From Henriciella sp. (GTDB lineage Bacteria > Pseudomonadota > Alphaproteobacteria > Caulobacterales > Hyphomonadaceae), in contig JAJFFK010000029.1 of assembly GCA_021776655.1 (NCBI GenBank), positions 1 to 63,845 of the forward strand: a stretch of DNA of 63,845 bases, in the 5' to 3' direction. The notes beneath the pieces are model-generated. The model ran no database searches and was not told where the DNA came from. It saw only the letters and a program-made list of their open reading frames with translations. Position numbers and translations under genes: made by a program. Below are positions 1-63,845 of this stretch, piece by piece (the first letter of the stretch is position 1; each line of letters begins with the position of its first letter).

Positions 1-64
1 TGGGTAAAAGCGGCTGAATGATCGACCATTCGAAATCAGTTAACTCATAACGACGACGGGTCAT
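1..64 (-). CDS. IS5-family transposase, N-terminal fragment (runs off window)
   Basis: The minus strand reads from an ATG at 64 into MTRRRYELTDFEWSIIQPLL, the typical opening of IS5-family (IS427-type) DDE transposases. An AGGAGG ribosome-binding site lies a few bases upstream on the same strand. Only 21 codons are inside the window, so the catalytic DDE residues are not visible and it cannot be said whether the gene is intact. Family call rests on recognition of this N-terminal pattern. Confidence 0.8.
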   Translation of the reverse strand, partial: MTRRRYELTDFEWSIIQPLLP

Positions 65-138
65 GATAAATCCTCCTCGAGAACAAGGAATCAGTATTCG
101 ACCGGTTTGGGAACCACGTTTATGAGTTTATGACCTAG
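1..138 (-). mobile_element. Left end of an IS5-family (IS427-like) insertion sequence
   Basis: The transposase start is preceded by about 70 bp of leader that ends at CTAG (135-138). The leader read on the minus strand begins CTAGGTCATAAACTCATAAA, which resembles the terminal repeat of this IS group; CTAG or an inner TA is a usual target duplication. The exact outer boundary is inferred because the other end lies outside the window. Confidence 0.55.
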
Positions 139-149
139 GCCAGATAATT

Positions 150-221
150 TGAAATACAGATAAGAAAAAGGCCGCTGCTCTGGGATATGAGAGCAGCGGC
201 CTTTTTCTTATCTGTATTTCA
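150..221. terminator. Near-perfect bidirectional terminator hairpin (31-bp arms, 10-nt loop)
   Basis: Arms 150-180 and 191-221 are exact reverse complements around the loop 181-190. The stem core is GGCCGCTGCTC, and the second arm contains TTTTTCTTAT in both directions, so it can terminate transcription from either strand. It lies 4 bp beyond the stop of the outer-membrane protein gene (ends at 225 on the minus strand) and separates it from the IS end. Confidence 0.8.
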
Positions 222-224
222 GGC

Positions 225-905
225 CTATTGGAATGACTTGCTGACGGTCAGGACGACCCGTTCTTCAGCTTCGGCAATCCCAAGCGCGTTAGCGATATTC
301 GTGTCCCAGTAGCGTAGATCCACATCAACCCAGTCGAAACGATAGGTGCCGCCTGCTGACCAATTGGTGTAGTCGCCTGCGCCATCAAATGAGAAACTAC
401 CCAAGCTGACATCGGCCGAAATCGCGTCAGTGAAGCTATAGGCTGCCTTTCCCTCAATATAGGTGCTCTCATTGTCGGGGTCGAAATAGACATAGCCGCC
501 AAGTGCGACCCCACTGACCTCGTATCCCAGACCGGCATAGATCTCGTAGAAATCGAGGCTGCTTTCACCCGGATAGAGGTATCCAATTGCGCCAACGTCC
601 CAAGTCAAGCCGCCTTCGAACTCGCCAGCCAGGCCAGCATATAGGTCAGCTTCCATATCTGCTTCGCTGTTGAAATCGACATTTGAGGCCCAGATACCGG
701 CGTAGAACAGGCTGTTAGTGTAGTCGAAGCCGCCTTGTATCGCGGGGTCTTCTTCGGTCTGGCTTATCCCGCGCCAGACATAGTCTGTCGTCAAAGCGAC
801 ATTTGTACTAAACTCACCCTCGGCGTGTATGGCAGGTAGCGTGACGGCCCCAATAGCCCATGTGGCTAGGGCAAGTAACAGGCTCCTTGAAAATATTCGA
901 CGCAT
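225..905 (-). CDS. TorF/Gcw_chp-type outer-membrane beta-barrel protein
   Basis: This 226-residue protein starts with a clear signal peptide (MRRIFSRSLLLALATWAIG, cleavage probably after AIHA near residue 25). It continues with TDYVWRGISQTEEDPAIQGG, which is the hallmark of the TIGR02001 (Gcw_chp) family of proteobacterial outer-membrane proteins of unknown function. Alternating aromatic residues and the final Phe-Gln fit a small beta-barrel. The start at 905 is chosen over longer in-frame options because a GGAG site precedes it and the signal peptide begins there. It is followed by a strong terminator and seems monocistronic. Substrate is unknown. Confidence 0.8.
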   Translation of the reverse strand: MRRIFSRSLLLALATWAIGAVTLPAIHAEGEFSTNVALTTDYVWRGISQTEEDPAIQGGFDYTNSLFYAGIWASNVDFNSEADMEADLYAGLAGEFEGGLTWDVGAIGYLYPGESSLDFYEIYAGLGYEVSGVALGGYVYFDPDNESTYIEGKAAYSFTDAISADVSLGSFSFDGAGDYTNWSAGGTYRFDWVDVDLRYWDTNIANALGIAEAEERVVLTVSKSFQ

Positions 906-1070
906 AATAGTCACTCCATTCGGCTTCGTTTGATGAACTGAATGGATAGAAATGTGCGCCGCCTGCCTATGCGATACTGCAATCAGGCCGGGTTTTCTGA
1001 TGCATCGCACGAAAACTGTGCAGATGCCGCATTTCCCGCCCAAATTTTCGCCTGTTGAAGACTTATAGGT

Positions 1071-1889
1071 CTATCGCGCCGTCAACGGGGCATAGCCGAG
1101 ATGCATGCCTGCATCGACCAGCAGCATTTCACCGGTCACGTGGCGCGAGGCGTCCGTCAGGAAAAACAAAGCAGATGCGGCGATATCATCCGGCCCGCTC
1201 GCGACATTGAGGGGGACAGAGGCGGCCACGCCAGCTTCCAGCTTTGTATAGGCATCTGCGCCCATCTCGTCCTTGAACCACCGCGTGCCGATAAAGCCGG
1301 GACAGACCGCATTGACCCTGATCGCCGGGGCCAGCGCGCGCGCCAGCGACAGGGTCATTGTATTGAGCGCGCCTTTGGTGGCGGCGTAGGCAATCGATGA
1401 GCCAATGCCAGTGACCCCTGCAATCGATGAGATGTTGAGGACGGCGCTTGAGCGGCCAGTTGTCTCGAATGCTTTGACCAGAAGTGGCTTACAGGCCTGC
1501 ATCATCAAGAAGGGCCCGGCGACATTGACCGCATAAGTGTCGAGAAAATCGGCGCGTGACAGCGCATCGAGGTCGGCATGATCGCGTGCATGTCGGGTAA
1601 TCCCGGCATTGTTCACCAAGATATCCAGATGGCCCCATTGCCCCGCCGCGTCGGCGAGCTTGGCGCAACCTTCATCGGTTGAGACATCAGCGGTGACAAG
1701 CTGCGTCTGCGCGCCGACCGCGTTACAGGCGGTCACCGTTTCCTCGGCATCCTTGATTGAGCGCGTGCAGTTGATGATCACATCAGCGCCGCGTGTCGCC
1801 AGCATCACCGCGATAGAGCGCCCCAGCCCAGTCGCCGATCCCGTCACCAGCGCCTTGCGCCCTGCAAGGTCTCGTATTGTGTCAGTCAT
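1071..1889 (-). CDS. Short-chain dehydrogenase/reductase (SDR)
   Basis: The 272-residue protein has the classical SDR layout: the dinucleotide-binding TGSATGLG motif near residue 17, the NNAG motif near residue 92, a Ser in NISSIAGV and the catalytic YAATK near residue 168. It ends with the usual MLLVDAG segment. These features predict an NAD(P)H-dependent oxidoreductase of the FabG-like classical group. The substrate cannot be told from sequence; a 3-oxoacyl reductase or sugar/steroid alcohol dehydrogenase are all possible. It stands between the outer-membrane protein and the large VIT protein, all on the same strand, with gaps too large to require an operon. Confidence 0.85.
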   Translation of the reverse strand: MTDTIRDLAGRKALVTGSATGLGRSIAVMLATRGADVIINCTRSIKDAEETVTACNAVGAQTQLVTADVSTDEGCAKLADAAGQWGHLDILVNNAGITRHARDHADLDALSRADFLDTYAVNVAGPFLMMQACKPLLVKAFETTGRSSAVLNISSIAGVTGIGSSIAYAATKGALNTMTLSLARALAPAIRVNAVCPGFIGTRWFKDEMGADAYTKLEAGVAASVPLNVASGPDDIAASALFFLTDASRHVTGEMLLVDAGMHLGYAPLTAR

Positions 1890-1960
1890 CGAGCAGCTCT
1901 CCAGTTCATCGCAATCTGAACTGACCTGAAGTGTCGTCGCTGTTTCGTCAATGGCGCGGG

Positions 1961-4960
1961 CTATTGAACGGTCAGTTCGGCGACTAGATAGTTCGAATTT
2001 GCCTGATTGGTGAATTCCAGATCAACCACACTAACGCTTTCATCGGCGCGGCCCCAATTGCGATAGATGTGCGCGCGTAGTGTCACTGCGCCGTTGGGGT
2101 TGATGATGTCGCTGCTATAATAGTTCATCTCGATTGAATATTCACCGGGTAAAGCTTGCTTGAGCAGATATTCTTCAGGGCCATAGCCAGCCGTCATATC
2201 GTTGGATATCCGCCCACCGATCTGGGTCAGGGCATAGCCGTAATAGGACCGCTCGCCAGTTGGTTCATTAACCCAAAGGTCCATGTCGACATCGTCGATA
2301 TTCCACGTCACCACGATCCGCAGATCGACATCGAGCAAGCGTTCAAGTTCCGGGTCCGGCAGGCTGGCTGCACCATCAACCCCCCGTAAGCGTTCAGTAA
2401 TCCGATTGGCCTCCATAACCGAGATCAACTCAACTCCGTCATAGTCACCGTCCCACGGCGTTTCGATGACATGGTTCAAGTGCTCAATGGCTTGCTCGTA
2501 CAGCGCCCGGCGTTCGCGTTTTTTCAAGCCCGGTTGCTGAGCCTGAAGTTCGAGTGCCAGGGCCAGGTCGCGCCAGGTCTGCGGGCGATCCGGGTCATCA
2601 TCGGTGATCTGCGTGAACAGCTCCACGGCAAGGTGGATCTTGCCATAAGACAATAACCGATTGGCCACGGCGCTCATCGTATCGGTATTAGCAGCGTCCA
2701 GCTCGAGCGCGCTGAGGGCAATCTCGGCGGCCGCAGCGGTATCGCCGCAACGCGCACGCGCATCAGCCATTTCAAGATAGAAACTCGGAAGCGTGCCATA
2801 TTCAGGGCGCTGCTGATAATATTCCGTCTCAAACCCGTCGCCGCACTGGTCTTTGACGGCTTCGAGATACGGCCGGTCCGGGCTCCACGGTTTGATCTCT
2901 ATTGCAGCGGTTACGCTTTGCGATGCATTCTGATTTGAGCCGTCGTCTGACCCTGCGAGATCATTTTCTGAGAATGCACCCACGGCCTCCATATCTGAAA
3001 AACCATTAAGTTCTCGGCGACTGCCTGTGACCGCGATTGAGTCTTGCCGCGCCTCGTCTTCCTCAGGGGCTAAGTTGCCCTGCTCGATGAGTGGGGATGG
3101 AGGTGGTACAGGTTGAGCTTCGCCGGTCTCTTCTCGTAAATTGGCTTGTGTTTTCTTGTCACTATTGTCCTGCGTCCATTGATAGCTCGCCTCATACCAT
3201 TCGATCTGGCTTTTCCAGTCGTCGATGACACTGGCGAGACGGGTTTCACGGGCGTTGCGGTCTTGCGCCTCGGCATTGGCAATCAGCTCGGCATATTCAG
3301 CTCGTTGTGTCTTGCTGAACCCTGTGATTGGCAGCGCAACACGGCTTGCAACATAATCCTGCACAGTTTCCAGGACCAGAAACGATGTCACTTCGCTCGC
3401 GACGGAATAGGTCTGGCTCAGGGCGACCAGCTCATCCCGATCTGCGCCGCTGGCGGCCACTTGCACAAGCCAATGATTGGCCCACACTGCGCCCAGGCGT
3501 TTGCCCGTATAGGCTGGCATGGCGCTGAAGCGACGTGTCGCCGAAATCGTGCCAAAATCCACGTTCACTCTGCGGCTGTTTTCATGCACAGGGACAACCA
3601 GACGTAACTGGTCGCCGTCACTCGACCAGATCGCTTTGGCTTTGTGTTCGCGGCCATCGATCTTGAGCGATTTCAAGTACGGCGTGTCGCTGGTCAGGAT
3701 TTGTTGTAGCTGATCGGCGTTGATTGCGCGGGTATCGATGAACTGCCCGCCGCTGCGCTGTGCCAGCATTTGCAACACGCCGCGGTCGGCATCTTCGGCG
3801 CCGCTCAAGGTGAACGTCTTGCATGGCAAGGTTGCCAGCGGTGCGCTGCCCAAGGTCGCGCGGCCATCCGTGATCAGAAGACAGATATCGGCTGAGCGAC
3901 GGCCTGCCTCACTGGCATAGAGCGCTTCAAGATTGGTCGCGCCATTATAGTTCAGGTCGCCGATGGCACTAATCGCTGCGTCTGCGCTGATCCGGTTCAA
4001 GCTGGCCTCGCCGCGCGGCGCGCTGGCAAACGGGATCAGGTCAATCTTCGCCTTGTCGAATGCCAACAGCGTCTCAAACAAGACCTGTTGCTGGGCTGTG
4101 GTAGTGCTACTCGACAGCGAAGTGTCCCAATAGACGCGAATGGTTTTCGGGTCTTTGCCGTCTTCGACTTCAGGCGCATCCATCGTCACTGACAGGAAGC
4201 GCTCGCCATTTGCGTGGCGTTCAAGCGCGTACCCTGCCTCGCCTTGCGGGGTGATTGTCAGCGCGCCTTGGGGTTTGATGTTATGGCCATTGGCGGTGCC
4301 GTTCGAGCTATCGCTGCCCCAGTTGAAACGCATCTGGCCGGGCAGGCTAACCGCCGGACGCGTCGCAAACCCCTCGGCAGACACAGTGACAGACAGATCC
4401 TTGATCGGCGTGTCAGAATTCAGTGGAAGACGGTAAGGCTGCGCCGCGCTGATCGGCGACAGGAAGGAGACTTTGATTGTCCGGCTGCTTTGAGGCAGGA
4501 TAGGGAAGATACGGGTTTTGAAGGCATTTTCGCGGGTCATCTCGGCAAGTCCAGGATCGATGCCGCGTCTGATCCGGCTCTCAAATGCCTTCTTGGCCTT
4601 CTTCTTTTCGACCAGAACCCCGTCAATCATTTCGCCCTCAATATCGAGACCGTAACCAATGATGATCGAATCTGTCGGTAGATCGAGCAAAAACTCGCCT
4701 TCCAATTGGGCATTCGTCGGGTTGTAAAAGGTCATCGTTGCGGTGGTTTCGGCATAACCGGGCAACAGTGAAACAACCAAGTCGAGCTGCGTAACCTCAA
4801 GTGCTCTGGACGTGACCTTAGTGTCATTATTGAAATAATTCTTGGCGATCAGGACCGGATTGGCGAGGCTGTCATCAGCGCTGGCGAGCGGTGCCAGGAA
4901 GCTGGCGGCGGGCAGAATTATTCCAGCAAGCAAGCCAGCTTTGAAATTTGAATTGTGCAT
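1961..4960 (-). CDS. Secreted VIT/VWA protein with TPR and DUF2135 domains
   Basis: The 999-residue protein has a signal peptide (cleavage near residue 28), a VIT (inter-alpha-trypsin inhibitor) domain at about 50-175 with the KKKAKKAFESRIRRGIDPGL core, and a VWA-like domain at about 275-430. The metal-site pattern DxSxS survives as DTSLS at residue 279. A linker at 600-690 is rich in Pro, Glu and Ser, TPR-like helices occupy about 725-800, and a DUF2135 beta domain (DMDLWVNEPTG) lies at about 880-985. No LPXTG or other sorting tail is present, so it is probably periplasmic or surface-exposed as a scaffold. The linker holds DSIAVTGSRRELNGF, which resembles the start of a TonB-receptor plug. 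Function is unknown. Confidence 0.8.
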   Translation of the reverse strand: MHNSNFKAGLLAGIILPAASFLAPLASADDSLANPVLIAKNYFNNDTKVTSRALEVTQLDLVVSLLPGYAETTATMTFYNPTNAQLEGEFLLDLPTDSIIIGYGLDIEGEMIDGVLVEKKKAKKAFESRIRRGIDPGLAEMTRENAFKTRIFPILPQSSRTIKVSFLSPISAAQPYRLPLNSDTPIKDLSVTVSAEGFATRPAVSLPGQMRFNWGSDSSNGTANGHNIKPQGALTITPQGEAGYALERHANGERFLSVTMDAPEVEDGKDPKTIRVYWDTSLSSSTTTAQQQVLFETLLAFDKAKIDLIPFASAPRGEASLNRISADAAISAIGDLNYNGATNLEALYASEAGRRSADICLLITDGRATLGSAPLATLPCKTFTLSGAEDADRGVLQMLAQRSGGQFIDTRAINADQLQQILTSDTPYLKSLKIDGREHKAKAIWSSDGDQLRLVVPVHENSRRVNVDFGTISATRRFSAMPAYTGKRLGAVWANHWLVQVAASGADRDELVALSQTYSVASEVTSFLVLETVQDYVASRVALPITGFSKTQRAEYAELIANAEAQDRNARETRLASVIDDWKSQIEWYEASYQWTQDNSDKKTQANLREETGEAQPVPPPSPLIEQGNLAPEEDEARQDSIAVTGSRRELNGFSDMEAVGAFSENDLAGSDDGSNQNASQSVTAAIEIKPWSPDRPYLEAVKDQCGDGFETEYYQQRPEYGTLPSFYLEMADARARCGDTAAAAEIALSALELDAANTDTMSAVANRLLSYGKIHLAVELFTQITDDDPDRPQTWRDLALALELQAQQPGLKKRERRALYEQAIEHLNHVIETPWDGDYDGVELISVMEANRITERLRGVDGAASLPDPELERLLDVDLRIVVTWNIDDVDMDLWVNEPTGERSYYGYALTQIGGRISNDMTAGYGPEEYLLKQALPGEYSIEMNYYSSDIINPNGAVTLRAHIYRNWGRADESVSVVDLEFTNQANSNYLVAELTVQ

Positions 4961-5026
4961 GTGGTATCCCTCTCGTCTGAGGGTAGATTACCGCGCATCG
5001 CGGCGAAAATGTGGAGTATTCTAGGC

Positions 5027-5491
5027 TTAGACCTTATGATACGGCGATCCAGCAAGCAGGCTTGCGGCGCGGTAGATCTGTTCGGTCAGCATGACCTTGA
5101 CCAGGCGATGTGGCCAGGTTTGCGGGCCAAATGCGATGGTTTGCGGAGCAATCTCGCGCACTGCAGAACTGTAGCCTTCTGCGCCACCAATCACGAAGAC
5201 AAGGTCGCCAAGGCCCTGATCGCGTCGCTTAGCGAGGTTGCTGGCAAAGGCTTTCGAGCTCAGCTGTTTGCCAAATTCGTCGAGACGCAAGATAGCCGCG
5301 CCTTTGGGCAGTTTCGCCAATAGCCGCGTACCTTCGACGTTCAGGCCGCCGCCGCTGTCGACATCGATCAGTTCAAGTCCTCTGAAGCCCAAATTGCGCC
5401 CAGATTTGCGGAAGCGCTCGGCATAATCGTCGGCCATCTGCTTTTCAGGCCCGGTCTTGTGGCGACCCACGCTCAGAATGGTCAGGCGCAT
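5027..5491 (-). CDS. rlmH: 23S rRNA (pseudouridine1915-N3)-methyltransferase RlmH
   Basis: At 154 residues it matches the usual RlmH length. It shows the SPOUT-fold features of the family: MRLTILSVGR at the start, LRLDEFGKQLSSKAFA in the middle, the FVIGGAEGY cofactor loop and the C-terminal HRLVKVMLTEQIYRA and SPYHKV. RlmH methylates pseudouridine 1915 of helix 69 in 23S rRNA as a dimer on assembled 70S ribosomes. It lies 16 bp downstream of rsfS, the normal arrangement, and both belong to the nadD-rsfS-rlmH group that is interrupted here. Confidence 0.95.
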   Translation of the reverse strand: MRLTILSVGRHKTGPEKQMADDYAERFRKSGRNLGFRGLELIDVDSGGGLNVEGTRLLAKLPKGAAILRLDEFGKQLSSKAFASNLAKRRDQGLGDLVFVIGGAEGYSSAVREIAPQTIAFGPQTWPHRLVKVMLTEQIYRAASLLAGSPYHKV

Positions 5492-5507
5492 TGATTATGT
5501 CGGCAAA

Positions 5508-5948
5508 TCAGACATCAACGCCGCGATGCGTATTGCCGTCATCCGACCAGATCTTTTCGAGATTGTAGAATGAGCGCACTTCCGGGCGGAACAGGTGGAC
5601 GATAATGTCGCCAAGATCGATCAGAACCCAATCGGCGTTTGGCATGCCTTCCAGCTTCGGGGCAATACCGGTGCGTTCCTTGACGGTCTGCGCCAGATGG
5701 TCGGCAAGCGCACCGACATGCCGACCAGAACGCCCGGATGCGAGGATCATGATATCTGCAAGCGATGATTTACCGTGCAAATCGATAATGGTGAGGTCTT
5801 CGGCTTTGTCGTCCTCCAGCGAGGCAACAAGAGTATCTGAAAATGCGCGGATATCTTCAATCGACGCGCTACAGGCCGGACGTGACTCAGTTTGTGAGGC
5901 GGGCAGTGGAATACTCCAATATGAATATGTTAAACGCGTCCTTAGCAT
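5508..5948 (-). CDS. rsfS: Ribosomal silencing factor RsfS
   Basis: The conserved RsfS core is plain: LEDDKAEDLTIIDL, then SLADIMILASGRSGRHVGAL, EGMPNADWVLIDLGDIIVHL and FYNLEKIW. RsfS binds L14 (uL14) and blocks subunit joining when nutrients are scarce. The start is uncertain. ATG codons at 5972 and 5948 have no ribosome-binding site and give a poorly conserved N-terminal extension. A CTG at 5906 is preceded by TGGAG at good spacing and would give a protein of usual length. I list the ATG at 5948 as the conservative choice. It is probably cotranscribed with rlmH and divergent from the dioxygenase gene. Confidence 0.9.
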   Translation of the reverse strand: MLRTRLTYSYWSIPLPASQTESRPACSASIEDIRAFSDTLVASLEDDKAEDLTIIDLHGKSSLADIMILASGRSGRHVGALADHLAQTVKERTGIAPKLEGMPNADWVLIDLGDIIVHLFRPEVRSFYNLEKIWSDDGNTHRGVDV

Positions 5949-6113
5949 GACCGGCGGCGTGGCTCTAGTCATGTTATGCAAGCCGGGTTATGGCCTGACC
6001 ATGACCGATCGCCCATTTGTTCCTCTGGCTCAGCATGTCTTGCGACATTGGTTGACCGGACATGCCTGAAACGCCTCCCGTTTTCCTTTTTTTAGATTTA
6101 GCGGAGAGAGACA

Positions 6114-6860
6114 ATGGACAGACAAAAATACCAGAAAATGATGCGCGGCGCAGGCCAGCTCGACTATGAGATTTACTTGAACACAGAACAGCTTCTGGCC
6201 TGCCAGAAAGAGCCCAGCGAGCTGTGCAATCCGGACGAGTTACAATTCATGATCGTGCATCAGATCGAAGAATTGTGGATGAAACTGATGGCCACAACCC
6301 TGCTCGATATTGATGATGAGATGCGCGCCGGGCGCAGCTTGAAAGCGCTGACCCTGTTTCGGCGGGTGCATCTATGTCAGGAGATGATGACACGGCAACT
6401 TGGCCTGCTCGAAACCATGTCGCCGAAGGATTATCAGGAGATCCGGATATTGCTCGGCAATGGCAGCGGACAGGAGAGCCCTGGCTTTCGCGTCCTGTTG
6501 AAAATGCCAGCGGATCTCTGGCAGACGTTTGAGGCTGTCTATCTCGAAGGCGGCAAACGCACGCTGGAACAGATCTATGACAGCGAGTACAGCCATGATG
6601 AGGCCTATATGGTCGCCGAAGCGATGGCTGAATTTGATGAGCAATTCCAGAAATTCCGCCACGCGCATATGCAGTTGATCTACCGCTCAATCGGGGTTGC
6701 GGCCAACTCGCTGAAAGGTCGCCCGGTGGAGATCCTGAACGAGGGGATCAGGCAGAAATTCTTCCCAGCTCTCTGGCATATTCGGGCCGAGATGACCGAT
6801 CGCTGGGGCGGAGCCTATGGCCGCAAACGCGACAAGCTGGGCAAACCCGCTGATGCGTGA
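6114..6860 (+). CDS. Divergent tryptophan 2,3-dioxygenase-family heme protein
   Basis: The 248-residue protein has the family landmarks YEIYLNTEQLLACQ, DELQFMIVHQIEELWMKL (His49, matching the distal-side His), GNGSGQESPGFR (Arg126, carboxylate-binding position) and FRHAHM (His183, proximal heme ligand). It then departs from canonical enzymes: the glycine/serine-rich GTGGSSG lid loop that follows the heme His is replaced by VAANSLKGRPVEILNEG. It overlaps the kynureninase-like gene, and a GGAGAGAG site precedes the ATG. Oxidative opening of tryptophan to N-formylkynurenine is the family reaction, but the missing loop means another indole substrate or outcome is possible. Confidence 0.8.
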   Translation: MDRQKYQKMMRGAGQLDYEIYLNTEQLLACQKEPSELCNPDELQFMIVHQIEELWMKLMATTLLDIDDEMRAGRSLKALTLFRRVHLCQEMMTRQLGLLETMSPKDYQEIRILLGNGSGQESPGFRVLLKMPADLWQTFEAVYLEGGKRTLEQIYDSEYSHDEAYMVAEAMAEFDEQFQKFRHAHMQLIYRSIGVAANSLKGRPVEILNEGIRQKFFPALWHIRAEMTDRWGGAYGRKRDKLGKPADA

Positions 6861-7950
6861 GCATTTCCACGTTCCGGAAAATTACTTCCTGTCGCACAGT
6901 GTCGGGTGCCAACCCAAATGCGTGCAGGACAGACTGAACGCGGATTATTTCGGCGCGTGGCAGGCCCAAGGCGGCAATGCCTGGCCCGGCTGGATGCAAG
7001 CCATAGATCAGTTTCGCGGCGCTATGGGGCGGGTTCTGGGCGTGTCGGACGATCTGATCTGTCCGCAAACCAATGTCTCAAGCGGACTAACCAAGACCCT
7101 CTACAGCCTGCCAGACACCGGCAAGCGCAAGACCATTCTGCTGTCAGAAGGCGACTTCCCGAGCATCGGATTTGCCCTCAAACAGGCCGAGAAAGCGGGC
7201 TATCACCTACGCTTTCTGCCCGGTGATATTAGTGACCTTCAGGCTTGGGCCGACGCGATGGATGACAGCGTGGCGCTGGTCCATATCACCCATGCCTTGT
7301 CGAATACATCGCAGCTGGCACCGGTGAAACAGATTTGCGATCTGGCGCGCGAGCGCGGCGTGATCTCGATCATTGACATTGCACAATCGGTTGGAGCTTT
7401 GCCGATTGATCTTGACGATTGGGCCCCGGATTTTGCGATTGGAACAGGGGTGAAATTCCTCTGCTTTGGGCCGGGCGCGTGTTTCCTCTATGCGTCGGCG
7501 CAGATGGTGGAGGTTTGCGAACCGATTGATGTCGGTTGGTTCTCACACGAGAACCCGTTCGAGATGGATATTCACGATTTCCGTTTTGCCAGCACAGCGA
7601 TGCGGTTCTTTGGTGGCACAGCCTCGCCTGCGCCGTTCATTCTGGCCAATGCCGCGCTTGAGCTGTGGCAGGAGATCGGCATGGCGCAGGCACAAGAGCG
7701 GGTGCAGACACTGCTCTCAAAGTTGCTCGAACAAGTACCGGATGAGATTCTGGTCTCGCCGAGGAATCAGAGCCAGCGCGGCGCAGCTTTGGTGATTGAT
7801 TCGCCGCAACGTGACACGTTTGGCGAGGCATTAAACGCGGCGGGTATGCTATTCGACGAACGCCGCGAAGGTTTTCGCTTTTCTGTGCACGGCTATACGA
7901 GCGAGGCAGAGATCGAGGCTTTGGCTGAGGTTTTGAATGGGGGCACCTAG
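6817..7950 (+). CDS. Kynureninase-like PLP enzyme (aminotransferase class V fold)
   Basis: The layout follows kynureninase: YFLSHSVG near the start, QTNVSSGLTKTL, LSEGDFPSIGF, VHITHALSNTS, IDIAQSVGALPIDL, then GVKFLCFGPGACFLY carrying the predicted PLP lysine, GWFSHENPFEMD and FRFASTAMRFFGGTASP. Kynureninase cleaves kynurenine to anthranilate and alanine. Several signature residues differ from canonical KynU (for example HSVG for GNSLG and LCFGPG for LNGGPG), so it is called kynureninase-like. Two starts are possible: 6817, with GGGGCGGAG upstream and a 44-bp overlap, or 6853, with an 8-bp overlap. No kynurenine formamidase gene is nearby. Confidence 0.75.
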   Translation: MAANATSWANPLMREHFHVPENYFLSHSVGCQPKCVQDRLNADYFGAWQAQGGNAWPGWMQAIDQFRGAMGRVLGVSDDLICPQTNVSSGLTKTLYSLPDTGKRKTILLSEGDFPSIGFALKQAEKAGYHLRFLPGDISDLQAWADAMDDSVALVHITHALSNTSQLAPVKQICDLARERGVISIIDIAQSVGALPIDLDDWAPDFAIGTGVKFLCFGPGACFLYASAQMVEVCEPIDVGWFSHENPFEMDIHDFRFASTAMRFFGGTASPAPFILANAALELWQEIGMAQAQERVQTLLSKLLEQVPDEILVSPRNQSQRGAALVIDSPQRDTFGEALNAAGMLFDERREGFRFSVHGYTSEAEIEALAEVLNGGT

Positions 7951-8441
7951 GCCGTATTAACGAAGCGCTGTGCAGTGCGGTCTTTCTGAACGTGGGCGGC
8001 GTCGAAAACCTGACCGCTCATCGCGATATAGATACCGGGCGGCTGAAGCTGCGTACACGCCACCGCGAAGCCGATATTGAAGATCGCGTCGGTCGAACGC
8101 AGCGAGGCTGGTTGCATCGCGCCCGTGAATACAATGGTCTTGCCGGGCATATCTTGCAGGCCGAGCGCCGAGCGAACCATCGTATCGGTGCCATGCGTGA
8201 CAAGGATCTGATTGCAAGGACTGGCCGCCACCGCGTCGCGGATGGTCGCACGGTCGGCGTCGGTCAGATCCAGGCTGTCTTTCTTCATCAGCGACGTGAT
8301 CTCATGATCGAAACTGACATTGGCTTCGCGCAGGATGGCGTCGAGTGCGGTTTCGCCAACTTGGAACTCTGACAGGGCATCGAAATAGACCTTGTCGATC
8401 GTGCCGCCAGTGGTGAATATGTGAAGTTTGGGGGAGGTCAT
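7947..8441 (-). CDS. Single-domain asparaginase-like protein
   Basis: The 164-residue product matches only the N-terminal domain of type I/II L-asparaginases: TTGGTIDK near residue 10, then ILVTHGTDTM with the second Thr-Asp pair, and FTGAMQP. The C-terminal domain that completes the active site of the roughly 330-residue enzymes is absent. The ORF ends cleanly with no remnant downstream, and short one-domain members of this family are known, so this may be a natural form rather than a truncation. The start at 8441 has AAGG nine bases upstream. Its stop codon shares a CTAG palindrome with the stop of the convergent kynureninase-like gene. Confidence 0.75.
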   Translation of the reverse strand: MTSPKLHIFTTGGTIDKVYFDALSEFQVGETALDAILREANVSFDHEITSLMKKDSLDLTDADRATIRDAVAASPCNQILVTHGTDTMVRSALGLQDMPGKTIVFTGAMQPASLRSTDAIFNIGFAVACTQLQPPGIYIAMSGQVFDAAHVQKDRTAQRFVNTA

Positions 8442-8469
8442 GATTGCCTTAATATTCATGTTGAGTGAA

Positions 8470-8518
8470 TTCAGTATAGATATCACAATATTATGATTGA
8501 TAGTCCACTATGTAGTGG
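8470..8518 (+). promoter_or_regulatory. Predicted promoter and palindromic operator for the 8564 gene
   Basis: The AT-rich gap between two divergent genes holds a plausible -35 (TTCAGT, 8470-8475) and -10 (TATGAT, 8492-8497) with 16-bp spacing. Just downstream lies the perfect palindrome CCACTATGTAGTGG (8505-8518), well placed to act as an operator. No regulator gene is adjacent, so this is prediction from sequence only. Confidence 0.35.
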
Positions 8519-8563
8519 TATATGAGAGGAGGTATGCATAGACGTCAATTTGGGAGACTAAAA

Positions 8564-9085
8564 ATGCCGGCCAAGACATTTAAAATTGCGATGTCCAATC
8601 GAATACATATTGGACCATATGACCCACCTTTGCTCAATGCTAATCAAGGTGGATGTGAATGGCTAATTCTCCGTCGTTGGGGTGATAAGGGACAATTCCT
8701 TGAAATCTCTGATACGACTTTGGAGGTGCCGAATGGGGATAGAGTCCGTGGCTCGATTCCTAATTGCGAAATTCCCGATAAAGCTCCACCGTCGCTGCTT
8801 GCGCATCAATCCATGTTAGGAGTGATGGTACGTGAAGATAGTTCCGGCGATGCAGTATTCTTGTTGGTTCGACGTAATGTGGATGATCATACTATGTCTG
8901 GCAAATTCTATCCGGTCGATGGTCATGCGGTTATAAAGGAATTTGGCAATGATCTTGTCTTGGTTGCATCTGGACGACACGCCCATGATCAAGACGGAAA
9001 CGATATCCCCAATCCGGGTCCAAGTGACGGTGGGATGTCCTGGCATTTCGATGCAGCGCAAATCGCTTGGGACCAATCATCTTAA
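8564..9085 (+). CDS. Orphan hypothetical protein, AT-rich
   Basis: I do not recognise this 173-residue protein. It has no signal peptide or membrane segment and seems cytoplasmic. It is Asp/Gly-rich, with a C-terminal half that alternates short hydrophobic strands (VFLLVRR, DLVLVASGRHAH) and turns, suggesting a beta-rich fold. The start at 8564 is preferred because GGGAG sits eight bases upstream; the ATG at 8534 has AGGAGG only one base away. Codon use is visibly AT-richer than in neighbouring genes, which suggests recent transfer. Its stop overlaps the convergent nadD stop in a TTAA palindrome. Confidence 0.6.
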   Translation: MPAKTFKIAMSNRIHIGPYDPPLLNANQGGCEWLILRRWGDKGQFLEISDTTLEVPNGDRVRGSIPNCEIPDKAPPSLLAHQSMLGVMVREDSSGDAVFLLVRRNVDDHTMSGKFYPVDGHAVIKEFGNDLVLVASGRHAHDQDGNDIPNPGPSDGGMSWHFDAAQIAWDQSS

Positions 9086-9711
9086 GTCCTGTCATATCTA
9101 AGATGTTTCCGTTTTTTTCGAAGATCAGTAGAGCTGGCCGGGTTTAGCGGGGCATTCAGATAGGTCCAGGCAGGGGCGTCGTGGCCGGGCAGGAGCTTGG
9201 CGGCGCGGCGCGGCAGGCGGGCCTTGCGGAAGACTTGGGCAAAATGTGAAGAGCGCGTGGCTTGCGTCGAACCGGGCCGAGCGATCACAGCGATAGGGAT
9301 CAGTTTAACCAGTGCTTGCCAGTCTTTCCACTCGTGGAAATTCTGCAAACTGTCCGATCCCATAAGCCAAACCAAATGGGCATGTGGGCAATGCGCGTGC
9401 ATGAGCCGGACCAGATCAATCGTATAGGTCAGGCCCGCATGGGCCTCTATGTCGCTGACTTGCATGGCGCGGTTAGGTTCAAGCATGATCTGCACTGCGG
9501 CGAGGCGAGCGTTAAACTCTCTGGGCGCATTTTTAAGCGGATTGCCGCGCGCCGGGAACCACCAGACTTGATCCAGATCGAGCCGTTTCAGAGCGGTTTC
9601 TGCGACATGCATGTGGCCACTATGCGGCGGGTCGAAACTGCCACCGAACAGGCCGATACGCTGGCGTGTACTGGTTGGCGGAAGATGGGCGGCGCGGCGG
9701 AAATGGGGCAT
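9082..9711 (-). CDS. nadD: Nicotinate-nucleotide adenylyltransferase NadD
   Basis: The nucleotidyltransferase signature GLFGGSFDPPHSGHMHVAE near the N-terminus and the SSTDLRKK motif near the C-terminus identify NadD, which adenylates nicotinate mononucleotide in NAD synthesis. It also carries WWFPARGNPLK and WLMGSDSL, both typical. The start at 9711 gives 209 residues with no overlap with proA; an upstream ATG at 9759 would overlap proA by 35 bp. Normally rsfS and rlmH follow directly, but here an unrelated block from 5982 to 9081 intervenes. Confidence 0.93.
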   Translation of the reverse strand: MPHFRRAAHLPPTSTRQRIGLFGGSFDPPHSGHMHVAETALKRLDLDQVWWFPARGNPLKNAPREFNARLAAVQIMLEPNRAMQVSDIEAHAGLTYTIDLVRLMHAHCPHAHLVWLMGSDSLQNFHEWKDWQALVKLIPIAVIARPGSTQATRSSHFAQVFRKARLPRRAAKLLPGHDAPAWTYLNAPLNPASSTDLRKKRKHLRYDRT

Positions 9712-9724
9712 GATCTGGCGGGCT

Positions 9725-11011
9725 CTAAGGTCGCGTCTGGCCAGTGCCGCGTACGACATACTTGAAAATGGTCAATTGCTGCGCGCCAACCGGGCCGCGC
9801 GCGTGGATACGTCCGGTCGCAATGCCGATCTCTGCGCCCATGCCGAACTCACCGCCATCGGCGTATTGGGTTGAGGCATTATGGATGACGATCCCCGCAT
9901 CAACGTCACTAAAAAAGCGCGCCGCTATTGCTGTGTCCTCGGTGATGATCGCCTCGGTATGGCCGGTGCCGTAGGTCTCGATATGGCCAAGCGCCGCGTC
10001 AATACCGTCGACAACACGTACTGAAATAATCGCATCAAGATATTCTGTGTGCCAGTCATTATCAGTTGCACCGTCCATATTGGGGACGAGAGACCGGGCG
10101 CGGTTATCGCCTCTTAAGCTGCACCCTGCATCGGTGAGGGCGGCTGCAATTGCAGGTAACAAGGTGCCCGCAATCGCGCTGTCGATCAGCAAAGTCTCCG
10201 CCGCGCCGCAAATGCCGGTACGTCGCATCTTGGAGTTGACCGTAATGTCCACGGCTTTTTGCGGATCAGCTTTGGCATCAACATAGATATGGCACATGCC
10301 TTCAAGATGCCCGATCACCGGGATGCGGGCTTCATCTTGCACGCGCTTAAGTAGCGATATTCCGCCGCGTGGAACAATCACATCAATCGTTGCGTTCAGG
10401 CCGGTCAGCATGTGACCGACAGCGGCGCGGTCTTTGGTCTGAACCAATTGGATAGCATCTTCAGGCAGGCCAGCGGAGGCGAGCCCGGCACGGAGCGCTT
10501 CCGCGATGACTTTCGCAGAGTTGAGGCTCTCACTGCCCGCGCGCAAGATCACGGCATTGCCAGACCGCAGGCATAGAGCGGCAGCATCAGCGGTCACGTT
10601 TGGGCGCGCTTCATAGATGATGCCGATCACCCCAAGCGGGGTGCGTACACGGGCAATGTCGAGACCTGATGGCACGCTCCAGCGCGTGATCTCGCGACCG
10701 ATTGGATCGGGCAGGGCGGCGACATCTCGCACGGCATCGGCAATTGCCTTGACGCGCGTGTCATCCAGCATCAACCGGTCAAGCATAGCGCCAGACAGGC
10801 CCTTTTCCTCGCCATATTGCATATCTTTGGTGTTGGCTGTTAGCAGCTTTTGGCGGGCAGAGGCCATCGCTTCGGCCATCGCGTTCAGGCCTGCTGTGCG
10901 GGCTTCTGGAGTGGTGCGGGCAAGCGCTTTGGATGCCGTGCGCGCGCGCCTCCCCATGTCTTGCATCAAGGTTGCCAGTGTGTCGCTTGAAGTTTGCATT
11001 GTATCGGCCAT
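9725..11011 (-). CDS. proA: Gamma-glutamyl phosphate reductase ProA
   Basis: The 428-residue protein has the aldehyde-dehydrogenase fold of ProA, including TPLGVIGIIYEARPNVT, the Rossmann region and the catalytic cysteine in MRRTGICGAAETLL (Cys268). It reduces gamma-glutamyl phosphate to glutamate semialdehyde in proline synthesis, using NADPH. The order proA-nadD is standard in alphaproteobacteria. The next proline step, proC, is also in this window at 56308. ProB is not adjacent. Confidence 0.96.
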   Translation of the reverse strand: MADTMQTSSDTLATLMQDMGRRARTASKALARTTPEARTAGLNAMAEAMASARQKLLTANTKDMQYGEEKGLSGAMLDRLMLDDTRVKAIADAVRDVAALPDPIGREITRWSVPSGLDIARVRTPLGVIGIIYEARPNVTADAAALCLRSGNAVILRAGSESLNSAKVIAEALRAGLASAGLPEDAIQLVQTKDRAAVGHMLTGLNATIDVIVPRGGISLLKRVQDEARIPVIGHLEGMCHIYVDAKADPQKAVDITVNSKMRRTGICGAAETLLIDSAIAGTLLPAIAAALTDAGCSLRGDNRARSLVPNMDGATDNDWHTEYLDAIISVRVVDGIDAALGHIETYGTGHTEAIITEDTAIAARFFSDVDAGIVIHNASTQYADGGEFGMGAEIGIATGRIHARGPVGAQQLTIFKYVVRGTGQTRP

Positions 11012-11059
11012 AGCGATGCTTTGCCGGATATAGTCCGCCTTATCAATCCGATAAATTGA

Positions 11060-12514
11060 CTAACCGCGCCAGAACCGCCGGGTCATCAGAACAAATACGG
11101 CGGTAAATTCCAGCCGCCCCAGCAACATAGCCGTCGCGCAAATCCATTTTGCACGATCGGAAAGGGGCTCGAATGTCCCTGCTGGCCCAATGATCGGGCC
11201 AAGACCGGGGCCGACATTTGAAACGCTGGTGGCTGATCCGGAAATCGCAGTTAGTGGATCAAGCCCGGTCAAGCTGAGCAAGATCGCAGCGGTCATGAAG
11301 GTTGCAATATATAGAAATACAAACACCATTACCGATTGCAGGGTGTTGTCGTCGACAACTTTTCCGCCGTAACGCACGCGCACGACCCGGTTCGGGCTCA
11401 TCATCTGCTGGGCGTGGGCAAGCACCGCGCGAAAGCTGATTTCCAGGCGAAACATCTTGATCCCGCAAGCTGCCGAACCGGCGCAGCCACCGAGGAAGAT
11501 GGTCACCAGGAATACCAGAATGGCGGGCTCACCCCAGCTGTCATAGGTTGCGGTTGCATAGCCGGTTCCTGTCATCACCGAGACTGTATTGAACAAGGTT
11601 TCGCCATAGCCAACGATCGGATCGATGAAGACAAGGTCGTGGTCCTCGACCATGCGCAGCAAAAACAAGATCACTGATATGCCGAGGATCAGGCCGAGAA
11701 ACAGGCGCGGTTGCGGGTCGGTCAATAATGGGCGCACGCGGCCATGGATCATCGCCATGGCCAGCAAGCTGAACGGCAGTCCTGCAATAATCATGAAGAA
11801 TGTGGCCGCGAGAGGGGCTGGGGTGCCATAGAACGCACCAAAGGAGGCATCATGGGTTGAGTAACCACCCGCCGCGACCGTGGTCATCGAATGGGCAATC
11901 GCGTCGAAAGCGGACAATCCGCAGATCAGATAGGTCAGGGCGCAGGCGGCCGATACGAACAGGTAGACCATGCCGGTTTGAGCCGTAATCTCACCAATAC
12001 GGGGCATGAACTTGCCCGATACATCCGAGCTTTCCAATTGGAACAATTGCATCCCGCCAACCCGCAACATTGGCAGGATGGCAATCGCCGTAACAATGAT
12101 GCCAATCCCGCCAAACCATTGCAGGATTGCGCGCCAAAGCAGCAAGCCGCGAGGCTGGCTGTCGAGATTGGTAATCACGGTTGCCCCGGTTGTGGTCAGG
12201 CCGGAAATGCTCTCAAACATGGCATTGGTAAAGGACATACCTGCGCCAAGGAATGGAATGGCCGCGAGCGCTGGCAGAACAATCCAGACCAAAACGGTCA
12301 GCAAGAAGGCTTCGCGTGCGCCTGTGCGCTGTCTGTGCCCGCCAGCAAGGATGACCAGCCCGCCGCCAAATAGGAGTAATGTCGTTGCGCTGGTGGCGAA
12401 GATTGGCCAATCGCCATTGCGGTCCGTGAGATCCAGCAACCAGCACGGGATCATGGCCGCGCCAAGAAGCGCAGTCATAATGCCAAGGGCCAAGATTACG
12501 ACACGAAGCTGCAT
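11060..12514 (-). CDS. trkH: TrkH-type potassium transporter subunit
   Basis: This 484-residue polytopic protein has about ten to twelve hydrophobic segments and four pore loops with the conserved glycine filters: TTTGATV, VAAGGYST, MTGTGYAT and SVSNVGPGLG. TrkH forms the membrane pore for K+ uptake and needs the cytosolic NAD-binding TrkA regulator, which is not encoded nearby. The start at 12514 follows the family N-terminus. It is transcribed away from mraZ, so the 368-bp gap holds both promoters. Confidence 0.92.
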   Translation of the reverse strand: MQLRVVILALGIMTALLGAAMIPCWLLDLTDRNGDWPIFATSATTLLLFGGGLVILAGGHRQRTGAREAFLLTVLVWIVLPALAAIPFLGAGMSFTNAMFESISGLTTTGATVITNLDSQPRGLLLWRAILQWFGGIGIIVTAIAILPMLRVGGMQLFQLESSDVSGKFMPRIGEITAQTGMVYLFVSAACALTYLICGLSAFDAIAHSMTTVAAGGYSTHDASFGAFYGTPAPLAATFFMIIAGLPFSLLAMAMIHGRVRPLLTDPQPRLFLGLILGISVILFLLRMVEDHDLVFIDPIVGYGETLFNTVSVMTGTGYATATYDSWGEPAILVFLVTIFLGGCAGSAACGIKMFRLEISFRAVLAHAQQMMSPNRVVRVRYGGKVVDDNTLQSVMVFVFLYIATFMTAAILLSLTGLDPLTAISGSATSVSNVGPGLGPIIGPAGTFEPLSDRAKWICATAMLLGRLEFTAVFVLMTRRFWRG

Positions 12515-12882
12515 GCAGCGGCATCTACCAGCAAAAGCCTGAGAAGACGTGTATATTTTATCGCTCCGTGGCGATGTCGGTGAGCGATAGGTGCATTATC
12601 TGGAAGAGAGGTGTATAAAGATCGGCATTATGTGAAAAAATATGTGCGTGAAATTGGTGAGGTTAATCAATTGTAAATAAAAGGTTTTCTATAAGTTAAC
12701 CAAGTACAGTCCGGGCGTGTTCTGCTTGGTTCCATATTTGTACGGTTTTTGTTTCCATTTTTTGGCTTTGTGGATAGGCCGCGTAAAATGTTTCCCATTT
12801 GAATCCAGATGCACCCATGGTATCCCCCTAATGGAGAGTTCAAGCCCATTCGGTTTGGGCGGGGTTTGCTGGGAGTTGGCGC
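12515..12882. other. Divergent intergenic region trkH/mraZ with the dcw leader
   Basis: This gene-free stretch is AT-rich between 12600 and 12800. It contains a CtrA-like TTAA-N7-TAAA (12663-12677, one mismatch), a DnaA-box-like TGTGGATAG (12769-12777) and a GANTC site (GAATC, 12801-12805). Near mraZ there is a small hairpin (GCCCA/TGGGC, 12844-12860) and two TGGG elements (12856 and 12870) that recall MraZ-binding repeats, though their spacing is not the usual ten bases. The dcw promoter is probably here; I cannot fix its -35/-10. Confidence 0.4.
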
Positions 12883-13377
12883 GTGTTCGTATCGACGCAT
12901 GAAACATCTTTGGATTCCAAAGGCAGAGTGTCGGTTCCGGCATCGTTTCGACATGCCTTGGGCGGCGGCATGCGCGTTTTCCTGTGGCCAGCTTCCGATG
13001 GTTCACCCTGTCTCGAAGGTGGCGGCGAGCAACTGATGTCGACATATCGCCAGACTTTGGCGCGAATGAGTCCAAATGATCCGGCCCGGCGCGCCTTCAT
13101 GCATGCCATTTTTACGTGTTCGGCAGACATGAAAATGGATGATAATGGCCGCATCTCAATTCCCAAGAAACTGCTCCAGCTGGTTGGGGTTGAAAAGGAG
13201 TTGATCTTTGCCGGCGGGCTTGATCGCTTCCATGTCTGGGAGCCTGGTCGATACGCTGCGTTTGATGTGCAGATGGGTGAGCAATTACAGGCCAGCCAGG
13301 GCGCCATAGAGGCGCCTTTCCAGGCCGCTCTGGCGGCAGGTGGGATCATTGGTTTGGTGCCAGGAGACGAGTCCTGA
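12883..13377 (+). CDS. mraZ: Transcriptional regulator MraZ
   Basis: The protein has two SpoVT/AbrB-like MraZ repeats, each with the DxxGRxxxPxxxR pattern: SLDSKGRVSVPASFR near residue 9 and MDDNGRISIPKKLL near residue 84. MraZ is the ring-forming DNA-binding repressor of its own dcw operon. The start is GTG at 12883, preceded by GGGAG at seven bases; at 164 residues it has normal length. It overlaps rsmH by one base, opening the dcw cluster. Confidence 0.95.
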   Translation: MFVSTHETSLDSKGRVSVPASFRHALGGGMRVFLWPASDGSPCLEGGGEQLMSTYRQTLARMSPNDPARRAFMHAIFTCSADMKMDDNGRISIPKKLLQLVGVEKELIFAGGLDRFHVWEPGRYAAFDVQMGEQLQASQGAIEAPFQAALAAGGIIGLVPGDES

Positions 13378-14366
13378 TGGCGCATGTCTCGGTCTTGCTG
13401 AATGAAGTTCTGGCGGCGCTGAAGCCAGCATCGCAAGAGGCCTATGTTGATGGCACGTTTGGCGGCGGCGGCTATGCGATGGCGGTTTTGTCCGCCGCAC
13501 AGTGCACCTTATATGGCATTGACCGCGATCTTGATGCGATTGAACGGGCCGAAAAGCTGGCAGCCAAAGAGCCGCGACTGGTTCCGCTCATGGGGCGGTT
13601 CGGCGATTTGGATGCGCTCCTGTTGAACGCAGGTGTCACGCATGTTGACGGTATCATGCTCGACATTGGCGTGTCATCGTTTCAGATTGATCAGAGCGCG
13701 CGCGGGTTTTCCTTCATGCGAGATGGCCCGCTGGATATGCGAATGGGGCAATCTGGTCCGAGTGCAGCCGATGCGATTAACACATTAGCCGAGAGCGATC
13801 TTGCGAGTGTCATTCGCCAGCTTGGAGAAGAGCGTCAGGCCCGACGGATCGCCAAAGTCATTTGCGAGCGGCGGCTGGCAAAGCCATTCACTTCGACCCT
13901 GGACCTGGCGGAAATCGTCGAGCAAGCAGTCGGTGGGCGGCGCGGCAAGAAGACCCATCCGGCGACGCTGACCTTCCAGGCCATCCGGATGTACGTGAAT
14001 GATGAACTGGGCGAGTTGGCGCGCGGACTGGCAGCGGCTGAGCGCATGCTTGTGCCTGGTGGGCGGCTGGTTGTGGTCAGTTTTCATTCGCTTGAGGACC
14101 GGTTGGTCAAGCGGTTCTTGCGCGCGCGATCAGGCGGCAATAGCGGTGGATCACGCTACATGCCGGAAAAACTGGCGGGTCCTGCGGCCACGTTCGAGTT
14201 GCCATCTCGCAAAGCGATTGAAGCCGGTGAGGTTGAGACAGATACCAATCCGAGGGCGAGGTCTGCGCGGCTTCGGATCGGCGCGCGCACAAATGCACCG
14301 GTATGGAAGGATTTGCCAGATACAGGTATGACATTGCCGCCATTGACGCAGTTGGAGACCGCATGA
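13377..14366 (+). CDS. rsmH: 16S rRNA (cytosine1402-N4)-methyltransferase RsmH
   Basis: At 329 residues it carries the MraW signatures: HVSVLLNEVL at the start, YVDGTFGGGGYA (SAM motif I), GIDRDLDAI, LDIGVSSFQIDQSARGFSF and VVSFHSLEDRLVKRF. It methylates N4 of C1402 in the ribosomal P site. The stop overlaps the ftsL start in ATGA, as expected for a tightly packed dcw operon. Confidence 0.97.
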   Translation: MAHVSVLLNEVLAALKPASQEAYVDGTFGGGGYAMAVLSAAQCTLYGIDRDLDAIERAEKLAAKEPRLVPLMGRFGDLDALLLNAGVTHVDGIMLDIGVSSFQIDQSARGFSFMRDGPLDMRMGQSGPSAADAINTLAESDLASVIRQLGEERQARRIAKVICERRLAKPFTSTLDLAEIVEQAVGGRRGKKTHPATLTFQAIRMYVNDELGELARGLAAAERMLVPGGRLVVVSFHSLEDRLVKRFLRARSGGNSGGSRYMPEKLAGPAATFELPSRKAIEAGEVETDTNPRARSARLRIGARTNAPVWKDLPDTGMTLPPLTQLETA

Positions 14367-14704
14367 GCAAGCGCGCATTCTTCTTCGGACTGGCGGTTAT
14401 TGCAGTGCTGATTTTCAGCCTGTACCGCGCAAAGTATGGCGCGCGCGAAAGTTCGCTGCAAATCGCTGCGATTGAGGAGCAGATCGAAGTGGCGCGGGCT
14501 GAACAGACCGATCTTCTGGCTGAGTTCAGTCATCGCTCGCGGCAGGAATGGATCGAGGAATTCGCCCGAAATGAGCTCGGCATGGTGCCGGCACGCGCGG
14601 AACAATTTGTTCGCACAGTTGATCTGGATGGCCGGGTCGGACCGCCAATTGTCGAGAGCGAGGTAAGTGAGCGGACAAACCGTGGAGGGCCTAATGCAGA
14701 TTGA
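14363..14704 (+). CDS. ftsL: Cell-division protein FtsL-like
   Basis: The 113-residue protein has a short cytoplasmic start, one membrane segment (FFFGLAVIAVLIFSLY, about residues 6-21) and a periplasmic coiled-coil (residues 25-60) with IAAIEEQIEVARAEQTDLL, followed by the ELGMVPARAEQ region. Size, topology and position between rsmH and ftsI identify FtsL, partner of FtsB and FtsQ in the divisome. Sequence conservation in this family is low, so the call relies on context. ATGA overlap with rsmH; 11-bp overlap with ftsI. Confidence 0.88.
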   Translation: MSKRAFFFGLAVIAVLIFSLYRAKYGARESSLQIAAIEEQIEVARAEQTDLLAEFSHRSRQEWIEEFARNELGMVPARAEQFVRTVDLDGRVGPPIVESEVSERTNRGGPNAD

Positions 14705-16349
14705 AAATGGCGCTCAGACCACGATGCATGGCGGCGGTATGCGGTCGCGAATTGTGTCGATCAGCCTGCTCGCAGCTTTTGCCGCGATTGCCACCAAGGG
14801 CGCGGTTATCGCACTTGGCGGCTCGGCGGCTGGGACCGGTGCATCGACTGTATTTGAGGCTCCAATACGACGCGCTGATATTGTTGATCGCAATGGCGAC
14901 CTGCTGGCAACGTCCGTCACCGCATATTCACTGTTCGCCGATCCGCGCGCGATGATGGATAGCGATCTTGTGGTCCGCGAGTTGACGCGCGTGCTGCCGG
15001 ATCTCGATATCGAGCTGATCTCAAAACGGTTGGCCAACAAGGACCGCGCGTTTGCATGGATTGAGCGCGGGTTGACGCCGCGCCAGCGCCAGGCCGTGTT
15101 TGAGCTTGGCTTGGAAGGGCTCGATTTTCGCGCGGAAATGCGCCGGGCCTACCCACGCGGGACGCTGGCGGGTCATATTATGGGCTATGCGGGTGATGAC
15201 GGTCAGGGCTTGGGCGGGATTGAATACGCGCGCGATGACCGTTTGGCCGCTGGCGGAGAGCCGCTGGCGTTGACAATTGATGCCAATGTCCAATTCAGCC
15301 TTGAGGCGGAGTTGGCGGCAGCCGTCGGGACTTACGGTGCGGAATCGGGCGCCGGTATCGTCATGGCAGTGCGCTCGGGTGATGTGTTGGGCATGGCAAG
15401 CTGGCCCCCAATTGATCCCAATCGTGCAATTGATTTGGACCGCGAAGACCCCGCTCGGCTTGATCGCGCATCCGGCGCTGTCTACGAGCTTGGCTCAGTG
15501 TTCAAACCGTTGACGATTGCCGGTGCGATTGATGCCGGGGCGGTACGCCCAAGTGATGTCTTTGATGTGCGTGAACCGCTCTTGATCCGCGGCCGCACGA
15601 TTAGCGATACGCACCCCATCGGTGCACGTGCAACCCCGGCGCAGATCATTGCTGAAAGCTCAAATATAGGCACGGTGAAAGTTGCCTGGCAGATGGGGGC
15701 GCGCCGTCAGCAGGAGCTCTATGCTGCGCTCGGCCTGTTCGCACGTGCACCGATTGAGCTGGCGGGCAGTGCCGCGCCGATCTTGCCGCAGGAATTCGAT
15801 GATTTGGCCAGTGCGACAGTCAGTTACGGGCATGGCATCGCGGTGTCTCCGATTGCCTTTGTCGGTGCCTATTCGGCGCTTGGAAATGGCGGCGAACGGG
15901 TCGAGCCAACACTCATTCTGACTGGTGATCGCAGACGCGCGCCAAAGCGTGTAATGTCGGCGCCGACGGCGGCTTTGATAACCGGGATGTTGCGTCAGGC
16001 TGTGGTCTCTGGCACCGGCAGACAGGCTGATGTGGCAGGCTATCGCGTCGCTGGAAAGACGGGAACGGCTGAGAAACCAATTCCCGGCGGTTATTCGGAA
16101 ACCGAGAATATTTGCAGTTTTGCCGCGATTTTCCCTGCAGATGGCCCTGAATATGTCGTTTTGATCGTGCTTGATAACCCCAAAGCCGGAGACGGCCGTG
16201 GGCGTACGGCTGCATGGAATGCAGCGCCAACTGCGGGCCGGGTGATCGAGCGAATTGCACCAATTTTGGGGGTTGAGCCGAAATTTGATGTACCCGCGCA
16301 AAGCAACCCGCAGATCCGTTCCGTCTCACAAAGAAGGAACGCGTTATGA
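14694..16349 (+). CDS. ftsI: Septal peptidoglycan transpeptidase FtsI (PBP3)
   Basis: The 551-residue class B penicillin-binding protein has a membrane anchor (about residues 18-40), a PBP-dimer domain containing RRAYPRGTLAGHIMGYAG, and a transpeptidase domain with the Ser-x-x-Lys site in LGSVFKPLTIAG, the SSN motif in ESSNIG and the KTGT motif in VAGKTGTAEKP. It cross-links septal peptidoglycan together with FtsW. The ATG at 14694 is chosen because GGAGGG lies five bases upstream. Its stop overlaps murE by ATGA. Confidence 0.96.
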   Translation: MQIENGAQTTMHGGGMRSRIVSISLLAAFAAIATKGAVIALGGSAAGTGASTVFEAPIRRADIVDRNGDLLATSVTAYSLFADPRAMMDSDLVVRELTRVLPDLDIELISKRLANKDRAFAWIERGLTPRQRQAVFELGLEGLDFRAEMRRAYPRGTLAGHIMGYAGDDGQGLGGIEYARDDRLAAGGEPLALTIDANVQFSLEAELAAAVGTYGAESGAGIVMAVRSGDVLGMASWPPIDPNRAIDLDREDPARLDRASGAVYELGSVFKPLTIAGAIDAGAVRPSDVFDVREPLLIRGRTISDTHPIGARATPAQIIAESSNIGTVKVAWQMGARRQQELYAALGLFARAPIELAGSAAPILPQEFDDLASATVSYGHGIAVSPIAFVGAYSALGNGGERVEPTLILTGDRRRAPKRVMSAPTAALITGMLRQAVVSGTGRQADVAGYRVAGKTGTAEKPIPGGYSETENICSFAAIFPADGPEYVVLIVLDNPKAGDGRGRTAAWNAAPTAGRVIERIAPILGVEPKFDVPAQSNPQIRSVSQRRNAL

Positions 16350-17785
16350 TTTTACGAGACCTGTTTTCTGACCAAACCGGTCCTGAGGGTGATGTTGTGG
16401 TGACGGGCTTGACTGCTGATAGTCGGCAGGTTCGACCTGGATATGTGTTTGCTGCTTTGCGAGGCGTTATCGCAGATGGTCGCGACTATATTCCGGGGGC
16501 GCTGGCGGCAGGCGCTGTGGCTGTGCTAGGCCATGATCTGCCAGATATGCACGCTGTTGCGGTTGAAGCTGTGGAGCCGAGACTGGCGCTGGCCTTGGCT
16601 GCAGCGCGGTTCTACCCGGCGCAACCTGCAATGACTGTTGCTATAACCGGAACAAACGGGAAAAGTTCAGCGGTCGATTTTCTGCGACAAATCTGGGACA
16701 CGGCTGGCTTGAAAGCAGCGTCTATGGGGACATTGGGCGCGATTGGTCCCACCGGGCATATTGATCTCGGGCACACGACGCCTGACCCGGTCGCGATTCA
16801 CGCGACCTTGGCCCAATTGGCAGGTGAAGGCGTCACACATGCAGCGATGGAGGCGTCATCGCATGGTTTGGCGCAGTACCGTCTGGACGCGGTGAAGCTG
16901 GGCGCGGTGGCGTTCACCAATCTGACTCAGGATCATCTCGATTATCACCGCGATATGGACACCTATCGCGCCGCCAAGATGCGTCTGTTCGCTGAGCTTG
17001 CGCCGCGCGGTGTATCTGCTGTGGTCAATGCCGACAGCGATCAGCGCGACGCGTTCGAAGACGCTGCCAAGGCTGCCGGGCTGAATGTGGTTTCGGTTGG
17101 CTGGCGCGGTGAAGATTTGAAGATTGAAGAGCTGATGCCGCGCGCCACAGGTCAGCGTCTGTTTGTGTCATGGCGCGGCGAAAAGGCAGCGATTGATCTG
17201 CCCCTGATCGGTGAGTTTCAGGCACTGAATGCGCTGACAGCAGCAGGCTTGGCGCTGGCGACAGGAACATCACTGCAGGCGGTGGCTGAAGGCATGTCTA
17301 AGCTGGAGCCGGTGGTCGGGCGGTTGGAATTTGTGGGTCAGACGGCTGCGGGCTCTGGCGTCTTTGTTGATTACGCACACACGCCTGCCGGGCTGGATGT
17401 CTTGATCCGCGCGGCGCGCCCACACACGGCGGGGCGTCTTGTCGTGGTGTTTGGCTGCGGCGGCGACCGCGATACGGGCAAGCGGCCCCTGATGGGTGCG
17501 ATTGCGGCGAAACATGCGGACGTCGTAATCGTGACAGATGACAATCCGCGCGGCGAGGATGCGGCGAGCATTCGCGCGCAGGTGATGGCCGCAGTGCCAA
17601 ACGGAACAGAGATCGGTGATCGCGGCGAAGCAATTGCCCACGCCGTAGCCGATTTGCGCAAGGGCGATACGCTTCTGATCGCTGGCAAAGGCCATGAGAC
17701 TGGGCAAATTGTCGGTGATAAAGTGATCCCGTTCAGTGATCAGGACACAGCGCTGGCGGCGCTAAAGGAGGTCGCGAATGTCTGA
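16346..17785 (+). CDS. murE: UDP-MurNAc-tripeptide synthetase MurE
   Basis: The Mur-ligase layout is clear: an N-terminal domain with TADSRQVRPGYVFAAL, the ATP loop AITGTNGKSSAVDFL, and the central THAAMEASSHGLAQYR. The C-terminal VTDDNPRGED motif marks the meso-diaminopimelate-adding form. It attaches meso-DAP to UDP-MurNAc-L-Ala-D-Glu in the cytoplasm. The gene begins inside the ftsI stop. Its own 3' end carries AGGAGGTCGCGAATG, an apparent relict start for murF, before the TGA at 17785. Confidence 0.97.
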   Translation: MILRDLFSDQTGPEGDVVVTGLTADSRQVRPGYVFAALRGVIADGRDYIPGALAAGAVAVLGHDLPDMHAVAVEAVEPRLALALAAARFYPAQPAMTVAITGTNGKSSAVDFLRQIWDTAGLKAASMGTLGAIGPTGHIDLGHTTPDPVAIHATLAQLAGEGVTHAAMEASSHGLAQYRLDAVKLGAVAFTNLTQDHLDYHRDMDTYRAAKMRLFAELAPRGVSAVVNADSDQRDAFEDAAKAAGLNVVSVGWRGEDLKIEELMPRATGQRLFVSWRGEKAAIDLPLIGEFQALNALTAAGLALATGTSLQAVAEGMSKLEPVVGRLEFVGQTAAGSGVFVDYAHTPAGLDVLIRAARPHTAGRLVVVFGCGGDRDTGKRPLMGAIAAKHADVVIVTDDNPRGEDAASIRAQVMAAVPNGTEIGDRGEAIAHAVADLRKGDTLLIAGKGHETGQIVGDKVIPFSDQDTALAALKEVANV

Positions 17786-17972
17786 ACCGCAAACCTGCTT
17801 TTCCTCCCCTGTTTGCGGGGGGAGTGGGCCGCATAGTGGATCGCAGGGGGAAGCCTCTCGATCTGTACTAAGCCAGTCTTCCCCCCTCCGCCCTTTGGGC
17901 ACCTCCCCCACGAGTGAGGGAGGAAAGACAGAGGCTGCTTACGCCGTCCTCGCAGGAGGTTTACATGTCTGA
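17778..17972 (+). other. Relict murF start plus inserted palindromic repeat
   Basis: At 17778 an ATG with AGGAGG upstream begins MSEPQTCF but runs out of frame through a repeat and stops at 17972. The present murF start at 17965 has nearly the same context, AGGAGG followed by ATGTCTGAGCC. The 187 bp between the two starts are mostly the palindromic element at 17797-17936. I read this as a repeat inserted at or next to the murF start, with the signal either duplicated or rebuilt. The 64-codon ORF is probably not a functional gene. Confidence 0.5.
17797..17936. repeat. Palindromic intergenic repeat between murE and murF
   Basis: The left arm TCCTCCCCTGTTTGCGGGGG and the inverted right arm (about 17902-17932) are imperfect reverse complements over roughly 28 bases, with a second small palindrome (ccctccgccctttgggc) inside. 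This style of G-run/C-run hairpin resembles dispersed repeats in many alphaproteobacterial genomes. RNA of this region would fold into a long hairpin that may dampen transcription into the distal dcw genes. Confidence 0.7.
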
Positions 17973-19416
17973 GCCCCTCTGGACCTCGGATGAAATTGCG
18001 ATCGCGACGGGCGGCGTGGCTTCAGGTGATTTCAGCGTTAGCGGCCTGTCGATTGATACGCGCAGCTTGCAGCCGGGTGATCTGTTTATCGCACTGCATG
18101 ATGTCCGTGATGGGCATGAGTTTCTGAGCAATGCCTTTGCGGCGGGCGCGGCGGGTGCGCTGGTCAGTCAAGCCCGTGATGATGGCCCGAATGTTAGGGT
18201 CGGCGATGTTCTCATTGGATTGGAAGCACTCGGCGTTGCGGCGCGTGAGCGGGCAGAAAATTGCATGCGTGTTGCCGTGACAGGCTCTGTCGGGAAAACC
18301 TCCGTAAAAGAAATGCTGGCGCAGATTTTCCGCAGTTTCGGGCCTGCGCATTGGAATGAGAAGAGTTTCAACAATCAGTGGGGTGTGCCGCTAACACTGG
18401 CAAAAATGCCACGTGAGACGCAGCGCGCTGTGTTTGAAATCGGGATGAACTCACCCGGCGAGATTGCGCCGCGCAGCCTGATGGTTGCGCCGCAGACTGC
18501 GCTGGTGACGAAGATTGCGCCTGCTCACCTTGAGGGTATGGGCGATCTGGCGGGTGTTGCGCGTGAGAAGGCCGATGTGTTTGCAGGCCTGCAGCAGGGC
18601 GGCGTGGCGATTGTGCCGTTTGATGATGATTTCGCGCCGTTGCTCAGCCAGCGGGCCAAAGACTACCAACCCGATTGCCGGGTATTGACGTTTGGGATTG
18701 GCCCCGGTCCGGACGCTGCTGTGCTTGATCTCTATAGCGACGGCGCTGTGACGACTGTGCTGCTGAGCGTGCATGGCCGCGAGGTTTCCGTCATGTTGAA
18801 CGCGGTTGGCGAGCATTGGGCGCTGAACGCGGCGGCGGCTATGCTTGCAGCGTGTCCAGATGGCCCTGATCAGGTCGGTGCAACTACAAATGCGCTTGAT
18901 GGCTATAGCCCGCCGCCGGGGCGCGGCACGTCAGAGGTGCTGGCTCTGCCAGGCGGCGGCGAGATTGTACTGATTGATGACGCCTACAATGCCAACCCGG
19001 AGAGTATGCGTGCGGCGCTGGCCGGGTTTGCGGCGCGGCCTTGTGTCGGACGCCGGATCGTGGCGCTTGGCGAGATGCTGGAAGTTGGCGATGGAGCGCA
19101 AGCTGAGCATGCAGCGCTGTCTGCACCGATTGAGGCGGCGGGGACTGATCTGGTCTTCCTGTCTGGTGCCGGCATGAAACCTCTTGTGGATAGGTTGGGA
19201 GAACGAACAGAGTCCAAATGGGCGGAAGCTGCAGAAGGACTGGATGATGACCTGAAATTCATGCTGAAAGACGGTGATCTGCTGTTGCTAAAAGGGTCGA
19301 ATGCCTCCGGAATGGGACGGCTGGCAGACCGTCTGCGCCTATGGAGCGCGGCGGCAGACAAGCAAGTGATGGATAGCGGCGTAGAAGACGTTGCGAGGGC
19401 TAAAGATGCTGTATGA
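17965..19416 (+). CDS. murF: UDP-MurNAc-tripeptide-D-Ala-D-Ala ligase MurF
   Basis: The 483-residue protein shows the MurF features: [16 protein letters not shown] in the substrate domain, the ATP loop [31 protein letters not shown], and [17 protein letters not shown]. MurF adds D-Ala-D-Ala to the tripeptide precursor. The ATG at 17965 has a perfect AGGAGG five bases upstream. Unlike the other dcw genes here it does not overlap its upstream neighbour, because of the inserted repeat. Its 3' end overlaps mraY by 11 bp. Confidence 0.96.
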
Positions 19417-20599
19417 ATGGCTCGCCGCTGATGACGGCGTATTTCGACTACTTAACTTCCTGACTTTCAGGACAGGCGCGGCTTTGGTCACGGCTTTCCT
19501 GTTCACGGTGTTCACGGGTGGCTGGTTGATTAACCTGCTGCGCGCCAGACAAGGTCAGGGCCAGCCGATCCGCGATCTGTCGCTTGAAGCGCAATTGTCC
19601 AAGCAGGGCACGCCAACCATGGGCGGGTTCCTGATCTGGGTCGGCTTGACGATGAGCACAGTCCTGTTTGCTGATCTCAGCAATCCTTACATCTGGGTCG
19701 TCCTGTTTGTGTCGCTGTCTTACGCGTTTCTCGGCTTTCTCGATGATTTTGCGAAAGTCACCAAGCAGAGCTCGGACGGGGTCTCAGCCAGAGCGCGTTT
19801 GCTAACTGAGTTTGGCGTCGCGGCGATTGCTGGCGCGTTCATCATGGGGCTTCATGGCGCGCATACCCCGCTTGGTCATGCCGATTGGGGTAGTCTGAGT
19901 GGGTTGGCCGAATGGATAGCTGAGTTCGCCCCTGAGACATCCGTGGAGCGCAATGAGGCGAGCTTTTCTGGCGGTGTCGCGGTGCCGTTTGTGAATGATT
20001 ATTTTGTGCCGTTGAGCGGGTTTTTCGTGATTTTCGCGATGATCGTGATCGTTGGGTTTGCCAATGCCGTGAACTTCACGGACGGTCTTGATGGGCTCGC
20101 GATTGTGCCCATGATGATTACTGGCGGCGCGTTTGCTCTGATCGCTTATCTGACCGGGAACTTTTTGTTCGCCGGTTATCTCGGCATCCAGTTCACGCCC
20201 GGCGCGGGGGAACTCGCCGTGCTGCTCGGCGCGATGATGGGCGCGGGTATGGGCTTTCTTTGGTACAATACCTATCCGGCGAAAGTCTTTATGGGTGATA
20301 CCGGGTCGCTCGGCCTTGGCGGTCTGATCGGCGTTGTCGCAGTGGCGATTAAGCATGAGTTCGCGCTGGTCGTTATCGGCGGCCTGTTCGTGCTCGAAGT
20401 GCTCTCTGTCGTGATGCAGGTCGGCTGGTTCAAGATCACCCGCAAGCTGACCGGGGAAGGCAAACGCATCTTCCTGATGGCACCGCTGCATCATCATTTC
20501 CAGAAGAAGAACTGGCCTGAAACAAGGGTCGTGGTTCGGTTCTGGATATTATCCGTCTTGTTCGCCCTTGCGGGCCTCGCGACACTGAAACTGAGGTGA
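19406..20599 (+). CDS. mraY: Phospho-MurNAc-pentapeptide translocase MraY
   Basis: This 397-residue, about ten-pass membrane protein makes lipid I from UDP-MurNAc-pentapeptide and undecaprenyl phosphate. The signature residues are [30 protein letters not shown] and [12 protein letters not shown]. It is about 35 residues longer than the E. coli enzyme, mostly from a loop at roughly 155-190 rich in Glu and Ser. Start at 19406 matches the family MLY opening. Confidence 0.96.
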
Positions 20600-20609
20600 C
20601 ATACGAGCG

Positions 20610-22034
20610 ATGATCCCGATCACCGAATATGCAGGGCGCGATGTCGCCGTCTATGGCCTCGGCCGCACCGGATTGTCCGCTGCGAAAGCCTTGGCTGCGG
20701 GCGGCGCGCGGGTGCATGCATGGGATGATGGCGAAGAGGCGCGCAAGACCGCCTCCGCACAAGGGGTCAACGTCTCGGACATCAACAAACGCGATTGGCA
20801 AAAATTCGCCGCTTTGGTTCTGTCACCGGGGATTCCGTTTAAGTTCCCACAGCCGCATCGGCTGGTAAGGCTGGCTGAAATGACCGGGGTTCCAGTGGTT
20901 GGTGATATGGAGCTTTTCGCGCGCGCGGTGCAGGCGCTGCCAGAGAAGGGCCGGCCAAAAACCGTCGGAATAACCGGCACGAATGGTAAATCGACAGTCA
21001 CCGCTCTGATCGGGCATATCCTGAAAGAGGCGGGACTTGATGTCCGGGTCGGCGGTAATATCGGGACCGGTGTTCTCGATATGCCAGCCTTGAGCGCAAA
21101 TGCGATCTTCGTCCTGGAACTCTCGTCCTATCAGCTTGATCTATGTGAAAACCTGCATTGTGATGTGGCATTGATGCTGAATATCTCTCCGGATCATCTC
21201 GACCGGCATGGCGGCATGGATGGTTATGTCGCAGCGAAATCGCGGATCTTCATGAACCAGCGTCGGCGCGATGTTGCGATCATCGGTATTGATGATCCGG
21301 TGACGCAAGGCATCGCGATGGAGCGCAGGCGTCCTGGTGCGGCACAGGTTGTTCAAATCTCGTCCGAGTTCGGCTTGGCGCGCGGGGTTAGCGCGGTTGA
21401 TGGCCACTTGTATGACAGCACCGGCGGGCAAGCTATTCGCGTTGGCGATCTGGCTGAAGCGGCTGCCTTGCCGGGGCAGCACAATTTCCAGAACGCTGCT
21501 GCGGCTTATGCTGTTTGTCATGCTTTGGGTGTGGCACCGGGGCGTATCATGGCTGGTATTCGCAGCTTCCCGGGTCTTGCCCACCGGATGGAACTGGTTG
21601 GCGAAATTGACGGCGTGCGGTTCGTTAATGACAGCAAAGCGACCAATGCGCAGGCGGCTCAGCAGGCCCTCAAGACCTGGCCAAAGGTCCACTGGATTGC
21701 TGGCGGTGTGCCCAAGGCGGACGGTATCGTACCGTTGAAGCCTTGGTTCGACCGGATTGAACAGGCCTATCTCATCGGCGAAAGCGAGGAGGTTTTTGCC
21801 AAGACTCTGAACGGTAAGGCGGAGGTTATGCGCTGTGGTACTTTGGACGCGGCGGTAGAAGCAGCCTTTGAGGCGGCCAGAGCATCGCAAGAGCCCAACC
21901 CGGTTGTGCTTTTGTCGCCAGCTTGCGCCAGCTTTGATCAGTATCAGGATTTCGAAGCACGCGGGGATGCTTTCCGAGAGATTGTTCAGCGCAAGGCGGC
22001 CCTTGGTGACGCGCCCGCGGCGGCGGCGGTCTAG
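20610..22034 (+). CDS. murD: UDP-MurNAc-L-Ala-D-Glu ligase MurD
   Basis: The 474-residue Mur ligase has an N-terminal Rossmann domain (YGLGRTGLSAAKAL), the ATP loop GITGTNGKSTVTALI, ELSSYQLDLC, the metal-binding NISPDHLDRHG and the C-terminal FVNDSKATNAQAA. It adds D-Glu to UDP-MurNAc-L-Ala. It lies 10 bp after mraY and 8 bp before ftsW. Confidence 0.97.
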   Translation: MIPITEYAGRDVAVYGLGRTGLSAAKALAAGGARVHAWDDGEEARKTASAQGVNVSDINKRDWQKFAALVLSPGIPFKFPQPHRLVRLAEMTGVPVVGDMELFARAVQALPEKGRPKTVGITGTNGKSTVTALIGHILKEAGLDVRVGGNIGTGVLDMPALSANAIFVLELSSYQLDLCENLHCDVALMLNISPDHLDRHGGMDGYVAAKSRIFMNQRRRDVAIIGIDDPVTQGIAMERRRPGAAQVVQISSEFGLARGVSAVDGHLYDSTGGQAIRVGDLAEAAALPGQHNFQNAAAAYAVCHALGVAPGRIMAGIRSFPGLAHRMELVGEIDGVRFVNDSKATNAQAAQQALKTWPKVHWIAGGVPKADGIVPLKPWFDRIEQAYLIGESEEVFAKTLNGKAEVMRCGTLDAAVEAAFEAARASQEPNPVVLLSPACASFDQYQDFEARGDAFREIVQRKAALGDAPAAAAV

Positions 22035-22042
22035 GCCCGGCT

Positions 22043-23176
22043 ATGGTTGAGGTCGCCCTTCGTCGCGGATCAAATCAGACATTTTTAGTGGAGTGGCGGC
22101 GCGGGCTTGATTGGCCAATCGTGCTTGCGGCACTGGCGCTGCTGGCAATTGGGCTGATGCTATCGCTGGCGGCAGGACCACCTGCGGCGGCCCGGCATGA
22201 GCTGGCGGATGGCTTCTATTACGTCAAACGTCACGCGGTCTTTGCAGGCGGCGCTGTATTTGCGCTACTTGTCGTCTCTTGCCTCGACCGGGTGTGGGCG
22301 CGGCGTCTGGCGGCATTGGTGTTCGTCACGTCGCTGATTTTGCTGGCCTATATCCTTCTCTCCGGGCACGAGGCGAAGGGCGCACGGCGTTGGATCCGGC
22401 TCGGCGCATTTACCTTGCAGCCGTCTGAATTCATCAAGTCGGCGCTTGTCCTGCTGACCGGATGGTTATTGGCGCAGCGCCAGATGTACCCCAAAGGGCC
22501 ATGGGCGGCGGTGACATTTGTGATCTTTGTGGTGACGCTGGGCTTCTTGCTATTGCAGCCTGATATTGGACAGTCGGCCTTGTTGGCAGGTGCGTTCGTG
22601 GTGACGTTCTTTGTGTCCGGTCTACCGTGGCGTTGGGCGGCGATCTTTGCGGGCGGCGGCGCGGCGCTGTCGGGTCTGCTATATGCGGTGCTGCCGCATG
22701 TCCGGTTTCGGGTGGATTCCTTTATCAACCCAACCGCCTATGACACTTACCAGATCGACAAGGCTGGTGAAGCGATTGCGCGTGGCGGCCTGCTTGGTGT
22801 TGGTCCGGGCGAGGGGCGGATCAAACAGGCCCTGCCAGATGCGCATACCGACTTCATTTACGCAGTGCTGGGCGAGGAGTTTGGCTTTATCGCAGCGATC
22901 GGCGTGATTGTACTGTTTGGCTTTATTGTGTGGCGTGGATTGCGCGCGGCGGCGCGGTTGCATGACCCATATCCGCGCGCTGCAGCGTCTGGACTGTTTG
23001 CGCTTTTCGGCCTTCAAGCGGCCATAAACATCGCGGTAAATGTCAGTCTGATCCCACCTAAAGGCATGACGTTGCCATTCGTGTCTTATGGCGGCTCATC
23101 GATGATGGGAACGGCGCTGACACTGGGCCTGGCACTGGCTTTGATCCGCCGGGGATCGGTAAGTTGGAAGGGCTAG
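22043..23176 (+). CDS. ftsW: Septal peptidoglycan glycosyltransferase FtsW
   Basis: The 377-residue SEDS-family protein has about ten membrane helices and the conserved segments GARRWIRLGAFTLQPSEFIK, TYQIDKAGEAIARGGLLGVG, HTDFIYAVLGEEFGF and the C-terminal KGMTLPFVSYGGSSM. It polymerises lipid II at the septum with FtsI. The start codon follows the murD stop after 8 bp; murG follows after 3 bp. Confidence 0.96.
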   Translation: MVEVALRRGSNQTFLVEWRRGLDWPIVLAALALLAIGLMLSLAAGPPAAARHELADGFYYVKRHAVFAGGAVFALLVVSCLDRVWARRLAALVFVTSLILLAYILLSGHEAKGARRWIRLGAFTLQPSEFIKSALVLLTGWLLAQRQMYPKGPWAAVTFVIFVVTLGFLLLQPDIGQSALLAGAFVVTFFVSGLPWRWAAIFAGGGAALSGLLYAVLPHVRFRVDSFINPTAYDTYQIDKAGEAIARGGLLGVGPGEGRIKQALPDAHTDFIYAVLGEEFGFIAAIGVIVLFGFIVWRGLRAAARLHDPYPRAAASGLFALFGLQAAINIAVNVSLIPPKGMTLPFVSYGGSSMMGTALTLGLALALIRRGSVSWKG

Positions 23177-23179
23177 AAA

Positions 23180-24274
23180 ATGAGTGACAAACCTCTTGTG
23201 GTGATCGGTGCTGGCGGTACAGGCGGGCACATGTTTCCGGCGGCTGCCTTTGCCGACGAGATGCGCCGTCGTGGTTGGGATGTGGGCTTGATCAGTGATG
23301 ATCGCGGCTTGCGATATGGGGAAAATTTCCCCGCCGACTGGAAGCTTGAGGTGACGGCGGCGAGCCCGAATATGCGCAAACCGTGGACGCTGCCCGGCAC
23401 GGCGCTGAAGCTGCGTGCTGGTGTAGGTACTGCCGTTTCGAAGTATAAGGAAAACCGGCCCGCACTGGTCGCGGGCTTTGGCGGTTACCCGGCTTATCCG
23501 GCATTGAGTGCGGCGCGGCGGATGAAGGTGCCGGTGATCATCCATGAGCAAAACGCGGTTCTGGGCCGGGTCAATCGCGCTTTTGCCAAGACGGCGGCAG
23601 TGGTCGCATCAGGCTTTGAGCGGCTTGACCGCCTGCCGCGCGGGGCGGTTCACAAGCCGATCGGAAACCCGGTGCGCGCGCCAATTATTGCAGTGTCTAC
23701 AGAGCCTTACCCGCCAATCGATGGTGACCTGACCGTGTTCATAACCGGTGGTAGCCAGGGTGCAAAAATCCTCGGCGAGGCAATCCCACTAGCCATCTGC
23801 AACCATTTATCGACGCCAATCCGGGCCCGAGTAAAGGTCGTTCAGCAGGTCCGCGAGGAGCAGATTTCAGATGTCGGAACCTTGTATGAAAGCTGTGGGA
23901 TACGCGCTGTATTAGCGCCGTTCTTCAGCGATATGCCAAAACGCCTGTCAGAGGCGCATCTGATCATCGCGCGATCCGGCGCCGGAACGGTCAGCGAGAT
24001 CGCGGCGGTCGGGCGGCCTTCGATCCTGATCCCGCTAAAAATCGCCATGGATGACCATCAGACGGCGAACGCCGAAGGCCTGGCCGATGCGGGTGCGGCG
24101 GATGTGATGCTGGAGGATAATGTCTTCCCGAACTTGCTCGGACAACTCCTCGATGCGCGCCTCAGCGACGGCGATGATTTGCGCGCGCGCGCGGCGGCGG
24201 CGAAGACACAAGGCAATGTCCGCGCGGCGAGCGATCTGGCGGATTTGGCGGAAGCTGTGGGAGGTGCGTCCTAG
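23180..24274 (+). CDS. murG: Lipid II synthase MurG
   Basis: The 364-residue GT-B glycosyltransferase adds GlcNAc to lipid I at the inner membrane face. Diagnostic motifs are [12 protein letters not shown] near the N-terminus, [25 protein letters not shown] and FITGGSQGA, with the donor-site region containing [11 protein letters not shown]. Length and position between ftsW and murC are typical. Confidence 0.97.
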
Positions 24275-24347
24275 GTCGCCCACCCAATGGTTCGACTTCG
24301 CTCACCATGAGGGCTAGTTGTTTGAGAATAATTGCAAGAGATACGAT
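24275..24347. repeat. Partial dispersed repeat before murC
   Basis: The spacer contains ATGGTTCGACTTCGCTCACC followed by ATGAGGGCTAG. Part of this (caccatgNgggctag) recurs just before murB at 25925-25939, showing that related repeat fragments landed at two neighbouring gene boundaries of the cluster. Confidence 0.45.
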
Positions 24348-25778
24348 ATGAAACCCTCCCCCACTCCCTTCCCCCTCGGCCCGGCCCACTTGGTTGGGAT
24401 TGGCGGCATCGGCATGTCCGGGATTGCCGAGATCATGATCAATCTTGGCTATACCGTTCAGGGCAGCGACATGGCCGATAGCGCCAATGTCAAACGTCTG
24501 CGCGAGAAGGGCGCGGTGGTGCATATCGGGCATGTGGCAGAGAATGTCGCGGGCACCAGCGCGGTGATTATTTCAAGCGCCATCAAGGACGGTAATGTCG
24601 AGGTTGTCGCGGCGCGCGCGGCGGGCATTCCGGTGGTGCGCCGGGCCGATATGCTGGCCGAGATCATTCGCCTGAAATGGACGGTTGCGGTGGCCGGGAC
24701 GCATGGCAAGACGACGACGACCAGCATGGTGGCGGCGCTGCTTGACGGCGCCGGGATAGACCCGACCGTGATCAATGGCGGCATCGTCAATGCTTATGGC
24801 TCCAACGCCAAAGCGGGCGAGGGCGACTGGATCGTTCTGGAGGCCGATGAGAGCGACGGGACGTTCATGAAAATCCGCCCGACCATCGCAATTGTGACCA
24901 ATATCGACCCCGAACATATGGAGCATTACGGCACGATGGACGCCCTGCGCGCGGCGTTTGATACTTATGTCGGCAATATTCCATTCTATGGCTTTGGTGT
25001 TCTGTGTACCGATCACCCAGAAGTTGCGGCAATGGTGGCGCGGGTCTCGGATCGCCGGATCGTCACCTATGGCTTCAATGCGCAGGCCGATGTGCGCGGC
25101 GCGAACCTGCGGCCGTCGGCTGAGGGCGTGATGTTTGATGTCATGGCCAGCGGCTGGATAACGCCTGAAACGCGGGTGATCGCGGACGTGTTCCTGCCCA
25201 TGGCGGGTGAGTATAATGTCTTAAACGCACTGGCGGCGATTGCAGTGGCGATTGAGCTTGGCGCCAGTGATGACCAATTGCGTGACAGTCTGAAGGGCTT
25301 TGGCGGGGTCAAACGGCGGTTTTCGCCAGCTGGTGACTGGACGCCGGTGAAGGGGCAAGCGCCGGTGCGCTTGATTGACGATTACGCCCATCACCCGGTT
25401 GAGATCATGGCGTGCCTGAAAGCCGCGCGCGATATGCAGGGGCAGGGGCGGGTCATCGCTGTGTCGCAGCCGCACCGCTATTCGCGGTTAAGCGACCTGT
25501 TTGAGGATTTCGCGCAATGCTACAATGAGGCGGATGTGGCGATCATCACGCCAGTGTTCGCGGCGGGCGAAGCGCCATTGGAGGGCGTGACCAGTGCTGC
25601 TCTGGTCGCCAGCATGACCAGTCACGGACACAAACAAGCGCTGGAACTGAGCGATTTTGACGGCCTCACGGCAATGATCCGAGAGATCGCACAGCCAGGC
25701 GATATGGTCGTCTGCATGGGCGCAGGCAGTATCAGCGCCTATGCGAATGAGTTGGCGGGGAAATTGGGGGGGAACTAA
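24348..25778 (+). CDS. murC: UDP-MurNAc-L-alanine ligase MurC
   Basis: The 476-residue protein has the MurC N-terminus HLVGIGGIGMSGIAEIM, the ATP loop VAGTHGKTTTTSMVAAL, the EADESDGTF acidic motif and DDYAHHPVEI in the C-terminal domain. It attaches L-Ala to UDP-MurNAc, the first cytoplasmic peptide step. The ATG at 24348 is used because the longer in-frame TTG start at 24318 adds unconserved residues from the spacer repeat. Confidence 0.96.
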   Translation: MKPSPTPFPLGPAHLVGIGGIGMSGIAEIMINLGYTVQGSDMADSANVKRLREKGAVVHIGHVAENVAGTSAVIISSAIKDGNVEVVAARAAGIPVVRRADMLAEIIRLKWTVAVAGTHGKTTTTSMVAALLDGAGIDPTVINGGIVNAYGSNAKAGEGDWIVLEADESDGTFMKIRPTIAIVTNIDPEHMEHYGTMDALRAAFDTYVGNIPFYGFGVLCTDHPEVAAMVARVSDRRIVTYGFNAQADVRGANLRPSAEGVMFDVMASGWITPETRVIADVFLPMAGEYNVLNALAAIAVAIELGASDDQLRDSLKGFGGVKRRFSPAGDWTPVKGQAPVRLIDDYAHHPVEIMACLKAARDMQGQGRVIAVSQPHRYSRLSDLFEDFAQCYNEADVAIITPVFAAGEAPLEGVTSAALVASMTSHGHKQALELSDFDGLTAMIREIAQPGDMVVCMGAGSISAYANELAGKLGGN

Positions 25779-25798
25779 GACCGTCTTATGCTCCTTTC

Positions 25799-25880
25799 CG
25801 TTTTGCCAGCGCAGGCTGGCATCCATGGCGGTTGAGGCAAATCCCAGCAGCCATGGGCCCCTGCCTACGCAGGGGAAACG
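25799..25880. repeat. Palindromic repeat between murC and murB
   Basis: CGTTTTGCCAGCGCAGGCTGGC at 25799 pairs with the inverted copy ending in GGGGAAACG at 25880; each arm also folds on itself (GCCAGCGCAGGCTGGC and CCCCTGCCTACGCAGGGG) around a central CCATGG pair. The layout of two self-complementary half-sites facing each other is REPIN-like. A single related half-hairpin occurs at 27118-27139. Confidence 0.65.
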
Positions 25881-25948
25881 GGAGGGGTTATCCTTACCCT
25901 ATCAAGTGGGGGCTGGGCTTCACGCACCATGCGGGCTAGTGCAATGCG

Positions 25949-26875
25949 ATGAGTTTTGACGTCGACACTCTTCCCCCCGTGCGTGGCAAGCTGCTGCGTG
26001 ATGCGCCGTTGGCACCGTACACCTGGTTTCGGGTTGGTGGGGCGGCGGATGCTTTGTTCTTGCCAGCCGATGAGGATGATCTGGCGGATTTTTTGAAAAG
26101 CCTGCCGGATGAGGTTCCGGTGACAGTGCTGGGCGTTGGCTCGAACACGATTGTTCGTGATGGCGGGATTGCGGGTGTTGTCGTGCGCCTGATGGGGCGC
26201 TTCTGGGGCGCGGTTGAGATTGACGGGTCGCAAGTGATGGCGCGGGCTGGGGCGCTTGATCTCTCTGTGGCCAAGGCAGCGGGACAAGCAGGCGTATCGG
26301 GTCTGTCTTTCCTGTCCGGCATCCCCGGATCGATTGGCGGCGCGGTGCGCACCAATGCTGGCTGTTATGGCTCTGAGCTGAAAGACGTGCTGCGCGCGGT
26401 TGAGGGCGTGACACGCAGAGGTGAACGCACCGTTCTTGCGCGCGACGAGATTGAGTTTGGTTATCGTCACACGGATTTCCCAGAAGGCGTGGTGGTCACG
26501 CGCTTGCTGCTGTCGGGCACAGCTGGCGGGGACCCGGATGTGCTGGCTGAGGAGATTGCGAGCCATCAGGCGCGGCGGGCTGAGACGCAGCCGATCAAGG
26601 ACAAGACGGGCGGCTCAACGTTCGCCAATCCTGATCCGCCGGGAACAGTGGATGGGCGTTCAAGCTGGAAACTGGTTGATGCAGCCGGGTGTCGCGGCCT
26701 GCACGTCGGCGGGGCGCAGGTCAGCGAGAAGCATTGCAATTTCCTGATCAATACGGGCGAAGCGACGGCGGCGGATATTGAGGCGCTGGGCGAGCTGGTG
26801 CGCGCGCGCGTGTTGGCGCATAGCGGCGTTGATCTGCGCTGGGAAATCCGCCGCATCGGGCGGCTGAAAGTTTAA
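25949..26875 (+). CDS. murB: UDP-N-acetylenolpyruvoylglucosamine reductase MurB
   Basis: The 308-residue FAD enzyme reduces UDP-GlcNAc-enolpyruvate to UDP-MurNAc. It shows [35 protein letters not shown] and the catalytic Ser region [10 protein letters not shown]; it lacks the third-domain insert of type I MurB. It follows a repeat-filled 170-bp gap after murC, and is the last gene of the first dcw block before the inserted receptor. Confidence 0.96.
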
Positions 26876-26881
26876 GTTTTC

Positions 26882-27022
26882 TTATTTTCGTTTATCAGGC
26901 CGCTGAGTTAGAACTGATCCCGAAAGGGATTTGATTTCCTTCTGGGTCAAGAATTTTGGGTTTTTCAACCCTTTAGAGGCAATCTTCCCAACCTTATTGC
27001 CGGATTTTTCATTTTTGGCCAT
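26882..27022 (-). CDS. Small lysine-rich conserved-type protein (46 aa)
   Basis: From the ATG at 27022 the minus strand encodes a 46-residue basic protein beginning MAKNEKSGNKVGKIASKGL and ending in SVLTQRPDKRK. The pattern (Lys-rich start, xxVxxIASKxLxxP, then xxSGSVLTQ) resembles a widespread family of short uncharacterised proteobacterial proteins. It is encoded opposite to the dcw genes, 6 bp past the end of murB, and is AT-rich. Function unknown; a nucleic-acid-associated role would suit its charge. Confidence 0.6.
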   Translation of the reverse strand: MAKNEKSGNKVGKIASKGLKNPKFLTQKEIKSLSGSVLTQRPDKRK

Positions 27023-27117
27023 TCTGATTTTCCATGAACAAAAGTATTCATAAAGAGAACATAAAGGGTTCATTGGCGATTGTAAACACCTTTCTTGCGA
27101 TTTGTATCTGGGTGATG

Positions 27118-27139
27118 GATACCAGCCTACGCTGGTATC
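27118..27139. repeat. Single palindromic half-repeat
   Basis: GATACCAGC-CTAC-GCTGGTATC is a perfect 9-bp hairpin with a 4-base loop. It resembles the half-sites of the repeat at 25799-25880 (CAGC-CTAC-GCTG core). It lies about 60 bp beyond the stop of the TonB-dependent receptor gene, where it could also act as a weak RNA-stabilising hairpin. Confidence 0.5.
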
Positions 27140-27199
27140 TGCGGAAATAAATATGGATTATGTGGGCGCTGAACCGCACGCACCATGTCTAAAACCTAG

Positions 27200-29239
27200 C
27201 TAGAAGCTACCTTTCAGACGCAAGGTCAGGATCGGGCCGAAATTGCGGCTGCGGTCTTCGATGCTCTCAACCGGGCCATTTCGGTCTGTCACAAAACTTA
27301 CGCGTGTGAACTGGTCGTCTTGATCAGTTAGATTGCCGAGGAAGACGGTTCCCGTCAGGCCGTAAATGTCCTTGTGCTCGATAAAGCCCCACATGAAACC
27401 GGGCTGTTGTTCAAATCGGCGGATGACCGAGCGCCTGAATACCGGCGCTTCGTTGAACTCCATATAGGTCAGGCCCCAGGCGAGGTCGGTGTTTTGAATA
27501 TCGTGACGAAATTCGGCGCGAAGCTGGTGGATCAAGTCACCATTGATCCGTCGCGAAACCCCGGTAACAGGGTCATCAACCTCAGATTCCTGGTAAGTTC
27601 CGGACAGTTCAACCTGCGCGCCTTTCCAGCCGATATTGTCGAATTTCAGCGTGCCTTCCAGTTCAATCCCGAACCGAGTGGCGCTGTCGAGATTGCCGGG
27701 GCCTTCGCCTGCACCGATTGGAACTTGATCGATAATGTCTTCAAGAGCCTCGCCAAAGATCAGTAATGTGCCAGCTCCCCACGCGCCATAATCGCGCTCC
27801 GCCTCGACTTGCAGGCGCCAGCTCTGTTCAGGGACAATATCGACGTTGCCCGACTGGTCATCGCCTTGGTTCAGATCAACCGATGAGACGAAATCAAAGA
27901 AGTTGAGTTGGCCAACTGTCCGCTCGAACTTGGTGTTGAGGGTCAGTTTGTCATTGACCTCCCACGCGGTTGAGACAAATCCCTTGGGGCGGCTGAAACT
28001 GCGCGACTGGCCATTTGTGCCATCTGATGTCAGCTCTGATATTTCGAGACCGAGGGACGCCTGTAGACGGACCTTCGGACTAAGTTGGCGACCATGGGTG
28101 ATAAAGGCCTCGCCGCGACGTTCTTCGACCTTGACCGTCGGATCGCCAATATCGACAGGCGCGAGCATGCCATTGGCATCAAGCTCTTGCAGCGTGGATT
28201 CGCTTTCGAGCGTATTGAACGCGCCTTCGAGCGAGACCTGCCAATCGCTCTTGTTCTTGCCATCCCAGCTATATTCCAGGCGCGTAATGGTTTCTGATTC
28301 ATCGACGATCTGGTCGAAAATATCGTGGCGGCGGGTCAAGCCATCAAGCGTGCCGCCGAACACGCGTGCGCGGGTTGGGATATGCTCATTACGCTGCAAG
28401 CCGATGAGTTTGAAACGGCCCGGACCGAGGCCAAGCTCGTAATCACCGCTAACCTCGCTGCCCCATGAATCTCTGGAGAACTGAAACAGGCGTTGCCGGT
28501 CGAGCCGGCCATCCGGGGCAAACCGGTTGGAGGTCTCACGCTCATCGGCTTCAAAGATACCGTATTCGATATTGAGATTGGCGATATGGCCATTGCTTGG
28601 GGTCCAAGCGAGGCTGCCGGTCGCGGTGACATCGGTGCCTTTGAACGTGAACTCTTCCTCGCGGTATTCAATCAGTGTTCCAGCCGCGTCAGTGATATTG
28701 CCGCGCCCGGCATCGCCGCCGCGCCCCGGGTCGGATTCCAGGCTAAGCGTCCAGGCCAGATCCTTGCTCTGGCCGGTCAGGGAGAGGTCGAAACTGTCAT
28801 AAAAAGGCGTGAGCTTCTCTCTGAACCGGGCCCGGTAGCTCCAGGTTCCAGAGAGGCCATCGGCTATCGCTGTGACGTTGACGACTTGCCCGCTCAGGCC
28901 AGGAATATCCAGACCTGCGCCGTCTAGGATCTCTATCTTTTCGACATTTGCTGCCGGAATGCGGTCGAGCGCGTCGCGGGCGCTGGTTGATTTTGAGGAA
29001 ATCCGTTGGCCGTTGATCAGGACGTTCTGCGACGCTTGACCGAAGCCGCGTGTCTCATCATCGCGGCTGATACTAAAGCCTGGGATCTGGCGGACCATGT
29101 CGAGGGCGGTTTTCGGCGCGTATTGTTCGAAATCAGCTGGCAAAAAGACTTGCGCCTCAGGGCTAGGGTCAGGTGCGGTCTGGGCTTGCACAAAGACTGG
29201 CAGGCTAGCGGCTAATCCAAGCAGGAGGGAGGACTTCAT
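27200..29239 (-). CDS. TonB-dependent outer-membrane receptor
   Basis: The 679-residue mature-length receptor begins with a signal peptide (MKSSLLLGLAASLPVFVQA). It continues with a plug domain (ALDMVRQIPGFSISRDDETR, NVLINGQRISSKS, IEILDGAGLDIPGLSGQVVN) and a barrel ending in GPILTLRLKGSF. A GGAG site precedes the ATG at 29239. The ligand cannot be told. It is transcribed against the dcw genes and sits between murB and ddl, where receptors are not normally found, so it is an insertion into an otherwise conserved cluster. Confidence 0.88.
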   Translation of the reverse strand: MKSSLLLGLAASLPVFVQAQTAPDPSPEAQVFLPADFEQYAPKTALDMVRQIPGFSISRDDETRGFGQASQNVLINGQRISSKSTSARDALDRIPAANVEKIEILDGAGLDIPGLSGQVVNVTAIADGLSGTWSYRARFREKLTPFYDSFDLSLTGQSKDLAWTLSLESDPGRGGDAGRGNITDAAGTLIEYREEEFTFKGTDVTATGSLAWTPSNGHIANLNIEYGIFEADERETSNRFAPDGRLDRQRLFQFSRDSWGSEVSGDYELGLGPGRFKLIGLQRNEHIPTRARVFGGTLDGLTRRHDIFDQIVDESETITRLEYSWDGKNKSDWQVSLEGAFNTLESESTLQELDANGMLAPVDIGDPTVKVEERRGEAFITHGRQLSPKVRLQASLGLEISELTSDGTNGQSRSFSRPKGFVSTAWEVNDKLTLNTKFERTVGQLNFFDFVSSVDLNQGDDQSGNVDIVPEQSWRLQVEAERDYGAWGAGTLLIFGEALEDIIDQVPIGAGEGPGNLDSATRFGIELEGTLKFDNIGWKGAQVELSGTYQESEVDDPVTGVSRRINGDLIHQLRAEFRHDIQNTDLAWGLTYMEFNEAPVFRRSVIRRFEQQPGFMWGFIEHKDIYGLTGTVFLGNLTDQDDQFTRVSFVTDRNGPVESIEDRSRNFGPILTLRLKGSF

Positions 29240-29293
29240 TGAGGCGACTCCGTTTGGAAACAAATCAGCTATCTGTCAGGGTGTTAGATGTGT

Positions 29294-29307
29294 GTTACAT
29301 TTGTAAC
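29294..29307 (-). promoter_or_regulatory. Palindrome upstream of the receptor gene (candidate operator)
   Basis: GTTACA-TT-TGTAAC is a perfect 14-bp palindrome 55 bp upstream of the receptor start, followed on the minus strand by a second TAACA. Position and symmetry suit a transcription-factor site controlling the receptor gene. No regulator is encoded beside it. Confidence 0.4.
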
Positions 29308-29449
29308 CAATTAGTGCAACCCACGTTTTTCAAAATTGGATAAATGCAATGGCGTGAAAATTTGAGGCCGCCGCTTTGCTGCCGTCTTAACGCCGCATCA
29401 ACTGTGATACTGCGATAAGTGGGGACGTATATAGCGGAAGGCGCGAAAT

Positions 29450-30358
29450 ATGAAGCGGATCGCAGTGGTGTATGGCGGGTGGTCGCAAGAGCGCCCGGTT
29501 TCTCTCTCATCGGGTCAGAAGATGGCCGCCGCTGCGCGCGCCGCCGGATATGATGTTGTAGAGATTGACGCCACCCGTGACCTCGCGGCGCAGCTGAATG
29601 AAGCGCGCGTGGAAGCTGTCCTGAACGGCCTGCACGGGCCCTGGGGCGAGGATGGCTGTGTCCAGGGCCTGTTTGAGGTTCTCGGTATTCCTTACAGTCA
29701 TTCAGGCGTGCTCGCCTCGGCGCTGGCCATGGACAAGATCAAGTCGAAAGCGGTGTTTGCCGATGCCGGGTTGGATGTCGCCAAGGATGTTGCGGTGACG
29801 CGCGAAGACGTGGCCCGCGCACATCCACTAAAGCCGCCTTATGTCGTCAAGCCGATTAATGAAGGGTCGAGTTTTGGGGTTCTGTATGTCCGCGAGGGCG
29901 CGAATGGGCCAGCGCGTGAAGTGCTGAGCGAGAGCTGGCAATACGGCGATAATCTGATGGCTGAAGAGTTCATTCCGGGGCGAGAATTGAGCGTCAGCGT
30001 CCTGGGAGACCGAACGCTCGGCGTCACAGAGATTACGACATTAAGGGAGTTTTACGATTTTGATGCAAAATACACCGACGGTGGATCGCATCATGTTATC
30101 CCAGCCGACCTGCCCGAGGCGATTACCAAAGCGGCGCTTGACGCGGCATTGGTTGCACATCGGACATTGGGCTGCAGGGGCGTAACGCGATCTGACTTTC
30201 GCTATGATGAAACAAAGGAACGCCTTGTGATCCTGGAGACAAATACCCAGCCAGGTATGACCCCAACCTCGCTCGTTCCCGAGCAGGCTGCACACATTGG
30301 TATGTCATATGAGGATCTTGTTGCCTGGATGATTGAGGATGCTTCATGTCACAGGTGA
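29450..30358 (+). CDS. ddl: D-alanine-D-alanine ligase
   Basis: The 302-residue ATP-grasp enzyme makes the D-Ala-D-Ala dipeptide used by MurF. It shows [17 protein letters not shown] at the start, [19 protein letters not shown], the mobile-loop [10 protein letters not shown] and the metal-binding [18 protein letters not shown]. It overlaps ftsQ by 13 bp. The upstream 186-bp gap contains a CtrA-like TTAA-N7-TCAA (29397-29411, one mismatch) and must hold the promoter for ddl-ftsQAZ. Confidence 0.96.
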
Positions 30359-31200
30359 GAGGAAGAAAACCCACGAAACGGACCCGGACCCGCAAAAAAG
30401 AGCCGGAACCAGAATACTTTCACGAGCGCACACAAGCCTCATCAGTGATCTTTGGTCTGGTTATGGTGGTTGCCATGATTGTCGCGGGCGCCGCTTTGTT
30501 GGGCGGGTCGCTGGCGCAAGTTGGTCAGCGCTGGGCAAGTACGATGGACGGGGCCTCGCGCTCGATTGGCTTGTCAGTGGATAGTATTGAAATTGTTGGC
30601 TTGGAGCATGTGCCTGTTATCGCTCGCGCGGTTGAAAGCGCGGCGATGATTGCGCCGGGTGAGAACATGTTTCGCGCCGATCCACATACCATTCGTCGCC
30701 GGATCGAAGAGACCAGGATGGTCGCAAATGTTCGCGTCTATCGTCTATGGCCTGACACGGTGATGATCTATGCCGACGCGGCGCAGCCTACTGCGCTATG
30801 GTTTGATGGCGATGATTGGGCGGTTGTGGACAGTCTTGGACGCCAGATGCGCGGCCAGCGGGCGAGTGATCATTTGGATCTGATCAAATCTGTTGGTGTT
30901 GGCGCTCCGGACGCTATTCCAGCCCTGCATACTGCGTTGCAGAGCCTGCCTGATTTTGTAGGCCAGATCGAAGTGGCACGACGAATTGCCGAGCGCCGCT
31001 GGGACATCGAGTTGAAGAACGGCGCGCTTGTGCGTCTGCCCGCTGACGAAGACCTGGCCACAGGGATCGCCAGCCTGGCGCGGGCGAATGCCGAAGGGGC
31101 GCTGACCCGCCGCGCGTTGGCAGCGATTGATTTACGGGTAGCAGGACGTATTTTCCTGACCCCGAATAGAGTGACGAATAGAGTAGAGGAGGCGGCATAA
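30346..31200 (+). CDS. ftsQ: Cell-division protein FtsQ
   Basis: The 284-residue protein has a basic cytoplasmic tail (about residues 1-35), one membrane helix ([20 protein letters not shown]), a POTRA domain beginning [12 protein letters not shown] and the FtsQ beta domain. It bridges early and late divisome proteins in the periplasm. Start overlaps ddl; its stop overlaps the ftsA ATG by one base. Confidence 0.95.
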
Positions 31201-32495
31201 TGGCCACGAGTGAACAGCGATTGAAACCGAAACAGATTGGCAAAGCGGGCACCGTGATTGCTTCTTTGGATATTGGTTGCTCGAAAATTGCCTGCCTGAT
31301 TGGCCGGGTTGATCCTGGCAGTCGGGCCGGATTTGCCTTCATGGGTGGTGGACGCCAACAGAGCCGCGGCTTCAATGGTGGGTCAATTACCGATATTGAA
31401 GCGCTTGAGCGCTCGATCCGATTGGCGGTTGAGGATGCTGAACGCGAAGCCGGGGAACGTATCGACAGGGTGATCCTGGGTGTAACCGGGCCAAAGGTCG
31501 AAAGCCAGCTTGCCGAAGCACAGATCGAGCTTGGACAGCGTGAGATTTCCAGACGTGACGTTCAGAAAGTCTGGACTCAGGCGCTGGGCAAAATGGTTCC
31601 GAAAGAGCGCGAGCTGCTCGGGGCCTATCCGGTGATGTATGGGGTTGATGATCAGGACGATATTCGCGATCCGGTCGGCATGATTGGAGACCGCGTGCGG
31701 GTCATACTGAATGTTGTGACGGCGCCGAAATCACTGGTCAAGAATCTGATAGAATGTGTGCAGCGCGCGCATCTAGCTGTCGAACAGGTCGTTCCATCGG
31801 CTCTGGCGTCTGGCTCAGGCAGCTTGATCGATGATGAGATCGACAATGGCGCGATTTGTATCGATTTTGGTGGCGGGGTGACGGCGGTATCGGTGTTTCT
31901 GAACGGGGCTCCGGCCTGGCTCGATCTGGCTAAAGTTGGCGGCGGGCATATTACTGGCGATATTGCACAAGGCATCGGCACGACGTTTGCGGCGGCTGAA
32001 CGCTTGAAGACAGTTTACGGCTCAGCCGATATTGAGGGTCCGGGCATGGCAGAGCGGATCGAAGCGCCGCGGCTTGGCGATGATGGCCGCCTATGTGCCG
32101 GGCGTATGGCACGCGGCGATCTGGCGGGAATTATTGCTCCGCGGGTTGAGGAAGTTTTTGAGATGGTTCGCGCATCGTTGAAGGCCAGTCAGCTGCGCCC
32201 GATATTGCCGAGACGCACCGTTCTGACAGGTGGCGCGAGCCAATTGCCAGGCGTGCGCGAGCTGGCGGCGAAGGTGCTTGGCTTGCCGGTTCGCCTCGGA
32301 CGACCGATCGATGCTGATGTTTTAGGTGAGAATTACGGTAATCCGGCCTTTTCTACAGCCGCAGGTCTGATAAGCTATGAATTGAAGGGGTTTGCAGATG
32401 CTTCGCGGGCTGGCGCGGCATCGGCACTTGCCGGAGGATCGTCCGGGCGTGGAATGATTGCCAGAGTGTTGAACTGGATCCGTGAAAATTTTTGA
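31200..32495 (+). CDS. ftsA: Cell-division actin-like protein FtsA
   Basis: The 431-residue actin-fold ATPase shows SLDIGCSKIACLIG (phosphate 1), the SHS2/1C subdomain near residues 85-165, ICIDFGGGVTAVSVF (phosphate 2) and VLTGGASQLPGV. The C-terminus GMIARVLNWIRENF is an amphipathic membrane-targeting helix. FtsA tethers FtsZ to the membrane. It precedes ftsZ by 97 bp. Confidence 0.97.
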   Translation: MATSEQRLKPKQIGKAGTVIASLDIGCSKIACLIGRVDPGSRAGFAFMGGGRQQSRGFNGGSITDIEALERSIRLAVEDAEREAGERIDRVILGVTGPKVESQLAEAQIELGQREISRRDVQKVWTQALGKMVPKERELLGAYPVMYGVDDQDDIRDPVGMIGDRVRVILNVVTAPKSLVKNLIECVQRAHLAVEQVVPSALASGSGSLIDDEIDNGAICIDFGGGVTAVSVFLNGAPAWLDLAKVGGGHITGDIAQGIGTTFAAAERLKTVYGSADIEGPGMAERIEAPRLGDDGRLCAGRMARGDLAGIIAPRVEEVFEMVRASLKASQLRPILPRRTVLTGGASQLPGVRELAAKVLGLPVRLGRPIDADVLGENYGNPAFSTAAGLISYELKGFADASRAGAASALAGGSSGRGMIARVLNWIRENF

Positions 32496-32498
32496 TCG

Positions 32499-32526
32499 GA
32501 TTCGGCCTCGTTTAACGCTCTCTTAG
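32499..32526 (+). promoter_or_regulatory. CtrA-like box and CcrM GANTC site upstream of ftsZ
   Basis: The 97-bp ftsA-ftsZ gap holds GATTC (32499-32503) and, 8 bp downstream, TTAA-CGCTCTC-TTAG (32512-32526), one mismatch from the CtrA consensus TTAA-N7-TTAA. In Caulobacter, ftsZ transcription is repressed by CtrA and depends on GANTC methylation, so this arrangement supports a similar cell-cycle promoter for ftsZ here. Confidence 0.55.
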
Positions 32527-32592
32527 GCCAAGGCAGCCATTCTAAGCTCAAGCGAACTTTCCAGGGCGCGTAGATTAAGAGTGGGAATTGCC

Positions 32593-33915
32593 ATGACTGT
32601 TGAACTCAAACCACGCATTGTTGTCATCGGAGTTGGCGGCGCAGGCGGAAACGCTGTCGACAATATGATCGAGGCCAACCTGCAAGGGGTCGAGTTCTAT
32701 GTTGCCAATACTGACGCTCAGGCGATGTTGCGGTCGAAGACAGATAACCGCCTGCAGCTTGGGCTGGAAACCACTTTAGGGCTTGGCGCGGGCGCTCGAC
32801 CGGACGTCGGTGCGGCCTCTGCCGAAGAATCAATCGATCAGATCAATGACGTGCTTGACGGCGCGCATATGGTGTTCATCGCCGCTGGTATGGGCGGCGG
32901 AACCGGAAGCGGCGCGGCACCTGTGATCGCAAAGGCGGCTCATGATCGCGGTATTTTGACGATTGGCGTCGTCACCAAACCATTTGGATTTGAAGGCACG
33001 CACCGGATGAAGACGGCTGAAGTTAGCCTGATCAATATGAAGGCTGCGGTCGATACGCTGATCGTTGTGCCGAACCAGAACCTGTTCCGGGTCGCCAATG
33101 AGCGGACAACTTTTGCCGAAGCCTTCCGGATGGCTGATGATGTCCTGTATTGCGGGGTGCGTGGAATTACCGATCTGATGGTGATGCCGGGTCTGATCAA
33201 TCTCGATTTTGCTGATGTGCGCACAATCATGAAGGGCATGGGCTCTGCGATGATGGGCATGGGCGAAGGCGAAGGCGAAGGCCGGGCTATGGAAGCGGCA
33301 CGCGCTGCGATTGATAATCCACTGCTTGACGATATCTCGATGAAAGGTGCACGCGGCGTTCTGATCAATATCACGGGCGGCTATGATATGACCTTGTTCG
33401 AGCTGGATGAGGCGGCCAACGAGATCCGGCGTGAAATTGACGCCGATGCCAATATCATTCTCGGCTCAACATTTGATCCAGACCTTGAAGGCCGGATCCG
33501 TGTGTCTGTGGTCGCCGCAGGTCTTGGCGAAGAATTCGCAACCCTGATGAGCCCCGTGTCCGCCGCGACCGTGGTGATTTCTCAGGCCGGTCCTGGTCCG
33601 ATCGTTACCGAACCAGAGATAGATCAGCGCCCGGATTTTAGCGGGCGTCCATTGCCTGATGCCCATTCTGAACGGGCCGAAGGACAAGACACGGTGAGCG
33701 CTGACGCAGTCTTTGAGCAACGATCCCTTGATGATGGGCCGGCCGGTTTCTCCAACCTGTTTGGTTGGCGCCGGGCAGATGCAGATAGTGCCAATGATGC
33801 AGAGACTGTGCAGGACCCGGTTGTGTCTTCTCCAGATGATCATCCAGAGCCCGCTGCCTTCGATGATTCCGAGCTTGAGATCCCGGCTTTTCTTCGCCGG
33901 TCAGCAAACAACTAA
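32593..33915 (+). CDS. ftsZ: Cell-division tubulin homologue FtsZ
   Basis: The 440-residue GTPase has [15 protein letters not shown], the tubulin signature [15 protein letters not shown], the T7-loop region [11 protein letters not shown] and the C-terminal peptide [13 protein letters not shown] that binds FtsA. The disordered linker is about 100 residues, shorter than in Caulobacter. The GDP-loop region carries the low-complexity [12 protein letters not shown] where relatives have more varied residues. The ATG at 32593 is preferred over the GTG at 32581 because GTGGGAAT serves as a ribosome-binding site. Confidence 0.98.
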
Positions 33916-33938
33916 AATCAATTATTTCGAATGCTTAT

Positions 33939-33962
33939 AGGCCATCTCTCGCGAGGTGGCCT
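33939..33962. other. Hairpin between ftsZ and lpxC
   Basis: AGGCCATCTC-TCGC-GAGGTGGCCT forms a 10-bp stem with one mismatch, 24 bp after the ftsZ stop. There is no following T-tract, so it is more likely an attenuating or RNA-stabilising hairpin than a full terminator. Confidence 0.45.
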
Positions 33963-34044
33963 GGCTCGCAACATACCGCAACAAACCTTGTCTTGATTGC
34001 CGCCCTCAGTCGCGATTTAAAGCGGGATAAGGGAGGCCCAGGTT

Positions 34045-34959
34045 TTGAGCCGTGTAGAGTTTCAACAGACATTACAGCACGCTGTGATTTGCGCCGGTGT
34101 GGGGGTCCATACAGGTGCTCGCGTGAAGATGGTGATCCGGCCCGCTGATCCGGGCACGGGCATATGCTTTCGGCGCACCGATACCGGCAAAGGTGCCTTG
34201 ATCAAGGCGCGCGGTGATCATGTGTCAGAGGTCAAACTTGGCACAACTCTGAGCAATCAAGACGGCGACCGGGTTGCGACAGTTGAGCATTTTCTGGCTG
34301 CCTGTGCGGGCATGGGTCTGGATAATGTTCTGGTTGAGATCGATGGGCCTGAAGTGCCGATCATGGATGGCTCATCGGCGGTTTTCTGCGAGCTGTTCTT
34401 GCAGGCTGGCTTGCGCGAAACTGGTAGCCTGCGTCGCCGTATTCGTATTCTGGAAACGGTGGAAGTCCGCGATGGGGTTAAATGGGCACGGCTCTCGCCG
34501 AGCGCTGACAATGTTTTGACCTTGCAGGCGCGGATCGAATTTGAGAGCAAGGCGATCGGCGTCCAGCAGATGTCTATGCGCTTGATGCCTGGCCTGTTTG
34601 CGCGCGATATTGCGTTCGCTCGCACATTTGGTTTTGCCCGTGATGTTGAAGCTCTCAAAGCAATGGGTCTGGCGCGCGGCGGCTCGCTCGACAATGCTGT
34701 CGTGATTGATGGCGATGAGATTGTGAACCCGGAAGGCTTACGCAGTGATGACGAATTCATCCGTCACAAATTGCTTGATGCCATTGGTGATCTGATGCTG
34801 GCTGGCGCGCCGATTGCTGGGATTTATGATGCCTGCCAACCTGGCCATGCAATGAATAATTTACTGGTTCGGGCCTTGCTGGATCAGCCGCAAACCTGGT
34901 GCTGGGAAACCGATGTTGCAGAGTTTGAAGTCACCGATGCTCAGGCCGCGCGGGTCTAG
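34045..34959 (+). CDS. lpxC: UDP-3-O-acyl-N-acetylglucosamine deacetylase LpxC
   Basis: The 304-residue zinc amidase carries out the committed step of lipid A synthesis. Metal and catalytic motifs are visible: VEHFLAACAG, the HKLLDAIGDLMLAGAP segment with the His and Asp ligands, and GHAMNNLL with the catalytic His. The start is TTG at 34045, supported by GGGAGG eight bases upstream. It closes the dcw cluster, and its stop faces the ELM1-like gene. Confidence 0.96.
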   Translation: MSRVEFQQTLQHAVICAGVGVHTGARVKMVIRPADPGTGICFRRTDTGKGALIKARGDHVSEVKLGTTLSNQDGDRVATVEHFLAACAGMGLDNVLVEIDGPEVPIMDGSSAVFCELFLQAGLRETGSLRRRIRILETVEVRDGVKWARLSPSADNVLTLQARIEFESKAIGVQQMSMRLMPGLFARDIAFARTFGFARDVEALKAMGLARGGSLDNAVVIDGDEIVNPEGLRSDDEFIRHKLLDAIGDLMLAGAPIAGIYDACQPGHAMNNLLVRALLDQPQTWCWETDVAEFEVTDAQAARV

Positions 34960-34986
34960 GGTCAGGGCCGATTAATCTGACGTGAT

Positions 34987-36069
34987 CTATAGCCAATCCG
35001 GCGCGGCGGTTTTCCCCGTTTCTATGGCGGGCATCTCCGGTTGCGGGGATTTTTCCAATAGGCGCTGAATAATCGCATCGGCGACACGGCCAGCTTCGCG
35101 CAGAGGCTCGTATTGCCAGCGATTAAGTGTGCCTTCAAACCAACGCGCGCAGCCCTGGTCGATCAAGCTTTGGTGCAAGCGGTCGAATTTCGCCGCGCGA
35201 CCGCTCAGCCGCGCGATATGTACGGGCAAGCCGTGCCAAGCGGCATCAGACAGCATATTGGCGCTGTCTTCAGTGACCACTGCGACATCGCAATAGAGTA
35301 ACCAGCCAAGATACGGATTTGGACCGTCCTCTGCACCGCTCCAGAAACTTGCACCAACCCGGTCTGCCATGGCTCGCATACGGGCAATCACTGCCACAGG
35401 CGTGCGACGGGACGTGGTGATCCGCAGCCGCCAGCCAAGCCGGCTAAGCGCTTCAAACTGCGCTTCCAGCCGTGCGGCGGCGGATTGGGAGAATGTGTGC
35501 GTCTTGGAATCCCCGCCGAGGATCACGATCGCGCTTTGCCCGCGCACGTCGGCGAGATCAGCAAACAGCTGACCAGCTTCCTCAATCGCATCCTCGGAGA
35601 AATGCGACGGCGATCCGGTCGTGCGAATGACATTTGGGCCAGTCAGGGTGTCATGGGCTGGCACAATCACAAGATCAAACGCCGCCGGATCTGATTTGGG
35701 ATCAAGGATCTGGACAGTGAACGTCTCACCGCCGCTCGATTGGCGGATGGCGGCTGTATAGGGCGCGCTGCGTCGCCCGGCAGCGATCCAGACATTTGGC
35801 CAGGGGGCGGTCAATTGCGCACGCTCTATGGCTGGCAAGGCGTACATCCGGGCGGGCCAATTGATCCCGGGCAACCAGGTCCACGGTGCACGCGGGCTGA
35901 GCGTTACAGGTTCGGTGCGATGTCCGTGGCCAGCAATGTGCGCAATTTGGATCCATCGCCGGGTTTCTGACAGGGCCTGTGTGATGGCGCGCACCTGCGC
36001 GGCATTGCCTGCACGGCCGTCGCTCACCGCCCAAATGGAAGGGCCAATATTCGGGTGTTCCTGGGCCAA
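34987..36069 (-). CDS. ELM1-like (COG3660) protein, GT-B-like fold
   Basis: The 360-residue protein opens with IWAVSDGRAGNAAQVRAI and contains LGGDSKTHTFSQSAA, GASFWSGAEDGPNPYLGWLL and VTEDSANMLSDAAWHGLPV. These are hallmarks of the bacterial family related to plant mitochondrial-fission ELM1 proteins, which look like GT-B glycosyltransferases. The nucleotide-sugar-like SEDSAN/E-D region suggests sugar-nucleotide binding, but no bacterial function is firmly known. It shares the strand with greA and carB. Confidence 0.85.
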   Translation of the reverse strand: MAQEHPNIGPSIWAVSDGRAGNAAQVRAITQALSETRRWIQIAHIAGHGHRTEPVTLSPRAPWTWLPGINWPARMYALPAIERAQLTAPWPNVWIAAGRRSAPYTAAIRQSSGGETFTVQILDPKSDPAAFDLVIVPAHDTLTGPNVIRTTGSPSHFSEDAIEEAGQLFADLADVRGQSAIVILGGDSKTHTFSQSAAARLEAQFEALSRLGWRLRITTSRRTPVAVIARMRAMADRVGASFWSGAEDGPNPYLGWLLYCDVAVVTEDSANMLSDAAWHGLPVHIARLSGRAAKFDRLHQSLIDQGCARWFEGTLNRWQYEPLREAGRVADAIIQRLLEKSPQPEMPAIETGKTAAPDWL

Positions 36070-36155
36070 TTTCGCTCCTCGGACTCGCTGTGGTGCTGCG
36101 CGAGTGTGGCAGAATTCGTGCGCAAGGAGTAGTCGCGGCTGCTAATCGCGTTCCG

Positions 36156-36629
36156 CTAGACGAATTTCAGGTCAGAAATTTCATAGGCGCGGGCGCCGCC
36201 AGGGGCCGCAACTTCAGCCTCGTCACCAACTTGCTTGCCGATCAGCGCGCGCGCCATAGGCGACGTATTGGAGATTTTGCCGTTCTTGATCGAGGCTTCG
36301 TCCTCACCGACAATCCGGTAGGTGAACTCTTCTTCAGACTCAGCATCAATGATCGTGACGGTCGCGCCAAACACAATTTTAGAGCCGCGCACACGGTCCA
36401 TATCAATGATCTCGGCCCGAGACAGCTTGTCTTCAAGTTCCAGGATGCGGCCTTCGATGAAGGATTGTTTGTCTTTGGCGGCGTGATATTCAGCATTTTC
36501 TTTCAGGTCGCCATGCTCACGCGCGACAGCGATCGCCTGAATGATGGCTGGTCGTTCGGCTGACTTTAAATGTTTCAATTCTACGTCGAGAGCGGCATGG
36601 CCCTCGGCGGTCATAGGTGTACGTTGCAT
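36156..36629 (-). CDS. greA: Transcription elongation factor GreA
   Basis: The 157-residue protein has the N-terminal antiparallel coiled-coil ([20 protein letters not shown], with the acidic tip near [17 protein letters not shown]) and the C-terminal FKBP-like domain ([18 protein letters not shown]). GreA reactivates backtracked RNA polymerase by stimulating transcript cleavage. It lies 68 bp downstream of carB, a frequent alphaproteobacterial pairing. Confidence 0.97.
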
Positions 36630-36697
36630 CGTGTAATACCATTATTTGTTTGAAGTGAGCGTCCGCATAAAAGACAGCCCCGTCAAGTGGGGGTTTG

Positions 36698-39600
36698 TTA
36701 CGCATCCTGCAATGACCGCACCGTCAAAGCGCGCTGGTGCATGACTTTGATCGCCCGGACCGTCGCCAGGCAGGCCGATAGCGTTGTAAAGTATGGAATA
36801 TTCCGAACCAGGGCTGTGCGCCGCATGGATTTGGAATCGATCCGCGATTGCATACCCTCGGTCGTGTTGAACACCAGATCAATGTCGCCATTGATCATCT
36901 CGTCGACAATGTGCGGCTGACCCTCGATCACTTTACGAACCATGCGCGCCGGAATGTCATGCGCCTCAAGGAAGGCCGCAGTGCCAGATGTGGCAACCAG
37001 ATCAAAGCCCAGGGTGATAAGGTCTTGTGCGGCTTTCAGGACGCCCTGTTTGTCAGCTTCTTTCAGCGAAATAAACGCCGTGCCAGACTTTGGCAGGATC
37101 ACGCCCGCGCCGATTTGTGATTTCAGGAATGCGCCGCCGAAATCATCGTCCCAGCCCATAACTTCGCCCGTGGATCGCATTTCCGGGCCGAGGATTGGGT
37201 CAACATTGGCAAACCGGGCGAATGGGAAGACCGCTTCTTTCACCGCAACACGTTTCGGATTGGCATGGCGCAGATCAAACTCGGTTAGCGGTATGTCGGC
37301 CATCAGCTTGGCGGCAATGCTGGCAATCGGTGCGCCGATGGCTTTGGCCACGAACGGCACGGTCCGAGAGGCGCGTGGATTGGCCTCTAGCACGTAGATC
37401 GTGTCGCCTTTGACCGCGTATTGGATATTGATCAAGCCCTTCACCTTCAAGGCTTTGGCCAGCGCGATGGTCTGCTCACTCAGACGGCCAAGGATAGACG
37501 GGGACAGCGTGTAAGGCGGCAGGACACAGGCGCTATCACCGGAATGCACACCGGCCTCTTCGATATGTTCCATAATCCCGGCGACATGCACGTTGATACC
37601 GTCGCAGAGGGCGTCGACATCTACCTCGATGGCATCTGACAGATAGCGGTCGAGGAAGAGCGAAGCGTCGCCGGAAATATCCAGCGCATATTGGGCAAAG
37701 GCACGCACATCGCGGTCATCATGACAGATACGCATGCCGCTGCCGCTGAGGATGTGCGACGGGCGCAGCATCACCGGATAGCCAAGCAGATTGGCCTGCT
37801 CGACCGTTTCTTCAATGCTGCGCGCGGTCGCTGATGGCGGTTGCAATATGCCGAGATCATCAAGCAGGGCAGACCATTGCGCGCGATCTTCGGCCAGATC
37901 GAGCGATTTGGGTGAGGTCCCCATGATTGGAATACCGGCCTCATGTAGCGGCCCAGCGAGTTTCAATGGCGTTTGCCCACCAAATTGCACGATCAGGCCA
38001 GCCAGCTCGCCCGCGCCCTGTTCCTTGGCGATGATCTCGCTGACATGTTCCTCAGTCAGCGGTTCGAAATAGAGGCGATCTGAGGTGTCATAATCGGTCG
38101 AGACGGTCTCTGGATTACAGTTGACCATGATCGATTCAATGCCAATCTCAGCCATCGCAAAGGCGGCGTGGCAGCAGCAATAGTCGAACTCAATGCCTTG
38201 CCCGATCCGGTTTGGACCGCCGCCGAGAATGATCGCCTTCTTGGCGCTTGAAGGCCGCGCCTCGCAATCGGGTTGTGTCTCGCCATAAGCTGGATGTTCG
38301 TAGGTTGAATAGAGGTAAGGCGTTTTCGCCGCGAATTCTGCCGCGCATGTGTCGATCCGTTTATAGACCGGGCGTACATTCAAGGCATGGCGGGTGGCGC
38401 GGACTTGTTTCTCAGTCTGGTTGACCAGTTTTCCGAGACGAGCATCGCAGAACCCCATCGCTTTGAGATCGGTAAAACCTTTACGTGTGGTCGGCAGGCC
38501 GCCGCGTCGAACATCGGCTTCAACCCCGATGATCTGTTCAATCTGGCGCAAGAACCAGAGGTCGATGCTGGTGACCGTGTTGACCTCTTCGACGCTGATG
38601 CCCTGACGCAACGCCTGCGCGACAATGCGGAGGCGATCTGGGGTCTGTTTGGCCAAAGCGGCACGCAGGGCGCTGTCGTCTTCGAACTCAATCTCATCCA
38701 GCCCGGTGAGACCCGTTTCGAGCGAGCACAGCGCCTTTTGCAGGCTTTCCTGAAACGAGCGCCCGATCGCCATGGCTTCACCAACCGACATCATTGCGGT
38801 TGAGAGAACCGCTTCGGCGCCTTCGAACTTCTCGAACGCGAAGCGCGGGATTTTGGTCACGACATAATCGATGGTTGGCTCGAACGAAGCAGGCGTGATG
38901 CCGGTAATGTCATTGTCGAGCTCATCGAGCGTGTAGCCGACAGCGAGTTTGGCAGCGATCTTGGCGATTGGGAACCCGGTGGCTTTTGAGGCCAGCGCCG
39001 AAGAGCGGCTCACACGCGGGTTCATTTCGATCACCACGAGGCGGCCATCGGCTGGATTGACCGCGAATTGTACGTTCGATCCGCCCGTTTCGACGCCAAT
39101 TTCTCGCAATACGGCAAGCGAAGCGTTTCGCATCACCTGGTATTCACGATCCGAAAGGGTCAGCGCTGGCGCGACAGTAATACTGTCGCCCGTATGCACG
39201 CCCATTGGGTCGATATTCTCAATCGCGCAGATGATGATGGCATTGTCGGCGGTATCGCGCACGACTTCCATCTCGAACTCTTTCCAGCCGAGCAGGCTTT
39301 CATCGACCAGGATTTGCCCCATTGGCGAGGCAGCGAGACCACTTTCGCAAATGGCTTTATATTCGTCGATATTGTAAGCGACACCGCCGCCGGTTCCGCC
39401 GAGGGTGAAAGCGGGGCGGATAATTGCGGGCAAACCAATCTCTTCCAGCGCGTCCATCGCTTCACTTAGGGCCGCCATTCGGTCATAGCCCGTGACTTTG
39501 TCGCTTGCGTCTTTGATCTCTGGCGCGGCGATGATCGCGGCGCGTGGATTTTCCAAACCGATCCGGTCCATGGCTTCGCAGAACAGTTTGCGGTCTTCAG

Positions 39601-39976
39601 CCATTTCGATGGCAGCGGCTTTCGCGCCGATCAGCTCGACACTGTATTTAGACAAAACCCCCGCTCTATCCAGAGCGAGGGCGCAATTGAGAGCGGTCTG
39701 CCCCCCCATGGTTGGGAGCAGCGCATCGGGCTTTTCCAAGGCGATAATCTTCTCGACAAATTCCGGCGTAATCGGCTCAATATAGGTCGCGTCGGCAAGG
39801 CCCGGATCGGTCATGATCGTCGCCGGATTGGAATTGACCAGAATGACCCGGTAGCCCTCATCCTTCAGGGCTTTGATCGCTTGCACGCCGGAATAGTCAA
39901 ACTCGCAAGCCTGCCCGATGATGATGGGACCGGCACCGATAACCAGGATTGACTGAATATCCGTACGCTTTGGCAT
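36698..39976 (-). CDS. carB: Carbamoyl-phosphate synthase large subunit CarB
   Basis: At 1092 residues the two homologous ATP-grasp halves are complete: [20 protein letters not shown] at the start and [20 protein letters not shown] beginning the second half. [31 protein letters not shown] and [18 protein letters not shown] mark the ATP sites, and the C-terminal MGS-like allosteric domain follows. It makes carbamoyl phosphate for arginine and pyrimidine synthesis with the glutaminase CarA, which is not in the window. Confidence 0.98.
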
Positions 39977-40086
39977 CGCTTATCCTCATCTGCGCAAACG
40001 GCTGGCGTATAGCGAAGTAACGGGGGGTGGGGCAAGAGACTTTCGCCGCAGGGGCGACATATTTTGAAGCTTGCGACTTTGGCCGG

Positions 40087-41277
40087 TTACAGCCCCAGAA
40101 CGCGCTTGGCGATAATGTTCTTCTGAATCTCGTTGGTGCCGCCATAAATTGTCTGGGCGCGGGTGCCGAAATATGTCGCGACACCGGGCGCCGCATAGGC
40201 GGTATGGCCAGTCCAGTCCGGGCTGACACTATCGGCAAATCCGCGCTGGCCATGGCCCCCTGCAGCATCGAGATAAAGCTCGGTAATTTGCTGCGCGGTT
40301 TCAGTGGCCAGAATTTTGATGATCGAGGCTTCTTTGCCGGGACTGCCGCCATCCTTGACCGCCGACAACACCCGCAAGACGGTCATCTCCAAGCCGTCCA
40401 GCGCGATGTCGGCGCGGTTCAGGTTCGCTGCAAACGCGTCGTCATCAATCAAGCGTGTATTGCCGCCCGTCGGTTCGGCGCAGGCAATTGCGCGCAAATG
40501 GGCAAGCTGTTTACGCTTGCCGCCGATACGAGCATAGGAGGTGCGCTCAAAGCCCAGCAGGTACTGACTATAGGTCCAGCCCTTGCCTTCCTCGCCGATC
40601 AAATAGTCAGCCGGAACCCGAACATTATCGAAGGTCACAGAGTTCAGCGCGTGCTTGCCATCAATTGAAATAATCGGACGCAGCGTCACACCCGTCCGGT
40701 CCATTTCGCAGCAGATGAAGCTGATGCCCTGCTGTTTCCGCTCTTCCTGACTGGTGCGGGCGAGCAGGAAAATCCAGTCGGCATGCTGGGCGGCAGAGGT
40801 CCAGACCTTGACGCCGTTGAGGACGTATTCGTCGCCGTCGCGTTTGGCAGAGAATTGCAGCGACGCCAGATCAGAGCCGCTTTCGGGCTCGCTGTAACCT
40901 TGTGCCCAGCCCATCGAGCCATCCCGTGTGCCGGGTAACCAGCGTTGTTTTTGGGCCTCGCTGGCGAAAGTGTAGACGATTGGGCCGACATAGATGACGC
41001 CCATCGGGGTGACAGTTGGGACGCCAGCGCGCTCGAGCTCCTCGTCGAAAATATATTGCTGTTCCAGTGACCAGCCGGGGCCGCCATACTCGGTTGGCCA
41101 GGCGGTCGCGAGCCAGCCTTTTGTGCCCAACGTCCTCTCCGCGCGGCGCACCTCGGCTGTGCTCAGGCTGGCACCGCTGGCAACTTTATCGAGGATATCG
41201 CGCGGATACTCGGTTTCGAAAAAGGTGCGCACTTCGGCGCGGAAAGGCTCTAAAGCGGGGGTCGATGACAGGTCCAT
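40087..41277 (-). CDS. Acyl-CoA dehydrogenase
   Basis: The 396-residue flavoenzyme has the ACAD arrangement: an N-terminal helical domain, the middle-domain GWAQGYSEPESGSDLASLQ and VLNGVKVWTSAAQHADWIFL, and the C-terminal TIYGGTNEIQKNIIAKRVLGL motif. It oxidises an acyl-CoA using FAD, passing electrons to ETF. The chain or substrate type is undetermined; the sequence style resembles members used on branched or steroid side chains. A CtrA box and DnaA-like boxes lie upstream (41354-41439). Confidence 0.9.
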   Translation of the reverse strand: MDLSSTPALEPFRAEVRTFFETEYPRDILDKVASGASLSTAEVRRAERTLGTKGWLATAWPTEYGGPGWSLEQQYIFDEELERAGVPTVTPMGVIYVGPIVYTFASEAQKQRWLPGTRDGSMGWAQGYSEPESGSDLASLQFSAKRDGDEYVLNGVKVWTSAAQHADWIFLLARTSQEERKQQGISFICCEMDRTGVTLRPIISIDGKHALNSVTFDNVRVPADYLIGEEGKGWTYSQYLLGFERTSYARIGGKRKQLAHLRAIACAEPTGGNTRLIDDDAFAANLNRADIALDGLEMTVLRVLSAVKDGGSPGKEASIIKILATETAQQITELYLDAAGGHGQRGFADSVSPDWTGHTAYAAPGVATYFGTRAQTIYGGTNEIQKNIIAKRVLGL

Positions 41278-41353
41278 GGGGTCGATTGTAACTGTGTAAA
41301 CCCGTCTGGAAAGGGGCGACGCGAGGGTAAGCCTGAACGGTAAAACGCGCCCC

Positions 41354-41439
41354 TGTGGATAGAGTGTTAATCTCTGGTTAACCTGTCACTACACGGTGAG
41401 CCAAGGTTAATTCGCGCGCCGGACGGTTGTTTGTCCACA
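41354..41439 (-). promoter_or_regulatory. Perfect CtrA box flanked by DnaA-box-like sites
   Basis: The 178-bp gap upstream of the acyl-CoA dehydrogenase contains TGTGGATAG (41354-41362) and, in inverse orientation, TTGTCCACA (41431-41439), each one mismatch from a DnaA box. Between them is an exact CtrA consensus TTAA-TCTCTGG-TTAA (41367-41381) and a further TTAA half-site (41407-41410). The mix resembles replication or cell-cycle control regions of Caulobacterales. It is most simply a regulated promoter. Confidence 0.5.
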
Positions 41440-41455
41440 GAGCTAGGGCCTGCCC

Positions 41456-42277
41456 CTAGCGCATTGGCAGCCACAAACTCCAGCCCAAACGCTCGGTCGG
41501 GTCGCACTGATAGTCAGTCAGGCCAATCACCATTTTCGCATGACCGTCTTTTGGCTGCGCGGTATAGGTCGCAAACAGGCGGTCCCAGATCGACAGGCAA
41601 AAGCCGTAATTGTGATTGTGCTCGGCGGCATGGATCGAATGGTGCACCCGGTGCATGTCGGGTGTGACAAACACGGTCCGCAATATCCGGTCGAGCCATT
41701 GTGGCAGGGCCATATTGGCGTGGTTGAACAGGGCGCTGGCATTCAGGGTGATCTCAAACAGGATGACCGCGAGCGCCGCCGGGCCAAGCGCCATGACCAC
41801 CACGATCTTGTACAGCGCCGACAGCGCCATCTCAATCGGATGAAAGCGCAAGGCGGTCGAGGCATCAAAATCCCGGTCGGCATGATGGACCCGGTGCAAG
41901 CGCCAGAATAAAGGCGCCATGTGGCTGATCAGGTGCTGCAACCAGATCGCCAGGTCGAGCAAGATCATCGCCAGCGCAATCTCCAGCCATAGCGGCAAGT
42001 CCAGCGCGTTAAACAGGCCGAGCCCAAGCTGCCCGGCATAGAGCGCCGCCGTGGTCGCAGCAATCAGCGGCAGGACCAGCGCGATCACCCGGATCAATAT
42101 TGTGGCCAGCACCAGCATTGAGATATTGGTGAACCAGCGCGAGATCCGGCGATTGCGCCGCGCGCGGCGTGGCAGCATTGCCTCAAGGCCCGAAAACACA
42201 GCGAATGCAGCGGCAAAGACGCCGATCCGCAAGACTGGCTCACTCAGCCCAAATATGCTCACGGGGTCCGCTGCCAT
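41456..42277 (-). CDS. Sterol desaturase/fatty-acid hydroxylase family protein
   Basis: The 273-residue membrane protein has four hydrophobic segments and the histidine clusters of the di-iron family: HLISHMAPLFWRLHRVHHAD, then MHRVHHSIHAAEHNHNYG near the C-terminus. Members hydroxylate or desaturate lipids, carotenoids or sterols in the membrane using O2. The substrate is not predictable here. It lies upstream of the acyl-CoA dehydrogenase on the same strand; the intervening promoter-like region suggests separate regulation. Confidence 0.88.
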   Translation of the reverse strand: MAADPVSIFGLSEPVLRIGVFAAAFAVFSGLEAMLPRRARRNRRISRWFTNISMLVLATILIRVIALVLPLIAATTAALYAGQLGLGLFNALDLPLWLEIALAMILLDLAIWLQHLISHMAPLFWRLHRVHHADRDFDASTALRFHPIEMALSALYKIVVVMALGPAALAVILFEITLNASALFNHANMALPQWLDRILRTVFVTPDMHRVHHSIHAAEHNHNYGFCLSIWDRLFATYTAQPKDGHAKMVIGLTDYQCDPTERLGWSLWLPMR

Positions 42278-42426
42278 GTGCGCCGCCTCCTACCGCCACT
42301 TAGGCGCAAACCTATGTTTGCGGCAATGGGAATGTATTTTGCCCCGCGCTAACGCCCTTCGGGCGAAGCGGGTTTCGCGACCGCGCTTTGCGCTGCCACA
42401 TGAACCAAGCTCAGGGCTGTTCACAT

Positions 42427-42517
42427 CTCCGATGGCTCCGGGCTTGACCCGGAGTCTCTTGCCACGGTGACCGGGAGCTTAGCGAGAGATCCCGGGTCAA
42501 GCCCGGGACAGTCGGAG
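42427..42517. repeat. Nested palindromic repeat (CCCGGGTCAAGCCCGGG type)
   Basis: CTCCG...CCGGGCTTGACCCGG at the left pairs with CCCGGGTCAAGCCCGGGACAG at the right over about 33 bases with few mismatches. Each half is itself palindromic. It lies in the spacer of the larger element. Confidence 0.7.
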
Positions 42518-42543
42518 TTGGGGGCTGTGCTTCCCCATACCAA

Positions 42544-42640
42544 ATTGTCATCCCGGAATTTGCGTCAGCAAATATCCGGGACCCAGTGCTCGGCGTCCCT
42601 GGGTCCCGGATAAGCTTTTCAAGCTTTCCGGGATGACAAT
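42544..42640. repeat. Nested palindromic repeat (TGTCATCCCGG type)
   Basis: The ends ATTGTCATCCCGGAA and TTTCCGGGATGACAAT are inverted copies, with inner palindromes GGGACCCAG/CTGGGTCCC. This type (TCATCCCGG...CCGGGATGA) recalls dispersed repeats common in alphaproteobacteria. Confidence 0.7.
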
Positions 42641-42865
42641 GGAGGGTGAGGTACCCAGCCCTGAGCTTGGTTCATGACACCCGTGGGGCGCGCGACGATC
42701 GGGAACCCGCTTCGCCTCGCGTGACGCGAAGCGTCTTAGCGCGAGGCAAAACTCAACCCCGCCGTAAAAAACCTCCCGACAAGCGCCCGCATTCGCAGAG
42801 TGCGCTGATCCTGCGTTGCCTGAGCCTAGACTGGCTTCACTGCGTATCTTCTGCAAAGATTGCGC

Positions 42866-43213
42866 ATGCCCCGCTCCCCTGACACACATCGCGCCCGCAA
42901 ATTGCGCCAGTCGGCTAATACACCAGAGCAAAAGGCGTGGGCAGCGCTTCGGACATTGCGGGATCAGGGCTATCCGGTGCGGCGGCAGCATCCGATTGGC
43001 GGATATGTCGTCGATTTCGCGATTATCCGCGCCAAGCTCGTGATGGAGATTGATGGTAGCATTCACAATCTGGAATCTGTTCGCCTGACCGATGCAGCGC
43101 GGCAGGGGGAGATTGAAAAGCTTGGCTGGCGGGTGATCCGCGTGGATGCCGAAACGGCCCTAAGCGCCGATCATCTGCTGGCAATCATCTGTGCCGAGCT
43201 TGGGATTGATTGA
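42866..43213 (+). CDS. DUF559 (Vsr-like) endonuclease-domain protein
   Basis: The 115-residue protein has the DUF559 core: ARKLRQSANTPEQKAWAALR, VRRQHPIGGYVVDFAIIRAKLVMEIDG (the D-x(n)-E-x-D arrangement of a PD-(D/E)XK-like fold) and EIEKLGWRVIRVDAETAL. Members resemble the very-short-patch repair nuclease and are common near mobile or repeated DNA, but their biological role is not established. It begins 115 bp past the REPIN-like element and is followed by another repeat. ATG at 42866 preferred; the ribosome-binding site is weak. Confidence 0.85.
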   Translation: MPRSPDTHRARKLRQSANTPEQKAWAALRTLRDQGYPVRRQHPIGGYVVDFAIIRAKLVMEIDGSIHNLESVRLTDAARQGEIEKLGWRVIRVDAETALSADHLLAIICAELGID

Positions 43214-43220
43214 AGCAACC

Positions 43221-43428
43221 TCTTCTCCCTTCTCCCTCGGGCTTCTGAGGAAAAGCAATCGTATACGATTGCCCGAAGAAGGGTCGGGGATGAGGGGGAG
43301 CGTAGTCGATACTGGGAACGGTGTTCGCGAGGGAGAGTGACTTTGTCGGCTTGCCACAGCGAAATTTAAGAAGTGCGGCGAATACAGTGACCCCTCACCC
43401 TCGATCCCTCTCTCAAGGGAGAGGGAGG
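43221..43428. repeat. Palindromic repeat cluster downstream of the DUF559 gene
   Basis: The stretch contains a hairpin around GCAATCGTATACGATTGC (43254-43271), flanking GGGCTTC/GAAGAAGGG sequence, and at its far end CCCTCTCTCAAGGGAGAGGG (43405-43424). CTTCTCCCTTCTCCCTCGGG near the start is complementary in style to GGGAGAGGGAGG at the end, so the whole block looks like a decayed pair of inverted repeats. Confidence 0.5.
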
Positions 43429-43443
43429 CGCATGGGGTGGGTT

Positions 43444-44163
43444 TTAGGGCGTTCTAAACAAGGCTCGAAACATATCGATGATGTCTGAGGAATACTCCAA
43501 AAATGCGGCAAAGATAGCCACGTAAAGAGCGTATCGTATTTCTCGAGCGGGATGATTGAGCCAGTGGCGGATGTCCCATATTTTTACAGGTCGAAAGAAA
43601 ATATCAAAGGTTCCATCGGCTCCGTACGAGTCACCTAAGTCATCATCCAGCAAGCTTTTGCTGCCCGCCTTGATCAAATCCAGCGTTTCGGGGTCGGCTT
43701 GAAATTCTGCCGTTTTTAGTCTGTGCCACCATGCAACCACCTTCAATTCCTTCGAAAGAATCTTCCGGCCGCGTTCGCGGACTTCAACGACGAAATAACG
43801 TCCTCCGTATTTTTCGTTGAGTTTTGTTGCTGCATCTACTTTCGAAAGGCCATCAAACCCCTGTTCGCCTAATGCATTGGCAAAATCATGTGGGTTTACC
43901 CGAATGGTGCGAGCCTCAGAGGCAGCGCCATACGGGGTCGTCATTTCTAGCAAGTTGGAATACTGGTCCAATCGGCGGTGTTTTCGTATGAAATATATCG
44001 TCGAAGAAACAAGCGCGAAAATCGTAAAACTCAAGATGAGATGCCAGATATTGATGGCGAGCACCTGTTTCGAGCACGAGACCCCTACCGCGTCTAACCC
44101 ATCACATAATAGCGCAGGTCCATTTCTAAGAGTTTCCAACACAATTTCCCCCCACTCAATCAC
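43444..44163 (-). CDS. Hypothetical membrane protein with two TM segments
   Basis: I do not recognise this 239-residue protein. It has one membrane helix near residues 36-58 (WHLILSFTIFALVSSTIYFI) and a second near 208-225 (ALYVAIFAAFLEYSS), enclosing a mixed alpha/beta cytoplasmic or periplasmic domain of about 150 residues. Codon use is more AT-rich than in its surroundings. The GTG at 44163 has no clear ribosome-binding site; a GTG at 44142 follows GGGGGGA at five bases and may be the true start. It abuts a repeat cluster, consistent with acquired DNA. Confidence 0.6.
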   Translation of the reverse strand: MIEWGEIVLETLRNGPALLCDGLDAVGVSCSKQVLAINIWHLILSFTIFALVSSTIYFIRKHRRLDQYSNLLEMTTPYGAASEARTIRVNPHDFANALGEQGFDGLSKVDAATKLNEKYGGRYFVVEVRERGRKILSKELKVVAWWHRLKTAEFQADPETLDLIKAGSKSLLDDDLGDSYGADGTFDIFFRPVKIWDIRHWLNHPAREIRYALYVAIFAAFLEYSSDIIDMFRALFRTP

Positions 44164-44203
44164 CTATCAGTGAGTAAAGCTTAGGGACTGAATGCCGTCT
44201 AGT

Positions 44204-44896
44204 TCAATTCCCCTTCAGCGCGAAGTCACTTACAAAAGCATTGCTCTGCCGCTCTTCGCCAAACGTGCTCATTGGGCCGTGGCCGGGGACGAAGCGCATG
44301 TTGGGGCCGAGCGGCCAGAGATTTTTCGTAATACTGTCGATTAGCTGCTGGTGATTGCCTTTTGGAAAATCGGTGCGCCCGATGCTGCCCTTGAACAGGA
44401 CGTCGCCGACAAAAGCGAGTTGGCCGCTAGTGTGATAGATCACGACATGGCCGGGCGTGTGGCCGGGGCAATGGGTGACGTGGAAAGTCTCTTGCCCAAG
44501 CTGTAGCGTGTCGCCTTCGTCGAGATACTTGTCCGGTTGCACATTCTTGCCGTCCGCCATGCCGTATTTCGCGCCCTGGGCCTCAATATCGTCGAGCAGG
44601 TATTGGTCGTCTTTATGCGGGCCGATGATCGGGCATCCGGTGCGTTCCTTGATCGCGGTGGCGGCCCCGGCATGGTCGAGATGGCCATGCGTCAACCAGA
44701 CCGCGATGATACGCACACCAAACTGCTCTGCGGCGGCCATCAGGCGGTCGGTCTCGCCGCCCGGATCGATGAACACACCCTCCATCGTGTCGCGGCTCCA
44801 GACCAGTGAGGTGTTCTGTTGCAGCGGGGTCACCGGGATGATGCGAATGTCGAGCTTGGGCTGTGCGGCCAGATCGGGGGGCGTTTGGTCTGTCAT
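44204..44896 (-). CDS. Metallo-beta-lactamase-fold hydrolase (glyoxalase II-like)
   Basis: The 230-residue protein has the metal-binding motif THGHLDHAGAA (residues 69-79), then HCPGHTPGHVVIY, FVGDVLFKGSIGRTDFPKG and PGHGPMSTFGEE. These fit the YcbL/GloB-like branch of hydroxyacylglutathione hydrolases. It lies 6 bp after the PqiA-like gene on the same strand and is probably cotranscribed. Exact substrate unknown. Confidence 0.9.
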   Translation of the reverse strand: MTDQTPPDLAAQPKLDIRIIPVTPLQQNTSLVWSRDTMEGVFIDPGGETDRLMAAAEQFGVRIIAVWLTHGHLDHAGAATAIKERTGCPIIGPHKDDQYLLDDIEAQGAKYGMADGKNVQPDKYLDEGDTLQLGQETFHVTHCPGHTPGHVVIYHTSGQLAFVGDVLFKGSIGRTDFPKGNHQQLIDSITKNLWPLGPNMRFVPGHGPMSTFGEERQSNAFVSDFALKGN

Positions 44897-44902
44897 GTGG
44901 CC

Positions 44903-45427
44903 TCAGATAGGGGTTTTGGACGGGCGGGTGAAGGCCCCACGTGTATAGGTCAGCCGCATCGTGGCGAGATTGTTGAGCAAGACACCAGCGGTGAAATAGT
45001 ACAGGCCGGGCCGCGTCTGAAACCCGATATAGATGCTGAGCTGCGAAATCCCGATCAGCAGCGCCGCGAGGAAGACGTCCAGCATTGACCATTTGCCGAG
45101 GATATTCAGCAGCGCCGCCAGTTTCGGGCTCGGCTCTGCGCCCTGACGGAAAATGACCGCGGCGGTCACGGTCTTGGCCATCGGGAAGATGCCAGAGAAA
45201 AAAATTACCACGAGCCCAAGAAACCCGAGGCCAGACTCAAACAGCGTCGCGACAATGCCGAACAGGTTGTATTCCGCCCCGCCAAAGCCAAACTGGCTCG
45301 GCTTCCAGATCGAGGTTTGTGTAATTCCGACAACGATTAGCGCCGCAGAGACATACAGTGCCATTTCCGCCAGCACATCCCAGATCGGCAGGGTTTTGGT
45401 CTCTGTCAGGGCGGGTGTATCAGACAT
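44903..45427 (-). CDS. PqiA-domain inner-membrane protein
   Basis: From the ATG at 45427 the 174-residue protein has four membrane segments and the PqiA-like landmarks FFSGIFPMAKTVTAAVIF and LGKWSMLDVFLAALLIG. PqiA-type proteins are linked to lipid transport across the envelope together with MCE proteins, none of which is encoded here. An in-frame extension to 46135 runs through the coding region of the opposite M48 gene and is not used. Confidence 0.85.
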   Translation of the reverse strand: MSDTPALTETKTLPIWDVLAEMALYVSAALIVVGITQTSIWKPSQFGFGGAEYNLFGIVATLFESGLGFLGLVVIFFSGIFPMAKTVTAAVIFRQGAEPSPKLAALLNILGKWSMLDVFLAALLIGISQLSIYIGFQTRPGLYYFTAGVLLNNLATMRLTYTRGAFTRPSKTPI

Positions 45428-45523
45428 GGGCGCAGTGTTGCCGCTGCATTTGGGCTCGGTCAACGGGTTTCCTGCGCTCTGGCATCGGGCTAAGTTGCCG
45501 CCAAGGTTTCCAGGAGAACAGGC

Positions 45524-46480
45524 ATGCGCCAACCGGTACGGGGATTTAGACGGCGACGCGGTGGCGGTCTGCCCGGCGGACGGCTCGGAATCATTGTCAT
45601 CGGCCTGATCGGGCTGGCGGTGTATTATGTCTCCAATCAGGAGACCAATCCCTATTCGGGGTCGAAAGACTTCAACACGATCTCGATTGAAAAAGCCTCG
45701 CAGCTCGGCCAGCAATCCTATGTCCAGATGTTGGCCCAGGAAGGCGGCAATGTCGTCTGTGGTGGATCTGTCTGCGGCGGCGAAGATCGCCAGCTTTATA
45801 CGGCTGTGAACGAGATCGGCGAACGCTTGCGTGTTGCGGCGATTGCGATGGAGCGTGACTATCTCGCAGCGGGGTACAAGTTCACGCCGGTGGCGAGCAA
45901 GTTTGACTGGACGTTCAATGTCATCGCGTCGCAGCAACCCAACGCGTTTTGCCTGCCCGGCGGCTATGTCGCGGTCTATACCGGTATTCTCGACGTCACT
46001 GGTAATGGTGATGGCCGGGTCGATATCAGCGATATTGCCGATGTCGATAAGCTCGCCGTTGTGATGGGACATGAGATCGGCCATGCGCTGGCCCATCACG
46101 GTGCCAAGCGGATGAGTAATGGTCAGCTGGTGCAACTCGGCTCAGTGGCGGTGAGTTTGGGACTTGGCGATATGAGTGCGTCGCAGCAGATGATGGCGCG
46201 CCAAGCGATGGGCATGGCCGCGCAAGGCGGGCTGATGGCATTCTCTCGCAGTCACGAAACCGAGGCCGACAAGATCGGGCTCGAACTGCTTGTGCGCGCT
46301 TGCTATGACCCGCGAGAAGCGCCGCAACTCTGGGAACGGATGGGTCGGCTTGGCGGCGGACAGCGGCCACCGGAATGGATGTCCACGCACCCGGCGAGCC
46401 AGACTCGCGCCGATAATTTCCGCGCCTGGATGCCTGACGCGATTGCGATGTACGAACAAAATTGTGGGGCGCTGCGCTAG
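45524..46480 (+). CDS. Membrane-anchored M48-family metalloprotease
   Basis: The 318-residue protein has an Arg-rich start, one membrane anchor (LGIIVIGLIGLAVYYV) and a zinc protease domain with VMGHEIGHALAHHG (His183, Glu184, His187) and the third ligand in SHETEADKIG. It resembles periplasmic M48 proteases such as LoiP/BepA-like quality-control enzymes but lacks their TPR domain. Two cysteines (79 and 84) could form a disulfide. It diverges from the PqiA-like gene across 96 bp. Confidence 0.9.
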   Translation: MRQPVRGFRRRRGGGLPGGRLGIIVIGLIGLAVYYVSNQETNPYSGSKDFNTISIEKASQLGQQSYVQMLAQEGGNVVCGGSVCGGEDRQLYTAVNEIGERLRVAAIAMERDYLAAGYKFTPVASKFDWTFNVIASQQPNAFCLPGGYVAVYTGILDVTGNGDGRVDISDIADVDKLAVVMGHEIGHALAHHGAKRMSNGQLVQLGSVAVSLGLGDMSASQQMMARQAMGMAAQGGLMAFSRSHETEADKIGLELLVRACYDPREAPQLWERMGRLGGGQRPPEWMSTHPASQTRADNFRAWMPDAIAMYEQNCGALR

Positions 46481-46499
46481 GGTCAGGACTCGATCAAAT

Positions 46500-46580
46500 A
46501 GTATCGACTAAAAACTTCTCTTGCAAGTCAGGCTTGCGCCATTTAGGAAAGTATCGAACCGACACTAACTGGAGACCACC
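46500..46580 (+). promoter_or_regulatory. Leader region with 50-bp-spaced direct repeat
   Basis: AGTATCGA occurs at 46500-46507 and again at 46550-46557, exactly 50 bp apart (about five helical turns). Between them is a GCAAG/CTTGC inverted repeat (46523-46538). The arrangement could bind a regulator of the following leader-peptide/redoxin unit; this is a prediction. Confidence 0.35.
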
Positions 46581-46655
46581 ATGCTACAGTTTGCGCGTCT
46601 TGCGACCGCTTTGACCGCTACGCCCATTGCCGGGCCGGATCATGCCTGTCCATGA
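46581..46655 (+). CDS. Candidate 24-residue leader peptide
   Basis: An ATG at 46581 with GGAG seven bases upstream opens a 24-codon frame, MLQFARLATALTATPIAGPD then HACP, ending in TGA. The TGA overlaps the redoxin ATG in ATGA, so translation of the peptide should be coupled to that gene. The sequence is mildly hydrophobic, ending with His-Ala-Cys-Pro. It may be a regulatory leader peptide or a short secreted or membrane peptide. Its strong start context and exact coupling argue against chance. Confidence 0.45.
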   Translation: MLQFARLATALTATPIAGPDHACP

Positions 46656-47200
46656 CGAACTTAGAGCACCTTAAAGTCGAAACATGGCTGAATACGAGTG
46701 AGCCTGTTTCGCTGACCGCGCTGCGTGGCCGTGTCGTGGTCGTCGAGGCTTTTCAAATGCTGTGTCCGGGATGTGTGTCACACGGGCTACCGCAAGCGCA
46801 GCGTGTCCACAGAACATTCAGCCGTGAACATGTTGTCGTATTGGGGTTGCATAGCGTCTTCGAGCATCATCAAGCCCAAGGGGTCGTGTCGCTGAAAGCG
46901 TTTCTGCACGAATATCGTGTGCCGTTCCCGGTAGCGGTGGATGCGCCGTCGGAACAGGGGCGGCTGCCGCAAACCATGTCAGCGTTTCAGTTTGGCGGAA
47001 CCCCGACCTTGCTGCTGTTCGACAAAAACGGGGCGCTACGCAAACAGACGCTGGGTGAGGTTCCAGATATGGTCTTGGGCAGCGAGATTATGTCCCTGAT
47101 CAAAGAGGGGGATGGTTTAGAGCCGAACCCGATATCAGCGGCCAAAGCTGCGAAAAATGACGGGGCGACATGTACGATTCCCACCGATGGTGGCAAATGA
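46652..47200 (+). CDS. Thioredoxin-fold redoxin (CPGC motif)
   Basis: The 182-residue cytoplasmic protein has a thioredoxin-like fold with the active-site Cys-Pro-Gly-Cys in FQMLCPGCVSHGLPQAQ (near residue 38) and FGGTPTLLLFDKNG carrying the cis-proline. It resembles TlpA/AhpC-type redoxins annotated as peroxiredoxin-like. An additional cysteine near the C-terminus (GATCTIP) could serve as a resolving or metal-binding thiol. It has no export signal. It is translationally coupled to the short upstream ORF, and pgeF converges on it. Confidence 0.8.
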   Translation: MTNLEHLKVETWLNTSEPVSLTALRGRVVVVEAFQMLCPGCVSHGLPQAQRVHRTFSREHVVVLGLHSVFEHHQAQGVVSLKAFLHEYRVPFPVAVDAPSEQGRLPQTMSAFQFGGTPTLLLFDKNGALRKQTLGEVPDMVLGSEIMSLIKEGDGLEPNPISAAKAAKNDGATCTIPTDGGK

Positions 47201-47211
47201 TTTGCCCGACT

Positions 47212-47985
47212 CTAATCGTCAGATACCAGCATAATCGCGCTGCCATTTCGGCCATAATCTGGTTCACCTAGCTGGTTGCGGCGGCGGTTGGAGAAGTAAT
47301 CGTCTGCCATCGCGCATGTATCGTGGTCGAGTTGGTCAACCGCGCTGACGCCGTCGCTGAGCAGAGCGGCGCGGACATAACCGGTCAGGTCGAATAATAG
47401 CCGATCATCGTCGCCGGGCTTGAACAACCGGTCTGACCATTCCGCTTCACCGACAAATGTGTCGCGAAAGTCCGGGCCAACCTCGTAGCTGTCTTGTTGG
47501 ATCGCCGGACCAATGGCGGCGGTGATGTTCTCTCGCGCTGCGCCAAGCTCTGTCATGGCGTCCAGCGTCGCCTCGACGACCCCGCCAAGCGCGCCTTTCC
47601 AACCCGCATGTGCTGCGCCGATAATTCCCGCTTGGCTGTCAGCAAACAGGATCGGGACGCAATCCGCCGAAAGAATACAGAGCGCCAGGCCGGGCCTGTC
47701 CGTCACCATCGCATCGGCTTGTGGTCTTGTCTTCCACGGCCCGGTGACGTGGACGGCTGTGGCGCTGTGGACCTGAAAACACGACAGAAGGTGATCACCG
47801 CCAATCGCCTCGCGAATGGCCTCTCTATTGGTGCGAATGCATCGGGCATCGTCGCCGGATCCTTCGCCAATGTTGAGGCTGGCATAGAGCCCACTCGACA
47901 CACCGCCGTTGCGCCCAAAGAAGCCATGCGCGATCGTTGGCAGGGTCGACAGGTGATGCGTGGTCGCAAATGGCGGCAGTTTCAT
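47212..47985 (-). CDS. pgeF: Peptidoglycan editing factor PgeF (LACC1/YfiH family)
   Basis: The 257-residue protein shows HGFFGRNGGVSSGLYASLNI, ILSADCVPILFAD, GAAHAGWKGALGGVVEA, AAIGPAIQQDSYEVG and CAMADDYFSNRRR. These carry the Cys and His residues of the family's zinc-dependent active site. PgeF removes mis-incorporated L-Ser from peptidoglycan precursors, and family members also act on purine nucleosides. ATG at 47985 is chosen; the longer frame adds unconserved sequence. It belongs to the lgt-midA-pgeF group. Confidence 0.94.
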   Translation of the reverse strand: MKLPPFATTHHLSTLPTIAHGFFGRNGGVSSGLYASLNIGEGSGDDARCIRTNREAIREAIGGDHLLSCFQVHSATAVHVTGPWKTRPQADAMVTDRPGLALCILSADCVPILFADSQAGIIGAAHAGWKGALGGVVEATLDAMTELGAARENITAAIGPAIQQDSYEVGPDFRDTFVGEAEWSDRLFKPGDDDRLLFDLTGYVRAALLSDGVSAVDQLDHDTCAMADDYFSNRRRNQLGEPDYGRNGSAIMLVSDD

Positions 47986-48053
47986 GAACAGACTTTTAGG
48001 GCGGGTTCTGCGCGAAGTCGAATGCTGATTTTGGTTTTTATAGGGCTGGCAGG

Positions 48054-49283
48054 TTACAACGCATCCATCCAATTGGCCGCCGCGCGCCCGGCTGCGACGC
48101 CCATCGCGAGGCAGGCTGTGATCAGATATCCGCCAGTTGGAGCATCCCAATCGATCATTTCACCGGCGCAAAAATGCCCCGGCCGGGCGCGCAACATCAG
48201 ATCGTCATTCAACCCGTCCCAGGAGACCCCGCCCGCCGTTGAAATCGCTTGATCCATCGGTGCCGGGCCGGTCAAGGTCAGAGGCAGGCTTTTCAAAGCC
48301 TGTGCGAGCCTGGTCGTATCTGTGAGGTCGGATTTGCTGGTGACTTCAAACAGCAGGGCACGTTTGACGCTGGATAGGTTCACGGCCTTGCGCAAATGGT
48401 TGGATAGGCTTTGCTTGCCGCGCGGACGGGCCAGACGGGTCGCCACGTCGCCCAAGCTAAGATCGGGTAACAGGTCGACCGTCAGGACAGCACTACCGTG
48501 CGCGATGCAAATTTCGCGCAGGCGTGCTGACAGGGTGTAGATGCCGCCGCTTTCAACCCCGCGCTTGGTGATAACGAATTCGGCGTGGGTGGTTTCGGGG
48601 GCGTTTGTTCCCGCTACCGATAGAGCAACGGACTTGACCGGCTGACCGGCAAACCTGGTCGCCATATGATCCGACCAATTGACCAGAAATCCGCAATTGG
48701 AGGGCTGAAACGGATTGAGTGGTACCCCTTCCGCGCCGAGCGTGTCGGCCCATGCGCCGTCTGATCCAAGACGTTTCCAGCTGCCACCGCCAAGCGCTAG
48801 CACTGTGGCGGCGGGTTTGACTGTGATTATACCCTCGGCCGTCTGGAATGTCAGCGCGCCATCTTGCCTCCAGCCTTGCCAATGGTGGCGTGGATGCAAA
48901 ACGACGCCTGCGCCCTGCAAGCGCGTCAGCCAGGCCCGCAACAGGGGTGAGGCTTTCATCATCTGCGGAAACACGCGCCCGGTTGATCCGGTCCGGGTGG
49001 CAATGCCCAAGCCTTGCATCCAATGTACGACCTGTTCAGGCCCAAAGGCGTCAATCATCCCGGCCAGGCGTTGATCCGGCGCATGATAGCGCGATTTGAA
49101 CCGGGTCTTGTCCTCAGCATGGGTGATATTCAGGCCGCTTTTGCCCGCCATCAGGAATTTCCGCCCGAAACTTGGCATCGCGTCATAGATGTCAACGCCG
49201 TAGCCGCGCGTCGCCAGAGCTTCTGCGGCCATCAGACCGGCCGGGCCGCCGCCAATGATTGCCGCCCGGCGCAGCACACTCAT
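48054..49283 (-). CDS. Flavoprotein of the TIGR03862 (HI0933-like) family
   Basis: The 409-residue protein has a dinucleotide-binding start AIIGGGPAGLMAAEALA, the FGRKFLMAGKSGLNITH motif typical of HI0933/BaiN-like proteins, and a C-terminal SWDGLNDDLMLRARPGHFCAGE segment ending in the FAD-binding TGGYLITACLAMG. Function is unknown; relatives include a bile-acid reductase. It overlaps midA by ATGA and lies between midA and pgeF, which are usually adjacent. Confidence 0.88.
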   Translation of the reverse strand: MSVLRRAAIIGGGPAGLMAAEALATRGYGVDIYDAMPSFGRKFLMAGKSGLNITHAEDKTRFKSRYHAPDQRLAGMIDAFGPEQVVHWMQGLGIATRTGSTGRVFPQMMKASPLLRAWLTRLQGAGVVLHPRHHWQGWRQDGALTFQTAEGIITVKPAATVLALGGGSWKRLGSDGAWADTLGAEGVPLNPFQPSNCGFLVNWSDHMATRFAGQPVKSVALSVAGTNAPETTHAEFVITKRGVESGGIYTLSARLREICIAHGSAVLTVDLLPDLSLGDVATRLARPRGKQSLSNHLRKAVNLSSVKRALLFEVTSKSDLTDTTRLAQALKSLPLTLTGPAPMDQAISTAGGVSWDGLNDDLMLRARPGHFCAGEMIDWDAPTGGYLITACLAMGVAAGRAAANWMDAL

Positions 49284-50341
49284 CGGGTTTCAAACCCGGC
49301 AGGCACCGGCAGACCTGGGCTGGAGAGACAGATCACCTGAAACCGCGTCCCCATATCAGCTGGATCGACCAGCCGCTGTGCTGCGGTGTAGAGATCATCG
49401 CCTTTGCCCGGCTGGGCTTTGGCGAGTTGGTTGAGGCGCGCTTCTATGCCCAATGACATCAGGAACTGGCCCTGCGGCACTGGGCCGTGGACATCTAGCC
49501 CAGCTGCTTCGGCCAGCTGTTTGAGGCGGGAAAAGTCAACATCTACGGTCAGGTCAGACAGACCCGGCGCGGCGAGGGGGTGGATCTGCGTGCCGTCTTT
49601 ATAGGCCCGTAACGTGTCACCCGGCGCGCCATCTGCTGGGCCATAATCGATCAACAGCGCGCGCAATGGCTCGCCGGTTTGCATGCGCTGTTTGAGCTGA
49701 TCAACCAGCGTGTCGAGGCTGGGCTGGAGTTCCAATGTGTCATTTGAAGCCGGGCTGGCAGCTAAGTCATCGGCGCGATCAACCGCCAGTCCAAAGGCGA
49801 GTTCTGCGTCTGTGCCCATGCCGACAACCCGCTCAACCCAATCAGCGCCGCGACGCACGAATTGGCGCGCGGGCAAGCAGTCAAGATATTCATTGGCGAG
49901 AATGATAACCGGGCCAGGCGCGATCTGGGTCAGTTCGGTGTGGAAGACCGGGCTATGGCCGCTCAGGCGATCAGTCTGCGCGGCGCGCAAGGCTGGGCTC
50001 GCCTCGATCAAGGCCAATTGCATGGCGCCGTGAAACCCTGCCACAGCGGCGCTGGCGCGCAGGGCATCGCTCATCAATGTGCCACGGCCAGGCCCAAGCT
50101 CCACCAGATTGATCCGGGGCGGCGCGTCCATCGCCTGCCACTCATGCGCGGTCCACAGGCCGAGCAGCTCACCAAAGATCTGACTGATCTCTGGCGCGGT
50201 GATGAAATCTGTGCCGAGGCCGGGGCGGGTGGCATAATAGCCGTGCCGGGGGTCGTGCAGGCAGGTGTTCATATAGGCGCTGACCGACATCGGACCATCC
50301 GCGCGGATCATCGCTTTGAGGCGAGACTTAAGCGTGGTCAC
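49280..50341 (-). CDS. MidA/NDUFAF7-type protein arginine methyltransferase
   Basis: The 353-residue SAM-dependent methyltransferase (DUF185) has MSVSAYMNTCLHDPRHGYYA, ITAPEISQIFGELLGLW, NLVELGPGRGTLMSDAL (SAM motif I) and ILANEYLDCLPARQFV. The eukaryotic orthologue methylates an arginine of complex I subunit NDUFS2. It is cotranscribed with lgt, separated by a palindromic repeat of about 117 bp. Confidence 0.9.
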   Translation of the reverse strand: MTTLKSRLKAMIRADGPMSVSAYMNTCLHDPRHGYYATRPGLGTDFITAPEISQIFGELLGLWTAHEWQAMDAPPRINLVELGPGRGTLMSDALRASAAVAGFHGAMQLALIEASPALRAAQTDRLSGHSPVFHTELTQIAPGPVIILANEYLDCLPARQFVRRGADWVERVVGMGTDAELAFGLAVDRADDLAASPASNDTLELQPSLDTLVDQLKQRMQTGEPLRALLIDYGPADGAPGDTLRAYKDGTQIHPLAAPGLSDLTVDVDFSRLKQLAEAAGLDVHGPVPQGQFLMSLGIEARLNQLAKAQPGKGDDLYTAAQRLVDPADMGTRFQVICLSSPGLPVPAGFETR

Positions 50342-50350
50342 GTTGGTGCA

Positions 50351-50467
50351 GGCCCCACCCCGACCCTCCCCAAAATGGGGAGGGGGAAGGTTTTGAGCCA
50401 GTAGGATAATACCTAAATGGGTTCCGATCTGTCCCCTCCCTATTTTGGGGAGGGTTAGGGTGGGGCT
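50351..50467. repeat. REPIN-like palindromic repeat between lgt and midA
   Basis: Left arm 50351-50390 and right arm 50427-50467 are inverted copies over about 40 bp. Each arm also carries its own hairpin (CCCTCCCCAAAATGGGGAGGG and a near copy). The centre of about 36 bp is unique. The structure matches a paired inverted REP layout but with a different sequence from the TTTTGC family. Confidence 0.75.
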
Positions 50468-50473
50468 GTGTGA

Positions 50474-51403
50474 TCAAGCGAGCGAAACCGAAGGCTTTTT
50501 CAACGCTGTCCAGATCAGCCACGCGCCCGCCATCCACATTGGCGCCGACAGAATTTGTCCCATAGAGAGATCAAACGGTAGCCCAGCGACGAAACTGTCG
50601 GGCTCACGGAAATTCTCGGCAATGGAGCGGCCAACGCCGTAGAGGATCAGGAACAGGCCAGTGACCAGGCCAGGCCGGGTCAGGGCCTTGAAGCGCCAGA
50701 CAATGATAGAAATGACGGCCAGCGGGATCGCGCCTTCGAGCACTGATTCGAACAATTGGCTCGGGTAGCGCGCGGTTTCTGCGCCTGAATAGACCCAATT
50801 GTCACCGGCCCAATCATAAGCGGGCGGTGTGCCACCCGCGTTTCCTTCTGGGAAAATCATGCCCCATTTGCTGTCCGTGTGGCGACCGAACAGCTCGGCA
50901 TTGATGAAATTAGCCCCGCGCCCGACCATCAGGCCGAAGCCGATAATGCTGGCCACCATGTCACCAATCGATAGCAGTTTCAGGCCGCGCCGCCGCGCGA
51001 TCAGCACAATCGCCACCGCAACGCCGAGCGCGCCGCCATGGAAACTCATCCCGCCTTCCCAAATCTTCAGCAGGCTGAGCGGGTTTGCCATCGTATAGTC
51101 CCAGCTATAGGGCAGCTGGTAGAACAGGATATAGCCGATCCGCCCGCCCAAAATGGTGCCGAGCGTGGCATAGAAAAGCAGGTCATCGACATCATCGCGG
51201 GTCGCTGGCGAGGTGCCACCCCAGAGCTTTGGACGATTGGCCAGCATCAGAATATAGCGCCAGCCGATTAGCAAGCCACCAATATAGGCCAGCGCATACC
51301 AACGGATCGGGAACTTGCCCCAGCCCAGAAAGCCAAGATCAATTTCAAACAAAGCCGGGCTGAACTCAGGAAAGCTCATGGCGGTAACAGCAAGCAGTGA
51401 CAT
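50474..51403 (-). CDS. lgt: Prolipoprotein diacylglyceryl transferase Lgt
   Basis: The 309-residue inner-membrane enzyme attaches diacylglycerol to the lipobox cysteine of prolipoproteins. It shows IRWYALAYIGGLLIGW, GGRIGYILFYQ, GGMSFHGGALGV (essential His) and the signature region GRGANFINAELFGR. The start at 51403 is supported by GAGGGAAT upstream; the next ATG at 51379 has none. It diverges from ubiK. Confidence 0.95.
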   Translation of the reverse strand: MSLLAVTAMSFPEFSPALFEIDLGFLGWGKFPIRWYALAYIGGLLIGWRYILMLANRPKLWGGTSPATRDDVDDLLFYATLGTILGGRIGYILFYQLPYSWDYTMANPLSLLKIWEGGMSFHGGALGVAVAIVLIARRRGLKLLSIGDMVASIIGFGLMVGRGANFINAELFGRHTDSKWGMIFPEGNAGGTPPAYDWAGDNWVYSGAETARYPSQLFESVLEGAIPLAVISIIVWRFKALTRPGLVTGLFLILYGVGRSIAENFREPDSFVAGLPFDLSMGQILSAPMWMAGAWLIWTALKKPSVSLA

Positions 51404-51489
51404 GCGGCGGTATTCCCTCTGTGGGTTGTCGCCCCTATCTGATATGGGCAAATCAAGAACATGTTTAAGACGCGCGAAGGAGTAGCGCC

Positions 51490-51729
51490 ATGGCGACAAA
51501 TAATCCACTGCTAGATGAACTGGCGGGCCTGATGACCGGCGCAATGGGCGCGGCCCGCACGGCCGGTGAAGAGGTCAAGACGGCCGGGCAGGCCCGTGTT
51601 CGCGCGATGATAGCCGATATGGACCTGGCCGGACGCGACGAAGTTGAGGCGTTGAAAGCGATTACAGTTGCGGCGCTGGAGCGCGTCGAAGCACTGGAAA
51701 AACGAGTTAAGGCGCTTGAGGGCAAGTAG
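51490..51729 (+). CDS. Ubiquinone biosynthesis accessory factor UbiK-like (BMFP domain)
   Basis: The 79-residue protein has a short N-terminal amphipathic part (NPLLDELAGLMTGAM) and a C-terminal coiled-coil (LERVEALEKRVKALEG), the pattern of YqiC/UbiK proteins. UbiK binds UbiJ and lipids and helps the soluble Ubi complex. An AAGGAGTAGC ribosome-binding site precedes the ATG. Divergent from lgt, as is common in alphaproteobacteria. Confidence 0.88.
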   Translation: MATNNPLLDELAGLMTGAMGAARTAGEEVKTAGQARVRAMIADMDLAGRDEVEALKAITVAALERVEALEKRVKALEGK

Positions 51730-51801
51730 GTTTTGCTCGCTTAGGCATTGTCATAATAATTTAATTTGCATCTTGGTGGTCAACGGCGTTACTCCATCAC
51801 A

Positions 51802-52107
51802 ATGCTTGGGTTGAAATCTGTCTTTCGTTTATGGCTGCTATTAGGGGCGCTGACTGTCTTTGTGCAGACAGCTTCGCTGGCGCATGCCGTGAGCAATGGG
51901 GGTGCCCCGCACGAGCATAATGGCGTGACTTGTGAATTAGGTCTCTTGGCGGTTCAGGACGCGGTGGTTGAGCCGCCTGTCGCGGTTCCGGTTCGATTAT
52001 TCCTGCAGCCCATTAGAAGAATTGTCTCAGTCCGCCGCATCGTCGCTTGGACTTGGCCGCCTGGTCGTGCGCCGCCGCCGCGAAGTCCGCCCACCCTCAA
52101 TCCGTAA
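51802..52107 (+). CDS. Small secreted DUF2946-like metal-associated protein
   Basis: The 101-residue protein has a signal peptide (VFRLWLLLGALTVFVQTASL, cleavage after LAHA) followed by PHEHNGVTCELGLLA, a His/Cys set suited to metal binding. The C-terminus is proline-rich with GRAPPPRSPP, which recalls the RAPP tail of DUF2946-type proteins that sit before copper or zinc receptors. It directly precedes a ZnuD-like receptor, 49 bp apart, so a role in metal uptake or sensing is likely. The homology is weak and by pattern only. Confidence 0.6.
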   Translation: MLGLKSVFRLWLLLGALTVFVQTASLAHAVSNGGAPHEHNGVTCELGLLAVQDAVVEPPVAVPVRLFLQPIRRIVSVRRIVAWTWPPGRAPPPRSPPTLNP

Positions 52108-52156
52108 CGACCCGCCGCTCTTTCGAGCGCCCCTACTGATTGATGGACTAAAAACA

Positions 52157-54199
52157 ATGACAATGAACATGACCCCGCGCCTGTTGGCTGCGACTCTCTG
52201 CATATCTGTAAGCCCGGCTGCCTTTGCCCAAGACCGGCTTGAAACAATAATAGTGACCTCTGTCGGGCCTGACAGATCAGCCGATGAATTGATTGGCAGT
52301 GCCAATTCGCTGGACCGGGGCGAGATTATCGAGACCTTATCGGCGTCGCTTGGTGATACGCTGGATCGCCAGCCGGGCGTTTCAAGCTCGTTTTTTGGTG
52401 CCGGGGCGAGCCGTCCGATCCTGCGCGGGTTGGGGGCTGAACGGGTGTTGGTGCTGACCAATGGTATCGGGGTGATTGATGTCTCGGCGGCGTCGCCAGA
52501 CCATCAGGTCGCCGCCGATGGGATTGATGCGCAGCGGATCGAAATCCTGCGCGGCCCGGCGGCGCTGGCCTATGGTGGGCAGGCGATTGGCGGTGTGGTC
52601 AATGTCATCGATGGCCTGATCGTTGAGAGCCTGCCGGATGAGGCGCTGTCGGCGGATGCGTTCGGGGCGAATAATAGCGTCAATGAGGGCGGGGAAATGG
52701 CCGGGCGGGCGACGTTTGTCAGGGGCCCATTTGTATTTTCGCTGTCAGCCTCGCAGCGTGATTTCGATGAGTATGAGATACCGGGCTTTTCTGAATCTGC
52801 GCGGCTTAGGGCGCAAGAAGCAGCGGAGAATCCGGGTGCGCCGCAGGAAGACGAGGCGCGCGGATTTGTCGACAATTCATTCGTTGAAACGCAATCGCTA
52901 TCGACCGGGCTAACTTGGGTCGGGGACGCCGCATTTCTCGGCGTTGCGCTGCGCCAGCAAACCTCAACCTATGGTCTGCCCGGCCATGCGCACCCTGATG
53001 AGGTCGGCGGTGAGGTTGAGCGCCCGTTCATTGATCTGGAGCAGACGCGGGTGGATCTGCGCGGCGGTACGGACCTAAGCGGCGATATCTTAACCGAGCT
53101 GATCGCCACGCTTTCGGTGGCCACGTATGAACATATCGAGTTTGAAGCGCCGGGTGAGCCGGGCACCTTGTTTGAGAGCGATGGCGTCGAGGGGCGGATT
53201 GAGCTTGGTCACACGTTTGCTGGGTTTGAGGGTGCGGCGGGGCTGCAATATTTCGACAAGCAAATTGCCGCGTTTGGCGACGAGGCGTTTATCACCCCGA
53301 CCGACACAACCGGGCTTGGGGTTTTTCTGTATGAAACCCGTGATTGGGAGAGCGGCGCCGGGATTGAAGGGGGTTTGCGGTTCGAAGCGGTTGAGCTCGA
53401 CAACCTGATTGCCGGCAAGGCGGATTTTGACCTGATCAGTGGCTCATTCGGACTCCACAAACACTGGCAAAGCGGTTGGTTCATCGGCGGTCAAATTGGC
53501 TATACCGAGCGCGCGCCGAATGAGAGTGAACTGTTCGCCGATGGCCCGCATCTGGCGACTGATCAGTATGAGATTGGCGATAGTGATCTGAGCAAAGAGC
53601 GCGCGCTCAACCTGGAAGCAAGCGTGCGGTGGCGCAGTGATAATTTGCGGCTGGGCGCGAACCTGTTCGTTACGGATTTTAGCGATTTCGTCTCTTTGAG
53701 CCCTGTACAAGCTGAGATTGATGACCTTCCCGTGTTCCAATTCGGTCAGCAAGGCGCACAGTTCGCAGGCGGTGAGATCTATGGTGAATATCAGCTTGAA
53801 AACGGCCCTTTGGGTGCTGTTTGGTCGTTTGATGCCAGCGTGGACTTTGTTGAGGCTGAGTTCGATGGCGGGGGTTATGTGCCATTCATTCCGCCGGTGA
53901 CGCTGAATGCCGGGACACGCGCGCAATGGGGGGCGTGGAAGCTTGGCGCGGATATTAGCATTGCAGCGGATCAGTCCAATACAGGGGCCGGGCAATTGGC
54001 AACCGATGGCTACACTTTGGTGAACCTGCGCGCGGCATTTGACCTGACACAAATCTCGATTGGCCATGACGGCAGTGAGGCATTTCTAGAGGCGCGCAAT
54101 GTCACCGACGAGGAGGTGCGATATTCCACGTCGGTGTTGAAAGATGTTATCCCTGCGCCAGGAGCCGGCATCCGATTTGGAATTCGGCTGTCCTATTGA
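52157..54199 (+). CDS. TonB-dependent receptor, ZnuD-like
   Basis: The 680-residue protein has a signal peptide (LLAATLCISVSPAAFAQ), a TonB-box-like ETIIVTSVG, a plug domain with LGDTLDRQPGVSSSFFGAG, RPILRGLGAERVLVLTNG, SPDHQVAADGIDAQRIEILR and GGVVNVID, and a barrel ending in GIRFGIRLSY. The plug with SASPDHQ-like sequence, and YGLPGHAH in an extracellular loop, are typical of ZnuD zinc receptors, although the long His/Asp-rich loop of the Neisseria protein is absent. Pairing with the His-rich secreted protein supports a divalent-metal substrate. Confidence 0.82.
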   Translation: MTMNMTPRLLAATLCISVSPAAFAQDRLETIIVTSVGPDRSADELIGSANSLDRGEIIETLSASLGDTLDRQPGVSSSFFGAGASRPILRGLGAERVLVLTNGIGVIDVSAASPDHQVAADGIDAQRIEILRGPAALAYGGQAIGGVVNVIDGLIVESLPDEALSADAFGANNSVNEGGEMAGRATFVRGPFVFSLSASQRDFDEYEIPGFSESARLRAQEAAENPGAPQEDEARGFVDNSFVETQSLSTGLTWVGDAAFLGVALRQQTSTYGLPGHAHPDEVGGEVERPFIDLEQTRVDLRGGTDLSGDILTELIATLSVATYEHIEFEAPGEPGTLFESDGVEGRIELGHTFAGFEGAAGLQYFDKQIAAFGDEAFITPTDTTGLGVFLYETRDWESGAGIEGGLRFEAVELDNLIAGKADFDLISGSFGLHKHWQSGWFIGGQIGYTERAPNESELFADGPHLATDQYEIGDSDLSKERALNLEASVRWRSDNLRLGANLFVTDFSDFVSLSPVQAEIDDLPVFQFGQQGAQFAGGEIYGEYQLENGPLGAVWSFDASVDFVEAEFDGGGYVPFIPPVTLNAGTRAQWGAWKLGADISIAADQSNTGAGQLATDGYTLVNLRAAFDLTQISIGHDGSEAFLEARNVTDEEVRYSTSVLKDVIPAPGAGIRFGIRLSY

Positions 54200-54220
54200 T
54201 TTCGTCAAACTCGGCGAGGG

Positions 54221-54799
54221 CTAGCTCGCGGCTTGCTGGCCCATGCGCCGGGTGCGATTGATCCAGGTTTGGATCTTTTTCGGACTGGCCAGTTTCACGG
54301 AACCGAACTGCAAGATGTGTTTGGCCTTGATGCCGCAGAAGCCGAGCACCTGATTACGCAAAACCCGGCGGCCCGGCTTGCGATAAATCAACGTGTCGAT
54401 CAACGGAGGCGTGTCGGAGGTAATAATTGCATCTGCCGTTTTGCCAGCCAGAAGCTTATCCCAAGCCGCGCCTTTGCGGTGATACTTGTAGGCAAACCCG
54501 GATGACAGGGCGCGGTCCAGAACGGCCTTTGCTCTGGTCGGCATAGCGCCCCACCAATAGGGGTGGATGATCAGGATGTGATCCGCCCAGCCGATCGCCT
54601 CTTGCCAGGCCAGAAGGTCTGGCTCCAGAGCGCGTGTATCGCTGAAACCGTCATAGTCAACAGCAAATTTCATGTCCGAGAGGTTCATTCGCCGAACATT
54701 CGCACCGGCGGCCTCTGCTGCGGCTTGATAGGTGTCGGCTAGACTCTCACACAAACTGCCTGATCGCGGGTGGGCCAGCCATATGAAGACGTTTTTCAT
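54221..54799 (-). CDS. NAD(P)H-dependent oxidoreductase, flavodoxin-like fold
   Basis: The 192-residue protein has the NQO1/KefF-type layout: FIWLAHPRSGSLCESLA at the start, ADHILIIHPYWWGAMPTRAK as the flavin-site loop, and DRALSSGFAYKYH. It probably reduces quinones or similar acceptors with FMN/FAD. It converges on the receptor gene and is monocistronic. Confidence 0.87.
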   Translation of the reverse strand: MKNVFIWLAHPRSGSLCESLADTYQAAAEAAGANVRRMNLSDMKFAVDYDGFSDTRALEPDLLAWQEAIGWADHILIIHPYWWGAMPTRAKAVLDRALSSGFAYKYHRKGAAWDKLLAGKTADAIITSDTPPLIDTLIYRKPGRRVLRNQVLGFCGIKAKHILQFGSVKLASPKKIQTWINRTRRMGQQAAS

Positions 54800-54962
54800 G
54801 TTTATTCCTTTGCTTTACACTGTGTCAATTTAAGTACGATTTAGGTATCCCTTTACATCGCGTCAAGGTCTCGTTCGATTTATTAGAGTGTTCAGGCCCA
54901 AAAGTGTGTATCGTCTAAGAGAGGTTATCGATCCCGCTATGGTTAACCGCAATCCCCAGCTA

Positions 54963-54977
54963 TTGACTGCTATTTAA
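54963..54977 (+). promoter_or_regulatory. CtrA-like box upstream of the ybjN-like gene
   Basis: TTGA-CTGCTAT-TTAA is one mismatch from TTAA-N7-TTAA and is followed by CC, as in many CtrA sites. GANTC sites GACTC (55016-55020) and GATTC (55043-55047) lie between it and the start codon at 55062, suggesting cell-cycle-linked expression. Confidence 0.4.
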
Positions 54978-55061
54978 CCATGACCCTTGCTCGCGAGTGT
55001 GCGCATGGTAGCTTTGACTCCAGTGGCTTTAATGGCCGCGTTGATTCGGAGGGGAACTGCA

Positions 55062-55568
55062 ATGAGCCTGACCGTCGAAAATACTCAAATCGAAGATATT
55101 GATCCTATGGAACTGGTGGAAAGCTGTCTGGCGATTGCCGGATGGGAGTTCCAACGCGATGAGGATGATCATACACTGCAATGTGTCGCGGCCACCCGCT
55201 GGGGCGATATGAGCGGCCTGTTTGCGGCGCGCCGCGAACCACCGGCGCTGCATTTCTCGATCACGCTGGATGTCAAACCAACCTCGGCGCGCCGGGCCCA
55301 GATCGCTGAATTGGTAATGATGGCGAATGAGCGTTTGTGGCTTGGCCATTTCGACTATTGGGCCGACGAGGCTGTGATTATTTTCCGCCATGCCTTGCCG
55401 CTGCTTGATCGGGCCGAGCCTGATTCAGGCGAAGTGCGCGCCGTGCTCGCGGCAGGCCTGGATGCGGTTAACACATTCGTTCCGGCGTTCAATTTCGTCA
55501 TCTGGGCGGGCAAGACCCCAACCGAAGCGATGGAAGCGGCAATGTTCGAAACCGCAGGCGAAGCGTAA
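55062..55568 (+). CDS. YbjN-domain protein
   Basis: The 168-residue cytoplasmic protein fits the YbjN/DUF1790-like fold: an acidic N-terminus, AGWEFQRDEDDHTLQC, LHFSITLDVKPTSARRAQIAELVMMANERLWLGHF, and the C-terminal NTFVPAFNFVIWAGKTPTEA, as in alphaproteobacterial members beside proC. Function is not well defined; the fold resembles the type III secretion chaperone fold. A GGAGGGG ribosome-binding site decides the start at 55062. Confidence 0.85.
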   Translation: MSLTVENTQIEDIDPMELVESCLAIAGWEFQRDEDDHTLQCVAATRWGDMSGLFAARREPPALHFSITLDVKPTSARRAQIAELVMMANERLWLGHFDYWADEAVIIFRHALPLLDRAEPDSGEVRAVLAAGLDAVNTFVPAFNFVIWAGKTPTEAMEAAMFETAGEA

Positions 55569-55574
55569 GGGTTC

Positions 55575-56234
55575 GTGGGCGCTGTGACGTGCCAACTGAA
55601 CCAACGCGATGGCGCGGCATGGTTGACCCTCGATAGGCCACCGATGAATGCGCTGGACTTGGGGGCTGTTGCTGCGCTCACCGAGATTTTTGAAGCCCAT
55701 AGATCTGATCAGCCATTGATCATTACGGGCCAGGGCAAGGCGTTTTGTGCTGGTGTCGATACCAAGGCGTTCGCGGCTTATTCCGACCCACAGCGGCAGA
55801 CCCTGTTTGATGGGATGACGCGCATGGTTACGGCGCTCTGTGCGATTAAGGCGCCGACGCTCGCAGCTGTAAATGGCCATGCGCTTGGTGGCGGATTGGT
55901 CTTGGCGCTGTGTTGTGACTACCGGGTTGCCTGCCATGGCTCGCACAAATATGGACTGACCGAAGCGAAAGCTGGCGTCCCTTTTCCGGCCGGTCCAGCC
56001 GAGGTCATCAACTGTGAGTTGCCGCCAACCCTGCTGCGCCATCTGACTTTGTCGAGCGCTGTTGTGTCTGCCAGCTTTTTGCATGATCACCTTGTGTTTG
56101 ACGCATTGGTTGAACAGGAAAACCTGAACGATGCCGCACAAGCCACCGCTTTGAAACTGGCCGAGCAGCCCGCTTTTGCCTCCGTCAAACAACAAGTACG
56201 CGGCGCTCTCGTGCGGCGGTTGAGCGCGTTATAA
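55575..56234 (+). CDS. Enoyl-CoA hydratase/isomerase-family protein
   Basis: The 219-residue protein carries the crotonase-fold oxyanion-hole segments GKAFCAGVDTKAF and NGHALGGGLVLALCCDYR. It is shorter than the usual 255-260 residues because the C-terminal helices are reduced, and the catalytic Glu of hydratases near the LTEAKAGV segment must be checked. It may therefore be an isomerase or another crotonase-type enzyme. The GTG start follows AAGG, 6 bp after ybjN. It lies between ybjN and proC, which are often neighbours. Confidence 0.82.
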   Translation: MGAVTCQLNQRDGAAWLTLDRPPMNALDLGAVAALTEIFEAHRSDQPLIITGQGKAFCAGVDTKAFAAYSDPQRQTLFDGMTRMVTALCAIKAPTLAAVNGHALGGGLVLALCCDYRVACHGSHKYGLTEAKAGVPFPAGPAEVINCELPPTLLRHLTLSSAVVSASFLHDHLVFDALVEQENLNDAAQATALKLAEQPAFASVKQQVRGALVRRLSAL

Positions 56235-56307
56235 GCATCTGGTCTCGGGCTGGTCAGACACCGGTTTGATCGGTATGGCTCAGCAATAATCGTGAAGGGC
56301 CTATACG

Positions 56308-57114
56308 ATGACACACCGACCTATCACTCTAATCGGCGCTGGCCGGATGGGCTCGGCGTTGGCGGGCGGTTGGCTCAAGGCTGGACTGGGTGGCCGGATT
56401 GATATTGTTGAGCCGCGTGCGGGTGATCTGCTGCAAGGCTGGGCTGAAGCTGGGCAAGTGACTCTAAATTCTCATATTGCTCTGGCAGATATTTTGGTCA
56501 TCGCCGTAAAGCCGCAAGTGTTTGGTGATTTGGCTGATGAGATCGCGGCGCGGGTTGGGCCGGAAACGCAGGTTCTGTCAATCATGGCGGGGGTGTCATT
56601 GGCGACGCTTACGGCGAAGCTCGGGACCCGCAAAACTGCTCGCGCGATGCCAAATACGCCCGGTCTGGTTGGTCGCGGCGTGACCCTTCTATGCCTGCCG
56701 GAAGAGGCCGAGGCGCAAGTTGAGGCGGACATGCGGGCCCTTCTGGAGCCGCTAGGCAGTGTCGAAGGCCCGATTGGCGAGGACCTGTTACCCGCCGCCA
56801 CGGCGGTGTCCGGTTGCGGTCCGGCCTATGGCTTCTTGCTGGCTGAAGTCATGGCGGCGGCAGGTATTGCGCACGGGCTGGATCCAGACCTGGCGACCCG
56901 TCTGGCGCGTAAAACGGTCGAGGGTGCAGGCGCCTTGATGGCTGGCTCACCCGAGGATGCGGCAACGCTGCGCCGCAATGTCACATCGCCGAACGGAGTG
57001 ACGCAGGCGGCGCTTGAGGTCTTGATGCGCGAAGATGCCTTGCCATCTATATTTGTCGCGGCGATCGGTGCGGCGATTAAGCGTGACCGGGCTTTGTCAG
57101 AGGAAACCGGATGA
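56308..57114 (+). CDS. proC: Pyrroline-5-carboxylate reductase ProC
   Basis: The 268-residue enzyme has the N-terminal Rossmann motif LIGAGRMGSALAGGWLKAG, the VKPQVF segment, RAMPNTPGLVGRGVT and the C-terminal GAGALMAGSPEDAATLRRNV with VTSPNGVTQAAL. It catalyses the last step of proline synthesis. Its stop overlaps the next gene in ATGA. Confidence 0.95.
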   Translation: MTHRPITLIGAGRMGSALAGGWLKAGLGGRIDIVEPRAGDLLQGWAEAGQVTLNSHIALADILVIAVKPQVFGDLADEIAARVGPETQVLSIMAGVSLATLTAKLGTRKTARAMPNTPGLVGRGVTLLCLPEEAEAQVEADMRALLEPLGSVEGPIGEDLLPAATAVSGCGPAYGFLLAEVMAAAGIAHGLDPDLATRLARKTVEGAGALMAGSPEDAATLRRNVTSPNGVTQAALEVLMREDALPSIFVAAIGAAIKRDRALSEETG

Positions 57115-57710
57115 AACAGAGCAAGATCATTGAGGCCGGCATTCACGCCGCGCTGAAGCTGGCTGAAACGAGAAATTGGGGTGAGCTGACTCTGGCCGAG
57201 ATTGCCGAAGAAGCCGGTCTGACACTGACAGATTTTCATGGCACCGCCGACCGGGACGACATTTCAGCTGGGGTTGAGAGCCTGTTTGATGCCGGGATGA
57301 ACGAGGGCTCGTTCAGCGAAGATGAGACCTCGCGAACCCGCTTGTTTGATGTGATCATGATGCGGTTTGAAGCTATGGAAGAGAGGCGCGACGGAGCGGT
57401 GTCTTACTTGCGCTGGCGCGATCACTCGCTTAGCGGCCTGTCCTTGCGGGTTCGGGCGCGTGCAGCGACAGCGCGATGGGCCTTGGCCTGCGCCGGATTG
57501 GACGGCCCAAGCCGTCTGCCGCGAGCGGTTCAATTGGCCGGACTGGGCTGGGCGATTGCGCAGGCGGAGCGGGCCTGGCGACAAGAAACCTCACCCGACA
57601 TGACCCGGACAATGGCGGCGCTGGATGCCGAGCTGATCAAAGCCGAGGAACGCGCGGGCTGGCTGACGGGCAATTGGCGGCGCTCAAAACCTGCGCCTGA
57701 CCCTCAATAA
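57111..57710 (+). CDS. TetR-fold protein, possibly COQ9-like
   Basis: The 199-residue protein has an N-terminal TetR-type helix-turn-helix (LTLAEIAEEAGLTLTDFHG) and a helical C-terminal region including RTRLFDVIMMRFEAMEERRDG. That segment resembles the RxRLFDLLMRRFDxL pattern of COQ9, a TetR-fold lipid-binding protein of ubiquinone synthesis. Two readings are open: a TetR transcription factor, or a COQ9 relative that no longer binds DNA. Coupling to proC by ATGA overlap and the absence of a regulated neighbour favour the second. It converges on the histidine kinase gene with a 7-bp overlap. Confidence 0.65.
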   Translation: MKQSKIIEAGIHAALKLAETRNWGELTLAEIAEEAGLTLTDFHGTADRDDISAGVESLFDAGMNEGSFSEDETSRTRLFDVIMMRFEAMEERRDGAVSYLRWRDHSLSGLSLRVRARAATARWALACAGLDGPSRLPRAVQLAGLGWAIAQAERAWRQETSPDMTRTMAALDAELIKAEERAGWLTGNWRRSKPAPDPQ

Positions 57711-59005
57711 GGTAATCTCAGACGCACTCTGAGCCCGCCCATATCGCTGTCTTGCAAACGAATATCGCCGCCGTGTGCATGGGCAAAGTCGCGCGCCAAG
57801 GTCAGGCCAAGACCGGTGCCGGAGATGTTCTGCGTGCGGGCATCATCGAGACGGTGAAACGGGCGAAAGGCGTCTTCGTACTTGTCTTCTGGCAGACCGG
57901 GGCCATTATCATCGATCAGGATTTCGGCCATTCGCGGGCCCTTGATCAGACGGACTTCACAGCTGTCGCCATACGTAACGCCATTGTTGATAAGATTGGC
58001 CAATGTCCGGGCCAGAGCTGCCGGGCGTGCCATCACCGTGACGGCAACCGGATCAACCAAGCGGGCACCATCAATGCGATCAATCGTGGTGCTGGCAATA
58101 TGATCAAGGCGGACCCTGTCGGGTTGCTCGCTGTCGGCGCCGCTCGCAAAGGCGAGATACTCATCGAGCATGTTTGCCATATCGTCGAGATCAGCGCGTG
58201 CACCGGCGATTTCATCGGTTTGTTCGAGCATGGCCAATTGCAGTTTCAGTCGAGTAAGCGGGGTCCGTAGATCGTGGCTAACCCCCGCCAGCATAGCGGT
58301 GCGTTGATCTGCGAAGGCAGTCAGACGCGCCCGCATATCCAGGATTGCTCGGGCGGCGTCGCGGATCTCTGTCGCGCCGGAGGGGCGAAAATTGTCAACC
58401 TCGCGGCCCCGCCCAAACGCCTTTGCCGCCTCTGTCAGGCGCAGGATCGAGCGCACTTGATTACGCAAAAACCCGAACGCCGTGGCCAGCATTATCAGCG
58501 TGCCCAGCAAGACCCAGACAATCGTGAAATGGGTGTTCGCGGCGAGCACACGCTTGCGGTCAATCAGGATTCGAATGACCTCATCATTCTGGCTGCGAAT
58601 ACGGAAGTCGAGCATGTCGCCGCGCACCATATCGCGGACTTCCACCGCCGCGCCGGTGAAATTATCGAGCTGTTTGCGCAGAACATGGCGATAGGCGAAC
58701 TTGGCGCGCGCCTGTTCTGGCCAAGCCATCTTGCCGGGATATACGCAGTCGAAGGTCAGGCCCAATTGCTGGGTCAGGTAGGCGTCGATAGCCGAATCGC
58801 GGGCCGTCTGTTCGCAAAAATCAACCACCATGCCGATCTCGCGGGCGATGGATTGGGACAGTTTATTGTTCACATCCTTCACATGTTCTTGGTAATAATA
58901 CACCGTCGTGAACGCGAAGATGGCAATGACAGGTCCAGCCACCAGGGCTGCGAGGCGGGCATATAGACCGCGCGGGGTAATGTCGCGTAAGCGAAAGCCC
59001 GACAT
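57704..59005 (-). CDS. EnvZ-type sensor histidine kinase (candidate CenK-like partner)
   Basis: The 433-residue kinase has two membrane segments (about 17-38 and 161-181) enclosing a periplasmic sensor of about 120 residues, a HAMP domain, the phospho-acceptor His244 in SHDLRTPLTRLKLQL, the N-box ANLINNG, DNGPGLPEDKYE and GTGLGLTLARDFA. It is an OmpR-EnvZ-type kinase. The likely cognate regulator is at 61256, two kilobases away. Its ATG directly follows the TAA of fkbM with no gap, implying coupled translation. Confidence 0.92.
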   Translation of the reverse strand: MSGFRLRDITPRGLYARLAALVAGPVIAIFAFTTVYYYQEHVKDVNNKLSQSIAREIGMVVDFCEQTARDSAIDAYLTQQLGLTFDCVYPGKMAWPEQARAKFAYRHVLRKQLDNFTGAAVEVRDMVRGDMLDFRIRSQNDEVIRILIDRKRVLAANTHFTIVWVLLGTLIMLATAFGFLRNQVRSILRLTEAAKAFGRGREVDNFRPSGATEIRDAARAILDMRARLTAFADQRTAMLAGVSHDLRTPLTRLKLQLAMLEQTDEIAGARADLDDMANMLDEYLAFASGADSEQPDRVRLDHIASTTIDRIDGARLVDPVAVTVMARPAALARTLANLINNGVTYGDSCEVRLIKGPRMAEILIDDNGPGLPEDKYEDAFRPFHRLDDARTQNISGTGLGLTLARDFAHAHGGDIRLQDSDMGGLRVRLRLPY

Positions 59006-59836
59006 TTAAGTGTCCTTTATCAGCATCATATTGGTGCGGTCCTTGTGAACAATTGTGTAGCCATGCCCGGTCAGCAGACCCTCGCAATCACGTTCCCAAC
59101 GCCCGGCATGACAGCATTCCATGACGATGGCCTTCGGACGCAGGGTGTCAGGCGCCGTTTCGAAGAATGGGAACAGGATGCTGTCCTCAAACCCCTCAAC
59201 GTCGATCTTGAGCAAGTCGAGTTTGCTTGCGCCTGCATTGTTCAGCAGATCCAGCATCGGCGTAACCGGCACGTCAATGGTTGGCGCGCCGTCGACGATG
59301 CGGGCCGAAGCTTGCCCGGCGGATGCAGGCACAGACAGGGTCAGGGTTCCGGGCTTTGTGCCGCCGACAGCGGTGGCCTTGAGATGGAGCGACAACCGCG
59401 CGGCGTAACCTGGATTCAGCGCAAAATTGCGGGTTAAACGGTCGAACATGGCGGGCTGTGGCTCGGCCACGATCAGACTGCCGCTGGCCATCAAGGTTGC
59501 CACATACAGGCTGAAAATCCCGGCATTGCCGCCAATATCGAGGAAGATGCCATCCTCGCGCGGCATGTGGCTCGCGCAGAACGCATATTCTTCACGCGCG
59601 AAGCGGCGCGGGCTCAGCAGGGCTTTGACCTCGCTATTGTTCCCCGTGTGGTGCAGGCGGGCGATACCGCCGTAAAGGCTGACATCGAGGGGGTTGCCGG
59701 GGTTCAAGGCGCGCACACCTTTGGCCATCAATTTTCGCATCTGACCCCGCCCAAGTGGGGTATGGCGCGACAGACCAAGCAAGGTCGTGGTCAACGGACC
59801 GGGCCGGTAAAGGCCAGAGGAAACAGGCGAGGTCAT
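59006..59836 (-). CDS. FkbM-family methyltransferase
   Basis: The 276-residue protein has the FkbM pattern: IFLDIGGNAGIFSLYVA (SAM motif I), LIVAEPQPAMFDRLTRNF, LDLLKIDVEGFEDSIL and KAIVMECCH. FkbM proteins O-methylate sugars or polyketides in surface glycans. The ATG at 59836 is used; there is no clear ribosome-binding site. It is directly upstream of and in contact with the kinase gene, so the two are expressed together. Confidence 0.85.
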   Translation of the reverse strand: MTSPVSSGLYRPGPLTTTLLGLSRHTPLGRGQMRKLMAKGVRALNPGNPLDVSLYGGIARLHHTGNNSEVKALLSPRRFAREEYAFCASHMPREDGIFLDIGGNAGIFSLYVATLMASGSLIVAEPQPAMFDRLTRNFALNPGYAARLSLHLKATAVGGTKPGTLTLSVPASAGQASARIVDGAPTIDVPVTPMLDLLNNAGASKLDLLKIDVEGFEDSILFPFFETAPDTLRPKAIVMECCHAGRWERDCEGLLTGHGYTIVHKDRTNMMLIKDT

Positions 59837-59932
59837 CGTGAAAACTATATTCGTGCAGGTCGAGTTTGGGTAGTGGGTAAAGCCAAGGGGCATGAAAGGT
59901 GGACAGGTTTCGCTTGCAAAATTAATGACCCT

Positions 59933-59960
59933 ATTGTACCCCTACATCGAATGGTACAAT
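59933..59960 (+). promoter_or_regulatory. GntR/YtrA-type operator overlapping the promoter
   Basis: ATTGTACC (59933-59940) and GGTACAAT (59953-59960) are exact inverted repeats separated by 12 bp. Within them lie a possible -35 (TTGTAC) and -10 (TACAAT), separated by 15 bp, 17 bp before the gntR ATG. Such GTAC-containing inverted repeats are typical operators of YtrA-subfamily GntR repressors, so autoregulation is likely. Confidence 0.6.
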
Positions 59961-59976
59961 TAAGGCCCTCAAACTT

Positions 59977-60366
59977 ATGCAAGTCATCGTCGATACAAAC
60001 AGCTCTATGCCACTGTTCGCGCAGCTGGTGGAGCAGATCAAACAAGCGGTTCAGGCCGAACTGGTTGCGCCGGGAGATGCGCTGCCCTCGATCCGGCAAC
60101 TGGCTACCGACCTTCGAATGAACAGCAAGACTGTGGCCAAGGCCTATAGCCTGCTCGAACGTGACAGCGTCATTCAAACCAAGGGCTATCGCGGCACATT
60201 CATTCACCCCGACGCCAAGGCCAATAGCAATGTCGATTTGAGCTCTTGGGTCAGGGCCCAGCTTAAACAGACAATTCAAACGCTCAAAGCCGCGAACGTC
60301 ACCGATTCCGAAATTCGGATCGCGTTTGTCGAAATCATGCACAATCGCCCAAATTCAGGAGACTAA
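59977..60366 (+). CDS. GntR-family regulator, YtrA-type
   Basis: The 129-residue protein has a winged helix near residues 10-75 (MPLFAQLVEQIKQAVQ, LPSIRQLATDLRMNSKTVAKAY) and only a short helical tail of about 45 residues. This compact form is characteristic of the YtrA subfamily, which binds GTAC-like inverted repeats and usually controls membrane transporters in the same operon. It is followed by a single membrane-protein gene and carries the matching operator upstream. Confidence 0.9.
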   Translation: MQVIVDTNSSMPLFAQLVEQIKQAVQAELVAPGDALPSIRQLATDLRMNSKTVAKAYSLLERDSVIQTKGYRGTFIHPDAKANSNVDLSSWVRAQLKQTIQTLKAANVTDSEIRIAFVEIMHNRPNSGD

Positions 60367-60367
60367 C

Positions 60368-61249
60368 ATGCTTGTTCAAGCCATATTCTACACCGTATTC
60401 GTCGCTCAGCTATTGCTGGTTTCATACTATTATCCGCGCAAATTTACCGCGCGGATAAGCTATTTGCTGGCCAATTATCCACCAGAGCAATATCCCAAAC
60501 TTTATCCCAAGCCGTATGATTATCACGCCGAGAACGGCGCCAAGAAAAGCTTGCGTGCCTATCGGTTTGTCAATGGATTGATCCTTGTGGCGGGGTTTGG
60601 GATTCTCACAGCCATGTTGGCTTCCGGTTACACGCCGCGACTATTGGGCGGTGACGAGGTTTTTGTCCTGCTGTTCGGAGCGGTCCAAACTGTCCCGCAT
60701 ATGATCACTGAAATAGGCACCGCCAAATATTTCAAGCGGATGAAAGAGGTCGATATCAGCACGACAAAAAAAGCGGATTTACGCCCACGCCGGCTGTTTG
60801 ATTTCATCTCACCGGCCTATATCGGCCTGGCTGTTATTTTGTATATTGGCTGGCTTGTCTTCTTTCTCGGCAATAGTGAGTTTGATGCGGGGTTGACCAC
60901 GCCCGCGTATGTCACGGTGATTGGTACGGCGACTATGCATCTGCTCATTACTGGCGTAATTATGATGAATATTCGCGGCCTTAAAGTTGATCCACACCAA
61001 GCCTATAGAGATCAACTTAAGCAGATCGAAACCACGATCAGGATTTGCGTATTTGTGATCATTCTGATGAATTCCTTCCTGATCCTGATGGACGCATCGG
61101 ATCGTTATGCTTGGGAAGTTTTCGACCCGGTTTTTACCAGTCTCTATCTGCAGCTCATTATTATCTTTAGTCTGGGCCTGCGGTTCCGGAAATCCCGTGT
61201 CGAGGAGGTGGATTTCAGCGTCTACAAGGAAGATGTCTGGCTGGTCTAA
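60368..61249 (+). CDS. Uncharacterised integral membrane protein of the gntR unit
   Basis: The 293-residue protein has about seven membrane segments, starting LVQAIFYTVFVAQLLLVSYY. It has an unusual Tyr/Pro-rich cytosolic or loop segment (YPPEQYPKLYPKPYDYHAEN, near residue 36) and ends with a charged tail (RVEEVDFSVYKEDVWLV). No transporter signature is visible. The start has AGGAG seven bases upstream and follows the gntR stop by 1 bp, so it is the predicted target of that regulator. Family unknown to me. Confidence 0.75.
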   Translation: MLVQAIFYTVFVAQLLLVSYYYPRKFTARISYLLANYPPEQYPKLYPKPYDYHAENGAKKSLRAYRFVNGLILVAGFGILTAMLASGYTPRLLGGDEVFVLLFGAVQTVPHMITEIGTAKYFKRMKEVDISTTKKADLRPRRLFDFISPAYIGLAVILYIGWLVFFLGNSEFDAGLTTPAYVTVIGTATMHLLITGVIMMNIRGLKVDPHQAYRDQLKQIETTIRICVFVIILMNSFLILMDASDRYAWEVFDPVFTSLYLQLIIIFSLGLRFRKSRVEEVDFSVYKEDVWLV

Positions 61250-61255
61250 ACCTGC

Positions 61256-61945
61256 CTAGTCCGGCATCAGTCGGTACCCAACGCCGCGTACGGTCTGGAT
61301 GTGGATCGGGTTCTTTGGGTCGGGTTCGATCTTGCGTCTTAGCCGCGTGACCTGAACGTCGATACTGCGATCAGTGCCACTGGAGGCTTCGGCGGCGAGG
61401 TCTTCGCGGGGGATCGGATCGCCGGGCCGGGCCGCAAGCAGGGTCAACAATTGCAGCTCGCTCTCGGTCAGCCTTATGCGGCCGTCCGAGCCGGTTAGTT
61501 CGCCGCGCGCAATGTCAAATACCAGACCTGACATTTCAATTTCCTCGGGCGGTGGTGGCTTGTGGCTGCGTCGCAGGATCGCTGCTGCGCGCAGGGCCAG
61601 CTCTTCAGGCTCAAACGGCTTGGGCAAATAATCATCAGCGCCGAGCCGCAAGCCTTCGATCCGATCACTGGCCTGGCCCCTCGCGGTGAGCAACAGAACC
61701 GGCGTGTCGTTGCCGTCATCACGCAACGCCTTGAGCAGGCTGAGGCCGTCCTCTCCAGGCATCATGATGTCGAGAATAGTCAGGTCGAAGCTGAACGTCT
61801 GGAACAGTTTGCGCGCCGCTGCAGCGTCAGGCGCAGTGGTGATATTGTGCCCTTCGCGGGTCAGGTACTGCTTGGTCAGATCGCGAATACGGTCATCATC
61901 ATCAACAAGCAGGATGTGGGCCTGCTCAGACGGTTGCAGGGTCAT
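61256..61945 (-). CDS. OmpR-type response regulator (PetR/CenR-like)
   Basis: The 229-residue protein has a receiver domain (ILLVDDDDRIRDL, phospho-acceptor Asp59 in LTILDIMMPGEDG, LLLTARGQ, LPKPFEPEEL) and a C-terminal winged helix (ESELQLLTLLAARPGDPI, SIDVQVTRLRRKIE, IQTVRGVGYRL). The neighbouring MarR gene and adjacent ilvE match the alphaproteobacterial petP-petR arrangement; CenR-type envelope regulators sit in the same context in relatives. Overlaps marR by ATGA. Confidence 0.9.
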   Translation of the reverse strand: MTLQPSEQAHILLVDDDDRIRDLTKQYLTREGHNITTAPDAAAARKLFQTFSFDLTILDIMMPGEDGLSLLKALRDDGNDTPVLLLTARGQASDRIEGLRLGADDYLPKPFEPEELALRAAAILRRSHKPPPPEEIEMSGLVFDIARGELTGSDGRIRLTESELQLLTLLAARPGDPIPREDLAAEASSGTDRSIDVQVTRLRRKIEPDPKNPIHIQTVRGVGYRLMPD

Positions 61946-62412
61946 GACAGCGCCTCCAGTACGGCGCGAGCCCCGGCGACTGCGTTGGCTCCGGCCCGGC
62001 GATAAGCGCCGCGTAACGCATCACGCATCGCGATAGTGGCCGGATCGGTTAGCTGTTTGCCTTCATGGGTCAGGTAAAGGGCGCGCTGGCGGCCATCGCT
62101 CTGCGATTTGCGCCGGTCTATCAGGCCGCGTTGATCCAGATCACCGATAATCCGCGCCAGGGTCGGGACGGTCGCATCAAGCTGCTGCCGCAAGGCAGAG
62201 ACCGATTGTCCGGGCTGAAACCGGATGGTGATCAGGATCCGCGCCGCCAGCGGCGGCATCGCCTTAGCGTTCGCCAGATCTCCAGCTTGCTTCATCAAGA
62301 TACGTTCGCTCGCCAGTAGCAACGCGATGCCATAGTCCAACTCCTCATCGCGGAGAAAGAGTCGCGGATCAAATCCGGGCGCTGGCCCTCTGTTTCGGTT
62401 GACATCTGCCAT
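61942..62412 (-). CDS. MarR-family regulator (PetP-like)
   Basis: The 156-residue protein has the winged helix of MarR proteins: LAARILITIRFQPGQSVSAL, TVPTLARIIGDLDQRGLIDR, and the wing RKSQSDGRQRALYLTHEG. Like PetP it precedes the response regulator gene and diverges from ilvE. In relatives this protein partners the response regulator in envelope control. The start at 62412 lacks a clear ribosome-binding site; a longer frame begins at 62451. Confidence 0.85.
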   Translation of the reverse strand: MADVNRNRGPAPGFDPRLFLRDEELDYGIALLLASERILMKQAGDLANAKAMPPLAARILITIRFQPGQSVSALRQQLDATVPTLARIIGDLDQRGLIDRRKSQSDGRQRALYLTHEGKQLTDPATIAMRDALRGAYRRAGANAVAGARAVLEALS

Positions 62413-62467
62413 AGTGATCTGAGAATGCCGTGTAATTGGTAAAAAGTGCAAGACAGGACTGCAAGTA

Positions 62468-63349
62468 ATGGCTCAGCCGTATGATGATCGCGATGGATAT
62501 ATCTGGATTGATGGGGCTTTTTCGCCCTGGCGTGAGGCCAAGGTGCATGTCCTGACCCATGCTTTGCACTATGCCTCGTCGATTTTTGAAGGTGAGCGCG
62601 CTTATGGCGGGCAGATTTTCGAATCGCTACGCCATTCCCAACGCCTGGCCAATTCAGCAAAGATTTTAGGGTTTGAGTTGCCGGTAACGGTCGAAGAGCT
62701 TGAACATATCAAAACCGAAGCCTTGGCCAAATCCGGTTTGGAAAATGCTTATATCCGCGCTTTTGCCTGGCGTGGTAGCGAGATGATGGGCGTTTCAGCG
62801 CAGGACAATACAATCCATTTAGCCGTCGCCGTCTGGCCCTGGGGCGACTATTTTGCCGACAAGATGAAAGGCATAAGGATGACCCATGCCGACTGGCGGC
62901 GTCCATCCCCTGAAACGGCGCCCTGCCATGCCAAAGCGGCCGGCCTCTACATGATCTGTACACTGTCTAAACATGCCGCTGAGCGGGCCGGATATCAGGA
63001 TGCCCTGATGCTGGATTATCGCGGGCAGGTGGCCGAGGCGACCGGCGCGAACATCTTTTTCATGCGCGACGGCGCCCTGCACACGCCGATACCCGATTGC
63101 TTCTTGAACGGCATCACCCGCCAAACTGCGATCAAACTAGCCAACGCGCGCCAGATTGAGGTGATCGAACGCGTGATCATGCCGGATGAACTTGGCACAT
63201 TCAGCGAGTGCTTTATCACCGGATCAGCTGCCGAAATCACCCCGGTCGCCGAAATTGGCGAGTTCACTTACACGCCCGGCGAAGTGTCTGAAGCGCTGGT
63301 CAATGACTATTCCGATCTGGTCTACCGCAAAATCAAGATACCAGCTTAG
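62468..63349 (+). CDS. ilvE: Branched-chain amino-acid aminotransferase IlvE
   Basis: The 293-residue fold-type IV PLP enzyme shows IWIDGAFSPWREAKVHVLTH, HYASSIFEGERAY, the PLP lysine in CHAKAAGLYMI, EATGANIFFM and ECFITGSAAEITPV. It transaminates Leu, Ile and Val with 2-oxoglutarate. It is divergent from the MarR/OmpR pair across 55 bp. Confidence 0.95.
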   Translation: MAQPYDDRDGYIWIDGAFSPWREAKVHVLTHALHYASSIFEGERAYGGQIFESLRHSQRLANSAKILGFELPVTVEELEHIKTEALAKSGLENAYIRAFAWRGSEMMGVSAQDNTIHLAVAVWPWGDYFADKMKGIRMTHADWRRPSPETAPCHAKAAGLYMICTLSKHAAERAGYQDALMLDYRGQVAEATGANIFFMRDGALHTPIPDCFLNGITRQTAIKLANARQIEVIERVIMPDELGTFSECFITGSAAEITPVAEIGEFTYTPGEVSEALVNDYSDLVYRKIKIPA

Positions 63350-63357
63350 AGCTCTTG

Positions 63358-63568
63358 TTTTGCAATCCGCTAAGGCGCTTTGCGCCACGGATTGCGTAGC
63401 GGGTTCCCGATCGTCGCTGCGCTCCTCCGATGAACCAAGCTCAGGGCTATTTGCCACAAAGACTGGACATGCCGAACACAAAACAGCCCTGAGCCCGGTT
63501 CATGTTCGCGAAGCGAACGGAACCTGCTTGGCAACGCGTGACGCGAAGCGTCTTAGCGCGTTGCAAAA
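63358..63568. repeat. REPIN-like element, copy 2 (TTTTGC/CTAA family)
   Basis: Two inverted arms meet around a spacer of about 35 bp. Both begin TTTTGC, contain a hairpin with an unpaired CTAA, and end with the CATGAACCNNGCTCAGGGCT type segment. The right arm shares GTGACGCGAAGCGTCTTAGC exactly with copy 1. Stems are GCAATCCG/CGGATTGC on the left and GCAACGCG/CGCGTTGC on the right. Confidence 0.78.
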
Positions 63569-63596
63569 TAACTAACTCTCTCCCCACTTCCTAAAC

Positions 63597-63695
63597 TCCG
63601 ATTGTCCCGGAACACCCATGGGCGAAAGCCGGGATCTCCGGCAGGGCTTTCGGTCTTCATGGCACGAAATCCCCACTTTCGTGGGGACAGTCGGA
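63597..63695. repeat. Palindromic repeat at the right edge
   Basis: TCCGATTGTCCC at 63597 pairs with GGGGACAGTCGGA ending at 63695. The right half contains its own hairpin (CCCCACTTTCGTGGGG), the left half a weaker one (CCCGGAACACCCATGGGCG). The remaining 150 bp to the window end shows no gene or RNA that I can support. Confidence 0.6.
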
Positions 63696-63845
63696 CATGG
63701 GAAACCCCCGGCCCACCTCACCGGTGTCCGCTTATACAGATAGAGCCTTGCGCGGATGCGGCACGCGGGCCTCACCGTAGCTTAACAATGGTTGCGTTCG
63801 AGGCTTAAACACCGCCTCCGCGCGTCCCGGTCTTTTCGGGTCCGG
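63696..63845. other. Non-coding remainder at the window end
   Basis: No convincing gene, tRNA or repeat is visible between the repeat at 63695 and the end of the window. A short frame in this part lacks codon bias and crosses the repeat. Confidence 0.5.

Follow-up and report, generated by a model that had tools for sequence, protein, structure and literature searches.

Two palindromic elements in a 63,845-nucleotide stretch of a Henriciella genome (the window, which is contig C22 of a 2.97 Mb host assembly in 47 contigs) were confirmed as members of a real, dispersed repeat family. Its units are arms in which covarying hairpins accompany an unpaired tetranucleotide tag, CTRA, meaning CTAA and sometimes CTGA. 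The family functions like a REPIN without belonging to the canonical GTAG or CGTC REPs; its classing as a canonical REP was rejected on the grounds that GTAG, when looked for in its arms, was not found, and it looks like a new REPIN variety with a different tag. The explanation we favor, to which we give close to an even chance, is that these are short REPIN-type palindromic repeats, mobile but non-autonomous, and that a Y1 HUH transposase moves them in trans; the likeliest such enzyme is a RAYT from a divergent Henriciella group that we call the DY clade.

Anatomy and covariation of the CTRA arms

The first-pass annotation of the window had proposed a genome-wide collection of the pattern TTTTGC-N6-CTAA, and this produced 78 matches in the host versus 9 for the reversed pattern; no fewer than two of these matches (L023 and L058) were without a hairpin, looked like chance, and were excluded from later model searches. 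A covariance model built from 40 distinct arms revealed at least 125 arms in the host, a lower bound for which 150 of 2462 candidates were scored. The host arms fell into 62 clusters, 20 of them single arms. In a set of 167 arms, inverted pairs within 700 bp numbered 48, the others being single, tandem (e.g., four arms in L017 with a period of 95–96 bp) or cut by contig ends. Several contigs start or stop close to an arm, a few hundred bases away at most, as would fit assembly breaks at repeats.

In each arm the tag is unpaired and lies 5' of a hairpin, at the foot of its inner stem, and an outer stem encloses the tag. This first hairpin is followed by GAAGC(G/A)GGTTC, a second hairpin and then GAACC..G, an order present in 119 of 150 arms; the second hairpin, between GGTTC and GAACC, had been overlooked at the outset. 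The second hairpin exists as several interchangeable types whose loop is mostly 3 nt long, a few of these segments being weak folds (one common type at −0.5 kcal/mol). In the palindrome directly 3' of the tag, the inner stem was paired in 98.7% of cells and four of its five pairs had changed on both sides, while 62 different 5'/3' strand combinations, some of them incomplete, were counted for the outer stem. Of 103 distinct rows, 88 carried CTAA as the tetranucleotide, 10 CTGA and 5 another sequence, with GTAG and GTGG absent throughout. By genome, the 150 rows comprised 107 CTAA, 4 CTGA and 3 other tags in the host, and 20 CTAA and 12 CTGA among the 32 arms of a relative, G022. The tag is thus not the invariant CTAA it was first taken for, and the CTAA share may even be overstated, since the models were seeded with CTAA arms.

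That the stems covary, with the fold kept over the sequence, was also an initial claim, and it was upheld by double changes far above those of shuffled and slid controls. A MAFFT alignment of 40 of the 41 distinct arms (the one omitted, L032:1003–1060, is an insertion variant) had 82 double-changed cells, versus a shuffled mean of 25 and a slid maximum of 21, and 8 of 13 pairs had changed on both sides. The corresponding counts were 284 versus 84 shuffled and at most 65 slid in 103 distinct rows, and 337 versus a shuffled mean of 108 and a slid maximum of 75 in 114 distinct rows (drawn from the best 150 of 184 matches), both of these alignments having been made on the model and hence biased towards structure, and the shuffles ignoring relatedness. 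In the 114 rows, 10 of 13 pairs had changed on both sides and 97.4% of cells were paired, versus 71% when shuffled and at most 56% when slid. Further pair types separated less well, being equalled by 51 of 500 shuffles for the 40 arms and 42 of 500 for the 114 rows.

The four window arms, two per element, were present just where the first-pass annotation had placed them. Element 1 (42337–42751), recognized from its sequence and from matches at other host loci, is a long form of 415 bp with two inverted CTRA arms and other palindromes in its core; the similar matches, of 0.34–0.42 kb, lie at several other host loci, and several of them end exactly at TTTTGC/GCAAAA. Its left arm (42337–42374, plus strand; CTAA at 42349–42352; 40.6 bits with the covariance model) is shortened by about 10 nt and lacks the usual 3' outer stem, pairing being possible only via CCCGC/GCGGG. 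The second hairpin of this arm, of the family-wide kind, occupies 42371–42406 on the plus strand between GGTT and GAACC. The right arm (42704–42751, minus strand; CTAA on that strand at 42736–42739) was the top match to the model, at 76.6 bits. Nested in the core are the palindromes CTCCGGGCTTGACCCGGAG and TCCCGGGTCAAGCCCGGGA (42436–42508), parts of which recur at other host loci, and the pair TTGTCATCCCGGA...CCGGGACCCAG with its inverted partner (42545–42639), parts of which recur in other Henriciella genomes. The latter pair resembles REPs of the CGTC type (a TGTC variant with a CCA tail) as described in PMC3733652, and is a separate module. Element 1 sits between divergent genes; a DUF559 gene (42860–43213; 82.7 bits) adjoins it on the divergent side. 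Among the matches listed for DNA orthologous to its surroundings in 28 other Henriciella genomes, none crosses the site.

Element 2 (63358–63568) is an inverted arm pair in the compact form, 211 bp long, and starts nine bases past the stop codon (63349) of the gene at 62468–63349. Its left arm (63358–63405, plus strand; CTAA at 63370–63373) scored 65.4 bits and its right arm (63521–63568, minus strand; CTAA on that strand at 63553–63556) 71.8 bits. Compact elements of about 200–215 bp also make up most of the G022 pairs. Searches of the window against Rfam had no match at the gathering score, and element 2 had none in plasmid and phage collections.

Distribution and genomic placement

The family is restricted to some Henriciella. 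A search of 105 genomes of the bacterial family, with stricter filters and the host capped at 58 scored, found arms in five, all Henriciella: the host, G022 (41 arms), G006 (7), G003 (2) and G015 (1). A sample of the class, 385 genomes, returned the host and one weak match (G429, 29.9 bits), which was rejected as a family member and taken as chance, there being no GGTT context and the sequence looking like coding DNA. In the literature on repeats or mosaic elements of Henriciella, Hyphomonas and Hyphomonadaceae, mostly that outside subscription journals, no description of the CTRA family was found.

Where placement could be judged from gene calls made with a simple codon-usage script, the arms lay mainly in convergent intergenic sites. 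The 60 host clusters examined included 25 placeable between two called genes, 34 with one neighbor and 1 inside a called gene; of the 25, 16 were convergent, 7 tandem and 2 divergent, one of these being element 1, and the excess of convergent sites relative to the intergenic bases of the window had a P of 4e-6. In G022, where 4 of 17 clusters were placeable, 3 were convergent and 1 tandem. Such a bias, together with the stable folding of the window's inverted pairs (z of −7.6 and −14.4 versus shuffles, each foldable into one large hairpin), would suit an element acting mainly through RNA or DNA topology at gene 3' ends, in mRNA end protection, attenuation, or gyrase or IHF binding, with its spread being secondary. 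Roles of this kind have been proposed for BIMEs, the mosaic elements of E. coli, in which various palindromic modules are strung together both inverted and in tandem; the CTRA family shares such mosaic arrays, but its modules are unlike E. coli REPs in sequence and its long form nests other repeat families. We consider a mainly regulatory or topological role decidedly unlikely, as presence is patchy (5 of 105 genomes), element 1 lies between divergent genes, and a function would leave the dispersal unexplained. Nor is the hairpin an intrinsic terminator, since no U-tract follows it on either strand in the window elements.

When the joined flanks of pairs (at least 40 bases on each side) were compared with the set of loci, no clean empty site was found, the 21 alignments that crossed a junction all being nested or rearranged copies, and we therefore infer movement itself from the dispersal. 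The inverted ends, TTTTGC/GCAAAA, could be those of an ordinary MITE, with a DDE transposase reading them as terminal inverted repeats in duplex DNA. This is very unlikely in our estimation, as the stem sequences of an element's two arms are often unlike, the fold being all that they have in common, and target duplication was not noticed in the 48 listed pairs, judged by eye only. The REPIN reading, by comparison, draws its support from the covariation, the near-constant CTRA, the inverted pairs, and the dispersed copies that end at TTTTGC/GCAAAA.

A multi-copy gene 5' of many arms

Many of the arms in the host and G022 lie directly 3' of a multi-copy gene (e.g., L129:626–1009 and L022:86–418) whose product, some 125 aa long, has the motif WPWVWWQL. 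The gene had 16 matches in the host and 28 in G022, and was present in 49 of the 105 family genomes. Of the copies listed, 10 of 14 in the host and 10 of 25 in G022 had an arm no more than 400 bp away on their 3' side (14 of the 16 and 25 of the 28 matches being counted), on the same relative strand, the gene-to-arm distance being 71–99 bp in eight host cases, with one more at 84 bp, and 13–16 bp in nine G022 cases. Binomial tails overstate this link because co-duplicated copies are non-independent. Three of the four armless listed host copies reach a contig end within 168 bp, and in 12 armless G022 copies the slot is filled by other palindromes. A small hairpin with CCGCACGYGCTG, in somewhat varying form, follows 11 of those 12 copies and several arm-bearing ones, and 14 of the 15 places in G022 with an exact GGCCGCACGYGCTG come after one of the listed gene copies. 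The right end of the gene is a hairpin and then CCGCACGTGCTG, and a similar ending was seen by eye in 7 of 8 listed copies in a second genus. The protein seems to be under selection because dN/dS between gene copies was 0.14–0.30 (22 G022 entries, three of which repeat one locus, leaving 19 different). It had no match worth naming in Pfam, NCBIfam or PHROG, its alignment had none among PDB sequences to an E of 1, and none was found in the plasmid collection. In a GAAGCG subfamily (L012, L021, L022, L024, L025, L039 and L042), the gene frame crosses nested palindromes and has the TAA within CTAA as its stop, and the repeats therefore supply the C-terminus of the protein.

The proximity of the gene, the right-end motifs that follow it and the selection on its product raise the prospect that the arms are passengers of a larger WPWVWWQL gene unit, in which palindromes, CTRA elements included, fill the slot between the stop codon and the right-end hairpin with CCGCACGTGCTG, the protein might mobilise the unit, and free copies are remnants. 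We regard this as unlikely, if the least so of the alternatives: the 62 host arm clusters far outnumber the 10 listed gene copies with an arm, most clusters having no gene; the gene occurs in 49 genomes and the arms in 5, G003 having arms and no gene match; and other palindromes occupy the slot in those 12 G022 copies. The stronger proposal, that the gene, its 3' palindrome cassettes and the hairpin end constitute a new mobile unit which disperses CTRA and other REP-like palindromes of this bacterial family in place of a RAYT, is a long shot. If true, tagged REPs without a RAYT could have their missing mobiliser in the WPWVWWQL unit.

RAYTs of the host and its relatives

The favored reading, that of REPIN-kind repeats, brings the RAYTs to the fore. 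The host has two (NF047646; 177.8 and 184.5 bits). One, RAYT1 (C20:81224–81751; L059:3225–3752), lies inside a mutase-like operon, between two genes that we take to be mutase-like, and overlaps the next gene by 4 bp; no REP or CTRA hairpins were found in its surroundings. The other, RAYT2 (C20:91443–91970; L059:13444–13971), is bracketed by GTAG REPs GTAGGGCGGGTTTCAACCCGCC and was for that reason set aside as the cognate enzyme of the host CTRA arms. The host has the GTAG pattern in 23 exact copies, of which 16 form 8 inverted pairs that start 39–48 bp apart, and it accordingly holds an ordinary GTAG REPIN system alongside the CTRA family. A GTAG pattern search over 16 genomes used one loop length only and misses the longer-loop hairpins beside the G010 and G021 RAYTs, so its zeros are no proof of absence.

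As to a RAYT flanked by the same hairpins, the picture was mixed: neither host RAYT adjoins arms, and the single RAYT detected in G022 (L091:1492–1998) has, on its 3' side, a CTRA arm (2000–2045) that begins after one base. The chance of a RAYT adjoining an arm is roughly 0.7% per gene in a crude model, with arms favoring gene 3' ends. In a tree of 15 RAYTs, a split with support of 100/100 separated seven Henriciella RAYTs, the DY clade, in which the residues corresponding to E100-H101 are D-Y and that corresponding to Q95 is K, H or Q (K or H in six of the seven). The G022 RAYT is one of them, with WK..DY rather than WQ..EH and its catalytic Tyr intact. The other eight are all WQ..EH; among them are the two host RAYTs and also the RAYTs of G010 and G021, each of which has GTAG hairpins beside it. 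Six of the seven DY-clade RAYTs adjoin a gene that we presume to be nuclease-like, which in G022 lies two genes further away; host RAYT2 is also near a nuclease-like gene, yet belongs to the WQ..EH group. The catalytic Tyr, numbered as in the E. coli enzyme, was located by its spacing of four from a conserved Asn (N119 in PMC6006769). Four DY-clade RAYTs, those of G008 (L088), G024 (L089), G011 (L090) and G015 (L092), have Phe at the expected position, as if catalytically dead yet retained; G015, with one arm, is the sole genome of the four to have any.

The changed positions fall among residues 94–104, which PMC6006769 ties to the reading of GTAG; two subclasses whose REPs are typical also have D in place of E100 (PMC6006769), so a D there is not diagnostic on its own. 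The DY clade resembles, and might belong to, subclass 2.6 of TnpA-REP, whose members, according to that paper, have neighboring structures that lack GT(A/G)G and guide-reading residues that are not conserved. Cutting takes place at CT or CA, and changes to the tag alter or abolish it, according to PMC8266576.

The annotation's idea that a RAYT reads the tag was supported as to the unpaired tetranucleotide 5' of a hairpin and the presence of two RAYTs in the host, and lacked support in that the tag is not GT(A/G)G, the one in REPs that RAYTs are known to read, and that neither host RAYT adjoins these hairpins. With REPINs and their RAYT/TnpA-REP, as described by Bertels and Rainey 2011 (PMC3116915), the family shares inverted hairpin doublets, extragenic location, many copies, an unpaired tetranucleotide 5' of the hairpin, and RAYT genes in the genome; unlike them, it has CTRA in place of GT(A/G)G, an outer stem around the tag, two hairpins per arm, and no cognate RAYT in its host. 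The CGTC REPs of Alphaproteobacteria, as set out by Di Nocera et al. 2013 (PMC3733652), are likewise palindromic, dimeric and alphaproteobacterial, with no transposase assigned in their hosts. That superfamily has a CGTC, TGTC or CCTC tag and a short tail that is mostly CCA, whereas the CTRA family has its own tag, no CCA tail and another stem architecture, and the tag counts of the 103 distinct rows do not fit the CGTC superfamily.

An element is an inverted pair of arms, each a hairpin with unpaired CTRA at the foot of its inner stem and usually a second hairpin after it. A Y1 HUH transposase working in trans, most probably a DY-clade RAYT, would recognize the arms in their folded form in single-stranded DNA, with CTRA taking the role that GTAG has for ordinary RAYTs. 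The host may have lost its DY-clade RAYT and been left with an inherited population of arms, which would also grow through tandem duplication and recombination. RAYT-driven mobilisation is a plausible lead, and a DY-clade RAYT is the best-supported mobiliser, with roughly an even chance. In its favor, the only RAYT detected in G022 adjoins an arm, and the clade is changed at the positions that read GTAG. Counting against it, the host is without a DY-clade RAYT despite having the most arms, no RAYT was detected in the arm carriers G003 and G006, G014 has a DY-clade RAYT with its Tyr and no arms, the RAYT beside an arm is a single case, and RAYT and arm presence had no significant association over 25 Henriciella genomes (P 0.23).

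Most tagged REPs, by the account in PMC3733652, sort into GTAG repeats, which are tied to RAYTs, and CGTC repeats, which have no known transposase. A CTRA family with two hairpins per arm, together with an adjoining RAYT whose GTAG-reading motif is changed, is a natural pair for the study of tag reading, for which the host's own GTAG REPs and WQ..EH RAYT are a built-in control, and it could show whether tag and enzyme co-evolve.
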